From Stackebrandtia endophytica (GTDB taxonomy: Bacteria; Actinomycetota; Actinomycetes; Mycobacteriales; Micromonosporaceae): a DNA stretch of 64,000 bases. Position 1 is the first letter of the stretch, and every line of letters starts with the position of its first letter. The stretch is from positions 186,001 through 250,000 of the forward strand of contig NZ_VFOW01000001.1 of NCBI RefSeq assembly GCF_006716355.1. The letters run 5' to 3'. Positions 1 through 64,000 of this stretch are shown here, in pieces. A model generated the notes under the pieces. The model did no database searches and was not told the origin of the DNA. It saw only the letters and a program-made list of their open reading frames with translations. A program made the position numbers and the translations under genes.

Positions 1-2124
1 GCGATCCAGGTCTACCGCCAGGACATGGACCTCTCCAGCTCCACCGGCGGACTCGAGGAGGCCGTGGCCTCCTCCGACGCCTTCCTGGAGACGCTTCGGT
101 CCACCCGGGAAGACTTCACCGCCGATGACGAGATCATCGCGCTGTTGGAGTTGGCCGACAAACCGCTCTCCCGGTTGAACGTGGTTCGCGACGCCGCCGA
201 GGGCACCCTGTCCACGGTGCACCTGACCGTCTACAACGCCGCCGTGAGTCGTCTCAGCGCCGTCATCGAGCGATCGGTCGACCTGGCCGACACCGCCGAC
301 CTCAGCCGCAGTCTGCGCGCGGTCAGTCTGCTCACCACCGCCGACGAGAGCTCCGAGCGTCTCCGGGTCCTGACCCTCGAATTGGAGGACGGCAAACCGC
401 TCGACGCCGCCTACCGCCCCTTCATGGCGTTGAACGCCGCCCGGGACCTGGCGCTTGAGGAGTATCGACGTATCAGCGCCGACGGACACTTGGCGACCAC
501 GTTCGAATACGGCGGGCTCGGATCGCAGGAGGCTCGTCCGGCCAACACCTTCGAGCGGTCGGTCTCGACCAGCCGGTCCAACGAACCGATGCGCGTCGAC
601 CACACCGCGCTCATGGGAGCCTACGACGCCCGGCACGACGCCACCGGAACCGTCATCAACACCCTGCTGGATCAGACCGTCGAACGCACCGAGGTGATCC
701 AGGACGGCGTGTTCCAGCGAGTGACCATCGAGGTCGCCACCGTGTTGGTCACGCTGGCGTTGGCGGTCCTGATCGCGTTGTGGCTGGGTCGGTCGGTCAC
801 GCTGGGTCTGCGTCGGCTGCGGGAGTCCGCGCACCGCATCGCGACCCGGGAACTGCCCACCGCGGTGCGGCAGGTCGACGAACATGAGGATCTCGCCGGT
901 TTGACACCGGAGGAGTTCGCCGATCAGACCACTCCCCCGTTGACGACACAGGGCTCCGACGAACTGAGTGAGGTCGCCACCGCGTTCAACCAGGTTCACC
1001 GTGAAGCCATTCGGGTGGCCGCGCAGCAGGCGATGCTGCGAGTACACATCGGATCGATGTTCGTCCGGCTGGCGCGACGTGGTCACTCGTTGACCGGACG
1101 ACTGACCGCCGAGTTGGACGCCGCGGAACGGGAGGAGCAGGATCCCGACAACCTCGCCCGACTGTTCCGTCTGGACCACCTGGTGTCGCTCCAGGCTCGC
1201 GCCAACGACAGTCTGCTGGTCCTGGGTGGCGCCTCCGTCGCCAAGGTCCGGTCGGCCAACGCCAGCCTCGGCGACGTCCTGAAGGCCGCGCAGAGCCACA
1301 TCGAGTACTACGAACGGGTCAACTTCGAGATCATCGACGATGGTGTGTGGATTCGCGCGAACCTCGTCGACGACACCGTGCAGTTGCTGGCGGAGTTGAT
1401 GGACAACGCCACCCGATACTCCACCAGTCCCACGGAGGTCATCGCCCGGTTCCTCACCGACAAGGTCGTCATCCACATTCGCGACCGTGGCATCGGCATC
1501 AAGCCGGTGCCGTTGGCCGCCTACAACGATCGTCTGTCGACGCAGTCGCCGCTGGACCTGGATGCGTTCCAGGCCATGGGGTTGACGGTGGTGGGTCTGC
1601 TGGCTCACCGCAACGGCATCTCGGTACGGCTGCGACCGGGGTCCGAGCAGGGCACGATCGCCGAGGTCGTGCTGCCGCTGACCATCCTGGAGTTCCAGTC
1701 CTCCGGCCAACAGCCGCAGATCGCCCAGACCGCCGCCGAACCGCCGCGCCGCGAGGCGCCGCTGTTCCGAAGCGACGAGATTCCACAGTCGCCGCGCGTC
1801 GAATACGACTCGGCCGGTCGGCCGGACTACGGTCCGCCGGGCGCACCGGTACCCGCGGGACTACCGATAGTCCACTTCGACACGTTCGGTCCACGGGCGA
1901 CCACGATGCCTCCGGCTCAGCCGTCCACCGACGCCGCCGGGTTGCCGCATCGGCAACCGATGTCTAACCTTGTTCCCGGCGAAATCTCCCCTCGACCCGA
2001 AAGAGCGAATAAGCCCATTCGGCGTGATCCTGCCGCCATCGGAGCCACCTATGTGGCTTACGCTCGCGGCGTGACCGGAGATCGAAACAGCCCGCCCCCG
2101 CCCAACATCGACCCGAGGACGTGA
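1..2124 (+). CDS. Sensor histidine kinase, conservon CvnA / nitrate-sensing type, 5' end outside window
   Basis: The reading frame is already open at base 1. The first ATG (25) has no ribosome binding site, and only one of the two membrane helices expected for the family is present (about residues 232-258 counted from that ATG), so the gene begins upstream. The helical region before that helix fits an extracellular nitrate/nitrite-sensing (NIT) domain. A HAMP-like linker follows, with a dimerisation region lacking an obvious phospho-histidine box, then a GHKL ATPase with N-box ELMDNATRYS (about 458-467) and G1 box DRGIGI (about 487). The last 150 residues are Pro-rich and disordered. In Streptomyces conservons this kinase-like protein works with a roadblock protein, a DUF742 protein and a small GTPase. 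Here only the roadblock gene follows. Confidence 0.88.
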   Translation, partial: AIQVYRQDMDLSSSTGGLEEAVASSDAFLETLRSTREDFTADDEIIALLELADKPLSRLNVVRDAAEGTLSTVHLTVYNAAVSRLSAVIERSVDLADTADLSRSLRAVSLLTTADESSERLRVLTLELEDGKPLDAAYRPFMALNAARDLALEEYRRISADGHLATTFEYGGLGSQEARPANTFERSVSTSRSNEPMRVDHTALMGAYDARHDATGTVINTLLDQTVERTEVIQDGVFQRVTIEVATVLVTLALAVLIALWLGRSVTLGLRRLRESAHRIATRELPTAVRQVDEHEDLAGLTPEEFADQTTPPLTTQGSDELSEVATAFNQVHREAIRVAAQQAMLRVHIGSMFVRLARRGHSLTGRLTAELDAAEREEQDPDNLARLFRLDHLVSLQARANDSLLVLGGASVAKVRSANASLGDVLKAAQSHIEYYERVNFEIIDDGVWIRANLVDDTVQLLAELMDNATRYSTSPTEVIARFLTDKVVIHIRDRGIGIKPVPLAAYNDRLSTQSPLDLDAFQAMGLTVVGLLAHRNGISVRLRPGSEQGTIAEVVLPLTILEFQSSGQQPQIAQTAAEPPRREAPLFRSDEIPQSPRVEYDSAGRPDYGPPGAPVPAGLPIVHFDTFGPRATTMPPAQPSTDAAGLPHRQPMSNLVPGEISPRPERANKPIRRDPAAIGATYVAYARGVTGDRNSPPPPNIDPRT

Positions 2125-2531
2125 CCGTGACGAACAGTTTCGACATGAGCCCCCTACTCAATGACTTCGTGGGTCGGGTGCCCTTTGTCTCCCACGTGAT
2201 CGCGGTGTCGGCCGACGGCCTGCTCATCGCCGCCAACAGCAAGCTGCCCATCGACGAGGCCGAGCGGCTCGCCGCGATCGCCTCCGGCTTGACCAGCCTC
2301 CTCAACGGTGCGGCCCGCTCCCTGCAGGCCGACCCGGTCATCAGCAACCTGACCGAGATGGACGGCGGTTACATGTTCACCATGGCCGTGTCCAATGGCG
2401 CCAGCCTGCTGGCCTTGGCCGGGTTCGGTTGTGACATCGGTCAGGTGGGCCATGAACTGGCGACGTTGATCAACACGGTCGGGCCGTCGCTGACCCCTGA
2501 GGCACGTCACAACATCAGGGCCAACGCCTGA
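2121..2531 (+). CDS. Roadblock/LC7 domain protein (CvnB-like)
   Basis: This is a 136-residue single-domain roadblock/LC7 protein. The stretch VSADGLLIAANSKLPIDEAE followed by an Ala/Leu-rich helix and the GASLLALAGFGCDIGQVGHE segment are typical of the family. The GTG start overlaps the kinase stop in a GTGA arrangement, which points to translational coupling. Known role: conservon B proteins bind the kinase-like A protein and the GTPase and may act as a GTPase regulator. The usual DUF742 (C) and GTPase (D) genes do not follow. The next gene is an unrelated convergent membrane protein. Confidence 0.88.
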   Translation: MTVTNSFDMSPLLNDFVGRVPFVSHVIAVSADGLLIAANSKLPIDEAERLAAIASGLTSLLNGAARSLQADPVISNLTEMDGGYMFTMAVSNGASLLALAGFGCDIGQVGHELATLINTVGPSLTPEARHNIRANA

Positions 2532-2569
2532 GGCGGTGACCGGCGGATGAGCCACTCCGCGGGGATTCG

Positions 2570-2603
2570 ACGGCGGTGATACCGGATCGCAGGTCACCGC
2601 CGT
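2570..2603. terminator. Hairpin between convergent genes
   Basis: A 10-bp perfect stem, ACGGCGGTGA (2570-2579) with TCACCGCCGT (2594-2603), and a 14-base loop lie in the 125-bp gap between the roadblock gene and the convergent membrane protein gene. There is no U tract, which is common for actinobacterial terminators. Confidence 0.45.
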
Positions 2604-2656
2604 ACCGTCTCGCTCTACGACGGAGTGATCACGACCGCCGGTTCACGGTGCTCGCT

Positions 2657-3232
2657 CTACAGTGTCAACGTCAACGCCAGGATTCCGGCGCCGGCCACGA
2701 CGTCCAGGACACAGCAGAACTCCGACAACGAGGCGAGCACGACCCTCCCGGTCCGGTGGTGCCACACATCCCAGGCGGCGTGGGCGAATAGTGCGCCGCT
2801 GACGATGAAGCCGCCGAGGACGTGGTTGCTGTTCACGGCGAGCAGTGCCGCGCCGGCCAGGACCAGCATCGCCGCGGTCTGCAGCGGAAGCGACCACACC
2901 GGTTGCCAACCGACCTTGAAGATCCCGAAGACGGCCAGCGCGAGGGCGGCGGCGCTGATCCAGATGACGGCGTCGAACCCGGGCATGGAGATACCCATAC
3001 CGACCAGGACGAAGGTGAGCCCGAACGCAGGCCAGGCCATCGCCCGGTGACCGGTGGCGGCCGCCGCCAGGTAGACGAAGCCAGATGCGGCGACCACCGA
3101 GGCGGCCTGGCTGCCGTAGGACAATCCCAATACGGTTCCGGCCGCCACGAGAATGCCTGCGGCACTGGGCCACCGCTGTAGAAGCCATCGGACACCGTCC
3201 ACGTCGCGTCCCGTTGGTGAGATTTCGGTCAT
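2657..3232 (-). CDS. Polytopic membrane protein of unknown function
   Basis: A hydrophobic protein of 191 residues from the chosen ATG, with about six membrane helices and a short charged N-terminus (MTEISPTGRDVDGVRWLLQRW). The start at 3232 is preceded by a GAGGCG-like ribosome site. An in-frame upstream ATG at 3289 would add 19 polar residues but has a poorer site. I do not recognise a family motif beyond a general small integral membrane protein (HXXEE or DUF-type). It is divergent from the NTF2-like gene at 3409 and probably monocistronic. Confidence 0.7.
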   Translation of the reverse strand: MTEISPTGRDVDGVRWLLQRWPSAAGILVAAGTVLGLSYGSQAASVVAASGFVYLAAAATGHRAMAWPAFGLTFVLVGMGISMPGFDAVIWISAAALALAVFGIFKVGWQPVWSLPLQTAAMLVLAGAALLAVNSNHVLGGFIVSGALFAHAAWDVWHHRTGRVVLASLSEFCCVLDVVAGAGILALTLTL

Positions 3233-3408
3233 GTTCGCCTCATTCGCTGTCTGCTCGCCGGTGTCGGCGCGACTGTCGCTTAAGGTCATCGTACGGAGCC
3301 GTCAAGTTCGCCGGCCAGCGTCGAATACGCCGCCGGGCACCGGTTTCGGTGAATTCCCACCGACCGGTCCCGCTTGTGGAAGTCTGTCGCCGGAAAGGTG
3401 GTGAGGCG

Positions 3409-3780
3409 ATGAATCCGGCCGACGAGGTGCGCCGAGCACAGCAGCGGTTCGACGCCGCCGAACTCGCCGACGATCGGGAGGTGCTCGCCGAGCTGTTGCA
3501 CCGTGACTTCCTGTCGATCGGTCCACGAGGCTTCCTGTTGGATCGTCAACAGTGGATCGATCGGCACGACCGGTTCCAATATCACGAACTCGACGTCGAT
3601 GAGATGGACGTGCGCATGTTTGATGACGCGGCGATCGTCCGGTCGGTGCAACGCAATCGGGCGACCTCCTCCGGACGTGACGTCCAAGTGTCGACGCGGG
3701 TGTCGCAGACGTGGGTGACGACCGACGGACGCTGGTTGCTGGCGGGCATCCAGTTCAGTCCGTTGGCCGAGGACGACTGA
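3409..3780 (+). CDS. NTF2-like / DUF4440 family protein
   Basis: A 123-residue cone-shaped alpha+beta NTF2-like fold protein. The N-terminal helix pattern (DEVRRAQQRFDAAELADDREVLAELLHRDF) is followed by alternating strands ending in TRVSQTWVTTDGRWLLAGIQF, the DUF4440/SnoaL signature. The ATG at 3409 was chosen because GGTGGTGAGGCG lies just upstream. A longer frame reaching into the preceding divergent promoter region is unlikely. Function is unknown; relatives include steroid isomerase-like and immunity-like proteins. A second DUF4440-type gene lies at 47112. Confidence 0.75.
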   Translation: MNPADEVRRAQQRFDAAELADDREVLAELLHRDFLSIGPRGFLLDRQQWIDRHDRFQYHELDVDEMDVRMFDDAAIVRSVQRNRATSSGRDVQVSTRVSQTWVTTDGRWLLAGIQFSPLAEDD

Positions 3781-3824
3781 GCGAGTCGGCTTAGAAACGG
3801 TGACTCGTGTCTACCATCAGGTCG

Positions 3825-4406
3825 ATGAGCACCGTGATCATGCACAACGTGGTGTCCGTCGACGGCTACATCGCCGACGCGGACGATGATGTGGGGCCAC
3901 TGTTCGAGTGGTACACCAACGGCGACGTCCCGTTGGACGACTCCGGTGGGTTGACCGTCTCACGGGTGTCGGCCGACTATGTGCGTCCCATGTGGGACCA
4001 GATCGGCGTCCTGGTCATCGGACGTCACCTGTTCGACATCACCAACGGCTGGGAGGGGAACCCCCCGGCCGGGGAACACGTCGTCGTGGTGTCCCAGCGC
4101 GACAAACCGAACAGTTGGCACCCGGAGGCCTCGTACCATTTCATCTCCGGTGTCTCCGAGGCCGTCGAGACGGCCAAACGTCTGGCCGACGGTCGGGTGG
4201 TCGGAATCGCAGCGGGTGACGTGGGTGGACAGGCATTCGCGTCGGGCCTGGTGGACGAGGTGGCGATGGACGTCGCGCCGGTGGTGTTCGGATCCGGCAA
4301 ACGGTACTTCGGTGGTGTCGACGGTCAACACCTGTTGGAGAACCCCGACGTGGTGATCCAAGGTGATCGGGTCCTACACCTGCGTTTTCGCGTCCGCAGG
4401 GACTGA
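3825..4406 (+). CDS. RibD C-terminal / dihydrofolate reductase-like protein
   Basis: About 193 residues with the RibD_C fold: opening strand MSTVIMHNVVSVDGYIAD, then a Rossmann-like core with VLVIGRHLFDITNGW, and ADGRVVGIAAGDVGGQAFASGLVDEVAMDVAPVVFGSGKRYF near the end. Members are NADPH-dependent reductases of pterin- or pyrimidine-like substrates. This standalone form is common in actinobacteria and is generally not the essential FolA. The ATG at 3825 has AGG upstream. A GTG at 3807 would add six residues. It converges on the WYL regulator gene with only 18 bp between stops. Confidence 0.82.
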   Translation: MSTVIMHNVVSVDGYIADADDDVGPLFEWYTNGDVPLDDSGGLTVSRVSADYVRPMWDQIGVLVIGRHLFDITNGWEGNPPAGEHVVVVSQRDKPNSWHPEASYHFISGVSEAVETAKRLADGRVVGIAAGDVGGQAFASGLVDEVAMDVAPVVFGSGKRYFGGVDGQHLLENPDVVIQGDRVLHLRFRVRRD

Positions 4407-4424
4407 CGCTCCCGGTGTAGGGGC

Positions 4425-5390
4425 TCAGTGGTCCTCCATCGAGGCCGCCAATCGGGCGGCGAAGGTCCGGCACCAGTCGCGGAACGGCTCGGGAGCGGCG
4501 ACGGTGAAGTCGGCGTCCAACTGCGCCAGTTTCAAGATCAGCCACTGTGGTGATTCGATCCACACGGTCAGCCGGGTCCGGTCGGGCGCCAACGACTCGA
4601 TCGTGCAGTCCTGCCAGGTGAAGACGTCGGCGACCGTCTCACCGGCGGCGTCGATGGTGACCACGACTTCCCGCCGGTCACCGCGCATCGCGGTGCGCAA
4701 ATACTCCTCGGCCGAATCGGCGGGCAGTTCACGGGGCGGAAACGGGGTGCCGGTGATGCGGGGTGCGTCGATGCGATCGACGCGGAAGACTCGCCAATCG
4801 GCGCGGTCGAGGTCCCAGCCCAACAGGTACCACCGGAGGAACCGCAAGACATGGCGATACGGCTCGACTCGACGGACCGAGCCGACACCGGAGGCGCTGC
4901 GGTAGTCGAAGGTGACGACCTGATGTCGTTGCGCGGCCTGCGCGATCGTGACAAGGGTGCCCGGGTCGGTGGTCGGCACCGGTTGCAGTGAGGTCTCCAG
5001 GCTGCCACGCAACGCCCGTACCTTCGGGCGAAGCGATGTCGGCAACAACTGGTCGATACGTCCGAACGCGCGACGTGCCGCATCGTCGAGTCGCCCGGGG
5101 TGAGCTCCGTCGACACCGCTAGTGACCATCGCCAGCCCGATCAGGGTCGCCACCGCCTCCTCGTCGTCGAAGACCATCGGGGGGAGCGTCGTTCCGGCAC
5201 CGAGACGGTAGTACCCGGAGGGTCCGGGTTGGGTCGTGACCGGATATCCGTAGCCGCGCAACCGTTCGACGTCCCGGCGAAGCGTGCGGGTACTCACCTC
5301 CAGGCGGTCGGCCAGCTCCTCGCCGCTGAATCGGCGACCGGTCTGCAGGGTCGCCATCAGGGCGAGCATTCGTCGGGTGACATCGGCCAT
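4425..5390 (-). CDS. HTH/WYL domain transcriptional regulator
   Basis: About 321 residues. The N-terminal HTH_11 helix-turn-helix (RRFSGEELADRLEVSTRTLRRDVERLRGYGYPV) is followed by the WYL domain (HQVVTFDYRSASG through VEPYRHVLRFLRWYLLGWDLDRADWRVFRVDRI), where the W-Y-L residues appear as RWYLLGWD, then a C-terminal WCX extension. WYL regulators sense nucleic-acid-related or other small ligands and often sit beside stress, repair or defence genes. The gene is divergent from the UvrA-like gene with about 60 bp between starts, so it plausibly controls that gene. Start chosen at MADVTRRM; an upstream in-frame ATG exists at 5432. Confidence 0.87.
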   Translation of the reverse strand: MADVTRRMLALMATLQTGRRFSGEELADRLEVSTRTLRRDVERLRGYGYPVTTQPGPSGYYRLGAGTTLPPMVFDDEEAVATLIGLAMVTSGVDGAHPGRLDDAARRAFGRIDQLLPTSLRPKVRALRGSLETSLQPVPTTDPGTLVTIAQAAQRHQVVTFDYRSASGVGSVRRVEPYRHVLRFLRWYLLGWDLDRADWRVFRVDRIDAPRITGTPFPPRELPADSAEEYLRTAMRGDRREVVVTIDAAGETVADVFTWQDCTIESLAPDRTRLTVWIESPQWLILKLAQLDADFTVAAPEPFRDWCRTFAARLAASMEDH

Positions 5391-5452
5391 GACTCGATGA
5401 TCTCTCTCATTGCGGTCAGAATCCGGCCACAATATGGATTAGCGTCCGATAA

Positions 5453-7699
5453 ATGAGTTTTGAGCGGTCATCCACACCGGCTATTCGGATTCGTCGGGCA
5501 CGCACCAACAACCTGCGCGGCATCGATATCGACATTCCCAGGAACGCACTGGTGGTGTTCGCCGGGTTGTCGGGATCGGGCAAGTCGTCGCTGCTGTTCG
5601 ACACGATCGCGGCGGAGGCCGGCCATCAACTCAACGAGACCTTCCCACCGTTCGTACGCAATCGGCTGCCCAAGTGGCAACGGCCCGAAGTCGATCACAT
5701 CGGCGGCCTGTCGACGGTCGTGGTGATCGACCAACGCCGCATCGGCGGCAACGCCCGCTCGACGGTCGGAACGATCACCGATGCCTACACCTACCTTCGG
5801 CTGCTGTTCTCACGGATCGGTGCGCCCGAGATCGGCGAGTCGAATCGCTTCTCGTTCAACGACCCCGCCGGGATGTGCCCGACCTGCTCAGGGCTGGGTG
5901 AGACCGTGATTCCGGTCGTCGACAGGTTCATCGACCTGGACCGATCACTCGCCGATGGAGCAATCCTGTTGCCCGGATTCGGCAGTGGAAAGTATTGGTA
6001 CGCCAAGTACGCCGGCATCGGCAGCTTCGACGCCGATACCCCGCTTCGCGATTGGACGGTCGGCGAACGGGAGGCACTGCTGTACGGCGGGGAGGCGGCG
6101 GCACGGCTGGGAACCGCGCCGCCCAGCGACTACCAGGGCATCCTCGAACGGTTCGAGCGGATCTATCTGCGTACATCGGACAATCTCTCCGACGCCAAGC
6201 GAGCCGTGCTGAATCGATTCACCGACATGCGGCAGTGTCCACAATGTGGCGGTGACCGCCTCAACGAGACCGCGCGTGCCGTCACCGTTCGCGGGCACAC
6301 CATCAGTCAGCTGTCGAACATGGAGATCAGCGAGTTGACCGGTTTGATCCCCCGGTTCACCGAGCCGAGCGTCGAGCCGGTAGTCGAGGCACTGCACCGG
6401 CGATTGACCGCTATCACCGACATCGGGTTGGGCTACCTCAACCTCGCCCGCGCCACCACCACGTTGTCGGGTGGGGAATCGCAACGGATCAAGACGATCC
6501 GACACCTGGGAAGCAGCCTCATCGAGATGCTGTACATCTTCGACGAACCCACCATCGGACTGCACCCCAGTGATGTCACATCGATGACCAACCTGCTGCG
6601 GAAGCTGGCCGATCAGGGCAACACGGTCCTGGTGGTGGAGCACGATCCCCAAGTCATGTCGATCGCCGACCAGATCGTCGAACTCGGTCCCGGCGCCGGA
6701 ACCCTCGGCGGTGAGCTGGTGTTTCAGGGCTCGTGGTCACAGCTGACCGCCACCGACACGGTGACCGCGCGAGCGCTGCGCGCCGGTCGACGCACCCCGG
6801 CTGGGCGTCGACCCACCGGGAAAGTCACCGTGACCCACGCAGCCCGCAACAATCTTCGCGACCTCACCGTCGACATTCCGCTGGGAGTCCTGACGGTGCT
6901 GACCGGGGTCGCCGGATCGGGTAAGTCGAGTCTGGCCGCCGAGCTCGTCGCCCAGCACGAAGCCACCATCATCGACCAACGGCCCGTCAGCACGAGCCGA
7001 CGGTCGACGCCGCTCACCTACACCGGCATCGCCCCCGACGTCCGCAAGCTGTTCGCCAAGGCCAACGGGGTGAGCCCGACGCTGTTCAGCGCCAACTCGG
7101 CGGGTGGCTGTCCCGAGTGCGACGGGTTGGGCGTCATCTACACCGATCTGGCCTTCATGGATGGTCAGGAGACCGTCTGCGGCGCCTGTCACGGACGCCG
7201 GTTCTCCCCGGAGGCGCTCTCACACACACTGGACGGTTTGACGATCGCCGACATCGACGAACTGACCGTCGCCGAAGCAGTCGACCGATTGCCTCACGCC
7301 TCCATCGGTTCGGCACTGCGTCAGATCACCTCGGTGGGCTTGGGGTATCTACGACTCGGGCAGCCACTCAACACTCTGTCGGGTGGCGAGTGTCAACGGC
7401 TGAAGATCGCCCGCGAGCTGTCCGGAGACTCCGTCGACCTGTACGTGCTCGACGAGCCGACGACCGGACTGCACCTTCGCGACATCGACACACTTTTGGA
7501 CATGTTGGACGGACTGGTACGACCGGGCACCGGCGTGGTCGTCATCGAACACCACCTCGACGTGATCCGCCACGCCGACTGGGTCGTCGACCTGGGCCCC
7601 GGAGCCGGCCGGCACGGCGGACGGGTGCTGTTCGAGGGCGAGCCCGCCGACCTGGCGACCCAGGACTCCCCGACCGGACGAGCGCTACGCGACGCATGA
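5453..7699 (+). CDS. UvrA-like ABC ATPase (short paralogue)
   Basis: 748 residues with two ABC-type ATPase halves: P-loops GLSGSGKSSLLFD and GVAGSGKSSLAAE, signatures LSGGESQRIK and LSGGECQRLK, Walker B segments IFDEPTIGL and VLDEPTTGL, and CxxC zinc modules (CPTCSGLG, CPQCGGDRL, CPECDGLG, CGACHGRRF). Canonical UvrA is about 950 residues. This short class lacks much of the UvrB-binding and insertion region. Relatives include UvrA2-type proteins and the DrrC/self-resistance group that removes intercalators from DNA. It is probably not the housekeeping excinuclease subunit. The close divergent WYL gene suggests inducible expression. Confidence 0.88.
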   Translation: MSFERSSTPAIRIRRARTNNLRGIDIDIPRNALVVFAGLSGSGKSSLLFDTIAAEAGHQLNETFPPFVRNRLPKWQRPEVDHIGGLSTVVVIDQRRIGGNARSTVGTITDAYTYLRLLFSRIGAPEIGESNRFSFNDPAGMCPTCSGLGETVIPVVDRFIDLDRSLADGAILLPGFGSGKYWYAKYAGIGSFDADTPLRDWTVGEREALLYGGEAAARLGTAPPSDYQGILERFERIYLRTSDNLSDAKRAVLNRFTDMRQCPQCGGDRLNETARAVTVRGHTISQLSNMEISELTGLIPRFTEPSVEPVVEALHRRLTAITDIGLGYLNLARATTTLSGGESQRIKTIRHLGSSLIEMLYIFDEPTIGLHPSDVTSMTNLLRKLADQGNTVLVVEHDPQVMSIADQIVELGPGAGTLGGELVFQGSWSQLTATDTVTARALRAGRRTPAGRRPTGKVTVTHAARNNLRDLTVDIPLGVLTVLTGVAGSGKSSLAAELVAQHEATIIDQRPVSTSRRSTPLTYTGIAPDVRKLFAKANGVSPTLFSANSAGGCPECDGLGVIYTDLAFMDGQETVCGACHGRRFSPEALSHTLDGLTIADIDELTVAEAVDRLPHASIGSALRQITSVGLGYLRLGQPLNTLSGGECQRLKIARELSGDSVDLYVLDEPTTGLHLRDIDTLLDMLDGLVRPGTGVVVIEHHLDVIRHADWVVDLGPGAGRHGGRVLFEGEPADLATQDSPTGRALRDA

Positions 7700-7701
7700 C
7701 G

Positions 7702-7737
7702 CGGTGGAGGTGGCCGGGAGGCCGTCCACCTCCACCG
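7702..7737 (+). terminator. Hairpin after UvrA-like gene
   Basis: Perfect 12-bp stem, CGGTGGAGGTGG (7702-7713) with CCACCTCCACCG (7726-7737), loop of 12, starting directly after the stop codon at 7699. Most likely the transcription terminator that separates this gene from the protease/STAND unit. Confidence 0.6.
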
Positions 7738-7831
7738 TCACCGATGCTTTGTCCGCCAACGGTTATCGATGTCAGATGCGGTGGCTTGGTAAACTCATTG
7801 GACAGTCTCGATTCCCCTCAGCGAGGTTCCC

Positions 7832-8188
7832 GTGCGCCAACGCATCCCCGTCAAGGTCGGTAACGCCGAATTCCTCATCGAAACCGTCGACGAGACCACC
7901 GGAACCGCCACCGACTGGAGCTCCCCCGACGGCGCGTTGACACCGATCGGCGACGATGCCGGCTCCGAGGTGCCCGAATCGTTCCAGCAGATTCGGGCCA
8001 TGGTCGAGGCGGTCGCCGGCGAACTCACCGCGGCCTGGGAGAAGGTGCGGCCCGACGAGGCGACCGTCGAATTCGGAGTAGCCGCCGACGTCAAGTCGGG
8101 ACGCCTGACCGGCCTACTCGTCAGCGGAGGCGCATCGGCGTCCCTGAAGGTGACTCTCAAATGGACTGCCACAACAGACGGTGACTGA
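7832..8188 (+). CDS. Trypsin-co-occurring domain 1 protein (CU044_2847 family)
   Basis: A small 118-residue protein. It opens with beta strands (RIPVKVGNAEFLIETVDE), has a central helix (ESFQQIRAMVEAVAGELTAAWEKVRPDEATVEFGVAADVKSGRL) and closes with LLVSGGASASLKVTLKW. This pattern matches the small protein family named for appearing next to trypsin-like peptidase/STAND genes. The GTG start has GCGAGG upstream. It is followed after 11 bp by the protease-STAND gene, so the two are almost certainly co-transcribed. Family knowledge suggests it is a partner, substrate or regulator of the protease. That role is not demonstrated by the sequence. Confidence 0.8.
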   Translation: MRQRIPVKVGNAEFLIETVDETTGTATDWSSPDGALTPIGDDAGSEVPESFQQIRAMVEAVAGELTAAWEKVRPDEATVEFGVAADVKSGRLTGLLVSGGASASLKVTLKWTATTDGD

Positions 8189-8199
8189 CGGGAGAACAC

Positions 8200-10875
8200 A
8201 TGGCCCCGATCGCGATCAGAGATGAGGCGCTGCACGGCTTCGGCGTCAAGATATCCGTCACGGAGCCCACCACCCGCGGGTTCCGCGGCTCCGGATTCTT
8301 CATCGCACCCGGCTTCGTTCTCACCTGCTCCCACGTCGTCCACCAGCTGCCCATCGGCGCCCCGCTCTGGGTATCCACCGGGTCACCGCCACATCGACCG
8401 CGCCGCGACATTCGCGGTAGGCTGCGCGCCCGCACGCCGATGACCGCCGGCACCGACGGCATCTGGGGTTGGCCGGACCTCGCGATCATCGAGCTGAGCG
8501 ACGCCACCGGTGACCGACACACCGACCATCCGTCTCCACGAGTGGATCCGAACCATCCGACGCCGCAGACCCCGACGGACTACCGCGCCATCGTCGCCGT
8601 ACGCCCCAACACCGGCAATGAACACTCCATTCCGGAACTGCGCAGCGTGGACTTCACCTGGGAGAGCGTCAGCGAATCGGGATTCTGGTGGCTCAAGGAG
8701 GGCCACGCCCTCAAGGGCATGTCGGGCGGAATGGTCGTCGATCGGCGGTCCCGTGCGATCGTGGCGGCGCTGACCGAGTCCCGGGGGTTTCAAGGTGCCG
8801 TGGCGGTCCCGTTGGCGGCGTTGTCCTCCGACCGACTTCCCGGCGAGTTCGCCGCAGTGGCCGCCGAGGTTCTCGCACAGCTGGGCCCGGTGGATCGCGC
8901 GTGGGACGCCGCCTTCACCGACCAGGCCGACGGGCGAGCCCCGTGGCGAAGCTACTGGCCGTCCATCCCCGGGTTCGTCGGTCGCCAGAGCGAACTGGAT
9001 CAACTGAAGTCCGAATTGGAACGCCACAACGGATTCGCCGTGATCCAGTCGATCCATGGATTCGGCGGAGTCGGGAAGACGGCGCTGGCCACGGCGTTCG
9101 GTGACCGATTCCAGCACGAGTTCGCCGGCCGGATCTTCCACGACTTCCGGTCGTACCGTTCGAGTCAGTCCGACTCCGCCTTCGACGCACTCGGCTCGGT
9201 CCTGCGAACCGCCGGGCTGGCGACCACCGAAGATGTGGCCAAATCGGACTATCAGGAGCGGGTCCGACTGTGGCGGGAGAACACCAACGGCCGACGGCTG
9301 TTGATGCTCTGGGACAATGTCGACAGTCCCGAACAACTGGAGGGCCTGCTGGTCAACGGCGAGGGTTGTGCCACCCTGATAACCAGTCGCGACATGATCA
9401 AGATCGAGGGCGGGGTGCATCGTCTTCGGCTCGACGTGCTCACGCCGGAGGACGCCGCGGCGATGTTCCACGAGATCACCGCGCACGAGTACTCCCGCGA
9501 GCTGGTCGCCGAGTTGGTACATCGAGATCTGTATGTGCCGGTGCTCATCAACACCCACGCCCAGGAGGTTCGCTCCGGAGAGATCACGCTGGCCGAGATC
9601 ATCGCCGACCTACCGGACCCACAGGAGGCTCGGCACCATTCCCACCCGGAACACCAGAAGGATCTGTTCGACAGGCTCACCGGCTCCTATCGACGGTTGA
9701 GCGGCGACGCGCAGCTGGCGTTTCGGGCGATGGGTGCCCATCCCGGTTACAACGCGACGGTCGCGAGTCTGGCGGCGGCGATGGGGTGTGACACCGTCGA
9801 AGCGGCGCGGCGAATGCGGCAGGTCCAACAGTCGGGTCTCGCCGAGCGCTACACCCCCGAGGGCGTCGGTCAGCCGGACGATGCGACGTTGCGCGGCTTC
9901 CGAGCGCACGATCTGATTCGTGCCTTCGGTGCGCATCTGGCCGAGACCACCACCGTTCCCGGACCGGACGGACAGTCCACGAGTGAGCGGGACCGGTTTC
10001 GCTCCGGCATGATGGAGCATTTCATCAAACTGTTGACCGGCAACGACTTCAAGGACTGGTTTGAGGTCGAGGCCGACACCATTCGTGACCTGGCGTTGAC
10101 CGGGTCCTCCAAGAAACACGGAGTCCTGGCCCGCAACATCGGATACCGCGCGCTGGTCTACAACCGTTACGACGCCGCCGAAGTGGGCTTTCAACACGGA
10201 ACGCGCATCGGCGAGAAGCTCGGTGACGTCGCCCGCACCGCACACTGCCATTGGGGTTTGGGTGAGGTCGCCCGACTCACCGGGAACCTGGATTCGGCCG
10301 AACAGCGGTATCGGGAGGCGTTGCGACTGTCCACGTCGGCGGAGGATCCCGGCGGCATCGGAAACGCGCACCGCGGACTGGCTGAAGTGGAGCAACTGCG
10401 CGACGAACCCGACGCGGCCGCAGCGCGGTGGAGCCAGGCGATGGAGGCATACCGGGCGATCGACGACCGGCGCCGAGTCGCCTACGTCGAACGTGGACTG
10501 GCCCGGGTGGCCGAGTTGCAGGGGCGGTTCGAGTTGGCCGAACGGTACTTCACCGACTCCCTGGACAGTTCACGCACAGTCGGGGACCGGATCGGCATCG
10601 CCTACGCGCTGCGTGGCCTCGGAGACATCCACCTCCGACAGTCTAGTTTGGATCAGGCTCGGGACCGCTATTCACAGTCTCAGGCCGCCTACCGCGAGAT
10701 CGGTGATCCGGTCGGCGCGGCCACCGGCCGGCGAGGGCTCGGCCGGGTAGCCCACGCCCGAGGTGATCTCGACGAGGCCCGCCGACTGCTCACCGAGGCG
10801 GCCGAGGTCTTCAACGCCTATCACGCCGACACCTGGGTCGAGCGCGTCAACGCCGACCTGGCAGACCTCGACTGA
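8200..10875 (+). CDS. Trypsin-like protease / NB-ARC NTPase / TPR protein (STAND)
   Basis: An 891-residue multidomain protein. Residues about 10-230 are a trypsin-fold serine peptidase with His45 (LTCSHVV), Asp93 (WPDLAIIEL) and Ser175 (KGMSGGMVV), so the triad is intact. A linker leads to an NB-ARC ATPase with P-loop GFGGVGKT (287-294) and a LLMLWDNVD Walker B. The C-terminal third has tetratricopeptide repeats (HCHWGLGEVARLTGNLDSAE, ALRGLGDIHLRQSSLDQARD). No signal peptide is seen, so it is likely cytoplasmic. Predicted logic: TPRs sense a trigger, NB-ARC oligomerises, and the protease is activated, as in bacterial conflict proteins. GGAGAA precedes the ATG. Confidence 0.88.
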   Translation: MAPIAIRDEALHGFGVKISVTEPTTRGFRGSGFFIAPGFVLTCSHVVHQLPIGAPLWVSTGSPPHRPRRDIRGRLRARTPMTAGTDGIWGWPDLAIIELSDATGDRHTDHPSPRVDPNHPTPQTPTDYRAIVAVRPNTGNEHSIPELRSVDFTWESVSESGFWWLKEGHALKGMSGGMVVDRRSRAIVAALTESRGFQGAVAVPLAALSSDRLPGEFAAVAAEVLAQLGPVDRAWDAAFTDQADGRAPWRSYWPSIPGFVGRQSELDQLKSELERHNGFAVIQSIHGFGGVGKTALATAFGDRFQHEFAGRIFHDFRSYRSSQSDSAFDALGSVLRTAGLATTEDVAKSDYQERVRLWRENTNGRRLLMLWDNVDSPEQLEGLLVNGEGCATLITSRDMIKIEGGVHRLRLDVLTPEDAAAMFHEITAHEYSRELVAELVHRDLYVPVLINTHAQEVRSGEITLAEIIADLPDPQEARHHSHPEHQKDLFDRLTGSYRRLSGDAQLAFRAMGAHPGYNATVASLAAAMGCDTVEAARRMRQVQQSGLAERYTPEGVGQPDDATLRGFRAHDLIRAFGAHLAETTTVPGPDGQSTSERDRFRSGMMEHFIKLLTGNDFKDWFEVEADTIRDLALTGSSKKHGVLARNIGYRALVYNRYDAAEVGFQHGTRIGEKLGDVARTAHCHWGLGEVARLTGNLDSAEQRYREALRLSTSAEDPGGIGNAHRGLAEVEQLRDEPDAAAARWSQAMEAYRAIDDRRRVAYVERGLARVAELQGRFELAERYFTDSLDSSRTVGDRIGIAYALRGLGDIHLRQSSLDQARDRYSQSQAAYREIGDPVGAATGRRGLGRVAHARGDLDEARRLLTEAAEVFNAYHADTWVERVNADLADLD

Positions 10876-11042
10876 TCTCGTCCTCGGCACGCCAACCGGA
10901 GCTGCTTGTCGTCGGTGTGGTGTGTCGGTGTTGATCGAAGCGAATGCCTCGGCATCGATATACCACGGTGAGTACCGCAGGTGTCGGGCGATTCATGCCT
11001 TGACAAACCCTCCCCGGGCGCCGACCGGACACGCGCCGCCGC

Positions 11043-11639
11043 TCAGCCGCCCCCGAGTGAGTTGCCCAGTACGGCGTCGACCAGACGCGCCGCATCGCCC
11101 TCGGCCACCGGCACCCGACCCAGCGCCCGCACCAGAACCGCGCCGATCAACGCCTCCCCCACCTCCTGCAGCGGTGCGTCGGCTCGCAATTGGGACGACG
11201 CGACCGCCGAGGCCAGTCGGACCGCGATCGACGACGTGCCTCCGAGACTGTCACGCAGCCTGCGCCCCACATCGGCGTTCTCGGTGGCGGCCGCGATCAG
11301 TGAACGCAACAGCCCTTCGCCTCCGGGTTCGCTCAGAATGTCGAACAGCCGTTGAATCCAGTCGACCAGGTCGGCACGAAGGTCACCGGTATCGGTGAGC
11401 GCGAACCGTTGCGGCAGCAGCATGCCCTCCAGCAGACACTCCGCCACCAGCTCCCCCTTCGACGGCCACCATCGGTAGATGGTCTGTTTGCCCACACCGG
11501 CCTCGGCGGCGATCCGCTCCATGGCGAGATTGTCGTAACCGGCCTGCGCGAACAGCCGCGCGGTCGCGCTCAGAATCGCGCGCCGAGCCGCTTCACTGCG
11601 TACCGCGCCCCGACGCCGCCCAGTCATGACGTTCATCAT
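11043..11639 (-). CDS. TetR family repressor
   Basis: 198 residues. The N-terminal HTH (ARRAILSATARLFAQAGYDNLAMERIAAEAGVGKQTIYRWWPSKGELVAECL) is classic TetR, with KQTIYRWWPSK as the recognition helix. The C-terminal domain resembles the TetR_C_11-like class (GEGLLRSLIAAATENADVGRRLRDSL). Start codons at 11639, 11636 and 11627 are all possible; none has a strong ribosome site, so a leaderless or near-leaderless message is possible. It is divergent from the MMPL transporter with only 60 bp between starts, which strongly suggests that it represses that transporter and itself. Confidence 0.87.
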   Translation of the reverse strand: MMNVMTGRRRGAVRSEAARRAILSATARLFAQAGYDNLAMERIAAEAGVGKQTIYRWWPSKGELVAECLLEGMLLPQRFALTDTGDLRADLVDWIQRLFDILSEPGGEGLLRSLIAAATENADVGRRLRDSLGGTSSIAVRLASAVASSQLRADAPLQEVGEALIGAVLVRALGRVPVAEGDAARLVDAVLGNSLGGG

Positions 11640-11659
11640 ACGACCATATTAACGAGACA

Positions 11660-11667
11660 CAACGTTG
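11660..11667. promoter_or_regulatory. Candidate TetR operator core in divergent promoter
   Basis: The AT-rich 60-bp gap between the tetR-like and MMPL genes contains the perfect palindrome CAACGTTG, set in CGAGACACAACGTTGCGTATTATT. Its location between two divergent starts makes it the best operator candidate. Flanking symmetry is weak, so the exact site is uncertain. Confidence 0.4.
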
Positions 11668-11699
11668 CGTATTATTGATCGCCGATCGAGAGGACGAAC

Positions 11700-14186
11700 A
11701 TGGCAGAACTGCTATACCGACTGGGCACCTTCGCCGCCCGCCGAGCCTGGGCGGTGATCACCACCTGGATACTGCTCCTGGGCATCGCCGCGGCCGGATA
11801 CGTTGTCGGGTCGGGAAGCCTGGCCACGAGCTTCGACGTCCCCGACACCGCCTCGTCGACGGTGATCAGTGAACTGGAGGAACAACTTCCCGACTTCGCA
11901 GGGGCATCGGGCACCGTGGTGTTCCACACCACCGATGGCGAAGCGTTCACCGAAGAACAACGATCCGCCATCAGCGCGTTGATCGAGGATGCCGACGGCC
12001 TACCCGACGTCTCCGGTGTCACGGACCCCTTCGCCACCGAACAGATGCGTGCCGATCAGGCAACAGACATGGCCGACGGCCGCACCCAGATCGACGAGGG
12101 TATCGAGCAGCTGGACGCCGGCCAGATCGAACTCGACCAGGCGGTCGAAGCACTCGACACAGCCCAGGGCGAGTTGGACCAGGCCCGCGAACAGGCCGAA
12201 GCCGCCGGCGCTCCCGCCGAGCAGCTGGCGATACTCGACGCGCAACAGGATCAGCTCGACGAACAACGAGACACCGTCGACCAGCAGCAGGACGAACTCG
12301 ATGCCGGGCGCACCGAGTTGACCACCCAACTCGAGGAACTCGAACTGGGTGAAGAACTGTTGCGCAACGCCGACGGCATTCGCATGGTCGCCGAAGACGA
12401 ATCGGCGGCATTGGGCAACATCGCCTTCACACAACCGCGCATGGAGTTGGAGGAGTCCTCCAAAGACGCGGTCATGGACTACTTCACCGCCACCGAGATC
12501 GACGGCGTCGACGTCGCATTCTCCACCGACATCGCCCAGGGCATACCTCAGATCCTCGGCGTGGGAGAGATCGTCGGCGTGGTGATCGCCGCCATCGTCC
12601 TACTGGTCATGTTCGGGACCGTGATCGCCGCCGCGCTTCCCATCGCAACCGCCGTCGTCGGCGTGGGCATCGGCGCTCTCAGCGCGTTGGCCTTCTCAGG
12701 CGTCGTGCAGATGTCTTCGATAACGCCCGTCTTGGGCGTCATGCTGGGGCTTGCGGTGGGCATCGACTACTCGCTGTTCATCATCAACCGTCATCGAAAG
12801 CAGCTGAGAGAGGGAGCCGAGCTCTCCGAATCGATCGGTGTCGCCAACGGCACCGCCGGCAACGCGGTGGTGTTCGCCGGGTCGACCGTCGTCGTGGCGC
12901 TCGCGGCGCTCAACATCACGGGCATCCCCTTCCTCGGGATGATGGGAACCGTCGGCGCCGTCTGCGTCGCGATCGCCGTCCTGCTCTCGGTCAGCTTCAC
13001 CCCAGCGTTGCTCAGCCTGGTGGGCACCCGGGTACTGCCGAAACGTGCCCGCAAGGTCGACGCCGAGAAGTCCTCCCCCGCGAAGAAGACCGTCGCCCCC
13101 ATGTCGACCGGCCGCGCCGTCATGACCGCGCTGGTCACCGCCGCCGCGCTGCTGACCATCGCGATACCGGCGTTGTCCATGCGGTTGGGTCTGCCCGACG
13201 GCTCATCGGAGCCGGAAGGGTCGGCGGCGAACCGCGCCTTCGCAGTCACCGAGGACAGTTTCGGGGCCGGGGCCAACGGCCCCCTGCTGGTGACCGCTCA
13301 CCTATCCGGAGACCCGGAGCAGGCACTGGCCGAGCAGGTCGACATCGCCGGTGAGATATCCGCCCACGAAGACGTGGTGGCGGTCGCGCCGGTCGCGGTA
13401 TCCGATGACGGTGCGTTGGCAGCGTTCCAGGTGCTGCCGGTAGACGGCCCCAACAGCGAGACCACCGCGGAACTGGTCCGCGACCTGCGGGGCCTGACCG
13501 TCGGGGACGACGGTGCCACGCTCGGGGTGGCGGGACAGGCCGCGATCAACATCGACATCTCGGAGAGCCTGAGCGACATTCTGCCGATCTACCTGGCGGT
13601 CGTGGTCGGACTCTCCCTGATCATCATGATCGCGGTGTTCCGGTCCCTGTTGGTGCCGCTGGTCGCCACGATCGGGTTCATCCTGTCGTTGTTCGCCACG
13701 TTCGGCGCGGTCGTCGCGGTCTTCCAGTGGGGCTGGCTCGCCGATGTGTTGGGCCTGGCCAACAGCGGTCCGATTCTGAGCTTCCTACCGGTCATCCTGG
13801 TGGGAATCCTCTTCGGATTGGCGATGGACTATCAGCTTTTCCTGGCGACCGGGATGCGTGAAGCGTTCGTCCACGGTGACTCCGCACGAGTCGCGGTGGT
13901 CCGGGGCTTCCGGGCCGGACGATCCGTCGTCCTCGCCGCGGGCCTGATCATGGCGGCGGTGTTCGGCGGGTTCATCTTCTCCAACGCGATCATGATTCGC
14001 TCGGTCGGGTTCGGATTGGCGATCGGTGTGCTGCTGGACGCGTTCGTCGTTCGCATGCTGTTCATGCCCGCGATGATGCATCTGCTATCGAAGTCGGCCT
14101 GGTGGCTGCCTCGCTGGCTGGACCGCATCCTTCCCAACGTCGACGTGGAGGGCTCGGCCCTGGAACGTCGGCACAACCTGCACTGA
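11700..14186 (+). CDS. MMPL/RND-family transporter with long coiled-coil insertion
   Basis: 828 residues. Two RND-like halves are visible: an N-terminal helix (AWAVITTWILLLGIAAAGYVV), a first transmembrane bundle (IVGVVIAAIVLLVMFGTVIAA through SVSFTPALLSLVG), a second extracytoplasmic loop and a second bundle (LPIYLAVVVGLSLIIMIAVF through GFGLAIGVLLDAFVVRMLFMPA). The family exports lipids or drugs using the proton gradient. The first extracytoplasmic region carries an unusually regular Gln/Asp/Leu-rich coiled coil at about residues 120-215, with repeated QLDAGQ and ELDQA heptads. GAGAGGA precedes the ATG. The divergent TetR gene is its likely regulator. Confidence 0.9.
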   Translation: MAELLYRLGTFAARRAWAVITTWILLLGIAAAGYVVGSGSLATSFDVPDTASSTVISELEEQLPDFAGASGTVVFHTTDGEAFTEEQRSAISALIEDADGLPDVSGVTDPFATEQMRADQATDMADGRTQIDEGIEQLDAGQIELDQAVEALDTAQGELDQAREQAEAAGAPAEQLAILDAQQDQLDEQRDTVDQQQDELDAGRTELTTQLEELELGEELLRNADGIRMVAEDESAALGNIAFTQPRMELEESSKDAVMDYFTATEIDGVDVAFSTDIAQGIPQILGVGEIVGVVIAAIVLLVMFGTVIAAALPIATAVVGVGIGALSALAFSGVVQMSSITPVLGVMLGLAVGIDYSLFIINRHRKQLREGAELSESIGVANGTAGNAVVFAGSTVVVALAALNITGIPFLGMMGTVGAVCVAIAVLLSVSFTPALLSLVGTRVLPKRARKVDAEKSSPAKKTVAPMSTGRAVMTALVTAAALLTIAIPALSMRLGLPDGSSEPEGSAANRAFAVTEDSFGAGANGPLLVTAHLSGDPEQALAEQVDIAGEISAHEDVVAVAPVAVSDDGALAAFQVLPVDGPNSETTAELVRDLRGLTVGDDGATLGVAGQAAINIDISESLSDILPIYLAVVVGLSLIIMIAVFRSLLVPLVATIGFILSLFATFGAVVAVFQWGWLADVLGLANSGPILSFLPVILVGILFGLAMDYQLFLATGMREAFVHGDSARVAVVRGFRAGRSVVLAAGLIMAAVFGGFIFSNAIMIRSVGFGLAIGVLLDAFVVRMLFMPAMMHLLSKSAWWLPRWLDRILPNVDVEGSALERRHNLH

Positions 14187-14347
14187 CGAAACAATCGCCG
14201 GCCGATGGCGTTCTCACTCCATCGGCCCCGACCAGGTGTTCCGTCTGGGGTGGCTGCGCTCGCCGCTGCCTGGCTGATCTTCAATGAACATGGCCCCGCG
14301 TCCAAGACCGGAGTGCAACAGCACGGCACGACACCAGCACGTCGAAA

Positions 14348-14376
14348 GGGCCTGTGCGGATCTACCGCACAGGCCC
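14348..14376. terminator. Bidirectional terminator hairpin
   Basis: A 12-bp perfect stem, GGGCCTGTGCGG (14348-14359) with CCGCACAGGCCC (14365-14376), and a 5-base loop. It lies 9 bases beyond the stop of the microprotein on the minus strand and 160 bases beyond the MMPL stop on the plus strand, so it probably serves both convergent transcripts. Confidence 0.7.
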
Positions 14377-14384
14377 TCGTCGTC

Positions 14385-14495
14385 TCAGCGACCGCGTGGA
14401 TGTCGTGGCGGGCGAATCGTCACCAGTACGACGCCCGCGATGATTAGGGAGATCACCAGGATCACCCCGATCACGATGTCCAACACCGTCTGCAT
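14385..14495 (-). CDS. 36-residue single-span membrane microprotein downstream of TerC
   Basis: Translated on the minus strand from ATG 14495-14493 to TGA 14387-14385: MQTVLDIVIGVILVISLIIA, then GVVLVTIRPPRHPRGR. It has one hydrophobic helix of about 22 residues followed by a short Arg/Pro/His-rich tail, so the basic end is predicted to be cytoplasmic. The start overlaps the terC-like stop in a TGATG arrangement, AGGAG lies 9 bases upstream inside the terC-like coding end, and a strong terminator follows directly. This layout supports a real translationally coupled gene. Function is unknown; an accessory subunit of the TerC transporter is an inference. Confidence 0.65.
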   Translation of the reverse strand: MQTVLDIVIGVILVISLIIAGVVLVTIRPPRHPRGR

Positions 14496-15505
14496 CAGGA
14501 CCCGCTCCTAACCGCCTTACGCTCGTCGCGCTTGTTCGCGTGCAAGCTGGTCACGACCACCGCGGCCAACACCACGACGATGAAGCCCAGCGACAAGGTT
14601 GTCGGCACGTCCGGCACGGACGGCCACACGGTGTGCGCCCAGTGCAGAACCAGTTTCGCACCGATGAAGGCCAAAATCAGGGCCAGCCCGTGATTGAGGT
14701 AGCGCAGTTTCGCCAGCGCCGAGTGCAGCACGAAGTACAGTGCCCGCAATCCCAACAGGGCGAACGCGTTGGTGGTGAAGACCAGGTAGGGATCGGCGGT
14801 GATGCCGTAGACGGCGGGGACCGAGTCGACGGCGAACACGATGTCGGTGGCGAACACCGCGAAGATCACCACGGCCAGCGGGGTGAGCGCGCGACGTCCG
14901 TTCTCCCGGGTGAGGATCCGGGTGCCCTGGTACTCCTTCGACACCGGCATGATGCGACGCAGCATCTTGACCGATCGCATCTCGCTGACATCGGTTTCCT
15001 CGTCGGAACCGGACATCACGTCACGCAACAGTTTCAGCGCCGACAGCAGCAGGACCAGACCGAACAGCAGGAACGCCCAGGTACCGGCCTTCAACATGGC
15101 CGCGCCGAGCGCGATGAAGATACCGCGCAGCACGATGGCGCCGACGATGCCGAACAGCAGGACGCGTTGCCGCACCGCCACGGGTACCGCGAAACCAGCC
15201 AGAATCAGCATGAACACGAACAGGTTGTCGACCGACAACGACTTCTCGACGACGAAACCGGTCAGGAAGTCGACGGCCTCTCCGGCGCCGAACGCGGGCC
15301 ACAGCCACAACGCGAACAGCAGTGGCAGCGTCAAGTAGAAGACCGACCAGCCGATCGCCTCACGCATCGATACTTCATGAGGTTTGCGGGTGATGATGAA
15401 ATCCACCACCAGCAGGCCGATCAGCACCGCGATGCTGATCCCCCAGAGCATCGGGGATGCGATCGATGCCGTGACATCCTCGCCGGCATTGGCGGAAAAG
15501 GGCAC
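14495..15505 (-). CDS. TerC family integral membrane protein (metal exporter type)
   Basis: 336 residues with about nine membrane helices and the TerC core: DFIITRKPHEVSMREAIGWSVFY, the acidic GEAVDFLTGFVVEKSLSVDNLFVF motif, and a later FATDIVFAVDSVPAVYGITADPYLVFTTNAFALLGLRALYF motif. Conserved Asp and Glu residues in the membrane resemble a cation site. TerC/Alx proteins export Mn(II) or protect metalloprotein assembly. The GTG start is 6 bases from a GAGGAG ribosome site that can be buried by an upstream RNA hairpin, and the leader looks like a yybP-ykoY aptamer, which supports a manganese-responsive role. Confidence 0.9.
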   Translation of the reverse strand: MPFSANAGEDVTASIASPMLWGISIAVLIGLLVVDFIITRKPHEVSMREAIGWSVFYLTLPLLFALWLWPAFGAGEAVDFLTGFVVEKSLSVDNLFVFMLILAGFAVPVAVRQRVLLFGIVGAIVLRGIFIALGAAMLKAGTWAFLLFGLVLLLSALKLLRDVMSGSDEETDVSEMRSVKMLRRIMPVSKEYQGTRILTRENGRRALTPLAVVIFAVFATDIVFAVDSVPAVYGITADPYLVFTTNAFALLGLRALYFVLHSALAKLRYLNHGLALILAFIGAKLVLHWAHTVWPSVPDVPTTLSLGFIVVVLAAVVVTSLHANKRDERKAVRSGS

Positions 15506-15513
15506 AGTGAACT

Positions 15514-15623
15514 CCTCGAACGTTGTAGTTCGAGGTCTCCTTCACCCAAATTGGGCGGCCACCCGGGGACACACCTGGTGCGTCCGTACTGACCGGAATG
15601 ACCCGTTGGAAGTACTCCCCTCG
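15514..15623 (-). promoter_or_regulatory. yybP-ykoY-type (Mn2+) riboswitch with ribosome-site sequestering hairpin
   Basis: Read on the minus strand, the leader has the aptamer hallmarks: CGAGG (15623-15619) followed by GGAGTA, a GTCAGTACGGAC segment, then GGAGA and CCTCG (15535-15531), which closes helix P1 with the first CGAGG. The same CCTCG, as part of CCTCGAAC (15535-15528), can pair perfectly with GTTCGAGG (15521-15514), which contains most of the GAGGAG ribosome site of the terC-like gene. The two pairings exclude each other, so ligand binding should free the ribosome site. A TACACT -10-like box lies at 15637-15632, just upstream of the aptamer. The family is known to sense Mn2+ and to precede TerC/Alx genes. 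Confidence 0.78.
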
Positions 15624-15797
15624 CGATCTTCAGTGTAGGTCAGTCGATCTTGAGTCGGCAGGCAGTCCGATGAGTCACATTTTCACCCGTCGACCAGGCA
15701 GGACACCCCATTCAAAACATGAATTCCACTGCGTCACGGCAATGTCACCGGGGCCGTTTCGCGGTCGGTCTCACACCCGCCGCCGGGCCGGGTCGTC

Positions 15798-17549
15798 TCA
15801 AGCCACGGGGTCTCGGGAGGCGTGACCCGGTTCGAGGAAACCGGCGACGGCCGCCCGATAGGCGGTCGCGTATCGGCCGTCGAGCGCCATGAGTTCGTCG
15901 TGACCGCCGACCTCGGCCACCTCGCCGTCGTGCAGCACCACGATCCGATCGGCAAGCCGCGGCATCGACATCCGGTGGGTCACCAGGATCGCCACCCCAC
16001 CCCGGTCGGCGACGCCGCGCGCGGCCGCCAGGTAACGGCCGGCCACGATCTCATGAGTCTCCGGGTCCAGCGCGGACGTCGGTTCGTCCAACACGACGAG
16101 TTCGGGTTCGTCGACACGCAGGCAGCGCGCGGCCGCCACCGCCTGCCATTGCCCCTGGGAGAGATCTATCCCGGTCGGCCATGCACTTCCCAGCTGCTGG
16201 TCCAACCCGTCGGGGTGGTCGTTCCAGAACGCGCGGGGTGACGCGAGTTCCAGGCCACGTCGAACACTCTCCACGTCTGTCGGCTGTCCCAGCGTGACGG
16301 ACTGCGCGATGGTGAACTCGAATCGGCCGAAGTTCTGCGCGACCATCGCCGCACGACCTGCGGGCAGCGTGGACTCGCCCGCGTTCGGGTGACGCAGCCG
16401 CAGCAGCAGTTCGATCAGGGTGCTCTTGCCGGCTCCGTTGGCTCCGACCACGGCGACGACCTCACCGGGTGCGATCGTCAGGTCGATGTCGCGCAACGCG
16501 GCCCTCTCGGCGGCAGGATGACGGTAGGAGACCCCTCGCAACCGCACCCGATCCCCGAGGCGGGTCCGCCCGTCCGGCTGTGCCGTCGATCGGGACGCGG
16601 CCTCCCGAACCTCTCGAAGCGCCACCGCCGACCGCAACGCCGGACCGAATCCGGTCAACGCGAACCGAAGCGCTCCCAGGGTTCCCCTCAGATCCAGTGA
16701 TACCAGCAGCGCCGCCGCCATCGCTCCGGCCGACACCGCGGTGCCGTCACCAGCGATCCACACCAACACCGCGGCCACACACGCCAGGTAGAACACCTCG
16801 GCGATCAGCGAGCCGATCGCGTCGACTCGTGCCGGTGCGAAGAACGCGGCGTCGCGCCGGGTGATCGACAGGCGCAGATTGGTTCGATACCAACTCCACA
16901 GGCCGAACACGCTGCGCTCCGCACGTGCGTCGGGGTCACCGACCAGACCGGCCCAGGCACTGGCCCGTGCCGCGTGGGGCTGCGCGTCGTCGTCGGCGCG
17001 GTCCCGCAGTCGCGTCACCCGGTTGGCGACCAACACCACCGGCACCCCGGCGATCGTGAGGATGGCCAGCCGCGGGTCGATCGCGACCGCGACACCTATC
17101 GAGGTGATCGGCGCGGCCGCCTGAATCACCACCGACATCACGCCGTTGAAACAGAAGCCCATCGCATCGGCGCGATCGGCGGCCTTGCCGATCGCGCGAG
17201 ACAGCCGGGGCTGCTCCAACTGGTCGAGTGTGTCGATACGTGACAACGCCGTCATGAGTTCCCGATCGAAGGCGTACCCGATGTCGGCGATCAGCTTGAC
17301 CCGATGAGCCACCGCGACTGCCTCCAATGCCCCGCCGAACGCCAGGGAGGCGATGAGCAGACCGCTGCCCCACAGCAAGGGCGCCAACCGGTGGTCGACG
17401 ATCCCGTCGACGATCAGCGCCAACATCGCCGGCTGCAGGAAACGCAGCACCGTGGACACGATCTCCCCGCAGGTGAACACCACCGCCAGCGGGCCGGTGC
17501 GCCACGCGATCCGTATGACGAGCCCAGCCGCCGCCATCAGGTCACGCAT
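15798..17549 (-). CDS. ABC exporter half-transporter (second subunit)
   Basis: 583 residues. Six membrane helices in the first 320 residues are followed by an ATPase with Walker A VVGANGAGKSTL, a Q-loop, the divergent signature LSQGQWQAVAAARCL, Walker B LVVLDEPTSALD and H-loop VTHR. LSQGQ differs from LSGGQ, so this half may carry the degenerate composite site. The start overlaps the preceding subunit's stop by 8 bases, which supports a heterodimer. Substrate is unknown: no peptide precursor, siderophore or biosynthesis gene is adjacent. Heterodimeric exporters of this type move peptides, lipids or drugs outward. Confidence 0.86.
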   Translation of the reverse strand: MRDLMAAAGLVIRIAWRTGPLAVVFTCGEIVSTVLRFLQPAMLALIVDGIVDHRLAPLLWGSGLLIASLAFGGALEAVAVAHRVKLIADIGYAFDRELMTALSRIDTLDQLEQPRLSRAIGKAADRADAMGFCFNGVMSVVIQAAAPITSIGVAVAIDPRLAILTIAGVPVVLVANRVTRLRDRADDDAQPHAARASAWAGLVGDPDARAERSVFGLWSWYRTNLRLSITRRDAAFFAPARVDAIGSLIAEVFYLACVAAVLVWIAGDGTAVSAGAMAAALLVSLDLRGTLGALRFALTGFGPALRSAVALREVREAASRSTAQPDGRTRLGDRVRLRGVSYRHPAAERAALRDIDLTIAPGEVVAVVGANGAGKSTLIELLLRLRHPNAGESTLPAGRAAMVAQNFGRFEFTIAQSVTLGQPTDVESVRRGLELASPRAFWNDHPDGLDQQLGSAWPTGIDLSQGQWQAVAAARCLRVDEPELVVLDEPTSALDPETHEIVAGRYLAAARGVADRGGVAILVTHRMSMPRLADRIVVLHDGEVAEVGGHDELMALDGRYATAYRAAVAGFLEPGHASRDPVA

Positions 17550-19284
17550 CGGCGACCACCCCGTACGAGCGGGCCTGCGCGGTGACCATGTCGGCGTAGC
17601 GACCGCCCTCTCGCGACAACTCGGCCGGGTCGCCGTCGGCCACCACGCGACCCGAATCCATCACGATGACGCGGTCCACGAATCGGGTGTTCGCCAGGTG
17701 GTGGGTCGACACCAGGACGGTGACCTCGTGCCGCTGGTTCAGGGCCGTTCGGAAGAACCGCTCCTCCGACACCGGATCAAGGGCTGCCGACGGTTCGTCC
17801 AGTAGCAACACCCCGTCACCGACGTGCCCGAAGGCGCGCGCCAATCCGACCCGTTGCCACTGGCCGCCCGACAAGGTCTCACCGCCCATTCCCGGAGTAC
17901 CCAGAAGCGACTCGGCGCGCTGAGCCGCCAGATCATGACCGTCGACGATGGACATCAGCCGGGCGGTGTCAACCTCGCGGGATCCCAATTGGACGTTCTG
18001 CGCCAACGTGGCGGGATAACGAACGGCGCGCTGCATCGCGATGGAGCGATCGGCACGCACCGTCACGGTTCCCTCCGACGCGGTCAGATATCCGGCGACC
18101 AGACCGAGCAACGTGGACTTACCGGCACCGTTGGGGCCGACGACCGCCACCCGCTCGCCGCGTCGAATCGTCAGTTCGGGCACATCCAGAGCCCACTGAT
18201 CACGTCCCGGATAGCGATGCCGAAGCCCTCGACAGGCGATCACGATGTGCGGTTCGCCGTCCATCGAATCGGCACCGTTCGTCGCGGCACGGTTCGGCAG
18301 GGCACGGTTCGACAAGGCACGATTCGGCTCGGTGGACGGCACCTCCGTCGACGCCGTTGTCGGCGCGAAGAGGTCCCTCTCGGTTCGGGCCACCTGGCCG
18401 AACAGCACCGCGACGTCTCCGGCGGGCCCCAGCCCCAGTGCCAGGAGGGCGCCCTGGATCGCCAGCGACACCTCGGCGATCCCCAATTCCCCCGACCAGG
18501 CCGATCCCAGCAACCACGCCACGCACCCCGACAGCACCAGTCCACACAGCACCGCGTGACCGATCACGATGCGAACCCGGCGGCGACGGCCGTCGAACGC
18601 CTCGGCTCGACCGGCCGCCGACAGGTCGGTGAACACCCGCAAGAGCCATGGCAGGGCCCGGAATCCACGAAGCTCGCCGGCCACCCGGTGATCGAACTGC
18701 AGCGACCGCACATAACGCGCCCGCCGGGTGGCCGACGGCCCCTCGGCCGCCGATCCGGCCAACACGTCGTCGAGAAACCGGGTGAACGATCGACCGTAGA
18801 GCATCGCACCCACCGCCAGTACCGCTGCGGCGACCGGGGACACCAGTGCCAAACCGATGACTCCCGCCCAACCGCGACAGCGAGCCCGAAGCAGCTCCGG
18901 AATCGCGCGCAGCGCCTCGCGGTGCGGCACGCTCACCACGCGTTCGACGATCGAAGCCGAGTTCGAGTCAGGGGAATCGTCGTGTTCCAACCGAGCGGTG
19001 ATCTCATCGATCTGGCTGAGCAGGATTCGTCGTTCCACCCGAAGCCACAGTGGTCCCATGAGGACACCCGTCACCGCGGTACCGACCAACGAGGCGAACA
19101 ACCACACCATCGGCCAGGTCATGTCTCGACCGACGGAGTCGGCCGCGAGCGCCACGATGCGCGACACAATGATCGCCACCAGGATGAAGCAGCCGGTGTT
19201 GAGAATCGCCAACAGGCCGACGGCTCCGCTCAGAATCGGCGCCGCTGTGACGGATCGTCGCCACACCCGCCACGAATCGGTCAT
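17542..19284 (-). CDS. ABC exporter half-transporter (first subunit)
   Basis: 580 residues from ATG 19284, which has GAGGAG upstream. A longer frame to 19491 runs into non-coding sequence and is rejected. The N-terminal membrane domain (helices such as ILSGAVGLLAILNTGCFILVAIIVSRIVALAA) is followed by an Ala/Asn/Arg-rich linker with short ALSNRALPNRAATN repeats near residue 325, then an ATPase with Walker A VVGPNGAGKSTL, signature LSGGQWQRVGLARAF, Walker B LLLDEPSAALD and STHH. The canonical signature suggests this half supplies the competent site with its partner gene. The CRISPR array begins about 170 bp upstream on the same strand. Confidence 0.86.
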   Translation of the reverse strand: MTDSWRVWRRSVTAAPILSGAVGLLAILNTGCFILVAIIVSRIVALAADSVGRDMTWPMVWLFASLVGTAVTGVLMGPLWLRVERRILLSQIDEITARLEHDDSPDSNSASIVERVVSVPHREALRAIPELLRARCRGWAGVIGLALVSPVAAAVLAVGAMLYGRSFTRFLDDVLAGSAAEGPSATRRARYVRSLQFDHRVAGELRGFRALPWLLRVFTDLSAAGRAEAFDGRRRRVRIVIGHAVLCGLVLSGCVAWLLGSAWSGELGIAEVSLAIQGALLALGLGPAGDVAVLFGQVARTERDLFAPTTASTEVPSTEPNRALSNRALPNRAATNGADSMDGEPHIVIACRGLRHRYPGRDQWALDVPELTIRRGERVAVVGPNGAGKSTLLGLVAGYLTASEGTVTVRADRSIAMQRAVRYPATLAQNVQLGSREVDTARLMSIVDGHDLAAQRAESLLGTPGMGGETLSGGQWQRVGLARAFGHVGDGVLLLDEPSAALDPVSEERFFRTALNQRHEVTVLVSTHHLANTRFVDRVIVMDSGRVVADGDPAELSREGGRYADMVTAQARSYGVVADA

Positions 19285-19323
19285 CGGCTCCTCTTCAATC
19301 CGCTGGAGACCCGCATGCCGATC

Positions 19324-19343
19324 CCGGCGGGATGTCCCGCCGG
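19324..19343 (-). terminator. Hairpin downstream of CRISPR array
   Basis: A 9-bp perfect stem, CCGGCGGGA (19324-19332) with TCCCGCCGG (19335-19343), and a 2-base loop. It lies between the leader-distal end of the array and the ABC gene start. It could end the CRISPR transcript, which runs leftward. The tight loop makes this uncertain. Confidence 0.4.
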
Positions 19344-19451
19344 TGGTTACATTGGGCCCCAGCTCATTCCGGCCCGCCAGTCTCGCAGTCGGCGAAGAAC
19401 CGGGCCAGCGATTTTCGAGGCGCGCAGGGCGGGAGCAAGCAGGCAACCCGA

Positions 19452-19843
19452 CCGGACATCCCCGCGTGCGCGGAGCACGCAGCCAGCCCACAGGCGATCA
19501 GCGCGCACCATGGTCCATCCCCGCGTATGCGGGGAGTGCGATTTACTCCCGATCGACCGCCGAGTCGGACGGTCCATCCCCGCGTGCGCGGGGAGCGCGG
19601 CAGACGTGTCACCACCACGCAGGTCGTGCAGGGTCCATCCCCGCGTGCGCGGGGAGTGCGGTCGTGTACCGGCCATGCCGGACAGGGTTGGAGGTCCATC
19701 CCCGCGTGCGCGGGGAGTGCATCTGCATCGCATTGTTCGGTGGGGGACTGCTGGGTCCATCCCCGCGTGCGCGGGGAGTGCGAACACCCTGGATTCGCCC
19801 TCGACATTGGAGGAGGTCCATCCCCGCGTGCGCGGGGAGTGCA
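19452..19843 (-). CRISPR. Type I-E CRISPR array, 7 repeats / 6 spacers, orphan in this window
   Basis: Repeats of 29 nt start at 19512, 19571, 19632, 19693, 19754 and 19815, plus a degenerate copy at about 19453-19480. The core is CATCCCCGCG, TGCG or TATG, then CGGGGAG; reversed, it reads CTCCCCGCGCACGCGGGGATG, the actinobacterial type I-E form. Period is 61 nt for the right-hand units (32-nt spacers) and 59 nt for the two left-hand ones. The left terminal repeat has lost bases and the next has TATG for TGCG, so the leader is on the right and transcription is leftward. No cas gene is visible from 1 to 64000. Spacer targets cannot be assigned by eye. Confidence 0.95.
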
Positions 19844-20088
19844 AGAGCTGACCTGGGGTTCTATCGACGATGGGGCCGAATCCGGAGCATGATCATTTAC
19901 TCGTCCACTATGTAGCTCCACGACACCGTTCGGGCGGCGCGACGTGGCCGCCCGAACGATCCGTTCGTCATGTCAGCGACCGGATGCCATGGTATCCGTC
20001 TGACCGCTCATCCACCCGTATGCCCGATTCGGTGTCGAAACATTCGCCACCGCGACCGGCCGGTGGAGGTGAGCCCGACCACAGGGGT
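19844..20088 (-). promoter_or_regulatory. CRISPR leader side, with a strong hairpin
   Basis: This gap lies on the leader-proximal side of the array. Its first 70 bases, next to the newest repeat, are relatively AT-rich (TGATCATTTACTCG, CTATGTAG), as expected for a type I-E leader read on the minus strand. Further right is a perfect 12-bp hairpin, CGTTCGGGCGGC (19927-19938) with GCCGCCCGAACG (19947-19958). No protein-coding gene is supported here. The hairpin may insulate the leader from other transcription. Confidence 0.45.
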
Positions 20089-20119
20089 TTGACTCTGACA
20101 CGGTGTCAGCCGGTTGCAT
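20089..20119 (+). promoter_or_regulatory. MerR-type promoter with dyad operator
   Basis: TTGACT (20089-20094) and a TTGCAT -10-like box (20114-20119) are separated by 19 bp, the elongated spacer of MerR-controlled promoters. The spacer holds the perfect dyad CTGACAC-G-GTGTCAG (20095-20109), a form seen upstream of many actinobacterial MerR genes. It lies directly ahead of the merR-like gene, which points to autoregulation of the two-gene unit. Confidence 0.7.
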
Positions 20120-20129
20120 AGTGATCATC

Positions 20130-20954
20130 ATGTTCGCCATTGGGGATTTCGCCAGGTTGGGCCGGGTGTCGGTACGGATGCTCCGGCACTACGACGCGCT
20201 CGGTCTGCTGCAGCCGGCACGGGTGGACCCGGCGACCGGCTACCGGTTCTACGAGGCTCGACAACTGTCCCGCCTCAACCGCATCGTCGCGTTGAAGGAG
20301 CTCGGATTCAACCTCAAGCAGGTCCATCGAATGATCGACGAGGACGTGAGCCTCTCCCACCTGCTCGACCTGTTCCGGACCCGCCATGCGGAGCTGGAGA
20401 CCGAGCTGGCCGAGAGTCGGGCTCGGTTGATCAACGTCGAGGCTCGGATGGCGGCGATCGATCGGGAAGGCCGAATGCCGGACCTCGAGGTACTGGTCAA
20501 GCCGATCCCGGCCACTCGGGTCGCCGAATTGACCGGGCTGGCCGACAGTTACGCCTCCGACGACATCACCCCGGTGATCCGACCGCTGTTCGAGCAACTG
20601 TGCGGCAAGTTGGAGGCGGCGAGCGTACGCGGCACCGGCCCCGGGGTCGCCACCTACGAATCGCGCGGCGAACAGGTGCTCATCCACGCGGCGATACCCG
20701 TGGACCTGCCGCTGGGTGAACGACACGGTGTCACCGTGGTCGACCTGCCGGCGATCGAGGCGGCCACGCTGGTGCATCACGGGTCGATGGAGAACTCCGA
20801 CGACTCGATGCAGGCCCTGGCGCGATGGATCGAGGACCACGGGTACCGGAGTACCGGTTTCGCTCGCGAGATCTCCCTCGAATGTCCCGAAGACGAGGAC
20901 GACTGGGTGACCGAACTGCAAGAGTCCATTGAGAAGAGAGACGATCGATCATGA
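20130..20954 (+). CDS. MerR family regulator with GyrI-like effector domain
   Basis: 274 residues from ATG 20130. The winged-helix opening (MFAIGDFARLGRVSVRMLRHYDALGLLQPARVDPATGYRFYEARQL) is diagnostic of MerR, followed by a coiled-coil dimerisation helix (LFRTRHAELETELAESRARLINVEARM). A C-terminal GyrI-like/effector-binding domain from about residue 115 binds lipophilic cations or drugs in BmrR-type relatives. The short leader carries the MerR-type promoter. Its stop overlaps the BtrH-like start (ATGA), so the downstream protein is probably its main target gene. Confidence 0.87.
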   Translation: MFAIGDFARLGRVSVRMLRHYDALGLLQPARVDPATGYRFYEARQLSRLNRIVALKELGFNLKQVHRMIDEDVSLSHLLDLFRTRHAELETELAESRARLINVEARMAAIDREGRMPDLEVLVKPIPATRVAELTGLADSYASDDITPVIRPLFEQLCGKLEAASVRGTGPGVATYESRGEQVLIHAAIPVDLPLGERHGVTVVDLPAIEAATLVHHGSMENSDDSMQALARWIEDHGYRSTGFAREISLECPEDEDDWVTELQESIEKRDDRS

Positions 20955-21898
20955 CGGTGTCCTACATCGGATCCGGCCCGTACTGTTATGCGAACTGCCT
21001 GGCGATGATGCTCGGTGGGCACGCCCCGACTCCCTCGCAATTGGAGGTTTTGACCGGTTCACCATTCGGAATGCAGCTCCTGTCCGCAGAACTGCCGCTG
21101 TTTGATCCGTACGGATGGGATCCCGACATCGGCATCGACGCGGCATTGCGGCTGCTGGGATGGCGGTGCACGCGAACCGGCGGCGGTGATGCCGAGTCGG
21201 CGATGATCCGCTTGCGCGAGGCGGTCGCTCACGGAGCGGTCATGGTGGGTCCGGTCGAGATGGGACTGCTGCGGCATCAGCCCGGAATGACCTCGCCGAT
21301 CGGCGCCGACCACTGGGTTGTCGTCATCGAGGTCACCGATGACCTGGTGGTCATGCACGACCCACACGGCCACCCGTACGCAACGTTGCCGATCACCGAC
21401 TTCGCCGAGGCATGGCGCGCTGAGAGGATCGCCTGGATCGACCAGCCGTTCGTGATGCGCACCGATTTTCACCGGGTCACCGACGTCAACGTCGCCGATG
21501 CGCTTCGGGAGTCGTTGCCTGCAGCCGCATCCTGGCTGGCCAACGAGTATTCCGGAGTCGTTCCATCAGGGACGTTGGGGACCGCAGCCGCATTGAACCG
21601 ACTGGCATCCATGCTTGAGCAGGGTATCGACAACGGACTTCGCGCGCACCTGGTTCATTTCGCGGTGCGGGTGGGAGCTCGACGTCTCAACGACGCCACG
21701 GTCGCACTGGCCGATATCGGTCTTCACCGGCCGGCTTCGATCGCGTCGGAGCAATCCCGCACCCTCGGAAGTCTCCAGTGGAGTCTGGTATCACGCGATG
21801 ACCGTGCCGCAGCCACGACCGTCCGCCGACTGTCCCCCACCTACGACGCTCTCCTCGATGTCATCGAGGACAGCGTGACGAGGGAATCGACCGGGTGA
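20951..21898 (+). CDS. BtrH N-terminal / papain-like (C39-like) domain protein
   Basis: 315 residues. The N-terminal 170 residues fit the BtrH-type cysteine fold: GPYCYANCLAMMLGG with Cys12 and Cys16 as nucleophile candidates, and ADHWVVVIEVTDDLVVMHDPHG, where the His and following Asp complete a C39-like layout. The C-terminal 140 residues are helical (AAALNRLASMLEQGIDNGLRAHLVHFAVRVGARRLNDA). BtrH itself transfers an acyl side chain from a carrier protein in butirosin synthesis. Here no aminoglycoside pathway is near, so the real acceptor is unknown. ATGA overlap with the merR-like gene implies co-translation. Confidence 0.7.
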   Translation: MTVSYIGSGPYCYANCLAMMLGGHAPTPSQLEVLTGSPFGMQLLSAELPLFDPYGWDPDIGIDAALRLLGWRCTRTGGGDAESAMIRLREAVAHGAVMVGPVEMGLLRHQPGMTSPIGADHWVVVIEVTDDLVVMHDPHGHPYATLPITDFAEAWRAERIAWIDQPFVMRTDFHRVTDVNVADALRESLPAAASWLANEYSGVVPSGTLGTAAALNRLASMLEQGIDNGLRAHLVHFAVRVGARRLNDATVALADIGLHRPASIASEQSRTLGSLQWSLVSRDDRAAATTVRRLSPTYDALLDVIEDSVTRESTG

Positions 21899-21975
21899 CG
21901 GTTCGCCCGTCTGCAGCGGGCTGCACTACGACTACACTGCGGGGCTCCCACCGGTTCACGCGAAGGGATCCGCGC

Positions 21976-22704
21976 ATGGAAGTCGTCACCACCGCCGACC
22001 GCCCCGACCTGGCGGACAAGGCGGGGAAGGCATTCGCTACCCGCTGGCCGGAGTTCATCTTCCATGACGCGACGGCGGCGAAGTACCGCCCGCGTGTGCT
22101 TGAGTACTTCGGGCACTACGACATCCTGCTGCTGGACGACGGCGAGGTGGCCGCGGGTGGGTGGGCGGTACCGTTCGCCTGGGACGGCGGTACGGCGGAC
22201 CTTCCCGACGGCTACGACAGCGCGTTGGCCCGGTCGGTCGACGATCATGAGGCGGGCCGGACACCGACGGCGTTGAGCGTCATGGCCGCCGCCGTCAACC
22301 CCGACTTCGACAAGCAGGGATTGGCGACTCGAGTACTGGAATCCCTGGTCGAACGGGCGATCGAACGTGGCATCACCCGGGTGATGGCACCGGTACGACC
22401 GACCGAGAAGTACCGCTATCCGTTGCACACCATGGCCGAGTATGCGACCTGGGTGCGTTCCGACGGCCTGTCGGTCGACCCGTGGATACGAACGCATCAA
22501 CGTATGGGTGCGACGATCCTCGGACCCGCGTCACGCTCGATGGTCATCAGCGGAACAGTGACCGAATGGGAGTCGTGGACCGGAATGCGTCTGCCCGGCG
22601 ACGGCGAGTTCGTGATCCCGGATGGGCTCACCACCTTGACCGTGGACCACCGGGCGAACCGTGCCACGTACGTCGAGGAGAACCTGTGGATGCGTCACCG
22701 TTGA
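21976..22704 (+). CDS. GNAT-like acetyltransferase
   Basis: About 242 residues. The N-terminal half resembles a degenerate GNAT lobe (YRPRVLEYFGHYDILLLDDGEVAAGGWAVPF), and the central VMAAAVNPDFDKQGLATRVLESLVERAIERGITRVMAPVRPTEK matches the acetyl-CoA binding core, with Q/KGLATRV in place of the usual QRGxGxA. ATG 21976 has GAAGGGA upstream. A GTG at 21895 that overlaps the previous stop would add 27 unlikely residues. Substrate is unknown. Confidence 0.75.
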   Translation: MEVVTTADRPDLADKAGKAFATRWPEFIFHDATAAKYRPRVLEYFGHYDILLLDDGEVAAGGWAVPFAWDGGTADLPDGYDSALARSVDDHEAGRTPTALSVMAAAVNPDFDKQGLATRVLESLVERAIERGITRVMAPVRPTEKYRYPLHTMAEYATWVRSDGLSVDPWIRTHQRMGATILGPASRSMVISGTVTEWESWTGMRLPGDGEFVIPDGLTTLTVDHRANRATYVEENLWMRHR

Positions 22705-22726
22705 CGCCGTCCGCTTGACGCGTTCG

Positions 22727-22870
22727 TCAGTAACCGCCGCCGGTCTGCTCCGACTGCTGATCCTGTGGCGACTCGGTCTCATTGTCGTACCCACCGCCGC
22801 TGCCGCCGCAGGCCACCAGCCCCCATGCCAACGCCGCCGCCACCAGCGCGACGAATCCCCGCTTCACCAT
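22727..22870 (-). CDS. Small lipoprotein, Gly/Gln-rich tail
   Basis: A 47-residue frame: MVKRGFVALVAAALAWGLVA followed by the lipobox Cys (LVAC) and a polar GGSGGGYDNETESPQDQQSEQTGGGY tail split across two short stretches. The signal peptide and lipobox are convincing and the mature part is disordered. The ribosome site is weak. It is convergent with the GNAT gene (22 bp) and divergent from the DUF488 gene. Function is unknown. Confidence 0.6.
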   Translation of the reverse strand: MVKRGFVALVAAALAWGLVACGGSGGGYDNETESPQDQQSEQTGGGY

Positions 22871-23077
22871 GGCACCGACGCTAACCACCTGCTCACCGTG
22901 CCGGGCGAGATCGGGCCGAGCACCGCCCTGATTGGCACAACTGATCGGGTGGCCCCGTGGCGGTCGGCGCGGCCCGCCAGAGGTCGGTTCCACATCGGCC
23001 CCACTCGTGATTCAGCGGTTCGGCACACCTGTGACCCCGTAATCTGGGCGTCATCCGACCCATGGGAGGTGGCGGCG

Positions 23078-23644
23078 GTGGCGGGGGCATTCTTCACGGT
23101 CGGGCATTCCGACCGGTCGTTCGAGGAGTTCACCGCACTGGTGTCGGCCGCCGAAGTGGCTCTGATCGTCGATGTCCGCCGGTTTCCCGGTTCACGCGCC
23201 AATCCTCAGTTCGACAAGGATGCGCTGTCCTCCGAACTCCCCAGTCGACAGATCGCCTACTGTCATCTGACGAGTCTGGGCGGGCGACGGCCCGCCGATA
23301 AGGATATAGCCCCGGACGTCAACGGGCAGTGGCGAAATCAGAGTTTCCACAACTACGCCGACTACGCCCTCTCACCACAGTTCCATGCCGGCCTGATGCT
23401 GTTGCGGGAGTGGGGCCACCGACGACCGACCGCCGTGATGTGTTCGGAGGCGGTGTGGTGGCGGTGTCACCGCCGCATCATCGCCGACCATCTGATGGCG
23501 CACGGGGAGGCGGTCTTCCACATCATGAGCGGACCGCGAATCACACCGGCGCGCTTGACGCCGGGCGCGGTCGTCCGCAATGACGGCAGTGTCGACTATC
23601 CGATCCTGCCCACAGCACCGCATGGATCACCGGATGACGAATAG
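23078..23644 (+). CDS. DUF488 family protein
   Basis: 188 residues from GTG 23078, 8 bases downstream of GGGAGG. The opening FFTVGHSDRSFEEFTALV, then LIVDVRRFPGSRANPQFDKD and the near-terminal VMCSEAVWWRCHRRIIADHLMAHG motif are diagnostic of DUF488, with the conserved C-S-E and C-H-R residues. Biochemical role is not established; the family is small, soluble and often near DNA or stress genes. In-frame sequence upstream of the ribosome site is non-coding. Confidence 0.85.
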   Translation: MAGAFFTVGHSDRSFEEFTALVSAAEVALIVDVRRFPGSRANPQFDKDALSSELPSRQIAYCHLTSLGGRRPADKDIAPDVNGQWRNQSFHNYADYALSPQFHAGLMLLREWGHRRPTAVMCSEAVWWRCHRRIIADHLMAHGEAVFHIMSGPRITPARLTPGAVVRNDGSVDYPILPTAPHGSPDDE

Positions 23645-23654
23645 TCGAACTTAC

Positions 23655-23693
23655 CTATTGTTTTTCGATAGATTTCTAGCGATAATCAATCAC
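23655..23693 (+). promoter_or_regulatory. AT-rich promoter with CGATA direct repeats
   Basis: This short AT-rich island contains two CGATA elements (23666-23670 and 23680-23684, 14-bp period) and TTTTTCGATAG. It lies immediately ahead of the DUF2975/YozG pair, whose XRE-type regulator is expected to bind its own promoter. Confidence 0.4.
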
Positions 23694-24188
23694 ATGTCGA
23701 AGATCGTTATTGCGTTGTTGCGCACCGCCCTCGCGGGGGCCGTCCTGATCGGCCTGTTCGCCACCATGGTCATCATTCCGGGAGCCGCCGAGGAAGAGGT
23801 CGCCCGTGTTCCGGCCTATGCCCCGTACCAGGCCCTCTACGTCACCGTGGCGATCCTCGCCGTACTCGGCATCCTGGTGGCGATCAGCGCGGTCTGGATG
23901 CTGTTGTCGATGGTCGGCCACAACACGATTTTCACCCCGAGGGCCTTCCGATGGGTCGATGTCGTGATCGGCGGCACCGGTTTCGCCACCCTGTTGGCCG
24001 CCGGAGTGACCGTTCACCTGATGTTCGTCGAGCTACCGGTCGATGACGGGATGCAGATACTCGGTGCCATGTTGGCCACCGCCGCGTGCACCGGACTGGG
24101 CGCGGTATTCCTGCTGTTGACCATCGTCATGCGCCAGTTGCTGAAGAAGGCGACGAACCTGCAGGCCGAGATGGCCCAGGTGGTCTGA
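23694..24188 (+). CDS. DUF2975 membrane protein
   Basis: 164 residues with four hydrophobic helices: IALLRTALAGAVLIGLFATMVIIPG, LYVTVAILAVLGILVAISAVWMLL, ATLLAAGVTVHLMF and ATAACTGLGAVFLLLTIVMRQLL. The motif NTIFTPRAFRWVDVV between helices two and three is typical of DUF2975. A YozG-like HTH gene follows one base after its stop, the usual pairing. The function of the pair is not known; a small regulated membrane module is assumed. Confidence 0.82.
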   Translation: MSKIVIALLRTALAGAVLIGLFATMVIIPGAAEEEVARVPAYAPYQALYVTVAILAVLGILVAISAVWMLLSMVGHNTIFTPRAFRWVDVVIGGTGFATLLAAGVTVHLMFVELPVDDGMQILGAMLATAACTGLGAVFLLLTIVMRQLLKKATNLQAEMAQVV

Positions 24189-24189
24189 C

Positions 24190-24408
24190 GTGGCCATCAT
24201 CGTCGACATCGACGTCATGCTGGCGAAACGGAAGATGTCGGTCGGTGAGTTCGCTGCCCGCATCGGCATCTCCGGCGCCAACGTCGCGGTCTTGAAGAAC
24301 GGCCGGGCGAAGGCCATTCGGTTCACCACGTTGGAGGCCATCTGCACGGTGCTGGAATGCCAGCCCGGCGACGTTCTCCGCCACGTCCCCGACTCCCCGC
24401 CCGACTGA
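24190..24408 (+). CDS. YozG-like XRE family regulator
   Basis: A 72-residue single helix-turn-helix protein (VDIDVMLAKRKMSVGEFAARIGISGANVAVLKNGRAKAIRFTTLEAICTVLECQPGDVL). The last motif, LECQPGDVL, is shared by almost all YozG-type Cro/C1 proteins. The GTG start is one base past the DUF2975 stop, so translation is coupled. It most likely controls the AT-rich promoter upstream of the pair. Confidence 0.87.
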   Translation: MAIIVDIDVMLAKRKMSVGEFAARIGISGANVAVLKNGRAKAIRFTTLEAICTVLECQPGDVLRHVPDSPPD

Positions 24409-24426
24409 CCCTCATCGAGGACACGC

Positions 24427-24750
24427 CTAGATGTTGAAGACGCCGGACCAGTCTGAGGATGCGTTGACCAGGAGCAGCGCGACCGTCGCACCGGGTTCGA
24501 CGGTCGGAACCGGGTTGTCGTCGATGGAGATTCGGCTGAGCCTCAACCGTTCCCGCTTGCCCTGGTAATCGACCTCGAACCATTCGTCGGTGACCGCCGG
24601 TGTCGTCATGCGTCCGGTGACGACGAGGCCGCGACCGGTGATCCGGAAGGTGTCGGTCGGCTCGATGATCGCCATGCCGTCACGGCTGACTCGCGCCGGG
24701 GATGCCGGCTCTGCCGTCTTCCCTCCGAACAGTTTGCTGAAGAGTCCCAC
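24427..24750 (-). CDS. Hypothetical protein with beta-rich domain
   Basis: 107 residues. An amphipathic N-terminal MGLFSKLFGGK helix is followed by an all-beta region (DTFRITGRGLVVTGRM, ERLRLSRISIDDNPVPTVEPGATVALLL) whose FRITGRGLVVTGR...V.PG pattern resembles an EF-Tu domain-2-like beta barrel. It ends just 18 bp from the YozG-like stop on the other strand. I do not recognise a characterised relative. Confidence 0.62.
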   Translation of the reverse strand: MGLFSKLFGGKTAEPASPARVSRDGMAIIEPTDTFRITGRGLVVTGRMTTPAVTDEWFEVDYQGKRERLRLSRISIDDNPVPTVEPGATVALLLVNASSDWSGVFNI

Positions 24751-24857
24751 CGGTACACCGTACCGCCGCGTCGCTCGACTTCATGTTCTCGCGTCCGCTC
24801 GATCACGCGACTTGGTGTGGATGGCTGCTTCACCTCCCCGGACGCTACCGAAAGCGC

Positions 24858-25190
24858 CTAGTTCATGAGCATCATGATCGCCACACCCGGCCAGACCAGA
24901 AACCAGTACAACGACCGCCTGATCAGGCACCAGGCGCGGTGTCGGCCGATGGCCAGAGCCATCAGCGTCACGGCATAGATGACGACGGGAATCGCAGCCA
25001 ACACCGCACGTGCCGCCGGCGGGAACGGCTCGGGCATCGCCAGCGCCAGGGCGATCGCGGTGACGTATATCAGCAGTGTCGTGCCGAGGCCGAGTCCTCC
25101 GTACCACAGCGCGTGTAGGCAGCCTCGCCCCCTGAAGAGTGTTTTCACCCGCTGGCCGCAGCGACAGGTGTAGTCGACGGTCACCGTCAT
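24858..25190 (-). CDS. Small membrane protein with Cys-rich N-terminus
   Basis: 110 residues. The N-terminal VDYTCRCGQRVKTLFRGRGC has a CxC and a further Cys that could form a zinc ribbon, followed by three hydrophobic helices (LGLGTTLLIYVTAIALALAM, AVLAAIPVVIYAVTLMALAIG, SLYWFLVWPGVAIMMLM). Function unrecognised. It stands alone between the beta-rich hypothetical gene and the LacI regulatory region. Confidence 0.55.
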   Translation of the reverse strand: MTVTVDYTCRCGQRVKTLFRGRGCLHALWYGGLGLGTTLLIYVTAIALALAMPEPFPPAARAVLAAIPVVIYAVTLMALAIGRHRAWCLIRRSLYWFLVWPGVAIMMLMN

Positions 25191-25605
25191 TCCGTACTTC
25201 TTTCGCGCCCGGGGTTCACTCGAACCTCTTCGAGTCGGTCAAAGCCAGGGAGTGTACGAGGGCAATGCCAACCGACACCGTGCACTGGCGCGCGAGTCCA
25301 GAAACACCATTTCCAAACGACAACATGGACAAATTTCCAGTCCACAATGGTCACTAGGGAACAACTGCATCACACCGATCCTGACGCCGATCCTGAATGA
25401 GCAATATGGATTATGATGCCATCGAGTGGGGTCGTTACGGATGAAGCGTGGCCCGTGAGCGACCGACCGAAAGGTCTGCCCTTGAATGCGGCCCACGAAT
25501 CCACCTTCCCGCTCGATCCGATACCCACCGACTCCTCGAGCGCACCGGCTCATCGTAGTTATAGAACTGTGACTTGCGTCCGACCGGTGACGGGGACTAC
25601 GGTCT
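25191..25605. other. 415-bp upstream region without a supported gene
   Basis: This region carries the divergent upstream sequences of the small membrane protein gene and the LacI-headed operon. A frame open from 25413 into the LacI gene has no family resemblance before the HTH and contains the operator, so it is not an N-terminal extension. AT-rich patches (for example TAGTTATAGAACTGTGAC at about 25556-25573) may hold the operon promoter. Confidence 0.4.
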
Positions 25606-25636
25606 GCCAAAGCGCTTTGCCAAAGCGCTTTGGCAG
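25606..25636. promoter_or_regulatory. Tandem LacI-type operator
   Basis: Two copies of the perfect 12-bp palindrome CAAAGCGCTTTG (25608-25619 and 25621-25632) stand one base apart. The whole 31-bp block, from TGCC to GGCA, is nearly symmetric. The central CG and CAAAG half-sites are typical of LacI/GalR operators. It sits 17 bp before the LacI ATG, implying autoregulation and control of the downstream operon. Confidence 0.85.
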
Positions 25637-25652
25637 AGGAAAGGCCTGGTCA

Positions 25653-26714
25653 ATGGTCTCTATCGCGGATGTCGCGAAACACGCCGGGGTAAGCCCGACA
25701 ACGGTTTCGCACGCGCTGAGCGGTAAACGAAAAGTTGGCCCCGACGTTCACGCACGGGTCTTGGCGGCCGTGGCGGAGCTGGGTTACGCACCCGGCCGAT
25801 CCGCCCAAAGCCTGGCGAGTGGTCGGACCCGCATCCTCGGATTGATCGTTCCCGACATCGGCAACGGCTACTTCGCCGAACTGGCGCAGGGGGTCGAGCA
25901 GTCGGCGACACTTCGCGGCTACAACGTCCTGCTGTGCACCACGGGGTTCGACTACGAACGGGAGAAACACGCGCTGGAGATGATCCGCTCCCGCGCCGTG
26001 GACGGTGTCGTCTATGCCGCCGGCGCCCCGCCGAGTACCTCCGAGCTGGCCAGATTGCTCGGCGACCTTCCGTTGGTCCTGGTCGATGAGGAGATCCCCG
26101 GCGCCGAGGTCACCGCGTTCGTGTCGGACAACTACGAGGGCGGCAGGCTCGCCGCCCAACACCTGTTGGGTCTGGGCCACCGCGACGTCCTCGTCTTGGA
26201 GGCCAACGCCAACCTGATCAGCAGTCGCGAGCGGGTACGCGGTTTCACCGAGATGTGGTCCACCGCCGGTGCGCCCCCACCGCACATCGTCAGCGGTGGT
26301 TTCACGCACGAGGGCGGCCATCAGGCCGTGGCACCCTTCGGTCAGGCGTTCGCCACCGGTGAACTGTCCGGTCTGTTCGCCGTCAACGATCTGATGGCGC
26401 TCGGCGCGATCGACCGGTTGACCGATGCCGGAGTCGACATCCCCGGTGACGTCTCGGTTCTCGGGTTCGACGACATCAGTTCGACCCGTTATGCCCGGCC
26501 ACGGTTGACCACCATCCGGCAAGACGTCGCCGGGCTGGGCGGCTCGGCGGTCGCGGCACTGGTGACCGCGCTCGACCAGGACCGGGAGCTCGATCCACAG
26601 CGGCACGTGTACCCGGTCGAGTTGATCGTGCGGGATTCCACCTCCGCTCCCAACGCCCATGCCGTCGCCTCGGCAGACGGCATCCGGCCGATTCCCGAGG
26701 AGGTTCCCCGATGA
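25653..26714 (+). CDS. LacI family repressor of the downstream uptake/hydrolase operon
   Basis: 353 residues. HTH: VSIADVAKHAGVSPTTVSHALSGKRKV. Hinge helix: SAQSLASGRTRILGLIVPDIGNGYF. The periplasmic-binding-like sensor domain continues to FDDISSTRYARPRLTTIRQDVAGLG. The stop overlaps the ABC ATPase start (ATGA), so the regulator heads the operon it most likely represses. The tandem CAAAGCGCTTTG operator lies just upstream. Inducer is unknown; a sugar or nucleoside-like breakdown product is plausible given the kinase in the operon. Confidence 0.9.
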   Translation: MVSIADVAKHAGVSPTTVSHALSGKRKVGPDVHARVLAAVAELGYAPGRSAQSLASGRTRILGLIVPDIGNGYFAELAQGVEQSATLRGYNVLLCTTGFDYEREKHALEMIRSRAVDGVVYAAGAPPSTSELARLLGDLPLVLVDEEIPGAEVTAFVSDNYEGGRLAAQHLLGLGHRDVLVLEANANLISSRERVRGFTEMWSTAGAPPPHIVSGGFTHEGGHQAVAPFGQAFATGELSGLFAVNDLMALGAIDRLTDAGVDIPGDVSVLGFDDISSTRYARPRLTTIRQDVAGLGGSAVAALVTALDQDRELDPQRHVYPVELIVRDSTSAPNAHAVASADGIRPIPEEVPR

Positions 26715-27481
26715 CGCAGATAACGCTCGAATCCGTCTCGAAGGTGTTCGCCACGGCGCGCAAGCGCACCGTGGCACTCAACGAGACGTCGCTGACCATC
26801 GATGATTGCGAAACCGTCTGTGTGGTCGGACCCAGCGGGTGCGGTAAGACCACGATGTTGAACCTCATCGCCGGGTTCATTCAACCGACCGACGGGTCCA
26901 TCAGCCTCGACGGCCGCGAGGTCACCGGTCCCGCCGCCGATCGCGCGGTCGTGTTTCAAGCCGACGCGGTGTTCCCCTGGCTGACCGTGGCCGACAACGT
27001 CGCGTTCGGGCTGCGAATGCAACGTGCCTCTCGCACCGAGCGAGCCGAACGGGTCGAACGGTTCCTCGACCTGGTCGGGTTGACCGATTTCGCCAAGGCC
27101 TATCCGAAGGAGCTCTCCGGCGGAATGCGCAAGCGAGTGGATCTGGCGCGCGCCTACGCCAGCGGGCCCGAGGTCCTACTTCTCGACGAACCGTTCGGCG
27201 CCCTCGACCTGTTCACCAAGGAGAACATGTGGACGGCGCTGGCCCGGGTGGCGGCGGCCGAACCCAAGACCATCGTGTTCGTCACCCATGACATCGAGGA
27301 GGCTCTCTTCCTCGGCGACCGCGTCATCGTGATGACACCTCGACCGGCCAGGGTGCACAGCGTCATCGAGGTGCCCTTCGGCCCCGACCGGACGCTGGAT
27401 CTGCGCGCCGACCCGAAGTTCCAGGCACTGCGTATCGACATCGCTCACTCGCTCAGGGAGGTCCACGATGGCGCGGCTTGA
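26711..27481 (+). CDS. ABC transporter ATPase, nitrate/sulfonate/ThiZ type
   Basis: 256 residues with Walker A GPSGCGKTTMLN, signature ELSGGMRKRVDLARAYA, Walker B VLLLDEPFGALD and H-loop FVTHDIEEALFLGDRV. This matches the SsuB/TauB/ThiZ group of importers. Its start overlaps the LacI stop and its end overlaps the permease start. It energises uptake with the permease and the THI5/NMT1-like lipoprotein encoded next. Confidence 0.92.
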   Translation: MTQITLESVSKVFATARKRTVALNETSLTIDDCETVCVVGPSGCGKTTMLNLIAGFIQPTDGSISLDGREVTGPAADRAVVFQADAVFPWLTVADNVAFGLRMQRASRTERAERVERFLDLVGLTDFAKAYPKELSGGMRKRVDLARAYASGPEVLLLDEPFGALDLFTKENMWTALARVAAAEPKTIVFVTHDIEEALFLGDRVIVMTPRPARVHSVIEVPFGPDRTLDLRADPKFQALRIDIAHSLREVHDGAA

Positions 27482-28289
27482 TGAGAAGACCCCGGCAGTC
27501 GCGGTGGCACCACCGACCGCTCCCGCAGCCGCACCCCGGCGCGGATTCGGTCCGTTGATCAGCGTCGGTGTCATCACCGCGTTGCTGATCGCGTGGTGGG
27601 TCGCCACCACCGGGACCGGCGCGGTCAAACCGCTCTATCTGCCGTCGCCGGAAGCGCTGTGGGAGTCGGTGACGACGCTGAACACGCAGCTGTTGGCCGA
27701 TGTCGGCGCCACCCTGGGCAGGGTCTTGGCGTCCTGGATCGGCGGTTCCGCACTGGGCGTCCTGGTCGGTCTGGCGATGGCACGCACCCGGTGGCTCATT
27801 TACGCACTCAACCCGATCATCGAAGCGGTGCGTCCGGTGCCGCCCGTCGCCCTCATCCCGTTCGTGATCCTGTGGTTCGGGATCGGCGACAGCGGCAAGC
27901 TCTTCCTGGGCGCGCTCGCCTGTTTCATGGTCATGGTCGTCAACACGACGGTAGCCGTCGGCAACGTGCCGCCGGTCTACCTTCAGGCGGCTCGATCGCT
28001 GGGTGCCGGCAGCGGGCAGGTCTACCGGTCGGTGGTCCTCCCGGCGATCGTGCCGGAGATCCTGTCGGGCTTCCGCATCGGGAGCGCCCTGGCCTTCGCG
28101 GTCGTGGTCGCGGCCGAGTTCCTCGGAGCCGACGCCGGTATCGGCCGGTTGATCATGCAGGCCAGCCGAACCCTGAACACCTCGGTCGTTCTACTCGGGA
28201 CGATCTGCATCGCTCTCATGGCGGTTGTACTCGATCAGGCCATCTCCCGGATCAGCGCCCACATCACCCGCTGGGCGGCACAGCGCTGA
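27468..28289 (+). CDS. ABC transporter permease, SsuC/ThiX type
   Basis: 273 residues. Pro/Ala-rich N-terminus, then about six membrane helices, and the cytoplasmic EAA-loop equivalent LQAARSLGAGSGQVYRSVVLPAIVPEILSGFRIGSALAF, which contacts the ATPase. The start lies 14 bases inside the ATPase gene. One copy is present, so the channel is probably a homodimer. Confidence 0.9.
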   Translation: MARLDEKTPAVAVAPPTAPAAAPRRGFGPLISVGVITALLIAWWVATTGTGAVKPLYLPSPEALWESVTTLNTQLLADVGATLGRVLASWIGGSALGVLVGLAMARTRWLIYALNPIIEAVRPVPPVALIPFVILWFGIGDSGKLFLGALACFMVMVVNTTVAVGNVPPVYLQAARSLGAGSGQVYRSVVLPAIVPEILSGFRIGSALAFAVVVAAEFLGADAGIGRLIMQASRTLNTSVVLLGTICIALMAVVLDQAISRISAHITRWAAQR

Positions 28290-28361
28290 TCACCTCCACT
28301 CCTCGAACACACGGCGACTCCTCGCCACGTGACGGGGACGGCCCCAACGAAAGGAAACACG

Positions 28362-29477
28362 ATGAAATCCGTGAACCGCCTCGCGGCGGCGTCGGTGGTC
28401 GCCGCGTTGGCGCTCACCGGTTGCGCCGGTGGCGGCGACACTTTGGAAGAGGGCGCCGACGGCCTCACCAAGCTCACCATCGGGATCTCCCCGTTCCAGG
28501 ACACCTACCTGCCGATCATCGGTGAGGAACAGGGCTGGTTCGAGGAGGCCGGGCTCGACGTCGAGCTCAAATCGCTGGCGTGGAACGCGATCACACCGGC
28601 ACTCATCTCCGGCGATGTCGACATGGCCGTCAACAACACCACCGGTGTCGTGTCGATCGCCAACTCCGACCCCGACATCGTCTACGCCTACGGCTGGAAC
28701 CCGTTCACCGAGGGTTCGGCCCTGATGATCCGCGACGACGGAAACCTCAAGACCATCGACGAGCTCGAATCCGAGTTGGGCGACCGTGAGGAGGCGCGGA
28801 CCGCGATGATCGAGAGCCTGGCGGGCAAGACCATCGTGACGACACTGGCAACCGACATGGGTAAGCAGATCAACGACGCGTTGACCTCCGTCGGCATGGA
28901 CGAGACCGATGTCGAGTTCGTCGACATGGACCCGGATGCCGGGCTGGCCGCGTTCCTCAGTGGAACCGGTGACGCCTACCTCGGTGGTGTTCCCCAGCGG
29001 TCACGGGCTCTCGATGAGGGAATGCAGATCGGGCTCTCCGGGCCGGAACTGGCTCCGCCTCCGATCAACGGCATCATCACCAAGCGCGGATACGTCGAGA
29101 ACAATCAGGACGCGATCCTGGCATTCCTCAACGTCATGCATCGGATCGTTCGTTACTGTGACGCCGAAACCGATGCGTGCGGCACCACGATCACCGACCG
29201 GTTGAACGAGGAGACCGCGGCCGGGCTCACCCTCGACGGGTTCAAGGAGTACTGGCAGAACATCGAGCTGTACGCGGGTAACGCTGCGGACGCGAAGTCG
29301 ATGATCCTCGACGAGGGCGGCGTCGCCTACTGGAAGGCGACCTGGGACAGCGACAACTCCTATCTCGTCGACACCGGCGCGATTCCCGCGCCGGTCGACA
29401 CCGGTGACCACTTCCTGATGCAGGACATCTGGGACGCCTATGTCGCCGAGTACGGCGCCGACGAGACCGGCTATTAG
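28362..29477 (+). CDS. NMT1/THI5-like substrate-binding lipoprotein
   Basis: 371 residues with a type II signal peptide (MKSVNRLAAASVVAALALTG then Cys). The mature protein has the NMT1/THI5-like fold: TIGISPFQDTYLPIIGEEQGWFEEAGLDVELKSLAW, then SGDVDMAVNNTTG. Relatives bind nitrate, taurine, riboflavin or pyrimidine precursors of thiamine. The start at 28362 has AAAGGA upstream. No thiamine-biosynthesis gene is near, so the ligand is not assigned. It is a membrane-anchored partner of the preceding permease and ATPase. Confidence 0.9.
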   Translation: MKSVNRLAAASVVAALALTGCAGGGDTLEEGADGLTKLTIGISPFQDTYLPIIGEEQGWFEEAGLDVELKSLAWNAITPALISGDVDMAVNNTTGVVSIANSDPDIVYAYGWNPFTEGSALMIRDDGNLKTIDELESELGDREEARTAMIESLAGKTIVTTLATDMGKQINDALTSVGMDETDVEFVDMDPDAGLAAFLSGTGDAYLGGVPQRSRALDEGMQIGLSGPELAPPPINGIITKRGYVENNQDAILAFLNVMHRIVRYCDAETDACGTTITDRLNEETAAGLTLDGFKEYWQNIELYAGNAADAKSMILDEGGVAYWKATWDSDNSYLVDTGAIPAPVDTGDHFLMQDIWDAYVAEYGADETGY

Positions 29478-29487
29478 AAAGGTATCG

Positions 29488-30318
29488 ATGACGATGAGCG
29501 TGAAGATCCACCACATCGTGACCGGGGAGCTGGAGAGTTCCCTCTCGGTGTCACTCCTGAACTCCGGTGCGCATCCCGAGCTGGCCGAGACGGATCGGCT
29601 GCCGTACGGCTTCCGGGACGACATCGTGCGACGCGACGGCTCGGTCCACAAAGGGGTGATGGTTCCCGTTCCGGTCTGGCTTCTGGAGGGGACGGACCAG
29701 ACGATCCTGATCGACACGGGTCTGGGTGACATCGACGAGGTGTCGCGGATGCAGAGTCGTTACGGCGTCGACTTCGTCGCCTCACGCTCATCGGACCAGG
29801 ACATCGTGGCGGGCCTGGCCCGCCACGGTGTAGAACCCGGTGACGTCGACGTGGTCGTGTTGACGCACCTGCACTTCGACCACATCGGAAACAACGAGCT
29901 GTTTCCCAACGCCACGTTCATCGTGCAACGGGACGAGCTTCCACAGGCGACCGAGCCACCACGTTTCTGCATGTTCTACTACCCCGAGTACGCCTACAAG
30001 GTCGAGGCGGTCCGCGACCGCCTGCGCGTCATCGACGGTGACGTGAGGATCAATCCGGCGGTGCGGTTGGTCAAGATCGGGGGCCACACACCCGGATGCA
30101 TGGTCGTCATGGTCGACACCGATCTCGGGACGGTGTGTTTGACCAGCGACGTGATGTACAACTACAAGAACCTCGAGCTGAACTGGCCCATGGGGTCGTT
30201 CTGGGATCTGCCCGAACTTATGGCGGGTTACGACCGGCTGCACCGCGAGGCCGATCTCATCGTCCCCGAACACGACTGGAAGTTCCTCGAGCTGTTCCCC
30301 ACGGGAACGATCGGATGA
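29488..30318 (+). CDS. Metallo-beta-lactamase-fold hydrolase, lactonase-like
   Basis: 276 residues. Metal motif VLTHLHFDHIGNNELF gives HxHxDH, followed by GGHTPGCMVVMV (third His) and LTSDVMYNYKNLE with the bridging Asp, and a late LIVPEHDWKF His. Domain order matches N-acyl-homoserine lactonase or other cyclic-ester hydrolases of the MBL superfamily. ATG 29488 has AGAAAGG upstream and lies 10 bp after the lipoprotein stop. Within the operon it probably opens or hydrolyses the imported compound. True quorum quenching is only an alternative. Confidence 0.83.
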   Translation: MTMSVKIHHIVTGELESSLSVSLLNSGAHPELAETDRLPYGFRDDIVRRDGSVHKGVMVPVPVWLLEGTDQTILIDTGLGDIDEVSRMQSRYGVDFVASRSSDQDIVAGLARHGVEPGDVDVVVLTHLHFDHIGNNELFPNATFIVQRDELPQATEPPRFCMFYYPEYAYKVEAVRDRLRVIDGDVRINPAVRLVKIGGHTPGCMVVMVDTDLGTVCLTSDVMYNYKNLELNWPMGSFWDLPELMAGYDRLHREADLIVPEHDWKFLELFPTGTIG

Positions 30319-30332
30319 AAGGGTCGCAAGAC

Positions 30333-31079
30333 ATGAAGAAGGCGCTGCTTCTGGGGGAATCGTGGACCACGCACATGATCCACCAGAAGGGATTCGACAG
30401 CTTCACCACGACCGAGTACGTCGAGGGAGGCCAAGAGTACGCCAAAGCGTTGCGCGACAACGGATGGCAGGTCGAGCACGTGCCGGCGCACGCGATCGAG
30501 ACGGCGTTTCCGGGTGACCTCGACGCGCTGCGGGCCTATGATCTCGTGGTCATCAGTGACGTCGGGGTGAACACGTTCCTGTTGTCGCGCGTGGTGTTCA
30601 ACACCAGTGCCACCGAACCGAACCGACTCGCCCTCATCCGCGAGTACGTCCTCGGCGGCGGCGGACTGCTGATGGTCGGTGGTTACCTGTCGTTCTCCGG
30701 CATCGACGCCAAGGCGGGATATGCCAACAGTCCGATCGGGGACCTTCTGCCCGTGGAGATCCTGGAGGTCGACGACCGCGCCGAACATCCCGAGGGCGCC
30801 GTGGTCAAGGTCCTCGACCCGCAGCACCCGGCGTTGGGAGACGTCGGCTCGTCCTGGCCGACCCTGTTGGGCTTCAACCGAACCAAGCCGAAGGATGACG
30901 CCGAGGTCCTCGCCGAGGTCAACGGCCACCCGTTGGTGGCGCTCACCTCCGCGGGCGCCGGCCGTACCGGGGTGTTCACTTCGGACATGTCACCGCATTG
31001 GGCACCGCCGCCGTTCATGCAATGGCCCGGATACACACCACTGTGGAACGCGTTGTCGACCTGGATCGCCGGCGGCTGA
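30333..31079 (+). CDS. Glutamine amidotransferase-like (DUF1355/PF07090-type) protein
   Basis: 248 residues from ATG 30333 (GAAAGGG upstream). An ATG at 30315 overlapping the previous stop is the alternative. KKALLLGESWTTHMIHQKGFDSF begins the class I glutamine-amidotransferase-like fold. At the expected nucleophile elbow the sequence is GLLMVGGYLSF, with no Cys, so ammonia-transfer chemistry is unlikely. C-terminal HWAPPPFMQWPGYTPLW is a family mark. These proteins often stand in sugar or lactone catabolic operons; exact activity is unknown. Confidence 0.75.
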   Translation: MKKALLLGESWTTHMIHQKGFDSFTTTEYVEGGQEYAKALRDNGWQVEHVPAHAIETAFPGDLDALRAYDLVVISDVGVNTFLLSRVVFNTSATEPNRLALIREYVLGGGGLLMVGGYLSFSGIDAKAGYANSPIGDLLPVEILEVDDRAEHPEGAVVKVLDPQHPALGDVGSSWPTLLGFNRTKPKDDAEVLAEVNGHPLVALTSAGAGRTGVFTSDMSPHWAPPPFMQWPGYTPLWNALSTWIAGG

Positions 31080-31165
31080 GGCACCGGCCCGGGGCGGACG
31101 GTACCGTTCGTCCCGGGCCACCCGAGCCCCATCCGCCCACCATCCACTCTGCACAAGGAGACACC

Positions 31166-32059
31166 GTGTCAGGCAGCACCGGCAGGCCACCCGAAGTCGC
31201 GGTCGTCGGCTCGATCAACATCGACCTGGTCACCACCGTGGAGCGGCACGCTCTTCCAGGCGAGACGATACTCGCCTCCGATTACACCGAATCGTTGGGC
31301 GGCAAGGGCTTTAATCAAGCGATCGCGGCCGCCAAGCGAGTGCCGACGCATCTGATCGGTTGCGTAGGCGATGACGCGTTCGGTGCGCGGGCGATGCAGA
31401 CCGCCGAAGGTCGTGGCGTCTCGGTGACCGAAGTCGCTCACACCGACACACCGACCGGACGCGCGCTGATCGAGGTCGCCCGCGGGGGCGAGAACCGCAT
31501 CGTCGTCGCACCGCTGGCCAATCACGTTCTGACCGCCGAGCGGGTCACCGCCGCACTCGATCGGCTGCGGCCGGTCGCCGTACTCACCCAGCTGGAAATC
31601 CCGCTCGACACGGTGGAGGCGACCGCATCCTGGTGCCGGGCCAACGATGCGCGGTTCATACTCAACCCCAGTCCGGTGGCGACGCTGCCGCCTGAGATCC
31701 TCGCGGTGGCCGACCCGCTGATCGTCAACGAGCGGGAGGCCGAAGCACTGCTCACCGTCCTTCCCAACGCCGAACGGGTCGACGTGACCGATCACGCCGC
31801 CGCTGCCGAAGCGCTGCGGAGAGTCGCCCGCTCCGTCGTGATCACCGCCGGCGCGAAGGGCGCCACCTTCACCGATGAAGCCGACAGTGGACACTCGGCC
31901 GGCACACGGGTCGAGGTCGTCGACACCACCGGAGCCGGAGACGAGTTCGCCGGGACGCTGTTGGCGGCCCTGGCCACCGGCGAGACACTCGGTCGGGCGA
32001 CGATCCTGGCGAACACCTCGGCCGCCGTCCTGGTGGCGACCGCACGCTCCCGGAGATGA
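31166..32059 (+). CDS. PfkB/ribokinase-family carbohydrate kinase
   Basis: 297 residues from GTG 31166 (AAGGAG upstream; earlier in-frame codons are excluded by the ribosome site). VVGSINIDLVTTVERHALPGETI and ESLGGKGFNQAIAAAKR form the sugar-binding entry. VEVVDTTGAGDEFAGTLLAAL has the anion hole and catalytic Asp. The family phosphorylates ribose, nucleosides or related sugars. It is the last gene of the LacI operon and could phosphorylate the product released by the hydrolase. It is distinct from the ribokinase at 50448. Confidence 0.9.
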   Translation: MSGSTGRPPEVAVVGSINIDLVTTVERHALPGETILASDYTESLGGKGFNQAIAAAKRVPTHLIGCVGDDAFGARAMQTAEGRGVSVTEVAHTDTPTGRALIEVARGGENRIVVAPLANHVLTAERVTAALDRLRPVAVLTQLEIPLDTVEATASWCRANDARFILNPSPVATLPPEILAVADPLIVNEREAEALLTVLPNAERVDVTDHAAAAEALRRVARSVVITAGAKGATFTDEADSGHSAGTRVEVVDTTGAGDEFAGTLLAALATGETLGRATILANTSAAVLVATARSRR

Positions 32060-32167
32060 GACCTGACCGTAGAACGTACGAGGTGCCGCACCGGGCCCCC
32101 TCAAAGCCGATGACGATCCCGAGCGGCGGGCACGCCGCCTCGATGTGCACGGAGTCTCCGTCACCTC

Positions 32168-32189
32168 AAGGGGAGCAGCCGCTCCCCTT
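32168..32189. terminator. Operon-end terminator hairpin
   Basis: Perfect 9-bp stem, AAGGGGAGC (32168-32176) with GCTCCCCTT (32181-32189), and a 4-base loop, located between the convergent kinase and methyltransferase genes. It ends with TTC rather than a long U run. Confidence 0.65.
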
Positions 32190-32202
32190 CACCGGCTCCG
32201 CC

Positions 32203-33045
32203 TCACGTCGGACGCCAGATCACCACTTCGATGGGACCGAGGCGCTCGCTGAAGCGACCCGTCGCGGTCGCCTCGGTCAAGAGGTGCCGCAACTCCAGCT
32301 CGAACGCACCGAGACGATCGGCGAACAGGTGCGGCGCGGAGCTCGACAGTGAGAACACCGCCGAGACCACCTCGTCGATGTCCCGTTCGACGATCCGGTC
32401 GTCGGTGACGACAATCCGGCTCGGTCCGGCGAATCCGGCACGCCGCATCACGATCTCCTCGCCAGAGCGGGTGCCGTCGGGCAGTGTCCCCCGTCCGGCT
32501 CGGCGGACCGGCCCCAGGTATCGGGTGACCAGTTCGTCGATCCTGTGCCACGGCGGAGCCGAATGCGTGGCGTCGACCGCCCCGCGGTGTGTGGTACCGC
32601 CGACGTGAATCCAGGCGCCATCCGGGCTCAACATGCCCCGAACTCGACAGGCGACCAGATCCCGATCCATCCAGTGGAACGACTGCCCGAACGAGACCGC
32701 GCGGAAGGTGCCCAGGTCGGCCGGCAGATCCTCAGCCCTCAGGTGGCACCACTCGACATTCGACACTCCGGCCCGGTCGGCGAGCCGGCCTGCTTCGGCG
32801 AGCATGTCGGGGTCGGCGTCGATTCCCACAGCCGAGGCGAACAACGGAGCCAACGGAATCGTCAACGACCCCGGTCCACAACCGACGTCCAGTAGGCGTC
32901 CGGTTCCGGCACCGCCGAGCGCCTCAGCGACGGCCTCGGCCACCGAGGGCGGATACGGCATGCGGCCGACACCGTAGTGCGCGGCGCTTCCGGCGAACAA
33001 CGTCTCATCCCAGGCCCACTCGTCCACCGGCAGAAGCCTACGCAT
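32203..33045 (-). CDS. SAM-dependent class I methyltransferase
   Basis: About 280 residues from the internal ATG at 33045. Motif I RLLDVGCGPGSLTIPLAPLF, motif II AVGIDADPDMLAEA and post-motif FRAVSFGQSFHWMDRDLV are typical of the Methyltransf_11 group. Residues before the opening VDEWAWDETLFAGSAAHYGVGRMPYPP are uncertain because no clear ribosome site marks the start; an in-frame ATG exists at 33093. Substrate is unknown. It is divergent from the DUF2071 gene. Confidence 0.84.
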   Translation of the reverse strand: MRRLLPVDEWAWDETLFAGSAAHYGVGRMPYPPSVAEAVAEALGGAGTGRLLDVGCGPGSLTIPLAPLFASAVGIDADPDMLAEAGRLADRAGVSNVEWCHLRAEDLPADLGTFRAVSFGQSFHWMDRDLVACRVRGMLSPDGAWIHVGGTTHRGAVDATHSAPPWHRIDELVTRYLGPVRRAGRGTLPDGTRSGEEIVMRRAGFAGPSRIVVTDDRIVERDIDEVVSAVFSLSSSAPHLFADRLGAFELELRHLLTEATATGRFSERLGPIEVVIWRPT

Positions 33046-33144
33046 CCGGCGACGAATCGGAACACACCACGACCGCGAACCAAGCACTCTCACAGGTCGA
33101 ATCGGTCACCACACCCACCGGGCGAACCCGTCGGCCATGATTAC

Positions 33145-33903
33145 ATGGTGGATGTCGAACCGGTTACCACCGAGCCGCCGGGCCACGTGCGCCCCAGCGT
33201 GTTGTCACAAACGTGGCGTCAAGTCACCTTCGTCCATTGGCCCATCGACCCGGCCGACGCCGAACGGCTCCTACCACCCGGTACGGCTCCCGACATCGTC
33301 GGTGGCGTCACCTATGTCGGCCTGGTGGCGTTCCGAATGGATCGGGTACGGCCCCGTGGATTCCCCGTCGTCCCACATCTCAGCGAGTTCGCCGAGACGA
33401 ATGTGCGACTGTACTCGGTGGACGACGCGGGCCGGCGGGGTGTGGTGTTCCTGTCGATGGACGCCGAACGCCTGATCCCGGTGATAATCGGGAGAGCCAT
33501 GGGCTTGCCGTATCGCTGGTCACGCATGCGAATCGAGGCGCACGGCGGGAACGTGTCCTATCTGTGCCAGCCGGGTCGGGCCGGACGTCCGAGCCGGTTG
33601 GCGATCGAGATCGGAGACCCGATCGCCGATCAGTCGGCCCACGAACGGTTCGTCACCGCCCGGTGGGGAATGCACTGCGGTCGACGGTACCTACCGACGG
33701 AACATCCGGCTTGGCCGTTGCACCGTGCTCGGCTGACGTCCGGTGAGGACACCCTCGTCTCAGCGGCGGGCTTGCCCGGCGTCACCGACGAACCGCCCGC
33801 CAGTGTGCTGTACTCCCCCGGTGTCCACGCCCGCTTCGGTCCGCGGCGTTCCGAAGGAGAACACCGTCCGATCCCGCTGGGCGATATCGACGAACCGGCT
33901 TAG
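33145..33903 (+). CDS. YqjF-like DUF2071 protein
   Basis: 252 residues. SQTWRQVTFVHWPIDPADAERLLPPGTAPDIVGGVTYVGLVAF and HLSEFAETNVRLYSVDDAGRRGVVFLSMDAERL are hallmark DUF2071/YqjF (acetoacetate-decarboxylase-like fold) segments, ending with YSPGVHARFGPRR. The ATG at 33145 has no strong ribosome site, so the transcript may be leaderless. It lies 9 bp upstream of the Hsp70-like gene and is probably co-transcribed with it. Function is unproven. Confidence 0.82.
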   Translation: MVDVEPVTTEPPGHVRPSVLSQTWRQVTFVHWPIDPADAERLLPPGTAPDIVGGVTYVGLVAFRMDRVRPRGFPVVPHLSEFAETNVRLYSVDDAGRRGVVFLSMDAERLIPVIIGRAMGLPYRWSRMRIEAHGGNVSYLCQPGRAGRPSRLAIEIGDPIADQSAHERFVTARWGMHCGRRYLPTEHPAWPLHRARLTSGEDTLVSAAGLPGVTDEPPASVLYSPGVHARFGPRRSEGEHRPIPLGDIDEPA

Positions 33904-33912
33904 CATCGGAAC

Positions 33913-36729
33913 ATGTCCGCTTCACGCCTCTCTGTCGATTATGGAACAACGAACACCGTGGCGGTGTTGTCGTGGCACGACGAGAGACCGCGCGTGCTGC
34001 ACTTCGGTCCGTCGGCGTTGCTGGCGTCGGCGGTTCACTCCGACGGTGCGGGGCGGTTGTCGACCGGAAACGACGCGGTTCGCGCTGGCCGCAGCAACCC
34101 GTCGGGGTTCGAACCCCATCCCAAGCGACGGATCGACGACGGCGAGGTGCTACTGGGTGCCTCGACGCACCCGGTCGCGGAGTTGATCGCTGCGACCCTG
34201 TCAACGGTCCGAGTCGAAGCCGAACGGGTATCCAACGGCCCGATCGACGAGCTCGTCATGACCATCCCGGCCGGCTGGGCGACACCACGACGATCGGTGC
34301 TGGCCGAGGCCGCGTCGCTGGCGGAACTCCCCGAACCGACATTCGTCCCCGAACCGGTGGCGGCGGCATCCTATTTCGCCACCCGGGCTCAGGCGCCGAT
34401 CCCCGACGGCGGGACCGCCGTGGTGTACGACTTGGGCGCGGGAACCTTCGACGTCACGGTGGTTCGCCGCACCGGCACCGACTTCGAAGTACTGGCGGTC
34501 AACGGCCTTGACGACCTCGGAGGCATCGACCTCGATCAGGTCCTCATCGAACTGATCGGCGCCTCGCTGAACCACGAACGTCGTGATGTCTGGCGGCGAT
34601 TGCTCGCACCCGCCGACGCCACCGCCATGCGCGCTCGACACGAACTGTGGCGCGACGTCCGCGACGCCAGGGAAGCCCTGTCCCGTCAACCTAACGCGGA
34701 CATATATCTGCCGTTGGTCGATCATCAGGTGCACATCAATCGAGAGGAATTCGAACAACACGCCGCGGTCGTGTTGGGACCCACCATCACCACGATGATG
34801 CGCGCCGTCGGTGACTCCGGCATACCGCCCGCCGATCTCGCGGGCGTCCTTCTCGTCGGCGGTGCCAGCCGGACGCCCCTGATCGCCACCCTGGTCCACC
34901 GCGCCGTCACCATCGCACCGACCACAGTGGAACAGCCGGAGCTCGTCGTCGCCGACGGCGGACTGTGCGCCGCACCGATCGACCAACCGTCGGCGACCGC
35001 GCCCCCGCGCCCCACCGATTCCCGTCCCGAACGCCCCCGGGTGCCGTTGCCGAGCGAGGTCGCACGAATCATCGGCTCCGTCATGCAGGAGGAGGTCGCC
35101 CTCGCGACAGAACAGGGTCGGGGGCCGGGTCTGTCGGCAGCCGTGTCACTGTTGGCCCGTATCGATCCCACCGCCGCCATCGACCGACTTCTGTCCATGG
35201 AGGACGTTTACTCCTTCTCGAATGTCTTCGATGTATTGTCCGGCGACGTTTCCGCCATCACCGACGCCCTCGATCAGGTGCCCGAAGACCACCCGCTCCG
35301 GCACATCGCACTGTTCGAGGCCGCTGAGGCCCTCGCGACGACGGCGCCCGAGACGGCCGCGAATCTCTTCGACCGATGTGATCGGATGCTTCGCGCGACG
35401 CCGACACCGTCTCGGCAGACCCGCGTGGCCCTCCTGCGAAGCGCCGCGTTGTGGAGCGCAGCGAGCGACGACGCGAGTGAACGCCGGTTGACGGCGGTCA
35501 CCCCGCCACACCAACGAGACCGGTATCTCGCCCTGTGCCAGGCCATTCGGCCGCTGGCGGCCGCCGATCCGCAGCGGGCACTGCGCACCCTGCCCATCGC
35601 CGTCAACGGCACCGGCGACGAGGAACTCTCGGTCGGAATCCTCGTCCGATATGTCGGGGTGGTGGACGTCGAGCGCGCCGGAGGTCTCGTCGCCCGGGCC
35701 ACCCGTCCCGACGGACGGTGCGAAGTGTTGCTGCTGATCGCCGCCCTGACCGAGGACTCCGCACATGCACGAGGTCTACTGTCGGAAGTGGAGCGTCTCA
35801 TTCCGCAGCTGCCGCAGGGCTACCGGCGCGACCTCGTCTTCCGCAAGGTGGTCAACGCGTGGGCGACGGTCGACCCCGAGCGCGCGGAGTATCTGCTCGC
35901 CTCACCACTTGACGGCGATCCGTTCAACAGCTGGGTCCTGGCGGAACTCGCGGTCGAGCTGGCGAAAGTCGACATCGAACGAGCGGTGCAACTCCACCGG
36001 ATGCTCCCCGACGAGTACGCCGAGATGGCGGTGTCGTTGGCGGAGGCCCTGCTCGAGGTCGACGTCCAGGCCGCCGAACGGGTCGCACATACCATTCCGG
36101 GACGATTCGACCTGTGGGAATACCGCATCGCCGACCTGGTCGAGCAATTCGCGGAGGTCGACCTTCCCGCCGCCGAACGGCTCACCGGCAGGCTTCCCGC
36201 CGACGACACCGAAGCCGACGACGCCCGGTTGGCGCTGGCCAGGCAATGGGCCGGTATCGCTCCGGATCGCGCGGAACACTGGGCGCGTGCCATCGTGAGT
36301 CCCTACGACGAATGCGCCGCCGTCTGCGCGTTGGCCGCCACCGCCGCCGGGTACACCCGGAGTAGCCCCAAGCGGGCGCGGCGACTTCTCAAGGAGGCCA
36401 CCGAACTCGCCGCCGGATTGAGCGGACGCGACGAGATCGACGGGTTGATCGCCCTCGGCACGGCGGCCGCCGGTCTGGATCCCGCCGAGGCCGCGCGCAC
36501 CCTCGCCAAGGCCGAACCGATGGTGCGCGCCGTCGACCATCGGGCGTCGCACAACGCCTACACCCGGGACCTGGCCCATGCCTGGATGACCGTTGATCGG
36601 GAACGATCCGAACGCCTACTGCGCTCGCTCAAGGACGACCCGCTACGAACCAGGCACCTGTTGTTCATCGCCGAGGAGGCCGCTCGCAAACACGGCATCA
36701 CCGTGCGGCCCGCCGGACCGCGAAGATGA
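33913..36729 (+). CDS. Hsp70-like ATPase fused to ~33-residue helical repeats
   Basis: 938 residues. Residues 1 to about 365 are an actin/Hsp70 ATPase: phosphate 1 VDYGTTNTVAVL, phosphate 2 VVYDLGAGTFDVTV, adenosine LLVGGASRTPLI. There is no DnaK peptide-binding domain. The remainder is helical with recurring (V/I)(D/A)-x-x-x-A-x-x-(L/V) units: ADPQRALRTL (551), VDVERAGGL (584), VDPERAEYLL (653), VDIERAVQL (686), VDVQAAERV (716), VDLPAAERL (749), IAPDRAEHW (782), LDPAEAARTL (855), VDRERSERLL (894), mostly 33 apart. This is probably an alpha-solenoid that binds a partner. No signal peptide or membrane helix is seen, so it is cytoplasmic. Confidence 0.86.
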   Translation: MSASRLSVDYGTTNTVAVLSWHDERPRVLHFGPSALLASAVHSDGAGRLSTGNDAVRAGRSNPSGFEPHPKRRIDDGEVLLGASTHPVAELIAATLSTVRVEAERVSNGPIDELVMTIPAGWATPRRSVLAEAASLAELPEPTFVPEPVAAASYFATRAQAPIPDGGTAVVYDLGAGTFDVTVVRRTGTDFEVLAVNGLDDLGGIDLDQVLIELIGASLNHERRDVWRRLLAPADATAMRARHELWRDVRDAREALSRQPNADIYLPLVDHQVHINREEFEQHAAVVLGPTITTMMRAVGDSGIPPADLAGVLLVGGASRTPLIATLVHRAVTIAPTTVEQPELVVADGGLCAAPIDQPSATAPPRPTDSRPERPRVPLPSEVARIIGSVMQEEVALATEQGRGPGLSAAVSLLARIDPTAAIDRLLSMEDVYSFSNVFDVLSGDVSAITDALDQVPEDHPLRHIALFEAAEALATTAPETAANLFDRCDRMLRATPTPSRQTRVALLRSAALWSAASDDASERRLTAVTPPHQRDRYLALCQAIRPLAAADPQRALRTLPIAVNGTGDEELSVGILVRYVGVVDVERAGGLVARATRPDGRCEVLLLIAALTEDSAHARGLLSEVERLIPQLPQGYRRDLVFRKVVNAWATVDPERAEYLLASPLDGDPFNSWVLAELAVELAKVDIERAVQLHRMLPDEYAEMAVSLAEALLEVDVQAAERVAHTIPGRFDLWEYRIADLVEQFAEVDLPAAERLTGRLPADDTEADDARLALARQWAGIAPDRAEHWARAIVSPYDECAAVCALAATAAGYTRSSPKRARRLLKEATELAAGLSGRDEIDGLIALGTAAAGLDPAEAARTLAKAEPMVRAVDHRASHNAYTRDLAHAWMTVDRERSERLLRSLKDDPLRTRHLLFIAEEAARKHGITVRPAGPRR

Positions 36730-36897
36730 CGATCCGGGCCGTGACACGACCGCCCAGGGGCCATGGTTCATTCACGGCCACGGGGTGACATCACCCACGA
36801 CAGCGGACCGAAACCTCCGACGACCATCCACTGTTGATCGAGAGCCTACGGATGCACTCGATGCCAAGGTCGGCCCCGAACCTCCGAACGGACGCTC

Positions 36898-36934
36898 GTG
36901 GGGCTCATACCCGTGCACCGGAGATGAGCCCCAC
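36898..36934. terminator. Bidirectional terminator hairpin
   Basis: An 11-bp perfect stem, GTGGGGCTCAT (36898-36908) with ATGAGCCCCAC (36924-36934), and a 15-base loop, 14 bp from the amylase stop and 170 bp from the Hsp70-like stop. The 219-bp gap between these convergent genes holds nothing else I can support. Confidence 0.65.
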
Positions 36935-36948
36935 GAAAGTCAGGGTGA

Positions 36949-38439
36949 TCAGATCTTGGCGCCGACGTGCACCGCGAGCACTCCGTTGGGCGGTACCGTC
37001 GCCGTCAGAGTTCCCGAGTCATCCACCTCGTAGGTCGGACCGGTGCACCGTCCATTCAGGTAGTCACCGTTGGCCACATCACAGTAGACGCCCGGAGGAA
37101 GGCCGGTAGTGAACTCGCGGCTCAACTCACCGTCGGTGGCGTTGAACGCGGCGTAGCCACGATCTCCACGGCCGAAACCGATCTGTGAGCCGTCTCCCCA
37201 CCAATCCGTCATCGGAGCATCGCCGACCGCGGACCGGAACGCCACCATGTTCAACACGGTGCGTTCTCGGTGCACACAGTCCCACCCCGACAGACAGTTC
37301 CCCGCCTCGTCGACGGCGGACAGTGTCATACCGGTCGAATCCGCCGGAGGTCCCTGATCGTGGTCGTCAAAGGTGAAACCGGTGAGAAGATGTGGGGCAC
37401 CGTAGGCGTGTGCCAGGTTGAACGCCTGTGCCATCCGATAACGCGCACCATCTCGATAGGTCAACGGAGCTTGACCGTTTCGCTGCGTGTCGTGGTTGTC
37501 GATGAAGGTCATCGCGTCGGCCGACTCCAGCAGTAGATGCGATTCGAGGTTCTGGAGTGCACCGAGGTTGCCGTCGGCGAACCGGGCACCCACCTCGTAG
37601 CCGTAACGGAACTCGGTAACCCGACCGAGTCCGGTGTACTCGGTGGGGCTTATCTCGCCCGGACCTCCCTCGATCACCTCGAGGAAGACCTTGGGACTGC
37701 CGTCCAGACCCGCCAGGATCGCCGCGATGTCCTCGGCGGGCATGTGTTTGGCGGCGTCGATCCGGAACCCGTCGACTCCCAGATTCAGGAGGTCCTGGAG
37801 GTAGGCGGTCAATCGGCCACGAACATAGTCGTTCTCGGTCGCCAGGTCGGCGAGATTGAGCAGCTCGCAGTTCTGGACCTCCCAGCGGTCCGCCCAATCG
37901 CGGATGTCGTCGTCACCGTGACGACCGCAGTGGTGGAAATCGTTGTACCCGTATGGAACCGCCGGGTACTCGTAGTGGTCGAAGGTGTTGCCCCCGCTGC
38001 CGGTGCTCCGGCTCCCAAGACCGGTCATGTGATTGATGACGGCATCGATGTAGACCTCGACACCTGCGGCATCGCAGGCGGCGACCATGTCGGCGAACGC
38101 GTCGCGGTCACCGCGACGGCTGTCGAGTTGGTAACTGACGGGTTGGTAGTCCTGCCACCAGGGGTATCCCTGTTCCGGCAGTACTACGTGCTCCTGCGGA
38201 GCCGACACTTCGACGGCGCCGAAGCCGGCCGGCCCCAGGGTATCGGTGCATTCGCGACCGATGGATTCCCACGGCCACTGGAAGAAGTGGACGACGGCCT
38301 CACTGCTTCCGATCGGTGTGGTGATGGACGGTTCGTCGGACGGGATGTCGGCGGCGGGCTGCGCCATTGCCGATCCCGCAAGAAGAAGAGCGCTCACGGT
38401 GGCGATGGTGACGCCGGTGTAGCGCGAACGACGGGACAT
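36949..38439 (-). CDS. Secreted alpha-amylase, GH13
   Basis: 496 residues with a cleavable signal peptide (TIATVSALLLAGSAMAQ, cut near residue 26). GH13 regions: DAVINH (132-137), GFRIDAAKH with nucleophile Asp228, VFLEV with acid/base Glu254, and FIDNHD with Asp317. The opening VVHFFQWPWESIGREC matches Streptomyces-type secreted amylases. The C-terminal beta domain ends at the stop and no starch-binding domain follows. It hydrolyses alpha-1,4-glucan outside the cell. A palindrome upstream (38473-38484) suggests repressor control. The gene stands alone. Confidence 0.94.
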   Translation of the reverse strand: MSRRSRYTGVTIATVSALLLAGSAMAQPAADIPSDEPSITTPIGSSEAVVHFFQWPWESIGRECTDTLGPAGFGAVEVSAPQEHVVLPEQGYPWWQDYQPVSYQLDSRRGDRDAFADMVAACDAAGVEVYIDAVINHMTGLGSRSTGSGGNTFDHYEYPAVPYGYNDFHHCGRHGDDDIRDWADRWEVQNCELLNLADLATENDYVRGRLTAYLQDLLNLGVDGFRIDAAKHMPAEDIAAILAGLDGSPKVFLEVIEGGPGEISPTEYTGLGRVTEFRYGYEVGARFADGNLGALQNLESHLLLESADAMTFIDNHDTQRNGQAPLTYRDGARYRMAQAFNLAHAYGAPHLLTGFTFDDHDQGPPADSTGMTLSAVDEAGNCLSGWDCVHRERTVLNMVAFRSAVGDAPMTDWWGDGSQIGFGRGDRGYAAFNATDGELSREFTTGLPPGVYCDVANGDYLNGRCTGPTYEVDDSGTLTATVPPNGVLAVHVGAKI

Positions 38440-38472
38440 ACTGACCTCGCTCGGTTGATCGATACTGCAAAT

Positions 38473-38484
38473 CCTTGCGCAAGG
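38473..38484. promoter_or_regulatory. Palindromic operator upstream of amylase gene
   Basis: The perfect 12-bp palindrome CCTTGCGCAAGG is 34 bp upstream of the amylase ATG. CTTGC half-sites resemble those near actinomycete amylase genes controlled by MalR-type LacI repressors. No regulator gene is adjacent, so control would be in trans. The rest of the gap to 38790 holds no supported gene. Confidence 0.55.
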
Positions 38485-38790
38485 TTTCAGTGATGCTATA
38501 GCCGCTTTATGTGCTCGTCAATCGACTGATGACAACCCGGGCGCCTGAAATGTCGGCAATGCCCGGTAATTCTTGCAGTATTTACATCTGCCGATGCGCT
38601 GTCCCGATTGAGCTGCAATGATGCCGCAGGTAGAACCTCCAACCCATGGCAACCATCTCGGTCGGCGACTGCAAGAACTTTCAAAGACCGAAATTCCATT
38701 CCCACCGCGTCGGCCCCATGGGGACAGCGACGAACATGCGCCGCGAATCCCCGGGCACAACCCGCACCGAACGCCGCCTCCGGTGAAATA

Positions 38791-39546
38791 GTGGACGACG
38801 TGGATCACTCTGGAGATGTGCGCCGTGCGCGATTCATCGACGCGAACCTGGCGGGCGCCCGCTTCATCCGCTGCGATCTCTCCGGTGCCGTCATGCGTGC
38901 CGTGGACGTCGACGGAGCCGAGATCGACGCCCCCTGGCTGACGGAGAGCGACGGCCGCCTGCTGGTCAACGACGTCGACGTCGCCCCGTACGTCGAGGCC
39001 GAGTTGAACCTTCGATTCCCCGGTCGGGACCAACGGCGCTCCGACCGGCCCGATGACCTACAGAATGCCTGGGCCGCAGTGGAAGCGGCATGGACGTCCA
39101 CCGTCAAGCGAGCCGCTTCGATGCCCGAGGGCACCGTGGAGATCTCAGTGGACGGCGAATGGTCCTTCGCCCAGACTCTGCGGCACCTGGTGATGGCGAC
39201 CGATACCTGGCTGAGACGAGCCGTCCTGGAGATCGAGGAGCCCTATCATCCGATCGGCCTGCCCCACGCCGAGTATGAGACCGACGGCTACGACCTGTCC
39301 GTCTTCACCGCGGATCATCCCGACTACACCGAGGTGACGGCGGCGAGAACCGACCGCATGACCATGGTCCGTGACTTCCTCGCCACCACGACATCACGAC
39401 AGCTGGCCGAACCCCGTAGAAGCCCCTGGGCCCCCGATCATCGAGAGACCGTCCTCTCGTGCGTGCACACGATACTGAACGAAGAATGGGAACACCTTCG
39501 CTACGCGCTCCGCGACCTGGACAAGATCAAAGAAGGCGGCGGCTGA
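38791..39546 (+). CDS. Pentapeptide-repeat / DinB-like fusion protein
   Basis: 251 residues from GTG 38791. The first about 45 residues are pentapeptide repeats (RARFIDANLAGARFIRCDLSGAVM). After a linker, residues about 95-250 form a DinB-like four-helix bundle (WSFAQTLRHLVMATDTWLRRAVL, then CVHTILNEEWEHLRYALRDLD) with the conserved His residues near LRHLV and EEWEHLRY. DinB-like enzymes are metal-dependent, thiol-linked or DNA-damage related. The start is uncertain because the ribosome site is weak. Confidence 0.76.
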   Translation: MDDVDHSGDVRRARFIDANLAGARFIRCDLSGAVMRAVDVDGAEIDAPWLTESDGRLLVNDVDVAPYVEAELNLRFPGRDQRRSDRPDDLQNAWAAVEAAWTSTVKRAASMPEGTVEISVDGEWSFAQTLRHLVMATDTWLRRAVLEIEEPYHPIGLPHAEYETDGYDLSVFTADHPDYTEVTAARTDRMTMVRDFLATTTSRQLAEPRRSPWAPDHRETVLSCVHTILNEEWEHLRYALRDLDKIKEGGG

Positions 39547-39786
39547 CATCCATATAGGCATATCGTGTGCACCGCCTCATGGATCACCTGATCGATAGCG
39601 GGGATTGACGACCGATTCGGGCGACGCTCCTCTTGATTGTCGTCCCCCGATCCCCCGACTCTGCGACGCTGTTCCCAACGCCTCATCGGCGTCGAACCAC
39701 GCGGTGAGGCGCCAGTCGGGCTTCGGCATCCGGCCGACGTTCGACCCGAGCAGGACCACGCATGATCCCGACGCTAGGAGACCCTC

Positions 39787-41028
39787 GTGCACACACCGGT
39801 TCCGGAATATCTACAGGAGGTCGTCGACGGCCTCGAGGACAACCGGGACGGGAACGTCGCCGACTACATACCCGATCTGGCCGCGGCCGACCCTGAACGG
39901 TTCGGGCTCGCCCTGGCCACCGTCGGTGGACGGGTACACGCCGCGGGGGACGCCGGCCTCGAGTTCTCCATCCAATCGGTGTCCAAACCGTTCATCTACG
40001 CCGCCGCGCTCGTCGATCGCGGGTTCGACCGAGTACTCGGTTCCGTCGGGGTCGAACCCTCCGGCGAGGCCTTCGACGAACTGTCGCTCGAAGCTGACTC
40101 CCATCGGCCGAAGAATCCGATGATCAATGCCGGCGCGATCACCACACATCAGCTGTTGCTCGGTGACGACGCCACCTGCTCCGAACGCATCGCTCGCAGT
40201 GTGGACTTCCTGTCCGAACTCGCCGGCCGCCGGTTGGTCATCGATGAATCGGTCATGCGTTCCGAACTCGACACCGCAGACCGCAACCTGGCGTTGGCGC
40301 ATGTACTGCGCAATTATCAGGTCTTCAGCTCGGACGCGCATGAGGCGGTCGAGGGCTATACGGCACAGTGCTCGGTTCTCGTGACGGTCGAGGACTTGGC
40401 GGTCATGGGCGCGACCCTGGCCGGCGGTGGCGTTCAACCGATCACCGGCCGACGGGTGATCCCCACCGATGTGGCTCGACAAACGTTGTCGGTCATGGCC
40501 GCCGCCGGCATGTACGACGCGGCCGGAACCTGGTTCTCCGAGATAGGAATTCCCGCGAAGAGCGGTGTCTCCGGCGGGATGGTGGGTGTACTTCCCGGTC
40601 AGGTAGGTATCGGGGTGTTCTCGCCGCGGCTCGACAAACACGGCAACAGCGTCCGCGGCGTTGAAGCGTGTCGTCGCCTCTCCACCGACATGAACCTCCA
40701 CTTGATGGGCTTCGACGCACCCGGGTCGGCGTCCATTCGCGACATCGAACACCACGAGGGCGAGATCAGGGTCATCCTGCAGGGACCGATCCAGTTCTCC
40801 GCAGCCGAGAACATCGTCCATCGGCTCCAGGCCATCGAACCCGGCGACCTCCCCGTCCTGTTCGACGTCAGCCGAGTCGATGCGTTCCTCGACGTCGGCC
40901 GTCGAATGACCCTCGAGGGGATGCGCCGACTGCGAATCGACGGACACCCGATCGCCCTCTACGACCCGGATCGACGCCTCCCCTCCCCCGACATGGGCGA
41001 CGGGACGTTTCCTCAGGAACGACGATGA
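39787..41028 (+). CDS. glsA: Glutaminase A with C-terminal STAS domain
   Basis: 413 residues. The serine beta-lactamase-like fold of glutaminase has SIQSVSKPF with Ser64-x-x-Lys67, NPMINAGAI, and KSGVSGGMVGVLPGQVGIGVFSPRLDKHGNSVRG. It converts glutamine to glutamate and ammonia. From about residue 320 a STAS-like domain follows (GEIRVILQGPIQFSAAENIVHRL, VLFDVSRVDAFLDVGRRMTLEGMRRL), a common actinobacterial fusion thought to regulate activity. GTG 39787 follows AGGAG. Cytoplasmic. Confidence 0.92.
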   Translation: MHTPVPEYLQEVVDGLEDNRDGNVADYIPDLAAADPERFGLALATVGGRVHAAGDAGLEFSIQSVSKPFIYAAALVDRGFDRVLGSVGVEPSGEAFDELSLEADSHRPKNPMINAGAITTHQLLLGDDATCSERIARSVDFLSELAGRRLVIDESVMRSELDTADRNLALAHVLRNYQVFSSDAHEAVEGYTAQCSVLVTVEDLAVMGATLAGGGVQPITGRRVIPTDVARQTLSVMAAAGMYDAAGTWFSEIGIPAKSGVSGGMVGVLPGQVGIGVFSPRLDKHGNSVRGVEACRRLSTDMNLHLMGFDAPGSASIRDIEHHEGEIRVILQGPIQFSAAENIVHRLQAIEPGDLPVLFDVSRVDAFLDVGRRMTLEGMRRLRIDGHPIALYDPDRRLPSPDMGDGTFPQERR

Positions 41029-41266
41029 CCTCGACTCCTCGGGGTGGGTCGGAACGGCGCCAGTGGTACCCGCCGCTGGACCGGGCCGAAGTCGGTGAGG
41101 CGAGCTTCGTATTCAACCGGTCCACTCACGAAACCTCGCCTGCGAACGTCGCCCGAACAACGGCCCCGGTCGCGCATCGGTCAGAATCCACCTGCAGGCA
41201 TCGACCTGCGATCCACCGCTGAAGCCGTCCCGTGAACTCCGAGTTCGACCCCGAAAGGAAATATCG
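41029..41266. other. Gap between glutaminase and hypothetical gene
   Basis: An ATG at 41025 overlaps the glutaminase stop and opens 65 codons (to 41222), but composition is Arg/Thr/Pro-rich with no family resemblance. I regard it as probably non-coding. The GAAAGGA ribosome site of the next gene is at the right end. Confidence 0.35.
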
Positions 41267-41695
41267 ATGACCCGGTTCGAGGACTTCTCGTTCAAACTGC
41301 TCGTCGTCGAAGAGCTGATGTACCGCAGTGAGGCCCTCACACCCCGGTTCAACTGGTTCGATCACCTGAAGGCACAGGGCGTCGACGACCCCGACGACTA
41401 CTCCTATCAGGACGAGAACTTCGCCGAAATCCTCCCCGAATGTCGCGACCACTTCGAGAACCTGCTCATTCCCCGTGAGCTGCTCGACTCCGTGACCACG
41501 ATCCTGGTCGACGGGGGCAACGAGGCCTTCATGCACGCCGCGCCGTCCTGGGACGGTGAAGACGACCTGTTCGACGTCCGCTCACTGTCCGATCTCGACC
41601 TGGTCCCCAACCTACGAAAGATCACGGCCGAACCCCACTGGTTCCCACCGGGCGCCGAAGAGGTGTTCGCCGCCCGCGGAATCACCCTGGCGTGA
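41267..41695 (+). CDS. Acidic hypothetical protein, DUF6892-like
   Basis: 142 residues, strongly acidic. FEDFSFKLLVVEELMYRSEALTPRFN opens the protein, an aromatic/acid-rich middle (DHLKAQGVDDPDDYSYQDENFAEILPECRDHFENLLIP) follows, and it closes with WDGEDDLFDVRSLSDLDLVPNLRKITAEP. The pattern resembles small SMI1-like or DUF6892-type proteins, often immunity-like, but no toxin gene is next to it. GAAAGGA lies upstream of the ATG and a hairpin follows the stop by two bases. Confidence 0.65.
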   Translation: MTRFEDFSFKLLVVEELMYRSEALTPRFNWFDHLKAQGVDDPDDYSYQDENFAEILPECRDHFENLLIPRELLDSVTTILVDGGNEAFMHAAPSWDGEDDLFDVRSLSDLDLVPNLRKITAEPHWFPPGAEEVFAARGITLA

Positions 41696-41697
41696 TC

Positions 41698-41722
41698 CAC
41701 CATCGGTGTCGCCGCGATGGTG
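41698..41722 (+). terminator. Hairpin after acidic hypothetical gene
   Basis: Perfect 8-bp stem, CACCATCG (41698-41705) with CGATGGTG (41715-41722), loop 9, two bases after the stop codon. The sequence from here to 41968 shows no supported gene. Confidence 0.55.
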
Positions 41723-41968
41723 TTCGGCGAAACGCACCGAACCGCTGGGGCTCAACAGATCGCAACGTAGCTGTCGGCCCGGCCGCCAATGGGATAGCGG
41801 GGCATCGAGGTCGACGAGGGCCCGGCGGACCGGCTCACCTCGTCCGATACCTCGATGTCTGCAACTTTGTGGACCGCAGTTTTATCGACCGCAGTGCAGA
41901 GAGGACATGAGCGCCCGGAACCACGACCGGCCCGCGCGAATCCGTCCACGACGTCTACACTCCGTTCA

Positions 41969-42838
41969 TTACGGCTCCGGTCGGAAGTCCGGATAGGTAC
42001 CCGACTGCTGATCGGCCAGAACCGGCCGTGGCGAGACGAGCTGCGAGGACCCTTTGTCATACGCGGCGGCCACCTGAGCCGATACCATCTCGACGTCCTC
42101 TTCGAGCTCGGTGGCGACATCCTCCTCGACCGCCGCCATCGCCTCCTGAACGTTCTGGATCGCGCCGTGCATCGAACCGAGGATCTCGGCGACACTCGAG
42201 CCGGCGACCTGAGCCTCCTCCGGAACGGACTGGGACGCCACACCGGCGACACCCCCGGCAAACGCCAGAGCCAACGAGGTTCCCCCGCTGAACGGCGCGG
42301 CGGCCACGGACAACAGCGCGCCCACCACCGTCAATGTCATCGACCAGTTGACCCCGTTGCCGGCGTCGGGATCGTATTCCTCCAATTTGGCGATCGTCCC
42401 ATCGGCGACGCCGAGGATGTTCTCATGGCTCCGCTCCACCATGTCACGCAAGATGCTCGCGGCGGCGATCAACTCCTCCACCACCCCAACTTGGTTGGCC
42501 AAGCGAGGCTGAAAGCCGTTGAGGTAGTTCTCCTCGAAGTTGTCCGCCGCGGTCCCGTACCAGCTCGACACCTGGGTGTTGACGGCGTCCATTCCGCCGG
42601 GGACCTCGGAGGTCAGCAGGTCCCGCGCGCCGACCAGTTCATCCAGAACGGAGTCGAAGTCCGCCGGATCCCGCTCCGCGAACCACATGAAACGCCCGGT
42701 GATGTAGCTGAGCGCGCCCTCCTTCTCCGACACCCACTCGGGCACCGTCGCGTTGGTCTCGTTCTCCTCGATGAGTTTCTCGAGTGCGAGCTCCTCGATT
42801 CGTTCGGCCTTCGTGCGCAGATCGTCCGCGAATGCCAT
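41969..42838 (-). CDS. ESX/WXG-like secreted-type protein with membrane-active hairpin
   Basis: 289 residues, mainly helical. The first half has ESX-like features: long amphipathic helices, VNTQVSSWYGTAADNFEENYLNGFQPRLANQVGVVEELI with a W-Y-G turn, and RDMVERSHENILGV. A hydrophobic pair (WSMTLTVVGALLSVAAAPFSGG and LALAFAGGVAGVASQ) follows, then an acidic C-terminal helix. It is likely exported or surface-associated through a type VII-like route, although no EccC ATPase is in the window. It is the last gene of a three-gene unit, two bases after the preceding stop. Confidence 0.7.
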   Translation of the reverse strand: MAFADDLRTKAERIEELALEKLIEENETNATVPEWVSEKEGALSYITGRFMWFAERDPADFDSVLDELVGARDLLTSEVPGGMDAVNTQVSSWYGTAADNFEENYLNGFQPRLANQVGVVEELIAAASILRDMVERSHENILGVADGTIAKLEEYDPDAGNGVNWSMTLTVVGALLSVAAAPFSGGTSLALAFAGGVAGVASQSVPEEAQVAGSSVAEILGSMHGAIQNVQEAMAAVEEDVATELEEDVEMVSAQVAAAYDKGSSQLVSPRPVLADQQSGTYPDFRPEP

Positions 42839-42840
42839 CG

Positions 42841-43380
42841 TCAGTACCCTTCGAGGTTGGTGCCGTGAGTTTCATCGGGTTTGCTGCCGTAATAGTCGGG
42901 ATCGTTGGGAAGCTCGGGGATGTCGATGTTCCCGGGCGGCAGAGTGACACTCCCGTCGGAGGCGTCGAGTCGTTCCTCTTGGAGGGCCTCCAGGATGTCT
43001 CCGACCTCGGTGTCCTTGCCGGCGTAATGGGCGACCGCAGTACAGACGGCGGCGCCGGTCTCGACGAGGTTGGTCGCGCTCTGGGTCAGCATGGCCTGCA
43101 TCTCGTATCGAAGCCGATTGAAGCTCTCGTAAGCAGGGCCGAAGCTCTCGCGGTTGACCCCGACGTATTCGTGGTTTCCCGAGTACTGGGTCATGTAGGG
43201 CGGCACCCCGGTACCGTCGTCGAATCCGAGGACCGGACGAACGAACTCGTCCATGGTCAGGTATTTGACCTGCCGTCCGAACGCGTCGGATTGGTGGCTA
43301 CCGGCGTCCTGGGTGTTGGTGGCGGCCTTGGCATAGACCTCGGCGACCAGCGGGATGGTGATCTGCCCCGCCACCCACAT
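42841..43380 (-). CDS. ESX-associated hypothetical protein; 5' end disrupted by a G8 tract
   Basis: Continuous coding runs from ATG 43380 for 179 residues (MWVAGQITIPLVAEVYAKAA, a helical middle MQAMLTQSATNLVETGAAV, a Pro/Asp-rich tail). The well-placed start, however, is ATG 43421, which overlaps the upstream stop (ATGA) behind AGGAGG and encodes MSDKEAM then Gly codons. That start is out of frame because of eight G's at 43401-43394; nine G's would give MSDKEAMGGGKLYDMWVAGQ. So the gene is either phase-variable, mis-sequenced, or starts at the poorer internal ATG. It resembles WXG-type ESX partner proteins. Confidence 0.65.
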   Translation of the reverse strand: MWVAGQITIPLVAEVYAKAATNTQDAGSHQSDAFGRQVKYLTMDEFVRPVLGFDDGTGVPPYMTQYSGNHEYVGVNRESFGPAYESFNRLRYEMQAMLTQSATNLVETGAAVCTAVAHYAGKDTEVGDILEALQEERLDASDGSVTLPPGNIDIPELPNDPDYYGSKPDETHGTNLEGY

Positions 43381-43393
43381 GTCGTAGAGCTTT

Positions 43394-43401
43394 CCCCCCC
43401 C
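43394..43401 (-). repeat. G8 homopolymer at the frame junction of the ESX-associated gene
   Basis: Eight consecutive C's on the plus strand (G's in the sense strand) lie between the coupled ATG at 43421 and the long reading frame. One extra base joins the two frames. Confidence 0.9.
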
Positions 43402-43417
43402 ATGGCTTCCTTGTCGC

Positions 43418-43978
43418 TCATGGCGTGCCTTCCTCCTCTTTGGTGGTCGAGAAATAGAAGGATTTCTCGACCTGCATGTATCGACGCGCGTGTGCCTGCT
43501 TGACCGCGACCAGGCCCGAGGTCAGTTCATCGGCCCACTGGCGGTCGGTGAGCCCAGCGGTTTGCAGCGCGTTTTGCCGTATCACCACTCGAATCCGGGT
43601 CATTCCACTCCACTGGAAGGACACCTGGCCACGTTCCGATTCGGCGGCGACCTCCATACCGTCGTAGGCTTCGTCCTGTCGTTGCCGCCGCTGCCGGGTC
43701 GCCGGGCTGACGCGCGCCGGGTCACGAGGCCCGCCACGCACCTTGTCGAGCAGCATCCCGACCGCCTTTCGACGCCCGGTCAACGCGCGGGTGACGGCTT
43801 CCTGAACCGACCTCGCCAGGCTGAGCTCGGTGTGTCGACTCAGGCCGGTTCTGGCGAACTCGACGGTCGCCTCGCCGCTGCCGGCCAATTGGACGACCAC
43901 GGTTTCGTCGGCCGACACCGCGCGGACCCTCACGGCACGCAATCGATCGGACAATTTCACTTTTTCGAACAAATCCAT
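43418..43978 (-). CDS. YbaB/EbfC-like hypothetical protein, first gene of ESX-like unit
   Basis: 186 residues from ATG 43978. The beta segment LRAVRVRAVSADETVVVQLAGSGEATVEFARTGLSRHTELSLARSVQEAVTRAL resembles the YbaB/EbfC nucleoid-associated fold, often found beside actinobacterial WXG genes. A basic middle and a C-terminal helix-rich half (ESERGQVSFQWSGMTRIRVVIRQNALQTAGLTDRQWADELTSGLVAVKQAHARRYMQ) follow. The stop overlaps the coupled start of the next gene. No HTH or membrane helix. Confidence 0.66.
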   Translation of the reverse strand: MDLFEKVKLSDRLRAVRVRAVSADETVVVQLAGSGEATVEFARTGLSRHTELSLARSVQEAVTRALTGRRKAVGMLLDKVRGGPRDPARVSPATRQRRQRQDEAYDGMEVAAESERGQVSFQWSGMTRIRVVIRQNALQTAGLTDRQWADELTSGLVAVKQAHARRYMQVEKSFYFSTTKEEEGTP

Positions 43979-44299
43979 CCCCCTGGGGACCAGCCATCCA
44001 CATGGGATCAACTGTGGGCATCACGATTCGGTGTGATGCTACCCACGGGAGGCAATATGGCCGTGACCTGGCGTTTTATCGCTAGATCACACTGGACAAA
44101 TGCCTCGAATATCGCCAAGACTTTGGGCCCCAGGGAAAGTCTCGCCGCCGACACGTTGATGTGAGCCACGTGCGACCACAATGGCGTCCATGGGGTTAGA
44201 CCACCGGGAGGAGTATCTGCACGAGAACCTGGACACGGCGCCGTCGCCGAAACCATTGACCTGTCGAGAGCCCACCCATCACAACGCCGGATCCCGGCT
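43979..44299. other. Upstream region of ESX-like unit
   Basis: A 321-bp gap between two minus-strand transcription units. It holds moderately AT-rich patches (for example GCGTTTTATCGCTAGATCACACTGG near 44070-44095) that may be the promoter of the three-gene unit. I see no gene, repeat or strong hairpin that can be supported. Confidence 0.35.
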
Positions 44300-45247
44300 T
44301 TATAGACGGGTGAAGGTGACGGCCCCTGAAGCGTCGCGTCCGATCGTCCCGGTGTACGAGACGGTCATGACGGGCGCGGTGTCGTTCGAGAATCTGACCT
44401 GGTAATTCGCCGTCGCCTGATAGCCGCCGTCAACCAGACGGATCTCCGGTCCGGGCCCACGGAACCATTCTGCTGTGACGGAACCGTCGAACGGCTCATC
44501 CCATGTGAACTCCGCGGGACACGACGGACCGATGAAGCCTTCTTCGGCACATGCCGCCTGCAGCTGTCCGACCGCCTCATACAAACCGGGTTCGACATCG
44601 GGCATAAAGGTCGGAACGACCTGGAACCCGGCGGCAAGAACTTCACCATTCGCCGTCACGATCTCGGGAACGTATGCCGTGAATGCGGCGTCTCGACCAC
44701 TCAGCTGCAGCAGACCGGTCGGGTCGTCGTACTCGACGGAGTAGGCGCCCGGGAGCAGAGTCAGGCGGTTGTCCTCGGCGGCTAGGACGTATTCCAGCCG
44801 GTCGTTGACCGTTACGGTGCCGGCGGCGGGAAACGGACCGATGGCGATGGCGGAGTCACCGCGCCAGCCGGAGATCTTCAGCTCGTCACCCTCGCGGGTC
44901 GTGCGGACCTCCAGGGTCGCGGGCACGTCGGCCCCTTCCAGAGTGAACTCGACGATCGCGGAGAAGGCCGCCGCATCGTACCCGGAGGTCTCGACGATGC
45001 GGGCGTCCGTGGGAAACGCTGCGGAAGCGCGATAGAAGTCGTCGTCAACGAACTCTTCACCGAAGTCCATGCTGGTCAGTGCCGCGGCCTCACTCGCCTT
45101 CCCGGCTTCGAGGTCGGCGAAGAACTCCTCAACCAGGGCGATACTGCCCGAGTCATCCGTGTCGATCGGCGCCGCAGCACATCCGACAAGCCCCACCAGC
45201 CCGACACCGGTCGCGACCGCTGCAGCAACCCGGCTTCTGATCTTCAT
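44300..45247 (-). CDS. Lipoprotein of unknown function
   Basis: 315 residues. Signal peptide and lipobox (VAAAVATGVGLVGLVG then Cys23). A DUF4878-like N-terminal region (IALVEEFFADLEAGKASEAAALTSMDFG) resembles the NTF2-like domains of secreted actinobacterial proteins and is followed by a beta-rich region and two conserved-looking Cys (QLQAACAEEGFIGPSCPAEFTW). Membrane-anchored, extracytoplasmic. No operon partner; the next gene is divergent after 387 bp. Confidence 0.77.
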   Translation of the reverse strand: MKIRSRVAAAVATGVGLVGLVGCAAAPIDTDDSGSIALVEEFFADLEAGKASEAAALTSMDFGEEFVDDDFYRASAAFPTDARIVETSGYDAAAFSAIVEFTLEGADVPATLEVRTTREGDELKISGWRGDSAIAIGPFPAAGTVTVNDRLEYVLAAEDNRLTLLPGAYSVEYDDPTGLLQLSGRDAAFTAYVPEIVTANGEVLAAGFQVVPTFMPDVEPGLYEAVGQLQAACAEEGFIGPSCPAEFTWDEPFDGSVTAEWFRGPGPEIRLVDGGYQATANYQVRFSNDTAPVMTVSYTGTIGRDASGAVTFTRL

Positions 45248-45634
45248 GTAAATGGAGCCCTTGTTAGAGGTCGAATCGATCTCAGCCTAACTTCAGGGCC
45301 CTCTCAACTCTCAAGGCATCCGCAGGTTCGGCGATATGGGCTTTAAGCTCGATCGCCATACCTCGATCCGGCGCCCGATCAACCCGCATCGAACCGGTGA
45401 CGCCGATATTGCGTCGGGGGTGCATACTCACCGTATTGGTGGTCCTCCACGCAAGCATCCACTCCGGTGAGATGGGGGTGCGCCATGGTGACCGTTCCCA
45501 TATGCCTGACCGCGCATCGGACCGGACACCGGGTGTCGGCTGGACCCCGCGGCTCGCAACGGTTCACGTGACGAGCGTTCCAAATGACATTTGTCCTGCC
45601 GAAGACAGGTACGGTTCGCGATGATGGGAGCGCC
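45248..45634. other. Divergent intergenic region
   Basis: 387 bp between divergent lipoprotein and hypothetical genes. Reading leftward, TTGAGA and GTTAGGCT about 17 bp apart (near 45340-45285) are a possible promoter for the lipoprotein. No gene is supported; frames across it are Arg/Pro-rich shadows. Confidence 0.35.
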
Positions 45635-46150
45635 ATGAGGAAGTGGTTGGATCGAAAGATCGAGGCCTACCAGGAGAAGGCCTTCAAAAAGTACGAGGAG
45701 ATGCACCAGACGCACACCGAACGGCCGGAGACCTTCCAACCTGCGATGCTGAACGCGATGCAGGGTGCTCAGGGCCACTACAATCCCGCGGACGCCGCCG
45801 CACTCTCGTCACCCGAAACCGCTCAGTTCCTGGGAGAACCGCAAGCTGAGCAATTGCGCCAGATGCAGGAACTGCAGGCCCACGGCCAACGCATGAAACA
45901 GCTGTGGGACAACGGAACCGACGTGGAACTGACCGTTACCGCCGTTGAACCGACCGGGATCACCCTCGGCGGGCAACGACAGTTCGCGATACAGGTTCAG
46001 GTCAATGGTCTCGGCGACACCTACGCCGCACGGTGCGTTCAGGTGATTCCAGATCCGATGATGCACACCTACGGCGTGGGCGCGCGGTTCCAAGGCAAAG
46101 TGGACCCCACGAACCGGGCAGACGTCGGCATATTCCAGAAGCTCGGTTGA
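45635..46150 (+). CDS. Hypothetical protein with N-terminal helix and beta domain
   Basis: 171 residues from ATG 45635 (GGGAG upstream). The N-terminus is a charged helix (MRKWLDRKIEAYQEKAFKKY), a Gln-rich segment follows (LGEPQAEQLRQMQELQAHGQRM), and a C-terminal beta domain (VELTVTAVEPTGITLGGQRQFAIQVQVNG...VGARFQGKVDPTN) resembles domains found in DUF3592/SHOCT-type proteins. Cytoplasmic. It precedes the membrane protein gene by 19 bp, so the two are probably co-expressed; both C-termini look like the same beta-type domain. Confidence 0.65.
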   Translation: MRKWLDRKIEAYQEKAFKKYEEMHQTHTERPETFQPAMLNAMQGAQGHYNPADAAALSSPETAQFLGEPQAEQLRQMQELQAHGQRMKQLWDNGTDVELTVTAVEPTGITLGGQRQFAIQVQVNGLGDTYAARCVQVIPDPMMHTYGVGARFQGKVDPTNRADVGIFQKLG

Positions 46151-46169
46151 GACCCCCTCTCGGGTAGCC

Positions 46170-47018
46170 ATGCACCAGTTGCCAACCGAGGCCTCGCCGG
46201 AAACCATCGCCCGACGCAGGCGCGCGCACCGGATTTTGACCGTGCTCGTCCCGACGTCCGTCGCGGTGTGGACCCTCGTGGGTTTCATCGCGGCCATGGT
46301 GCTTGATCCCGTAAGGCTCCTACTCCTCGACGGCCTCGGCGATTGGGCCGACACGATGTCGGCTCAATCGAGCATGTTCTACACCGGCATCACCGCGCTG
46401 TGCGCAGGTAGCTTTCTGAATTTCGCGATCGGCTGGCACACGACGAGGGCCCTCTCCACGTTGGGGTCTCACGGATTGGCGACGACCGCGATATGGACGG
46501 GTGGATTGGCGCTGGGTTTTGCCGGGGCTTGGCCGTTCATGATCTGGACTCCGCCGCGATCGGTCGACGCGACGGGAGATGCGTTCTCCTGGTTCGCATA
46601 TCATGCGCCGTGGCTGCTTCCCGCCGTTCTCAGCATGGTCATGCTGGTCAGCGCGTTCCTGATGGTCCGCGATCACTACGGAGTCCACAGTGCCGTGACG
46701 AAGCTTCGAGAAGCCAAAGAACACGGCATCGTCCAACCGGGAACGATCACCCGAGTGGAGTTCACCAATATCTGGATTGACGGTGACCCCCAGTTCGACG
46801 TCACCGTGAGCTATCTCGGCATCGACGGGCCCCGTGAAACCACCCGGCCGTTCGCAACTCCGCTGGCGAAAGCTCCCGTCCCCGGGGGACAGGTCGACGT
46901 CTGGTACGGACCGTCAGCCGTAGACGGCGACGTATTTATCGAACTAACCGAACGCAGCAGCATCCACCTGGTCAACCCCGGTTACCGCCCCGGCTCTGCT
47001 ACACCCCCGAGGGCATAG
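46170..47018 (+). CDS. Four-helix membrane protein with C-terminal DUF3592-like domain
   Basis: 282 residues. Four hydrophobic helices (LVPTSVAVWTLVGFIAAMVL, YTGITALCAGSFLNFAIGW, AIWTGGLALGFAGAWPFMIW, WLLPAVLSMVMLVSAFLMV) followed by a soluble beta domain (IVQPGTITRVEFTNIWIDGDPQFDVTVSYLGIDG...GGQVDVWYGPS) like DUF3592. Location: membrane with a cytoplasmic or external beta domain. Function unknown; likely works with the preceding gene. Confidence 0.7.
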   Translation: MHQLPTEASPETIARRRRAHRILTVLVPTSVAVWTLVGFIAAMVLDPVRLLLLDGLGDWADTMSAQSSMFYTGITALCAGSFLNFAIGWHTTRALSTLGSHGLATTAIWTGGLALGFAGAWPFMIWTPPRSVDATGDAFSWFAYHAPWLLPAVLSMVMLVSAFLMVRDHYGVHSAVTKLREAKEHGIVQPGTITRVEFTNIWIDGDPQFDVTVSYLGIDGPRETTRPFATPLAKAPVPGGQVDVWYGPSAVDGDVFIELTERSSIHLVNPGYRPGSATPPRA

Positions 47019-47111
47019 GGTCCTTGTACCTAACGCCCGCCGATCGACCAACATGGACATAAGCGCGACGCCTTCTGTGGTGGCGGCTATCGAGGCGCCT
47101 ATAGTACGTTC

Positions 47112-47510
47112 ATGTCGAGCGACCACACCGAAAGCCTGCGCAGCGCGGAACGGCGGCTTCAGGCCGCACAATTGACCTCCGACGTTGATGCACTGAGCGA
47201 GCTGATCGACGACGCGGCATGGTTCACGGGCCCCGACGGGAATCTCTACTCCAAACAGGATGACCTGGGCGCGCACGCAGCCGGCCATCAGGTGCTGGAT
47301 CGCGTTGATGAAGAGGACCTACGGGTGCTGGCCACCGCCCACACCGGCGTCACCTGGTTCCTCGGCACCCTGTCCGGCACCGTCGGCGGACAGCCGATGA
47401 CCGCCCGCATGCGTTACACCCGAACGTGGGTGCGTGACGACCGGACCGATTGGAAGATCGTCGCAGCCCACGCCATGTTCGTTACCGATGACACCACCGG
47501 TGCAGGCTGA
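47112..47510 (+). CDS. DUF4440/NTF2-like protein
   Basis: 132 residues. RSAERRLQAAQLTSDVDALSELIDDAAWFTGPDGNLYSKQDDLGAH and MRYTRTWVRDDRTDWKIVAAHAMFV are the usual DUF4440 entry helix and closing strand. Same family as the gene at 3409 but not a close copy. A strong hairpin terminator follows by 26 bp, so it is probably monocistronic. Function unknown. Confidence 0.78.
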   Translation: MSSDHTESLRSAERRLQAAQLTSDVDALSELIDDAAWFTGPDGNLYSKQDDLGAHAAGHQVLDRVDEEDLRVLATAHTGVTWFLGTLSGTVGGQPMTARMRYTRTWVRDDRTDWKIVAAHAMFVTDDTTGAG

Positions 47511-47535
47511 CGAGGTCGACGGGCGGCCGGTGAGG

Positions 47536-47569
47536 TGCGTCGCATCCATGAAGACATGGATGCGACGCA
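47536..47569 (+). terminator. Strong terminator after DUF4440 gene
   Basis: Perfect 14-bp stem, TGCGTCGCATCCAT (47536-47549) with ATGGATGCGACGCA (47556-47569), and a 6-base loop. The remaining 250 bp to the nucleoside hydrolase stop hold no supported gene. Confidence 0.75.
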
Positions 47570-47820
47570 GAAGATCAACGCCATGAAGCGCTGATCCGAC
47601 TCGACCCGGCACCGTCCTACAGAAATTCCCTTGAGGACGCATGTCGCTCTACGTTGCCTGGCCGTCCACAAGGAACAGGTAGCGGCCCGGTGGTACCGAC
47701 TGCAGCCGGACGAGTTCGGTACGAGTATCAAGAGACCGGTCGACGCCCCGCGGCGACGCAACACGAATGGTCCTGACGAGCAGTCGGGGTCGGGCTGAAC
47801 GCCCCAACCCCGACGCCTAC

Positions 47821-48753
47821 TCAGTCGAGCGCGGCGACGGCCTCCTCGATGAGGGCCCAGAATCGATCGACATCGAGGTCCATCGCGATGGTGGCGTTGT
47901 GTTCTTTGCCGAGGATGTCGATCAGGTCGACGCTCGTCGCTCCGCGGGTGACCGTGCCGTGGAGCTCGACCTCGAGGTGGGACCGTACGGTCGTCGCGAC
48001 GGAGGGATCGGCCAGGAGGGCGATGGTTATGGGGTCGTGCAGCGGGCCGTCGGGCATCTTCTCCGCCACCTCATAGGTGGAGCAGAAGAATTCGAGCAGC
48101 TCCTTACCGAACGCGGCGGTGCGGGTTCCGATGGCGCCGATGCGTTCGCGCACCTCGGGAGTGATCAGAGCCTGGTGTGAGATGTTGAGACCGACCATCG
48201 TGAAGTCGACGCCGCTGTCAAGAACCAGCGCGATCGACTCGGGGTCGGTCCAGGCGTTGAATTCGGCGTACGGTGTGACGTTGCCGCGTGTGGTCGAGCC
48301 GCCCATCCAGACGACTCGCTCGACGCGCGACAGCACCTCGGGGTGGTCGCGCGCCATGAGTCCGATGTTGGTCAGCGGTCCGGTGGCGACGATGGTGACG
48401 GGTTCGGCGGATGCCTCGACCACGTCGCGGATGAGGGTGAGAGCGGGCCGCTGGTCGACTCCGACGGTCGGCTCGGGGAGAACCGGACCACCGAGTGCGT
48501 TGGCGCCATGGATCCAGTCGGCGGGGCGCAGCACACCGGCGATCGGCTGCGCGGCGCCGGCGGCGATGGGCACACCGTCGATTCCGGCGACGGTGCAGGC
48601 TATCCGTGCGTTCGCGGTGGTGAACTCCAGCTGCCCGTTGCCACCCACGGTGGTGATCGCGCGGAGGTCGATCGCCGGGTGCGCGGCGGCGAGCCAGATC
48701 GCGAAGACGTCGTCGTGTCCGGGGTCGCAATCGAGGATGACGGGGATGGCCAT
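47821..48753 (-). CDS. Inosine-uridine preferring nucleoside hydrolase
   Basis: 310 residues from ATG 48753, preceded by GGAG. The N-terminal IPVILDCDPGHDDVFAIWLAA is the calcium/substrate Asp cluster of the IunH family, with TGPLTNIGLMARDHPEVL and later GPLHDPITIALL carrying the catalytic His-Asp region. It cleaves ribonucleosides to base and ribose. It is divergent from the LacI regulator and belongs to the nucleoside salvage module with ribokinase and the BmpA-type transporter. An upstream ATG at 48828 would run into the LacI operator and is rejected. Confidence 0.92.
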   Translation of the reverse strand: MAIPVILDCDPGHDDVFAIWLAAAHPAIDLRAITTVGGNGQLEFTTANARIACTVAGIDGVPIAAGAAQPIAGVLRPADWIHGANALGGPVLPEPTVGVDQRPALTLIRDVVEASAEPVTIVATGPLTNIGLMARDHPEVLSRVERVVWMGGSTTRGNVTPYAEFNAWTDPESIALVLDSGVDFTMVGLNISHQALITPEVRERIGAIGTRTAAFGKELLEFFCSTYEVAEKMPDGPLHDPITIALLADPSVATTVRSHLEVELHGTVTRGATSVDLIDILGKEHNATIAMDLDVDRFWALIEEAVAALD

Positions 48754-48788
48754 GGTTGCTCCAACGATGTTGAGTGAGTGCACAAAGC

Positions 48789-48805
48789 TTGCGTAAACGA
48801 TTGCA
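48789..48805. promoter_or_regulatory. LacI-type operator, nucleoside hydrolase/regulator promoter
   Basis: TTGCGTAAACGATTGCA lies between the divergent nucleoside hydrolase and lacI-like genes. Its TGCGTAAACG core is identical to the reverse strand of the operator at 56523-56541 upstream of the BmpA-type gene, which ties both outer ends of the module to one regulator. Confidence 0.75.
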
Positions 48806-48910
48806 TCATCCATGGCGTAACAAGTCAAGCCATTCGTAGGGCGAGGGTCGTCTCCCCCGCTACGATCGATAGAATTCAGGCTGCCGATGTGCGCAAAGAA
48901 GGAAGAATCG

Positions 48911-49912
48911 ATGTCTCAACCTGTGACGCTGCACGACGTCGCCGCCGCCGCCGAGGTGTCGGTGGCCACCGCGTCGCGCGCCCTGTCGGGCAAGAATCGG
49001 GTATCGCGCGAGACCGTGGCCAAGGTGCAGGCCGTCGCCGCGGAACTCGGCTACCGCGTCGACCCGATCGCACGGGCGCTTCGTGAGGGGTCCACTCGCA
49101 TCATCGGCATGATCGTGCCCGTGATCGGCAACCCTTACTTCGCACAGCTCGTCGACGTCGCCGAAGAACAACTCCAGAGGCGCGGTTTCGAACTCCTGCT
49201 CGCCGACTCCCACGGACGCATCGACGAGGAGCTCCGGCGTCTGACCGTTTTCGGCGAGCGGAAGGTCGACGGCATCATCATCGTGCCGTCCGACCGGTCG
49301 GCGTCAGCCGGTGCCCTGAGGTCGATCCGCTCGAACATCGCACTCGTCCAGATAGACCGGTCAGCCGGCGTATCCCTAGCCGACTTCGTAGGCGTGGACA
49401 ACGACGTGGCGATGTTGTTGCTACTCGAGCACCTGTGGGAGCGCGGCGCACGCTCGGTCGCGTTCGTCGGAGCCGACGACGTGACCTCCAGCGGCCTCGA
49501 ACGTGTCGACGCGTTCCATCGCGCTCTCGAACGCACCGGACTGACCCTCGTCGGTCAGATCCGCGGCCAGTTCGACACCAACACCGGAATCGCGGCGGCG
49601 GATGAGATCGCCGACGGTCAACTCCCCGATGCAATCGTCGCCGGATCTGACCTCATCGCCTTCGGACTGATCTCCCGGCTCCGTAAGCGCGGCATCCGCG
49701 TGCCCGACGACGTCCTGGTCACCGGCTTCGACGGAACCACCCTGTCGCAGATCTTCACGCCATCACTGACCACCGTGGTCCAGCCGATCGAGGGGATCGC
49801 CGCCGACGCGGTCTCCTTCCTGATCGGGCGGATCGAGGGCTCGGACGCACCGGTTCGCAACAGCCGGCTCACGCCGACGCTACGCGTCGGCGAATCGACG
49901 GAGGCACGCTAA
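48911..49912 (+). CDS. LacI family regulator of nucleoside salvage module
   Basis: 333 residues from ATG 48911 (AAGGAAG upstream). HTH VTLHDVAAAAEVSVATASRALSGKNRVSRETVAKVQ, hinge IARALREGSTRIIGMIVPVIGNPYF, and a sensor domain ending in DDVLVTGFDGTTLSQIFTPSLTTVVQPIEGIA. Divergent from the nucleoside hydrolase; two similar operators flank the module. Ribose or a nucleoside is the likely inducer. Confidence 0.9.
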   Translation: MSQPVTLHDVAAAAEVSVATASRALSGKNRVSRETVAKVQAVAAELGYRVDPIARALREGSTRIIGMIVPVIGNPYFAQLVDVAEEQLQRRGFELLLADSHGRIDEELRRLTVFGERKVDGIIIVPSDRSASAGALRSIRSNIALVQIDRSAGVSLADFVGVDNDVAMLLLLEHLWERGARSVAFVGADDVTSSGLERVDAFHRALERTGLTLVGQIRGQFDTNTGIAAADEIADGQLPDAIVAGSDLIAFGLISRLRKRGIRVPDDVLVTGFDGTTLSQIFTPSLTTVVQPIEGIAADAVSFLIGRIEGSDAPVRNSRLTPTLRVGESTEAR

Positions 49913-50447
49913 AGTCCCGCCCGGTTCAAGGTTTCGAGATAGCCGATCGGACCGGCGCCCACGCGAGGCATCCGGTCTTCCACGCCACTCAATCTCGATC
50001 CGGACTGGCGTTTCGGCACCCGGACCATCATCAGAGTGGACTGCGCATAGTGGACGACTCAATATGGACTCATTGCCACTAGACCGTCGATGACCGTCGT
50101 TCGATAACGTCCCGCGCGCGGTGGCGCACTCCGACTCGTGGACGCGGCGGCACCGATCACGGACTGACGAACTCGATCGACTCAACCGTCGTGACCAGGG
50201 CGTGCGTGGTGATCCCGCACAGGCTCTGTCAACGTGTCGGTGGTGTCGGATGCGGGCCGTTTTCTTGTGAAACCCGACCTTCGGCTGCCGGCGAGGGGCT
50301 GAGCGACATAGGGGTTGGCGTCGGCACGACAAGGCGGACGAGGAGTCAATACGGTTTGGCCATGTTCTTGGCCGCTTCGTGATGACGCGTAGCTCCGCCA
50401 GGCGTCAACCCGGGCAGCGGCGAGCGCCCCCACCCCAGACAGAACAC
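49913..50447. other. 535-bp region between convergent genes, no supported gene
   Basis: Both strands give only Arg/Ser/Pro-rich frames typical of GC-rich non-coding sequence. It separates convergent lacI-like and ribokinase genes, so no promoter is needed here. It may be a decayed gene; I see no terminal repeats or transposase motifs that identify one. Confidence 0.4.
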
Positions 50448-51317
50448 CTAATCCGGGGAGGCTCCCGACAGCGCGACCACCCGGGCCGCCTCCGTTGCCC
50501 CGGCGCTGACTGCCTCGGCCAGGGTTCCGCCAGCGGCGAGGGCCGCTGCGAGAGCCCCGACGAACGCATCACCCGCGCCGGTGGTGTCGACGACGGTGGT
50601 GGGTACCGCGTCAACGTGCCCGACGCCATCCCGACCCGCATACACCGCCCCCTCCGCGCCCAGAGTGATGACGACCGAACGTGCCAGCGACCCGACGGCG
50701 CCCGCTGCCGCGCCCGCCCAGTCGCCCCCGGATGCGGTGACGCCGAGTTCGGCCGCCTCGTGCTCGTTCAGGATCACCGGATCCGCGACCGCGACGACCT
50801 CGCGCGGGAGCGCGATGACCGGCGCGAGGTTGAGCACGAAACGTGCGCCGGCCTCTGCGGATGCGTTGGCCGCCACCGAGATCGCCGCCGGCGGGACCTC
50901 GCCTTGCACGACGACGACATCACCGTCGGCGAGCCCGAGGTCCTGCGCCGTCACCACGATCGCCGCGTTGGCTCCCGAGGCCACGATGATCGTGTTCTCC
51001 CCTGCCGGCCCGACGGCGATGGCCGCGGTCCCGGTGGATTCCTCCGGAAGGGTCACGATGCCACCGACGTCCACGCCGGCCGCCTCCAGCACGCCCCGCG
51101 CGCGGGATCCGTGACCGTCGTCGCCCACGGCCCCGACGAATCGCACCCGGGCGCCCCCACGAGCTGCGGCGAGCGCCTGGTTCGCGCCCTTGCCTCCGAG
51201 GCGCTCACCCATGCTGTGTCCGAAGACGGTCTCCCCCGGTTCGGGGAAGCGCTCGACGAGTACGGCGGCGTCGACGTTGATGCTGCCGACCACTATCACC
51301 TGTTCCGGCTCGGTCAT
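50448..51317 (-). CDS. rbsK: Ribokinase
   Basis: 289 residues. VIVVGSINVDAAVLVERFPEPGETV, GERLGGKGANQALAAARGGA and TTVVDTTGAGDAFVGALAAAL give the ribokinase sugar-binding and catalytic motifs. It phosphorylates ribose released by the nucleoside hydrolase. The start overlaps the permease stop by 4 bp, so it is the last gene of the transporter operon. A separate PfkB kinase gene is at 31166. Confidence 0.92.
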   Translation of the reverse strand: MTEPEQVIVVGSINVDAAVLVERFPEPGETVFGHSMGERLGGKGANQALAAARGGARVRFVGAVGDDGHGSRARGVLEAAGVDVGGIVTLPEESTGTAAIAVGPAGENTIIVASGANAAIVVTAQDLGLADGDVVVVQGEVPPAAISVAANASAEAGARFVLNLAPVIALPREVVAVADPVILNEHEAAELGVTASGGDWAGAAAGAVGSLARSVVITLGAEGAVYAGRDGVGHVDAVPTTVVDTTGAGDAFVGALAAALAAGGTLAEAVSAGATEAARVVALSGASPD

Positions 51318-52567
51318 GTTCTCTCATACACCTTTCCGGCGGCGGCGGGACCGCGTGATCGGCCGACGAATCCGGCGACCGCGATGATCGTCACGGCGTA
51401 AGGCGCCATGAGTAGAAACTCGCTCGGCACCGGCGAGCCGATCACCGAGAGCGTGTTCTGCAGGTTCGACACGAAACCGAACAGCAGTCCGGCTGCTGCG
51501 GCACGAAGGGGGTTCCAGCGCCCGAAGATGACCGCCGCGAGGGCGATGAAACCGGCACCGGCGGTCATCTCCTTGTTGAAGGCACCGACGTTGCCCAGCG
51601 TGAAGAACGCGCCGCCGACGCCTGCGATCAGACCGGCCAGGGCGACGTTGACATACCGCGTGCGCGCGACGTCGATGCCGACCGTCTCGGCGGCACGCGG
51701 GTGCTCCCCGACGGAACGTAGGCGCAGCCCCCAGCGAGTGCGGAAGAGTCCATATGCGACCGCTGCCACCCCGATGTACATGAGGTACACGACGATCGCC
51801 TGGTTGAACAGCACCGGCCCGATGACCGGGATGTCCGACAGCACCGGGATCGCCACCCGTCCGAGGCGCGGTGGCGAGTTGAGCAGCGCGGAGGAGGGCG
51901 CGAGTATCTGGGTGTAGAAGAAGCCGGTGAGCCCGGTGACGAGGACGTTGAGCACAATGCCCACGATCACCTGATCCACCAGGTAGCGGACCGCGAAGAC
52001 CGCGAGGACGAGTGACACGAGCATTCCGGCGATGGCGGCCGCCGCGAGGCCGACCAGGGGTTCCCCCGTGATGCTCGCGAGCAACGCCGAGCTGAACGCT
52101 CCCGCGAGAAGTTGTCCCTCGATCGCGACGTTCACGACTCCCGCCCGCTCGGAGACGACTCCGGCGAGCGATCCGAAGATGAGCGGCACCGCGAGCGCGA
52201 GGCTCCCGCCGAGCAGCCCGACGACGGGCAGCGCCTCGCCTGCCGCCGCCCAGGTGAGGAACCCGATGACGGCGGCGGCCGCGGTCACGATCATGCCCCA
52301 GGTGGGCGGATCCGTCCCACGACGCACGGCGTGGACACCGACAACGGTGACGGCGACACACAGCGCGGCGAGCACGATGAGCGTCGCCTGGGCGGGCAGC
52401 GCGATCTCGGGTAGCGCGACCGCGGCGGCCGGAGAGGAGAGACGGAACACCGTGGTAGTGCCCGGTACGCCGAGGCCGAGGAGTAGCAGCACCAGCGCGA
52501 CGACCATGGTGCCGACCGGTCGCCTCCAGCCACCGGAGCGAGTGCGGGCGGCGTATGCCGTGGTCAT
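51314..52567 (-). CDS. Nucleoside ABC transporter permease (second)
   Basis: 417 residues from ATG 52567, overlapping the previous gene's stop (ATGA). About ten hydrophobic helices, with VVSERAGVVNVAIEGQLLAGAF and LRSVGEHPRAAETVGIDVARTRYVNVALAGLIAGVGGAFFTLG typical of the BPD_transp_2 permeases of BmpA-type nucleoside importers. Longer in-frame sequence to 52792 lies inside the neighbouring gene. Pairs with the other permease to form a heterodimeric channel. Confidence 0.9.
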   Translation of the reverse strand: MTTAYAARTRSGGWRRPVGTMVVALVLLLLGLGVPGTTTVFRLSSPAAAVALPEIALPAQATLIVLAALCVAVTVVGVHAVRRGTDPPTWGMIVTAAAAVIGFLTWAAAGEALPVVGLLGGSLALAVPLIFGSLAGVVSERAGVVNVAIEGQLLAGAFSSALLASITGEPLVGLAAAAIAGMLVSLVLAVFAVRYLVDQVIVGIVLNVLVTGLTGFFYTQILAPSSALLNSPPRLGRVAIPVLSDIPVIGPVLFNQAIVVYLMYIGVAAVAYGLFRTRWGLRLRSVGEHPRAAETVGIDVARTRYVNVALAGLIAGVGGAFFTLGNVGAFNKEMTAGAGFIALAAVIFGRWNPLRAAAAGLLFGFVSNLQNTLSVIGSPVPSEFLLMAPYAVTIIAVAGFVGRSRGPAAAGKVYERT

Positions 52568-53811
52568 GAGACCTCCAGCTGACGTGGACCGGTCCGGTCC
52601 AAGGACTGGACCTTTCGGATGGGGTCGGGTAGTCGGAAGATCATGCGCACCAAAGGCGGTGCCGCGATGAAGAGCACGACAAGCGATTGGATGACCAGGA
52701 TGATTTCCACCGGCACGCCCTCGGCGGCCTGCATCGCGAACCCACCGGCCTTGAAGGCTCCGAAGAGGACTCCGGCGGCGAAGACGCCCCATGGCCGTGA
52801 ACGTCCCAGTAGTGCCACGGTTATCGCCTCGAAGCCGATGCCGGCATCGATCCGAGCGGTGAAACCGGTCGGAACGGTACCGAGCACCTGAATCGCGCCT
52901 GCGAGCCCGGTGAGCAGGCCGGCGATGAGCATCACCTGGATCGTGACCCGTCCGACACCGATGCCCGCCGTCCGCGCCGCGTGCGGGTTCTCACCCACCG
53001 CACGGAACTTGAAGCCGAGCGCGGACCTGTTGAACAGCCACCAGACGAGTGCGGTCGCACCGATCACGACGGGGAACCCGGCGTGCAGGTTGTATCGGTC
53101 GCCGAGGATCAGGGGCAACACCGCCGTGCTCTCCATGGGGGCGGTTTTCGGGTTCGACGATCCGGCCGCCTGGAGCAGCCCGGGCGTGCGCAGAGTCCAT
53201 GAGAGCAGGTAGAAGGCGACGTAGTTCAGCATGATCGTGACGATCACCTCGTGCGCCCCGGTCCGAGCCTTAAGCCCTCCCGCGATTCCCGCCCAGAGCG
53301 CACCGCCGACGAGGCCCGCCGCAAGCGCGAGCACCAGGTGCACGCCCCACGGGAGCTGCATGGTGCTTCCGACCCAACCCGCGAATCCGGCGGCGATGAG
53401 CATCTGCCCCTGGGCACCGATGTTGAACAATCCGACGCGGAAGGCCAGCGCGACGCCCAGACCTGCGGCGATGAGGGGCGTCGCGAAGGTGAGGGTGTCG
53501 GTCAAGGGCTTCAGGGCGAGCAGGGGGTCACTCTGCCGGAAGTTGACGATGGAGCCTTGGAAGAGCGCGCCGTAGGCACCGCCCACGGCATTCCCGACGG
53601 CCACGAAGAAATCGCCGGGACGGCCGAAGAAGTAGGTGGCGGCCTGCTGCACCGCAGGGTCGGTCGCCGCGATCAGCACCCCACCTGCGAGGAGGGCGAG
53701 CAGAACCGCGAACACCGAGAGCAGACCGCTTCCGCTGAGGATCCTACGGAGTAGTTCGCGCAGGCGCGCCATGACTTCCGGCTCGTCGGTGCGAGGATCG
53801 GTGGGGCTCAT
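52564..53811 (-). CDS. Nucleoside ABC transporter permease (first)
   Basis: 415 residues, polytopic. The motifs FRVGLFNIGAQGQMLIAAGFAGWVG and FRAVGENPHAARTAGIGVGRVTIQVMLIAGLLTGLAGAIQVLG match the larger NupP-type permease. Start overlaps the ATPase stop (ATGA) and stop overlaps the second permease start, so the operon is translationally coupled throughout. Confidence 0.9.
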   Translation of the reverse strand: MSPTDPRTDEPEVMARLRELLRRILSGSGLLSVFAVLLALLAGGVLIAATDPAVQQAATYFFGRPGDFFVAVGNAVGGAYGALFQGSIVNFRQSDPLLALKPLTDTLTFATPLIAAGLGVALAFRVGLFNIGAQGQMLIAAGFAGWVGSTMQLPWGVHLVLALAAGLVGGALWAGIAGGLKARTGAHEVIVTIMLNYVAFYLLSWTLRTPGLLQAAGSSNPKTAPMESTAVLPLILGDRYNLHAGFPVVIGATALVWWLFNRSALGFKFRAVGENPHAARTAGIGVGRVTIQVMLIAGLLTGLAGAIQVLGTVPTGFTARIDAGIGFEAITVALLGRSRPWGVFAAGVLFGAFKAGGFAMQAAEGVPVEIILVIQSLVVLFIAAPPLVRMIFRLPDPIRKVQSLDRTGPRQLEVS

Positions 53812-55343
53812 GCGTGCGCCTCCTCGGCATCGGTGCCGGGGTGGGTCTCCGTCACACCGGCCATCATCAGGCCGAGTCGGTCTCGAGGGGTGTCCGCAGG
53901 CACGATACCGACGGACCTGCCGCGGTACATGACCATGATCCGGTCGGCGAGGGCGATCACCTCGTCGAGCTCGGTGGAGATCACGATCACGGGGATGCCG
54001 GCGTCGCGCGTCTCGATGATGCGCTTGTGGATGAACTCGATCGACCCGACGTCGACGCCACGCGTCGGCTGGGCGGCGATGAAAAGGGACAGCTCGCGAC
54101 TGAGTTCGCGTGCCAGTACCACCTTTTGTTGGTTTCCTCCGGAGAGGCGGCCGACGGGGTGCTCGGGGCCTTGGGTACGAATGTCGAATTCGGCGATCTT
54201 CTCGCGGGCGAAGGCATCGCGCTCGCGAAGCTGCAGCGAACCGGCCTTCACGAACGGTTCCCCGTCCGAACGGTCGAGCATCAGGTTCTCGGCGATGGAG
54301 AACTCCTTCACCAGCCCGTCGACACTTCGATCCTCCGGCACGAATCCGACCCCCTCGTCGAGGATCTGGCGAACCGTCCGCCCCACGAGCTCGCGGCCGT
54401 TCAGAGCGACCTCGCCCCGGGTGAGCGACCGCAATCCGACGATCGCCTCGGTCAGTTCGGTCTGCCCGTTGCCCTGAACGCCGGCGATCGCGAGCACTTC
54501 GCCGGAGCGGACCTCGAAGCCGACCCCGTCGACGAGCGTATTGCCCGTCTCGTCGGTCACGGTCAGATCGCGCACGACCAGCGCTTCGGCGCCTGCCTGG
54601 ACGGGCTCCTTCTGCACGGTCAGCTCGACGGCGCGGCCAACCATCAGCGACGCGAGCTCCTCATTGGAGGCACCCGGGGATGCCTCACCGACGATCTTGC
54701 CGAGCCGGATCACGGTGATCCGGTCGGCGACCTCGCGCACCTCGCGCAGCTTGTGCGTGATGAACACGATCGAGGTACCGGAGGCCTGGAGGTTGCGCAT
54801 CGTGGCCATCAACTCGTCCGTCTCCTGCGGGGTGAGTACCGCGGTCGGCTCGTCGAAGACGAGCACGCGGGCCTCTCGCGACAGCGCCTTGACGATCTCG
54901 ACGCGCTGCTGCACGCCAACGGGAAGGTCTTCGACGATCGCGTCGGGGTCGACGTCGAGACCGAAGCGGTTCGAGATCTCGCGCACCATGGCGCGCGCCG
55001 CCGACAGGTCGAGGCGCCCGCCGAAGCGGGTGGCCTCGTGTCCGAGCATGACGTTCTCGGCGACGGTGAACACCGGGATCAGCATGAAGTGCTGGTGCAC
55101 CATCCCGATGCCCGCCGCGATCGCGTCGCCGGGGTCGGTGAAGCGCTGGACCACGTCATCCAGCAGGATTTCGCCCTCATCGGCCTGATACAGCCCGTAG
55201 AGGACGTTCATCAGGGTGGACTTGCCGGCACCATTCTCCCCGAGGAGGCAGTGGATCTCCCCCGGTTCGATCGTCAGATCGATGTGGTCATTCGCCGTCA
55301 GCGCGCCGAATCGCTTCGTGATGCCGCGCAGTTCAAGCTTCAT
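53808..55343 (-). CDS. Nucleoside ABC transporter double ATPase
   Basis: 511 residues with two ABC domains. The first is complete: GENGAGKSTLMNVLYG, VGVQQRVEIVKALSREARVLVFDEPTAVL. The second has a degenerate P-loop region (IAGVQGNGQTELTEAIVGL) and LSGGNQQKVVLARELSRELSLFIAAQPTRGVD. This layout is the norm for RbsA/NupO-type importers, where one site is non-canonical. It energises uptake for the two permeases and the BmpA-type lipoprotein. Confidence 0.92.
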   Translation of the reverse strand: MKLELRGITKRFGALTANDHIDLTIEPGEIHCLLGENGAGKSTLMNVLYGLYQADEGEILLDDVVQRFTDPGDAIAAGIGMVHQHFMLIPVFTVAENVMLGHEATRFGGRLDLSAARAMVREISNRFGLDVDPDAIVEDLPVGVQQRVEIVKALSREARVLVFDEPTAVLTPQETDELMATMRNLQASGTSIVFITHKLREVREVADRITVIRLGKIVGEASPGASNEELASLMVGRAVELTVQKEPVQAGAEALVVRDLTVTDETGNTLVDGVGFEVRSGEVLAIAGVQGNGQTELTEAIVGLRSLTRGEVALNGRELVGRTVRQILDEGVGFVPEDRSVDGLVKEFSIAENLMLDRSDGEPFVKAGSLQLRERDAFAREKIAEFDIRTQGPEHPVGRLSGGNQQKVVLARELSRELSLFIAAQPTRGVDVGSIEFIHKRIIETRDAGIPVIVISTELDEVIALADRIMVMYRGRSVGIVPADTPRDRLGLMMAGVTETHPGTDAEEAHA

Positions 55344-55361
55344 GTGTGGTCATCCCTCCAT

Positions 55362-55384
55362 GAGGGGAGCCTTGAGGCCCCCTC
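55362..55384 (-). terminator. Intercistronic attenuator-like hairpin
   Basis: In the 57-bp gap between the BmpA-type gene and the ATPase gene, the transcript can fold GAGGGGGCC with GGCTCCCCTC (one bulge) around a 4-base loop. Such hairpins often leave the binding-protein message more abundant than the rest of the operon. No U tract. Confidence 0.45.
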
Positions 55385-55400
55385 ACGATCGCGGTCTTCG

Positions 55401-56480
55401 TCAACGGGGAGAGTTGTCCGACTGCACGACGATGTCGCCGTCGATGATGGACTGACGGAGCGCATCGAGCTCGGCCACGAGCTCCGGGGAGACCTGGTCG
55501 GCGAAGTCGTGGAACGGCGCGATGGTCACGCCCGCGTTCGCGAGGTCACCCACGTACGACTCGGCCGAGAAGTCGTCGGCGACCGCCTCGCCGATCAGTT
55601 CGACGACGGCATCCGCCATCTGCTTCATCACCGAGGTGAGCACGACATCGGCCTGCTCGGGCGCGATCGCCACGATGTCGTTGTCGACGCCGATCAGAGC
55701 GACATCCTGGCCGGAGTCGCGAATCGCCTCGATGCTGCCCTGATACAGCGACCCGGCTACCGGCATCACGACGTCGGCGCCCTGGTCGATGAAGGTCTGG
55801 GTGAGCGCTTTGCCCGCCGCGATGTCGACGAAGCTGCCCGAGAAGGTTCCCTCCTGGCTGGCCTTGTCCCAGCCGAGCAGGCGCACGTCGGTGCCGTTCT
55901 GCTCGTTGTAGTGCGCGATGCCGTCCGCGTAACCGTCGAGGAACAGCAGAACGGGTGGGAACGGCTGCCCACCGAATGCCGCGACGACACCGGTCTGAGA
56001 GTGGCCCGCGGCAAGGTAACCGGCAAGGAAGGAAGCCTGCGCCGTGTCGAACACGACCGGTTTGACGTTGGGAAGGTCGATGGATGCGTCGTCGATGATG
56101 GCGAAGTTCGAGTCCCGGTTCTTCTCTGCGGCCGCCTTGGTCGCCTCGGCGAGCGAGAACCCGACGGTGATCGTGAAGTCACAGCCTTGGGAGACGGACT
56201 GGTCGAGGTTGGGGCCGTAGTCATTCTCGCTCTTGGACTCCAACCGCACGGTGCGCACGCCGTACTCCTTCTCAGCGGTGTCGAGTCCGGCGAGAACGGC
56301 CTGGTTGAAGCCCTTGTCGTTGAATCCTCCGAAGTCGGACACCATGCAGGCGACGAAGTCGGCGTTCTCGCCGCTGTTACCGTCGGCGGCGGACGGAGGG
56401 GTAGCACAGCCGGCGAGGCCGACTGCTGCGAGTCCCGCGAAGGCGAGGGCTGTGATCAGACGAGGGCTGCGAAGGCTCAC
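55401..56480 (-). CDS. BmpA-family nucleoside-binding lipoprotein
   Basis: 359 residues from GTG 56480 behind AAAGGAG. Signal peptide and lipobox (LAFAGLAAVGLAG then Cys25). ACMVSDFGGFNDKGFNQAVLAGL is the BmpA/PnrA entry motif with the ligand Asp/Phe/Asn residues, and PVAGSLYQGSIEAIRDSGQDVALIGVDND follows. Binds purine or pyrimidine nucleosides outside the membrane and delivers them to the permeases. First gene of the operon, with a LacI-type operator upstream. Confidence 0.92.
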   Translation of the reverse strand: MSLRSPRLITALAFAGLAAVGLAGCATPPSAADGNSGENADFVACMVSDFGGFNDKGFNQAVLAGLDTAEKEYGVRTVRLESKSENDYGPNLDQSVSQGCDFTITVGFSLAEATKAAAEKNRDSNFAIIDDASIDLPNVKPVVFDTAQASFLAGYLAAGHSQTGVVAAFGGQPFPPVLLFLDGYADGIAHYNEQNGTDVRLLGWDKASQEGTFSGSFVDIAAGKALTQTFIDQGADVVMPVAGSLYQGSIEAIRDSGQDVALIGVDNDIVAIAPEQADVVLTSVMKQMADAVVELIGEAVADDFSAESYVGDLANAGVTIAPFHDFADQVSPELVAELDALRQSIIDGDIVVQSDNSPR

Positions 56481-56522
56481 GGGTGACTCCTTTGTGAACT
56501 TGAGGGGGCACGTGCGGCACGA

Positions 56523-56541
56523 TTGCGCAAACGTTTACGCA
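56523..56541. promoter_or_regulatory. LacI-type operator upstream of the nucleoside transporter operon
   Basis: TTGCGCAAACGTTTACGCA is a near-perfect inverted repeat around AAACGTTT, 43 bp upstream of the BmpA-type start. It shares TGCGTAAACG (reverse strand) with the operator at 48789-48805. Confidence 0.8.
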
Positions 56542-56682
56542 TCCGTTGCGATGATAATAGTCGGGATCGACGAGATTGCAACCCCAGGCGAGACGGGTTA
56601 TTTGAGTACGCACCGCTACCGCCCGAGCGATCTCACCGTTGCATTCGGGGAGCGCGCGGGAAGTCGGTCAAGCCGGGTGAGG

Positions 56683-56964
56683 ATGCAGGTGCCCGACAAC
56701 TACGGTGGGTTTTCCGGCCGCCGAGGAGCCTCCGATCACGCAAAGGACCCGCATCGGGCATCCATCCGCACCCGGCCCTACTTCCTCGACACCGGAACCG
56801 ACGCCCAAGGCCTAGCCGTCGACCACATCACCGCCACACACCCACCCGGAGTCACCATCGCCTGCGTAACACACCAGCACGACACATGCCCCGTAACCAC
56901 ACGCAGTCAAAGCAAGCCACCCGCGGCCTGCCAGTGCCACTGCGGATGCACCACACGACCCTGA
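56683..56964 (+). CDS. Possible small His/Cys-rich protein
   Basis: A 93-residue frame from ATG 56683. The middle reads RPYFLDTGTDAQGLAVDHITATHPPGVTIACVTHQHDTCPV and the tail has CQCHCGC, so Cys and His are clustered in a way that could bind zinc. Ribosome site is weak (GTGAGG overlapping the start). No family recognised. It lies between the nucleoside operon and the repeat-protein gene; the flanking bases 56542-56682 and 56965-57095 show nothing else. Confidence 0.35.
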   Translation: MQVPDNYGGFSGRRGASDHAKDPHRASIRTRPYFLDTGTDAQGLAVDHITATHPPGVTIACVTHQHDTCPVTTRSQSKPPAACQCHCGCTTRP

Positions 56965-57095
56965 ACCCATGTCGTGAAACAGGTGGGCACAAAGCGAGAA
57001 TCCGTCGGCTTATGCCCACCCATCGGCCCAACCCACCAACACCACAGGCGACCGCACCCGGTAACCGAGTCGACGCCGTGCGGTACCACTAGGAC

Positions 57096-58271
57096 ATGGG
57101 AATCTGGAAACCAGGCGACCACAACACATCCGGCCACCGACTACCGCTCATCGTCCACATCGGTCTCATCCTCACCCTTGCTCTCAGCGCGACGTGGGGA
57201 TTGTGGCGACTGTGGTCGGGAACCTGGGAGGTAACACTCACTGAGAACCTGAACGACCAGTCAAGGTTCGAGGTGGCCAAGATCGTCCTTGCGATCGTCG
57301 GTGGACTAGGCGGGATCGTATTTCTGACCATCGGATACCGGAAACAACGCGACGCAGAGGCCGCAGAGACACGGGAACAAGCCAAACACTTCCACGAACG
57401 ATTCGGAGCCGCCGCCGACCAACTCGGCTCCGAAGCACCACGCATCCGTCTGGCAGGGGTGTACGCAATGGCGGCACTGGCCGGCGACTGGGACGCTGGC
57501 CGACAAACCTGCATCGACGTCCTATGCGGCTACATCAGAGCACCCTACGAACCACCCCGCGCCCTCGACCACGACCCCACAGATGAGGCGTTGAAGGAAC
57601 ATCGGGCAGCGACGGAGGAACGCGAGATCCGCCGCGCCATCATCGACACCATCGGCGAACGACTCCGCACCGCACCCCGCGACGGGAAGACCTGGCACGG
57701 ACACCGATACGACCTCACCAGAGCAATCCTCGACACCGGCAACCTATCCGGAATCATGGTCACCCCCGGAACCGTCATCGACCTCAGCCACACGCAGTTC
57801 CCCATCGGCAGGGTCGACTTCGCTCGTGCAAGATTCAGTGGCGGCATCATCGACTTCACTGGTGCGAAATTCAATGGCGCCACTGTCGACTTCACTGGCG
57901 CGAAGTTCTGCGATGGAACCGTCGATTTCACCGGTGCAAATTTCGGCGGTTGCACCATCTACTTCCAAACCGCGAATTTTGACGGTGGCACCATCGACTT
58001 CCGTAGAGCGTCGTTCGGCGGCGGCACCATCAACTTCAGTGGTGCGAGCTTCGGCGGTGGCACCATCAACTTCAGTGGTGCGAGGTTCGAAAGCGCGAGC
58101 GTCAACTTTACTGGTGCCAAGTTCCGCGGCGGCACCGTCGACTTCCGGGAGGTGGCATTCAGCGGCCGCACCGTCAATTTGACGCCGTACCTGATACGGT
58201 CCGAACCACCTGTCATCGATGACTTCCTTGATGGGCCGCCCGAGGGCTTGCTGTTGCCATCATCGAGGTAA
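57096..58271 (+). CDS. Membrane-anchored 12-residue-repeat (pentapeptide-like) protein, shorter paralogue
   Basis: 391 residues. Two N-terminal helices (LPLIVHIGLILTLALSATWGLW and FEVAKIVLAIVGGLGGIVFLTIGY) are followed by a conserved linker FHERFGAAADQLGS...RLAGVYAMAALAGDWDAGRQTCIDVLCGYIRAPY. From residue 244 ten units of 12 residues follow, consensus G-A-x-F-x-G-G-T-(V/I)-x-F-x, giving Phe at alternating 5 and 7 spacing. Such repeats fold as a right-handed quadrilateral beta-helix. The same architecture recurs at 60607. Probably membrane-anchored; partner unknown. Confidence 0.8.
   Translation: MGIWKPGDHNTSGHRLPLIVHIGLILTLALSATWGLWRLWSGTWEVTLTENLNDQSRFEVAKIVLAIVGGLGGIVFLTIGYRKQRDAEAAETREQAKHFHERFGAAADQLGSEAPRIRLAGVYAMAALAGDWDAGRQTCIDVLCGYIRAPYEPPRALDHDPTDEALKEHRAATEEREIRRAIIDTIGERLRTAPRDGKTWHGHRYDLTRAILDTGNLSGIMVTPGTVIDLSHTQFPIGRVDFARARFSGGIIDFTGAKFNGATVDFTGAKFCDGTVDFTGANFGGCTIYFQTANFDGGTIDFRRASFGGGTINFSGASFGGGTINFSGARFESASVNFTGAKFRGGTVDFREVAFSGRTVNLTPYLIRSEPPVIDDFLDGPPEGLLLPSSR
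57825..58184 (+). repeat. Ten tandem 36-bp coding repeats
   Basis: DNA-level repeats of about 36 bp encode the 12-residue units of the shorter repeat protein. GGTGGCACCATC and GACTTC elements recur. Copies are imperfect, more diverged than those at 61369. Confidence 0.8.
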
Positions 58272-58641
58272 CACTGTTGGAGGTGGTTCATTCCTCCCGA
58301 CCCCATCACGGCCTTCTTATGTAACTGGTTACCGGATGCTTCGGTATCTATGGTGCTTCCTGCTGATCTCGCGGACCCACTTCTGCAGTGTGCCAGACTG
58401 GCTTTACTCGTAGCCTCCTAGCCGCGAACACCATCGCCTCCACAGTCTCCGACCAGCATGCTGGTGTTACTGGCGGCGTTTCCCTCATAGCGACCAGTCG
58501 ACACGGAGCCACCGCTAAAGCCGCGGTGCCTTGGATGAGCGCGACCATGAATCGGATCCATCTGACCAGCGGCGATCTCCGGCGCGGCCACGCCTGCTTC
58601 CGAGTCAACAGGTTGGCCTTCCTCGGATACGCGGGCCGTTT
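58272..58641. other. 370-bp region with only a weak minus-strand frame
   Basis: The minus strand holds an open frame (58608-58348) reading VRWIRFMVALIQGTAALAVA and ETVEAMVFAARRLRVKPVWHTAEV. It could be a remnant of a larger protein, but I cannot place it in a family and no ribosome site is clear. The region fits a decayed segment of the surrounding island. Confidence 0.3.
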
Positions 58642-59562
58642 TCAGGCTGTGGCTCGCAGGTGCTCTCGGGCCCACTCCTCGAAACCGGTCAGCTGGATGC
58701 CGAGTGCTCGCGCGTACTCGGGGCGGGCCGGCTGACCGGCCACATTGAGCCATTCATGTGAGGCACCCATGGGTGGCATCCCTGCGGCGAGGGCCTCCGC
58801 CTCTGTCATGTCCGGTGCCGATAGTCGCGTCCGTAGCACCCGTGACAGGACCTCGGCGATCTCGATCATCGAGAGGTGGTCGCTCGCGAGTTCCAGCTCA
58901 ACACCGTTGAATCGTTCAGGTTCGGCGATGGCTGCTGCGGCCGCTCGGCCGATGTCGTCCACCGCGACCAGGGACAGCCGGGTGTCGGGGTTCAACACGC
59001 TGACCAGGCCGGCTTCGACGCCACGCGGGAACAGGAACGCCATCGAAGGAAGGAAGTTCACCATGAAGAAGCCCGGTTTGATAATGGTCCACTGAGGAAA
59101 ACCCGCAGCACGAACCTTGTCCTGGATCGCGGCTTTGGCGGTCAGGCTGGGTTCCACCGACCAGCGTCCCGGTTCCCAGCCGGGTGTATCGGTGTGCTGC
59201 CCGGCCCCGGTGACGGACGTGTGCACGAACTGGGGCACTCCGGCCGCTTTTGCGCCTTCAACGAGGTTGGCGCCTTGCGTCACCTCACCATCCATGTCGA
59301 ACCCTGCGGCAGTGATGGCTGGCATCTGCACGGAGAACACCGCTCGGACCCCTTCGGCGGCGCGGACTATCGAGTCACGGTCATGTAGATCGCCGGTGAC
59401 CAGCTCGGCGCCGAGCGTCTCGATCGCTTGGGCGCGTTCGGCCCTCGGGTCACGCACGAACGCACGGACGGGAACACCCGCCGCCAGCAGGGCGCGCGCG
59501 ACGGCGCCGCCCTGTCGGCCGGTGGCGCCGGTTACCAGGACGGGTGCAGAGTCTGTGGACAT
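58642..59562 (-). CDS. NmrA-like NAD(P)-binding protein
   Basis: 306 residues from ATG 59562 with GAGGAG upstream. VLVTGATGRQGGAVARALLAAGVPVRAFVRDP is the dinucleotide-binding Rossmann entry of NmrA/atypical SDR proteins; the active-site Tyr-x-x-Lys is absent, as usual for NmrA. VHTSVTGAGQHTDTPGWEPGRWSVE and IIKPGFFMVNFLPS are family segments. Role: redox-sensing regulator or reductase such as the NAD(P)H quinone type. Divergent from a TetR gene with a large symmetric operator between them, so probably repressed by that TetR. Confidence 0.88.
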   Translation of the reverse strand: MSTDSAPVLVTGATGRQGGAVARALLAAGVPVRAFVRDPRAERAQAIETLGAELVTGDLHDRDSIVRAAEGVRAVFSVQMPAITAAGFDMDGEVTQGANLVEGAKAAGVPQFVHTSVTGAGQHTDTPGWEPGRWSVEPSLTAKAAIQDKVRAAGFPQWTIIKPGFFMVNFLPSMAFLFPRGVEAGLVSVLNPDTRLSLVAVDDIGRAAAAAIAEPERFNGVELELASDHLSMIEIAEVLSRVLRTRLSAPDMTEAEALAAGMPPMGASHEWLNVAGQPARPEYARALGIQLTGFEEWAREHLRATA

Positions 59563-59574
59563 GATGCTCCTCAA

Positions 59575-59633
59575 CTAAGTGGCGGGGCCCGCCGATTACG
59601 TCACGCTAGAATACGGCGGACCCCGCCACTTAG
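59575..59633. promoter_or_regulatory. Large symmetric TetR operator pair
   Basis: The divergent gap holds two 20-bp arms, CTAAGTGGCGGGGCCCGCCG (59575-59594) and its reverse complement with one mismatch (59614-59633), 19 bp apart. Each arm is itself nearly palindromic around GGCGGGGCCCGCC, so two TetR dimers could bind, one over each divergent promoter. Confidence 0.8.
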
Positions 59634-59663
59634 CAACGGTCACCTAGCGACCTGGAGACGACC

Positions 59664-60230
59664 ATGCCCGCCCGCCGGCGCGCGGACGCCGAACGCAACT
59701 ACGCCCGCATACTCGCGGTGGCCGAGGAGCAGGTCGCCGCCCATGGAGTGAACGCGTCGCTGGAACAGATCGCCCGTATCGCCGGAGTCGGCTCGGCGAC
59801 CGTGCGGCGACACTTCCCGACCCGCCGCGAACTGCTGGAAGCAGTGTCCCGAGAACGGATCGAAGCCCTTGGTGCACGTGCCCGGCAACTCATCGATAGC
59901 GAGGACCCACGAAACGCCCTGATTGAGTGGCTGAATGAGGTGGTCGCATATTCCGTGGCCGCTCGAGGGCTCGCGGCCGTGCTGGCTCCCGACGACACCG
60001 CCCCCGATCCAGCACATGTGAACTCCTGCTCGGGGATCCTGGATGACGCGGCGACGCCTCTGCTTCAACGCGCGGCGCGGGCGGGCGCGGTACCCGCGAG
60101 CGTGACGTTGTCCGACCTGCTCATGCTCATCGCCGGAATCGCCATGGCCACCGAACACCATCCCGACGCCGCCGCCCAGGCGGGGCGGCTGTTCCGACTG
60201 GCCGTGGACGGCCTCAGCCCGCTTGGCTGA
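59664..60230 (+). CDS. TetR family repressor of the NmrA-like gene
   Basis: 188 residues. HTH: RNYARILAVAEEQVAAHGVNASLEQIARIAGVGSATVRRHFPTRRELLEAV. The C-terminal effector domain (LLMLIAGIAMATEHHPDAAAQAGRLFRLAVDGL) is typical of TetR_C_SACE_7180-type actinobacterial proteins. Divergent partner of the NmrA-like gene; the intergenic operator pair supports mutual control. Inducer unknown. Confidence 0.88.
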   Translation: MPARRRADAERNYARILAVAEEQVAAHGVNASLEQIARIAGVGSATVRRHFPTRRELLEAVSRERIEALGARARQLIDSEDPRNALIEWLNEVVAYSVAARGLAAVLAPDDTAPDPAHVNSCSGILDDAATPLLQRAARAGAVPASVTLSDLLMLIAGIAMATEHHPDAAAQAGRLFRLAVDGLSPLG

Positions 60231-60264
60231 ACCGGCGGGGCCTAAGCCGGCGACAGATCTGAAT

Positions 60265-60552
60265 TCACCGGCCGGACGATGCCGATAGAGCGAGGCCTTT
60301 ACCTTCTGTGCGCCGATACGACTCGGCGAGGTGTTCTTGAAGTTTCACGTGGCGAAATTGGTATTCAATGTCAACTTGCCGCAGGACGCCGCAGCGAGGT
60401 GCGTCGTTGAGAAAACGCGATAGTCGAAACGGAAGCTTGCGGGTGCATGCGGGGTACGCATGACCGAAGAATGACCGACTCAGGACATCGGCAGCCAGCG
60501 CCATGCCGTATCCGCACCTGGAGAACGCCCCGTCCTCAATCTCCTCGCCCAT
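60265..60552 (-). pseudogene. C-terminal remnant of NACHT-type ATPase
   Basis: A minus-strand open segment ending ...KLPFRLSRFLNDAPRCGVLR, then QVDIEYQFRHVKLQEHLAESY. This matches the ending of actinobacterial NACHT STAND ATPases, which typically close with a LPW.LMRFLDDAHRRGVLRQ..YQFRHARLQDHLA segment. No P-loop or NACHT core is present and the frame has no ribosome site, so it is a broken remainder. It suggests that a conflict-type gene once stood here. Confidence 0.6.
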
Positions 60553-60606
60553 CCAAGACCGATCCCCGGTCTACGTGTTGGTGGTGATGGCGTATGACTG
60601 GATGTC

Positions 60607-62022
60607 ATGCCGGGTAAGGAAACGAACGAACCCTGGTGGCCACGGACTCGGCGGCGGGAACGGGAATGGCCGGGTGCTATCCGGGGTTGGCTTGGCCGGG
60701 TCGGGTTGTTCACGAATGTCGCTCTCGTGTTGTTGCTCGGCTTGACGGTCACCGCCGGTATCACGACGGTGTTGTGGGCGGGCGCCGGTGGCGGCCTAGC
60801 GGTCGTCCCAGCCAATACCAGCGTCTTGGACCTGCTGAAATTGGGACTGACGGTCACCGCCGGCATCGGTGGAGTCGTCGCGCTGGTCGTCGCCTACCGC
60901 AAACAACGCCTCAACGAAACCGCCGAACAGCGACTGGACGCCGCAGCTACCCGCGAGGACACCAAACTCTTCAACGAACGTTTCGGAGCCGCTGCCCAAC
61001 TTCTTGCCAGTGCAGAGCCAGCCAATCGGCTCGCGGGTATCTATGCGATGGCCGGGTTGGCTGACGATTGGAACAACGGTCGCCAGACCTGCATCAACGT
61101 CTTGTGTGGGTACTTGCGCCTGCCCTACACGCCACCATCCGACACCACCGAGGACTTCACACCCGAACAGTCCGCAGAACACGCAGAACGTGCCGCACAC
61201 AGGCAGGTCCGGCACGCGCTCCTCGATCTCCTCGGAGAACGCCTCCGTACCGAACCCGATCCCAGCTACACATGGCACGGATATACCTTCGACCTCGCTG
61301 GTTCGACTATCGACGGCGGCAACCTGGCTGGCATTCAGGTCACCGAAGGCACCAGAATGAACTTTGAAGGTGCAGCCTTCACCGGCGGTGAGGTCTCCTT
61401 CTCTCGCGCGAGGTTCGCAGGCGGCGAGGTCTTCTTCCACCGCGCGGAATTCACCGGTGGCCGGGTCTCCTTCAGCGGTGCGAAGTTCACCGCTGGCCGG
61501 GTCGCCTTCAGGAACGCGGAGTTCACCGGCGGCGAGGTCTCTTTCCACCGCGCGGAATTCACCGGTCGCAGGGTCTCCTTCAGCGGTGCGAAGTTCACCG
61601 GCGGCGAGGTCTCCTTCAGTGGTGCGGAGTTCACCGGCGGCGAGGTTGCCTTCGTCCGTGCGGAATTCGCCGGCGGCCGGGTCTCCTTCGTCGGTGCGAG
61701 GTTCGCAAGCGGCGAGGTCTCCTTCAGTGGTGCGGAGTTCACCGGCGGCGAGGTTGCCTTCGTCGGTGCGAGGTTCGCGGGGGGCGAGGTCTCCTTCCAC
61801 CTCGCAGAGTTCACCAGCGGTGAGGTCTCCTTCCACCTCGCGGAGTTCACCAGCGGCCGGGTGCCCTTCTACCGCGCGGAGTTCACCAGCGCTGAGGTCG
61901 ACTTCCGCAAGGTTGCCGTGTGGGACGTGCCGCCGATATTTGAAAACTTTCCCGACGGGCCACCACAAGGCCTCCACCTGCCCGCGCAATCCGGTGTAAA
62001 GCAGATAGAAACGTCAGACTGA
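60607..62022 (+). CDS. Membrane-anchored 12-residue-repeat (pentapeptide-like) protein, longer paralogue
   Basis: 471 residues. Two helices (LFTNVALVLLLGLTVTAGITTVLW and LGLTVTAGIGGVVALVVAY), then FNERFGAAAQLLAS...RLAGIYAMAGLADDWNNGRQTCINVLCGYLRLPY, nearly matching the gene at 57096. From residue 255 to 434 there are fifteen 12-residue units such as GAEFTGGEVSFS, with Phe every 5 then 7 residues. The C-terminus (PPIFENFPDGPPQGLHLP) also matches the paralogue (PPVIDDFLDGPPEGLLLP). Repeat copies are more alike than in the paralogue, pointing to recent expansion. Ribosome site is weak. Confidence 0.82.
   Translation: MPGKETNEPWWPRTRRREREWPGAIRGWLGRVGLFTNVALVLLLGLTVTAGITTVLWAGAGGGLAVVPANTSVLDLLKLGLTVTAGIGGVVALVVAYRKQRLNETAEQRLDAAATREDTKLFNERFGAAAQLLASAEPANRLAGIYAMAGLADDWNNGRQTCINVLCGYLRLPYTPPSDTTEDFTPEQSAEHAERAAHRQVRHALLDLLGERLRTEPDPSYTWHGYTFDLAGSTIDGGNLAGIQVTEGTRMNFEGAAFTGGEVSFSRARFAGGEVFFHRAEFTGGRVSFSGAKFTAGRVAFRNAEFTGGEVSFHRAEFTGRRVSFSGAKFTGGEVSFSGAEFTGGEVAFVRAEFAGGRVSFVGARFASGEVSFSGAEFTGGEVAFVGARFAGGEVSFHLAEFTSGEVSFHLAEFTSGRVPFYRAEFTSAEVDFRKVAVWDVPPIFENFPDGPPQGLHLPAQSGVKQIETSD
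61369..61908 (+). repeat. Fifteen tandem 36-bp coding repeats
   Basis: Near-identical 36-bp units, with TTCACCGGCGGCGAGG and TCTCCTTC as recurring blocks, encode residues 255-434 of the longer repeat protein. Phase is kept in multiples of 3, so copy number can change without frameshift. Confidence 0.88.
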
Positions 62023-62116
62023 AGCCACACGGCGACGCAAATCTCCCGGCTCGGGATACGTTGTCGTTCCTTCAAACTGGCTTGTCATCTCCTCCGCATA
62101 TGACAAGCCAGCAAAC

Positions 62117-62338
62117 GGATATAAGCACCTTGCATTTACAGGGGGAATTCGTGTCGATTCAGTCCGCGTTGGGACCGATGAGGAGACCATCGCCGATGTG
62201 GTCGGGCACGCCACGACATCGACGACACGACGCATCTACCGTGATGAGTTGCGACCGGTGATTTCAGGCGGCGCCAAAACCATGGGGAATTGGTTGGAGG
62301 AGCAGACGCAGAGGAACGACGAAAAAAATCGTCCTTAG
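62117..62338 (+). pseudogene. Truncated tyrosine integrase, C-terminal fragment
   Basis: The last 74 codons read GYKHLAFTGGIRVDSVRVG, then TDEETIADVVGHATTSTTRR and IYRDELRPVISGGAKTMGNW. GHAT supplies the box II His and IYR the catalytic Tyr of phage-type integrases. The Arg-box region and everything upstream are missing, so it cannot be active. It is transcribed toward the tRNA-Val 3' end, the normal orientation for integrases of actinomycete elements inserted at tRNA genes. Confidence 0.75.
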
Positions 62339-62357
62339 GCCACCTTTTAGGTCCCCT

Positions 62358-62391
62358 GCCCCTCATCGGTTCATCCGGTGGGGGCTTTTTT
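62358..62391 (+). terminator. Rho-independent terminator after integrase remnant
   Basis: GCCCCTCATCGG (62358-62369) pairs with CCGGTGGGGGC (62375-62385) with one bulge and a 5-base loop, followed by six T's. It lies 20 bp beyond the integrase stop and directly before the tRNA 3' end on the other strand. Confidence 0.85.
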
Positions 62392-62393
62392 AC

Positions 62394-62468
62394 TGGTGGT
62401 CGATACTGGGATCGAACCAGTGACCTCTCCGGTGTGAACGGAGCGCTCTCCCGCTGAGCTAATCGACC
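62394..62468 (-). tRNA. tRNA-Val(CAC)
   Basis: Folds as a complete cloverleaf on the minus strand: acceptor GGTCGAT/ATCGACC, D stem GCTC/GAGC, anticodon stem CTCCG/CGGAG with loop TTCACAC (anticodon CAC), T stem ACTGG/CCAGT with TTCGATC, discriminator A and encoded CCA (62396-62394). It reads GUG codons. The 3' end faces the integrase remnant, which makes it a likely past attachment site. Confidence 0.95.
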
Positions 62469-62645
62469 TTCAACGGGCAGAACTCTACCTGAGGTGAACA
62501 GAGTTTCCAACGGGGGGTGGTGGTTTTGCGGGGAGGTGGGTGGTATCGAGGGATTGGGCTGGTCAGCGATGGTGGGGGCGATACGCGTTCGGGCCTGCTG
62601 AGCGCCGCCAGGCGGTAGCGTCGGTCTTCGGGAGGGGGTTTGATC

Positions 62646-63035
62646 ATGGACGGTGCACACGAGGACGAGTTCTCCGCCAGTGAAGACGGGCGGATGGACA
62701 GTGTTGACGATGACGAGATCACCGAGGCCGAACTGGAGGACGACATCTTGTTGGCCGACAGCTATCGGGCCGCCAACAGCTACGGAACCACTCCCGAGGA
62801 GGCCCGCGAGGGCGAAAGTCTGGAGCGACAGTTGGCGCAGGAGGAACCCGATGTGCCACCTGATTCGGTTGACGACGAATGGCCGGACGGCCCGGGACCG
62901 AGAGCGGGCCAATTGGTCGCCGAAGGTGAGGACATGGCCGATGAACTGGCCCCCGACGACGGCATGACCGGGGAGGAGACCGCGGTGCATAAAACCGAGG
63001 CCTCTGACGCCATCGACGAGCGACGGGAATTCTGA
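62646..63035 (+). CDS. DUF5709 family protein
   Basis: 129 residues, very acidic. DSVDDDEITEAELEDDILLADSYRAANSYGTTPEEAREGESLERQLAQEEPDV is the DUF5709 hallmark, and the tail DDGMTGEETAVHKTEASDAIDE is also typical. Disordered, cytoplasmic, actinobacterial. ATG 62646 is preceded by GGGAGGGGG. Stands alone; function unknown. Confidence 0.8.
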   Translation: MDGAHEDEFSASEDGRMDSVDDDEITEAELEDDILLADSYRAANSYGTTPEEAREGESLERQLAQEEPDVPPDSVDDEWPDGPGPRAGQLVAEGEDMADELAPDDGMTGEETAVHKTEASDAIDERREF

Positions 63036-63376
63036 CGAACGACGGAAATCCTGATCCCCGACCGGTGAGAACCAATGCTCCATGTCGGACAATCGGATGA
63101 GATCCGTCGGGTCGGGCGGATCTATGAACCCACTGTTCCGCGCCGGGAATCGCTACGTGTCTACCGTAATGTGCACTCACGCCGTCCTCGGGATGCGACA
63201 CAGTGTCCGTCCATGATGATCACAGCCTTCCCGGGTCATTACCCAAACATCCACTATGCCCTGAGCTGCGAATACACCGAGCATCCGGGCCCGGAAAAGC
63301 CCGCAACCACATCCGATACATCGCTGGACTTCGATGCACCTTTTGTTGCGTCGAGCACGGCTGCGAGAATGCCCCG
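63036..63376. other. 341-bp region upstream of the last gene
   Basis: The frame of the last gene stays open back to 63203, but that part (SVHDDHSLPGSLPKHPLC...) has no family resemblance and low coding character. No repeat or hairpin stands out. Confidence 0.35.
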
Positions 63377-63997
63377 GTGAATGATCCACCTGACTTGATA
63401 GAACGAGTTCGACGTTGGGTCGCGCAGTCCGGTCAGACGCCGGGACCGCCGACCACCGCGTCGACGATAGAGATAGCCGAGGCCGAACTCGGGTTCAAGC
63501 TGCCGCCATTGCTCGTGAGGCTCTACAGCGAAGTCGGGGACGGTCAGTTCGGTCCTGAGTACACGTTGATGCCGATGGTGGATGGGGCCGCCCAAACGAT
63601 CGTCGGTGACTATCACGGTGTCATGGCCAATCGGGATGACTCGGGGTTTGCCTGGCCCGCCGGTGTCATCCCGATCCTGGATTGGGGCTGTGGCATGTAT
63701 GCGGCGGTGGATTGCACCGTCGACTCCGCGCCGGTTCGTCTGTATGAGCCCAATGGACTGTCGAGCGGCAGTGGTTGGCACGAAGCCTGGTTCACCGATA
63801 CCGCCACCTTGGACGAGTGGCTGGAAGCCTGGTTGTCGGGTGCCGCGTGGTTCAGTGAGGACGCCGATCCCGATCAGGTTCACGAGCCCGCTCCGTGGGA
63901 CGAGGTCCGTGTGCGGCTCGCCGATCGCAAACCGCTACGGGAACCGGCCAAGAAGGACAAGCCGTCGCCGCACCGCAAGGGGAAGAAGCGTAAGTGA
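63377..63997 (+). CDS. SMI1/KNR4-like protein
   Basis: 206 residues from GTG 63377. IEIAEAELGFKLPPLLVRLYSEVGDGQFGPEYTLMPM is the SUKH/SMI1_KNR4 core, followed by GVIPILDWGCGMYAAVDCTVDSAPVRLYEP and a C-terminal Lys-rich tail (KKDKPSPHRKGKKRK). In bacteria SUKH proteins often neutralise toxins, but no toxin gene is seen before the window ends. The start could lie farther upstream. Confidence 0.8.
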   Translation: MNDPPDLIERVRRWVAQSGQTPGPPTTASTIEIAEAELGFKLPPLLVRLYSEVGDGQFGPEYTLMPMVDGAAQTIVGDYHGVMANRDDSGFAWPAGVIPILDWGCGMYAAVDCTVDSAPVRLYEPNGLSSGSGWHEAWFTDTATLDEWLEAWLSGAAWFSEDADPDQVHEPAPWDEVRVRLADRKPLREPAKKDKPSPHRKGKKRK

Positions 63998-64000
63998 GTC

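Follow-up and report, generated by a model that had tools for sequence, protein, structure and literature searches.

Genes and features at the locus

The DNA analysed here (the window) is a stretch of 64,000 nucleotides from the soil actinobacterium Stackebrandtia endophytica, in which two neighbouring genes on the + strand encode a small Trypco1 protein and a large protein that combines a trypsin-like protease domain, an NB-ARC STAND ATPase and a TPR region. The two reading frames are separated by 11 bp (stop codon at 8188, ATG at 8200). The features of the locus are as follows, with the evidence for each given in brackets.

7701–7738, + strand: GC-rich hairpin, probable terminator belonging to the preceding UvrA-like ABC gene (folding z-score)
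7786–7795, + strand: TTGGTAAACT, extended -10-like element with a putative promoter role (conserved upstream of the pair)
7832–8188, + strand: Trypco1 protein, 118 aa, GTG start (PF19493 and NF041216 matches, AlphaFold2 model)
8200–10875, + strand: trypsin-like protease/NB-ARC STAND/TPR protein, 891 aa (Pfam, ortholog alignment, AlphaFold2, Foldseek)
8200–8904, + strand: trypsin-fold protease domain, residues 1–235 (invariant triad; Trypsin_2 at 30–186)
8332–8334, 8476–8478 and 8722–8724, + strand: catalytic H45, D93 and S175 (invariant in the ortholog and wider alignments)
8965–9519, + strand: NB-ARC ATPase domain, about residues 256–440 (NB-ARC, 32.9 bits; AfsR homology)
9058–9081, + strand: P-loop, residues 287–294 (exact GFGGVGKT)
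9520–9999, + strand: helical/winged-helix-like arm, about residues 441–600, with MHD-like His570-Asp571 (ortholog invariance; mostly helical in AlphaFold2)
10057–10869, + strand: TPR solenoid, about residues 620–890, putative sensor (TPR_12 and TPR_MalT; helix pairs; LGN/KLC TPR matches)

Trypco1 and the protease-STAND protein

The product of the upstream gene matches the Pfam family Trypco1 (PF19493) with 63.2 bits (E=3.7e-17; curated cut-off 24.6) as well as the NCBIfam model CU044_2847 (NF041216), and its gene adjoins that of a trypsin-like peptidase on the same strand. Trypco1 was described beside the trypsin domains of VMAP ternary systems, for which conflict roles were predicted (Kaur et al. 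2020, PMC7159879), and was termed an adapter in a later paper (PMC10907252); in the literature considered it is a predicted neighbour or adapter only, without an assigned function. The AlphaFold2 model, of moderate confidence (pLDDT 70), has a beta-beta-alpha-beta-beta arrangement with a single long helix (residues 51–72) flanked by strand pairs. A fold search against the PDB gave no match with E<1, a profile search returned nothing significant, and few columns are conserved across 51 Trypco1 sequences. We also looked for natural fusions of Trypco1 and trypsin and found none that was convincing; the long frames considered as candidates were judged to be run-on ORFs.

For the large protein, the sequence-only reading had described an intact triad (His45, Asp93, Ser175), an intact P-loop, C-terminal TPRs and a small dedicated partner encoded 11 bp upstream in a two-gene protease-STAND unit, and all of these elements were recovered by our comparisons, with triad, P-loop and gap at the positions given. 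The three catalytic residues do not vary across six full-length orthologs, nor in any of the 41 sequences of a wider alignment, which consists almost entirely of proteases neighbouring Trypco1. The His-Asp-Ser order and the GxSG motif of the PA clan (G173-M-S175-G) are likewise present and invariant. The Pfam match to Trypsin_2 (residues 30–186) reaches 26.2 bits, just below the cut-off of 27.6; this weak score is settled by the invariant triad together with the modelled fold, in which the domain is beta-rich with high-pLDDT strands and is matched by Foldseek to urokinase (3kgp, TMt 0.65), as expected of a chymotrypsin-like double beta-barrel. Cleavage after Arg or Lys is doubtful, because the residue six positions before Ser175 is His or Gln in the orthologs, not Asp.

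The NB-ARC match (residues 263–432, 32.9 bits) lies above the Pfam cut-off, and the exact P-loop GFGGVGKT, a Walker-B-like WDN (371–373, with D372), TxR (395–397, with R397) and the MHD-like H570-D571, which make up the STAND/NB-ARC motif set, are invariant in the orthologs (for the last, in all six). The C-terminal region matches TPR_12 with 93.9 bits and also TPR_MalT, and its helix pairs are modelled with a pLDDT of mostly 90–98. Over the whole protein the AlphaFold2 model has a mean pLDDT of 83.8 and a pTM of 0.61, so that the relative placement of the domains is uncertain. The protein is probably cytosolic, since neither a signal peptide nor a membrane segment is apparent in its sequence. 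A hypervariable TPR sensor was sought by pairwise identity and not seen (0.53 for the TPRs vs 0.54 for the protease).

Among solved proteins, the best sequence match is AfsR (8k60/8jke; E=3e-46, residues 234–608), and the NCBIfam models HaaT and AfsR match with 6e-48 and 5e-41. By fold, Foldseek placed the STAND-TPR structure 6mfv on top and ADP-bound Apaf-1 lower, with LGN/KLC matching the TPRs. In AfsR, the NOD and TPR parts inhibit the effector and ATP lifts this inhibition (PMC10936776). The two proteins share an NB-ARC homologous over about 370 residues, a TPR C-terminus and an N-terminal effector that here, too, would be under NOD/TPR control, but the effector is a DNA-binding SARP in AfsR and a protease in our protein, which also has Trypco1 as a partner. 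It is thus no AfsR equivalog: the model NF053617 scores 140.7 vs 1430 bits, and its match starts at residue 255, the N-terminus being the protease. About 20 other AfsR-type NB-ARC proteins are encoded in the same genome, mostly as frames of ~950–1150 aa, one of them with an internal TGA.

A promoter-like element and a hairpin upstream of the pair

The motif TTGnTAnnnT lies 41–51 nt before the Trypco1 start codon in the window and in five orthologs (the six closest loci), against a background expectation of 0.0035 per 120-nt region. In a distant homolog (L116), 64 nt separate it from the position used as the start. Within the 64-kb window TTGNTANNNT occurs just once. The motif resembles an extended -10 element and may serve as the promoter of the pair, although a sigma-70 consensus scan found no -35/-10 pair. 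Both this conserved element and the association of the partner with the protease domain, described below, go beyond what had been noticed from the window by itself.

The hairpin at 7701–7738 had been taken to isolate the pair as its own unit. Its folding is well supported (-33.1 kcal/mol over a 66-nt stretch, z=-3.47, with 0/200 shuffles folding equally well), but it is probably the terminator of the upstream gene, because it begins 2 nt past that gene's stop codon, and nothing obviously equivalent precedes the orthologs; for the same reasons we rejected it as a component of the pair. No T-tract is present at the hairpin.

Distribution and genomic neighbourhood of the pair

Orthologs were identified by an alignment-based scan of genome contigs, while a single-protein scan gave no matches. 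Full-length orthologs from Glycomyces and Stackebrandtia albiflava share 47–55% identity over nearly the whole length. In the five orthologs the two genes alone remain together, with Trypco1 upstream of the protease gene in every case. The protease-STAND protein and Trypco1 form a genuine two-gene unit. Of the genomes scanned, 2/5 in Stackebrandtia and 4/22 in the Glycomyces genus have the protease domain, with a distant version in one more of the latter; the pair is therefore accessory, with a patchy distribution of six close copies in 27 genomes. No match to the protease domain was found on phages or plasmids.

The flanks of the orthologs are mostly unshared, the exceptions being the Glycomyces loci L112 and L113, one gene common to L113 and L115, and TerC in three loci, and they lack a further conserved gene that might act as substrate or effector. 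The TerC-family gene is found no more than about 10 kb from the pair (window 14495–15505; L112 10813–11811; L113 3–410), and its recurrence may reflect chance or old synteny. Upstream of the pair in the window, a 748-aa UvrA-like ABC ATPase (5453–7699) neighbours an oppositely oriented WYL regulator (4425–5432), and a RibD_C protein is encoded at 3807–4406. Just 3' of the pair, a TetR regulator is divergent from an MMPL transporter (11043–14186). Further downstream, the frame at 33913–36729 encodes a 938-aa protein whose HSP70 match is confined to residues 89–359.

Trypco1 follows the protease domain across different chassis

When loci were collected in relatives with the Trypco1 model alone, 26/31 had a trypsin-like gene no further than about 120 bp away, a pairing that exceeds chance and agrees with the dedicated partner proposed from the window. 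Most gaps measure -4 to +17 bp, with both genes on one strand; larger overlaps are explained by start codons that were not refined. Trypsin_2 was detected in 36/41 partner proteins, in combination with nSTAND1, NACHT, WD40, TPR or AAA_16, and with CHAT in one. Pairwise distances of Trypco1 and trypsin sequences are correlated (r=0.79 for 44 pairs; r=0.61 for a non-redundant set of 26 pairs; 0/5000 permutations as high), which is also expected from the simple co-inheritance of neighbouring genes.

The reverse situation is found in Glycomyces dulcitolivorans (L137) and G. lechevalierae (L138), which carry an NB-ARC-TPR chassis 40% identical over residues 244–873 (protein at 9491–12031 in both loci) with a different N-terminal sequence that lacks a Pfam match. 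Trypco1 was not found in either of these 21.9-kb loci. In both, a GNAT acetyltransferase-like gene lies upstream of the chassis gene. The varied chassis that occur with trypsin and Trypco1, and the chassis that has neither, suggest that Trypco1 belongs to the protease domain and not to the STAND part, and we predict it to be a dedicated partner of that domain.

A tentative extension is to regard Trypco1 as a portable subunit with a control function, which moves together with one type of protease domain between many STAND chassis. In this view, AfsR-type chassis of antibiotic regulators became NLR-like immune proteases when their N-terminal effector was exchanged along with its control gene, and the pair would represent a minimal analogue of the apoptosome in filamentous actinobacteria, with one receptor and one cofactor. 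The pair also connects protease effectors with the chassis of the AfsR regulator. The Glycomyces chassis without protease and Trypco1 make the role of Trypco1 directly testable, and predict that it binds to the protease domain alone.

Defence context and comparison with known systems

A conserved association with defence genes, suggested as an indicator of a defence role, was not supported. PADLOC hits among 124 flank genes of 21 Trypco1 loci were not more frequent than among 119 genes of 20 arbitrary stretches from the same or related genomes, a small sample in which the models (PADLOC 2023) include generic ATPases, the counts come from the top 25 families and exclude a single, very large gene of the flanks. 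No defence-island enrichment was thus seen in this comparison, and no defence system was found in the flanks of the window. Among the flanks of the orthologs, cas genes occur once, at the distant copy L116 (G166, Glycomyces genus), where type I-E Cas6e, Cas5e, Cas7e and Cse1 (7037–10998) lie about 4.4–8.4 kb from the homolog. On the pair itself, no specific anti-phage model of PADLOC 2.0 was matched, the hits being generic TPR models and weak ones such as RT-Protease_XI.

An anti-phage role is nevertheless plausible on the basis of the architecture, the patchy distribution and the analogy with the proteases of Avs1/Hachiman and with LypA of the CARD-NLR-like system. Trypsin-like proteases fused to defence enzymes were shown experimentally to act in Hachiman and AVAST via nuclease activation (PMC12799240), and the protease activity of LypA is required for lysis in the CARD-NLR-like system (PMC13236601). 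Compared with Avs1 and protease-fused Hachiman, where the partner is an MBL nuclease, no such nuclease is found nearby; the genes upstream of the protease are Trypco1 and the UvrA-like ABC ATPase, which sets the locus apart from AVAST type 1 and the nuclease-protease pairs. With CARD-NLR/LypABC the protein shares a trypsin-like domain on a STAND-like ATPase, a TPR NLR being part of that system, but several genes with CARD and nuclease are involved there, whereas here a single TPR polypeptide is present in which no CARD was identified.

The VMAP ternary systems (Kaur et al. 2020, PMC7159879) are similar in that a Trypco1 gene stands beside an N-terminal trypsin-like domain on an NTPase-dependent signalling protein of filamentous actinobacteria. 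The chassis differs, however, being NB-ARC-TPR here and VMAP there: VMAP-C gave no match in the large protein and no MoxR or vWA gene was found among six adjacent genes scanned, which places the pair outside the VMAP ternary systems. A weak, sub-threshold VMAP-C match (22.5 bits) was noted elsewhere in the genome, in a 383-aa frame at G000:C1:5287611–5287931. The unit is best read as an addition to the conflict systems of Trypco and trypsin that Kaur et al. predicted, with the AfsR-type chassis, the swap controls and the promoter-like element as the most useful additions.

Proposed mechanism and alternative explanations

We propose, with about even confidence, that the pair forms a ligand- and ATP-gated protease switch working by induced proximity, built on an ATP-driven sensor of the apoptosome type and with Trypco1 as a cofactor of the protease domain, and that it probably serves as a stress or phage alarm. 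In the resting state, the 891-aa protein would be monomeric, ADP-bound and kept inactive by the TPR solenoid. Once the TPRs bind a cue, which probably signals infection or stress in the cell, ADP could be exchanged for ATP, upon which the AfsR-type STAND module would oligomerise, cluster the N-terminal trypsin-like domains and thereby switch them on. The active protease would then cleave a cellular or invader protein, resulting in cell arrest or death. The ADP/ATP cycle, oligomerisation and activation by proximity are proposed by analogy with STAND biology. Trypco1, presumably co-expressed from the common promoter, would bind the protease domain and not the STAND part, acting as an adaptor or a brake.

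A layout typical of bacterial conflict proteins had been recognised from the window by itself. Of this, a sensor solenoid coupled via a STAND ATPase to an effector is supported, while the conflict role is stated conditionally, since AfsR, the closest solved chassis by sequence, is a transcription activator. The switch model is supported by the conserved triad and P-loop, the homology of the chassis to AfsR and its fold matches to 6mfv and Apaf-1, the tracking of the trypsin domain by Trypco1, the patchy occurrence with few flanks in common, and the experimental links of trypsin-NTPase fusions to phage defence or lysis. Counting against the switch model are this regulator-like chassis, the absence of PADLOC enrichment, of a third conserved gene and of phage or plasmid matches, TPRs that are not hypervariable and the only moderately confident model of Trypco1.

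A regulatory alternative, which we regard as rather unlikely, is an AfsR-like STAND regulator that exchanged its SARP for a protease and exerts physiological or developmental control by regulated proteolysis, for example of a repressor or an anti-sigma factor. The AfsR chassis, its numerous paralogs in the genome, the metabolic, transport and regulator genes in the flanks and the missing defence enrichment are in favour of this explanation. However, a gene pair present in so few of the Stackebrandtia (2/5) and Glycomyces (4/22, plus one distant) genomes is ill-suited to core regulation, and the setting of Trypco1 beside trypsin was predicted to be that of a conflict system (PMC7159879).

We consider it improbable that Trypco1 is instead a substrate or latent effector of the protease, in a proenzyme-style arrangement like that of the MBL nuclease cleaved by the downstream protease in Hachiman/AVAST. 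The position of the partner gene 5' of the protease fusion, as in nuclease-protease pairs (PMC12799240), the strict pairing and the correlated distances would fit such a role, but Trypco1 comprises about 110 aa with a simple fold in which a catalytic motif could not be recognised, and its 51 sequences have few conserved columns and revealed no conserved insertion of a cleavage-like kind. We favour a role of Trypco1 as cofactor of the protease domain over that of a substrate. Finally, it is highly improbable that the protein is an ordinary protease with a housekeeping function, to which STAND and TPR parts are fused incidentally: such domains are common, with nine other Trypsin_2 matches in the genome, but none of those genes is linked to Trypco1, because the genome has a single copy of it, and both the accessory distribution of the pair and the conserved STAND switch motifs argue against this reading.
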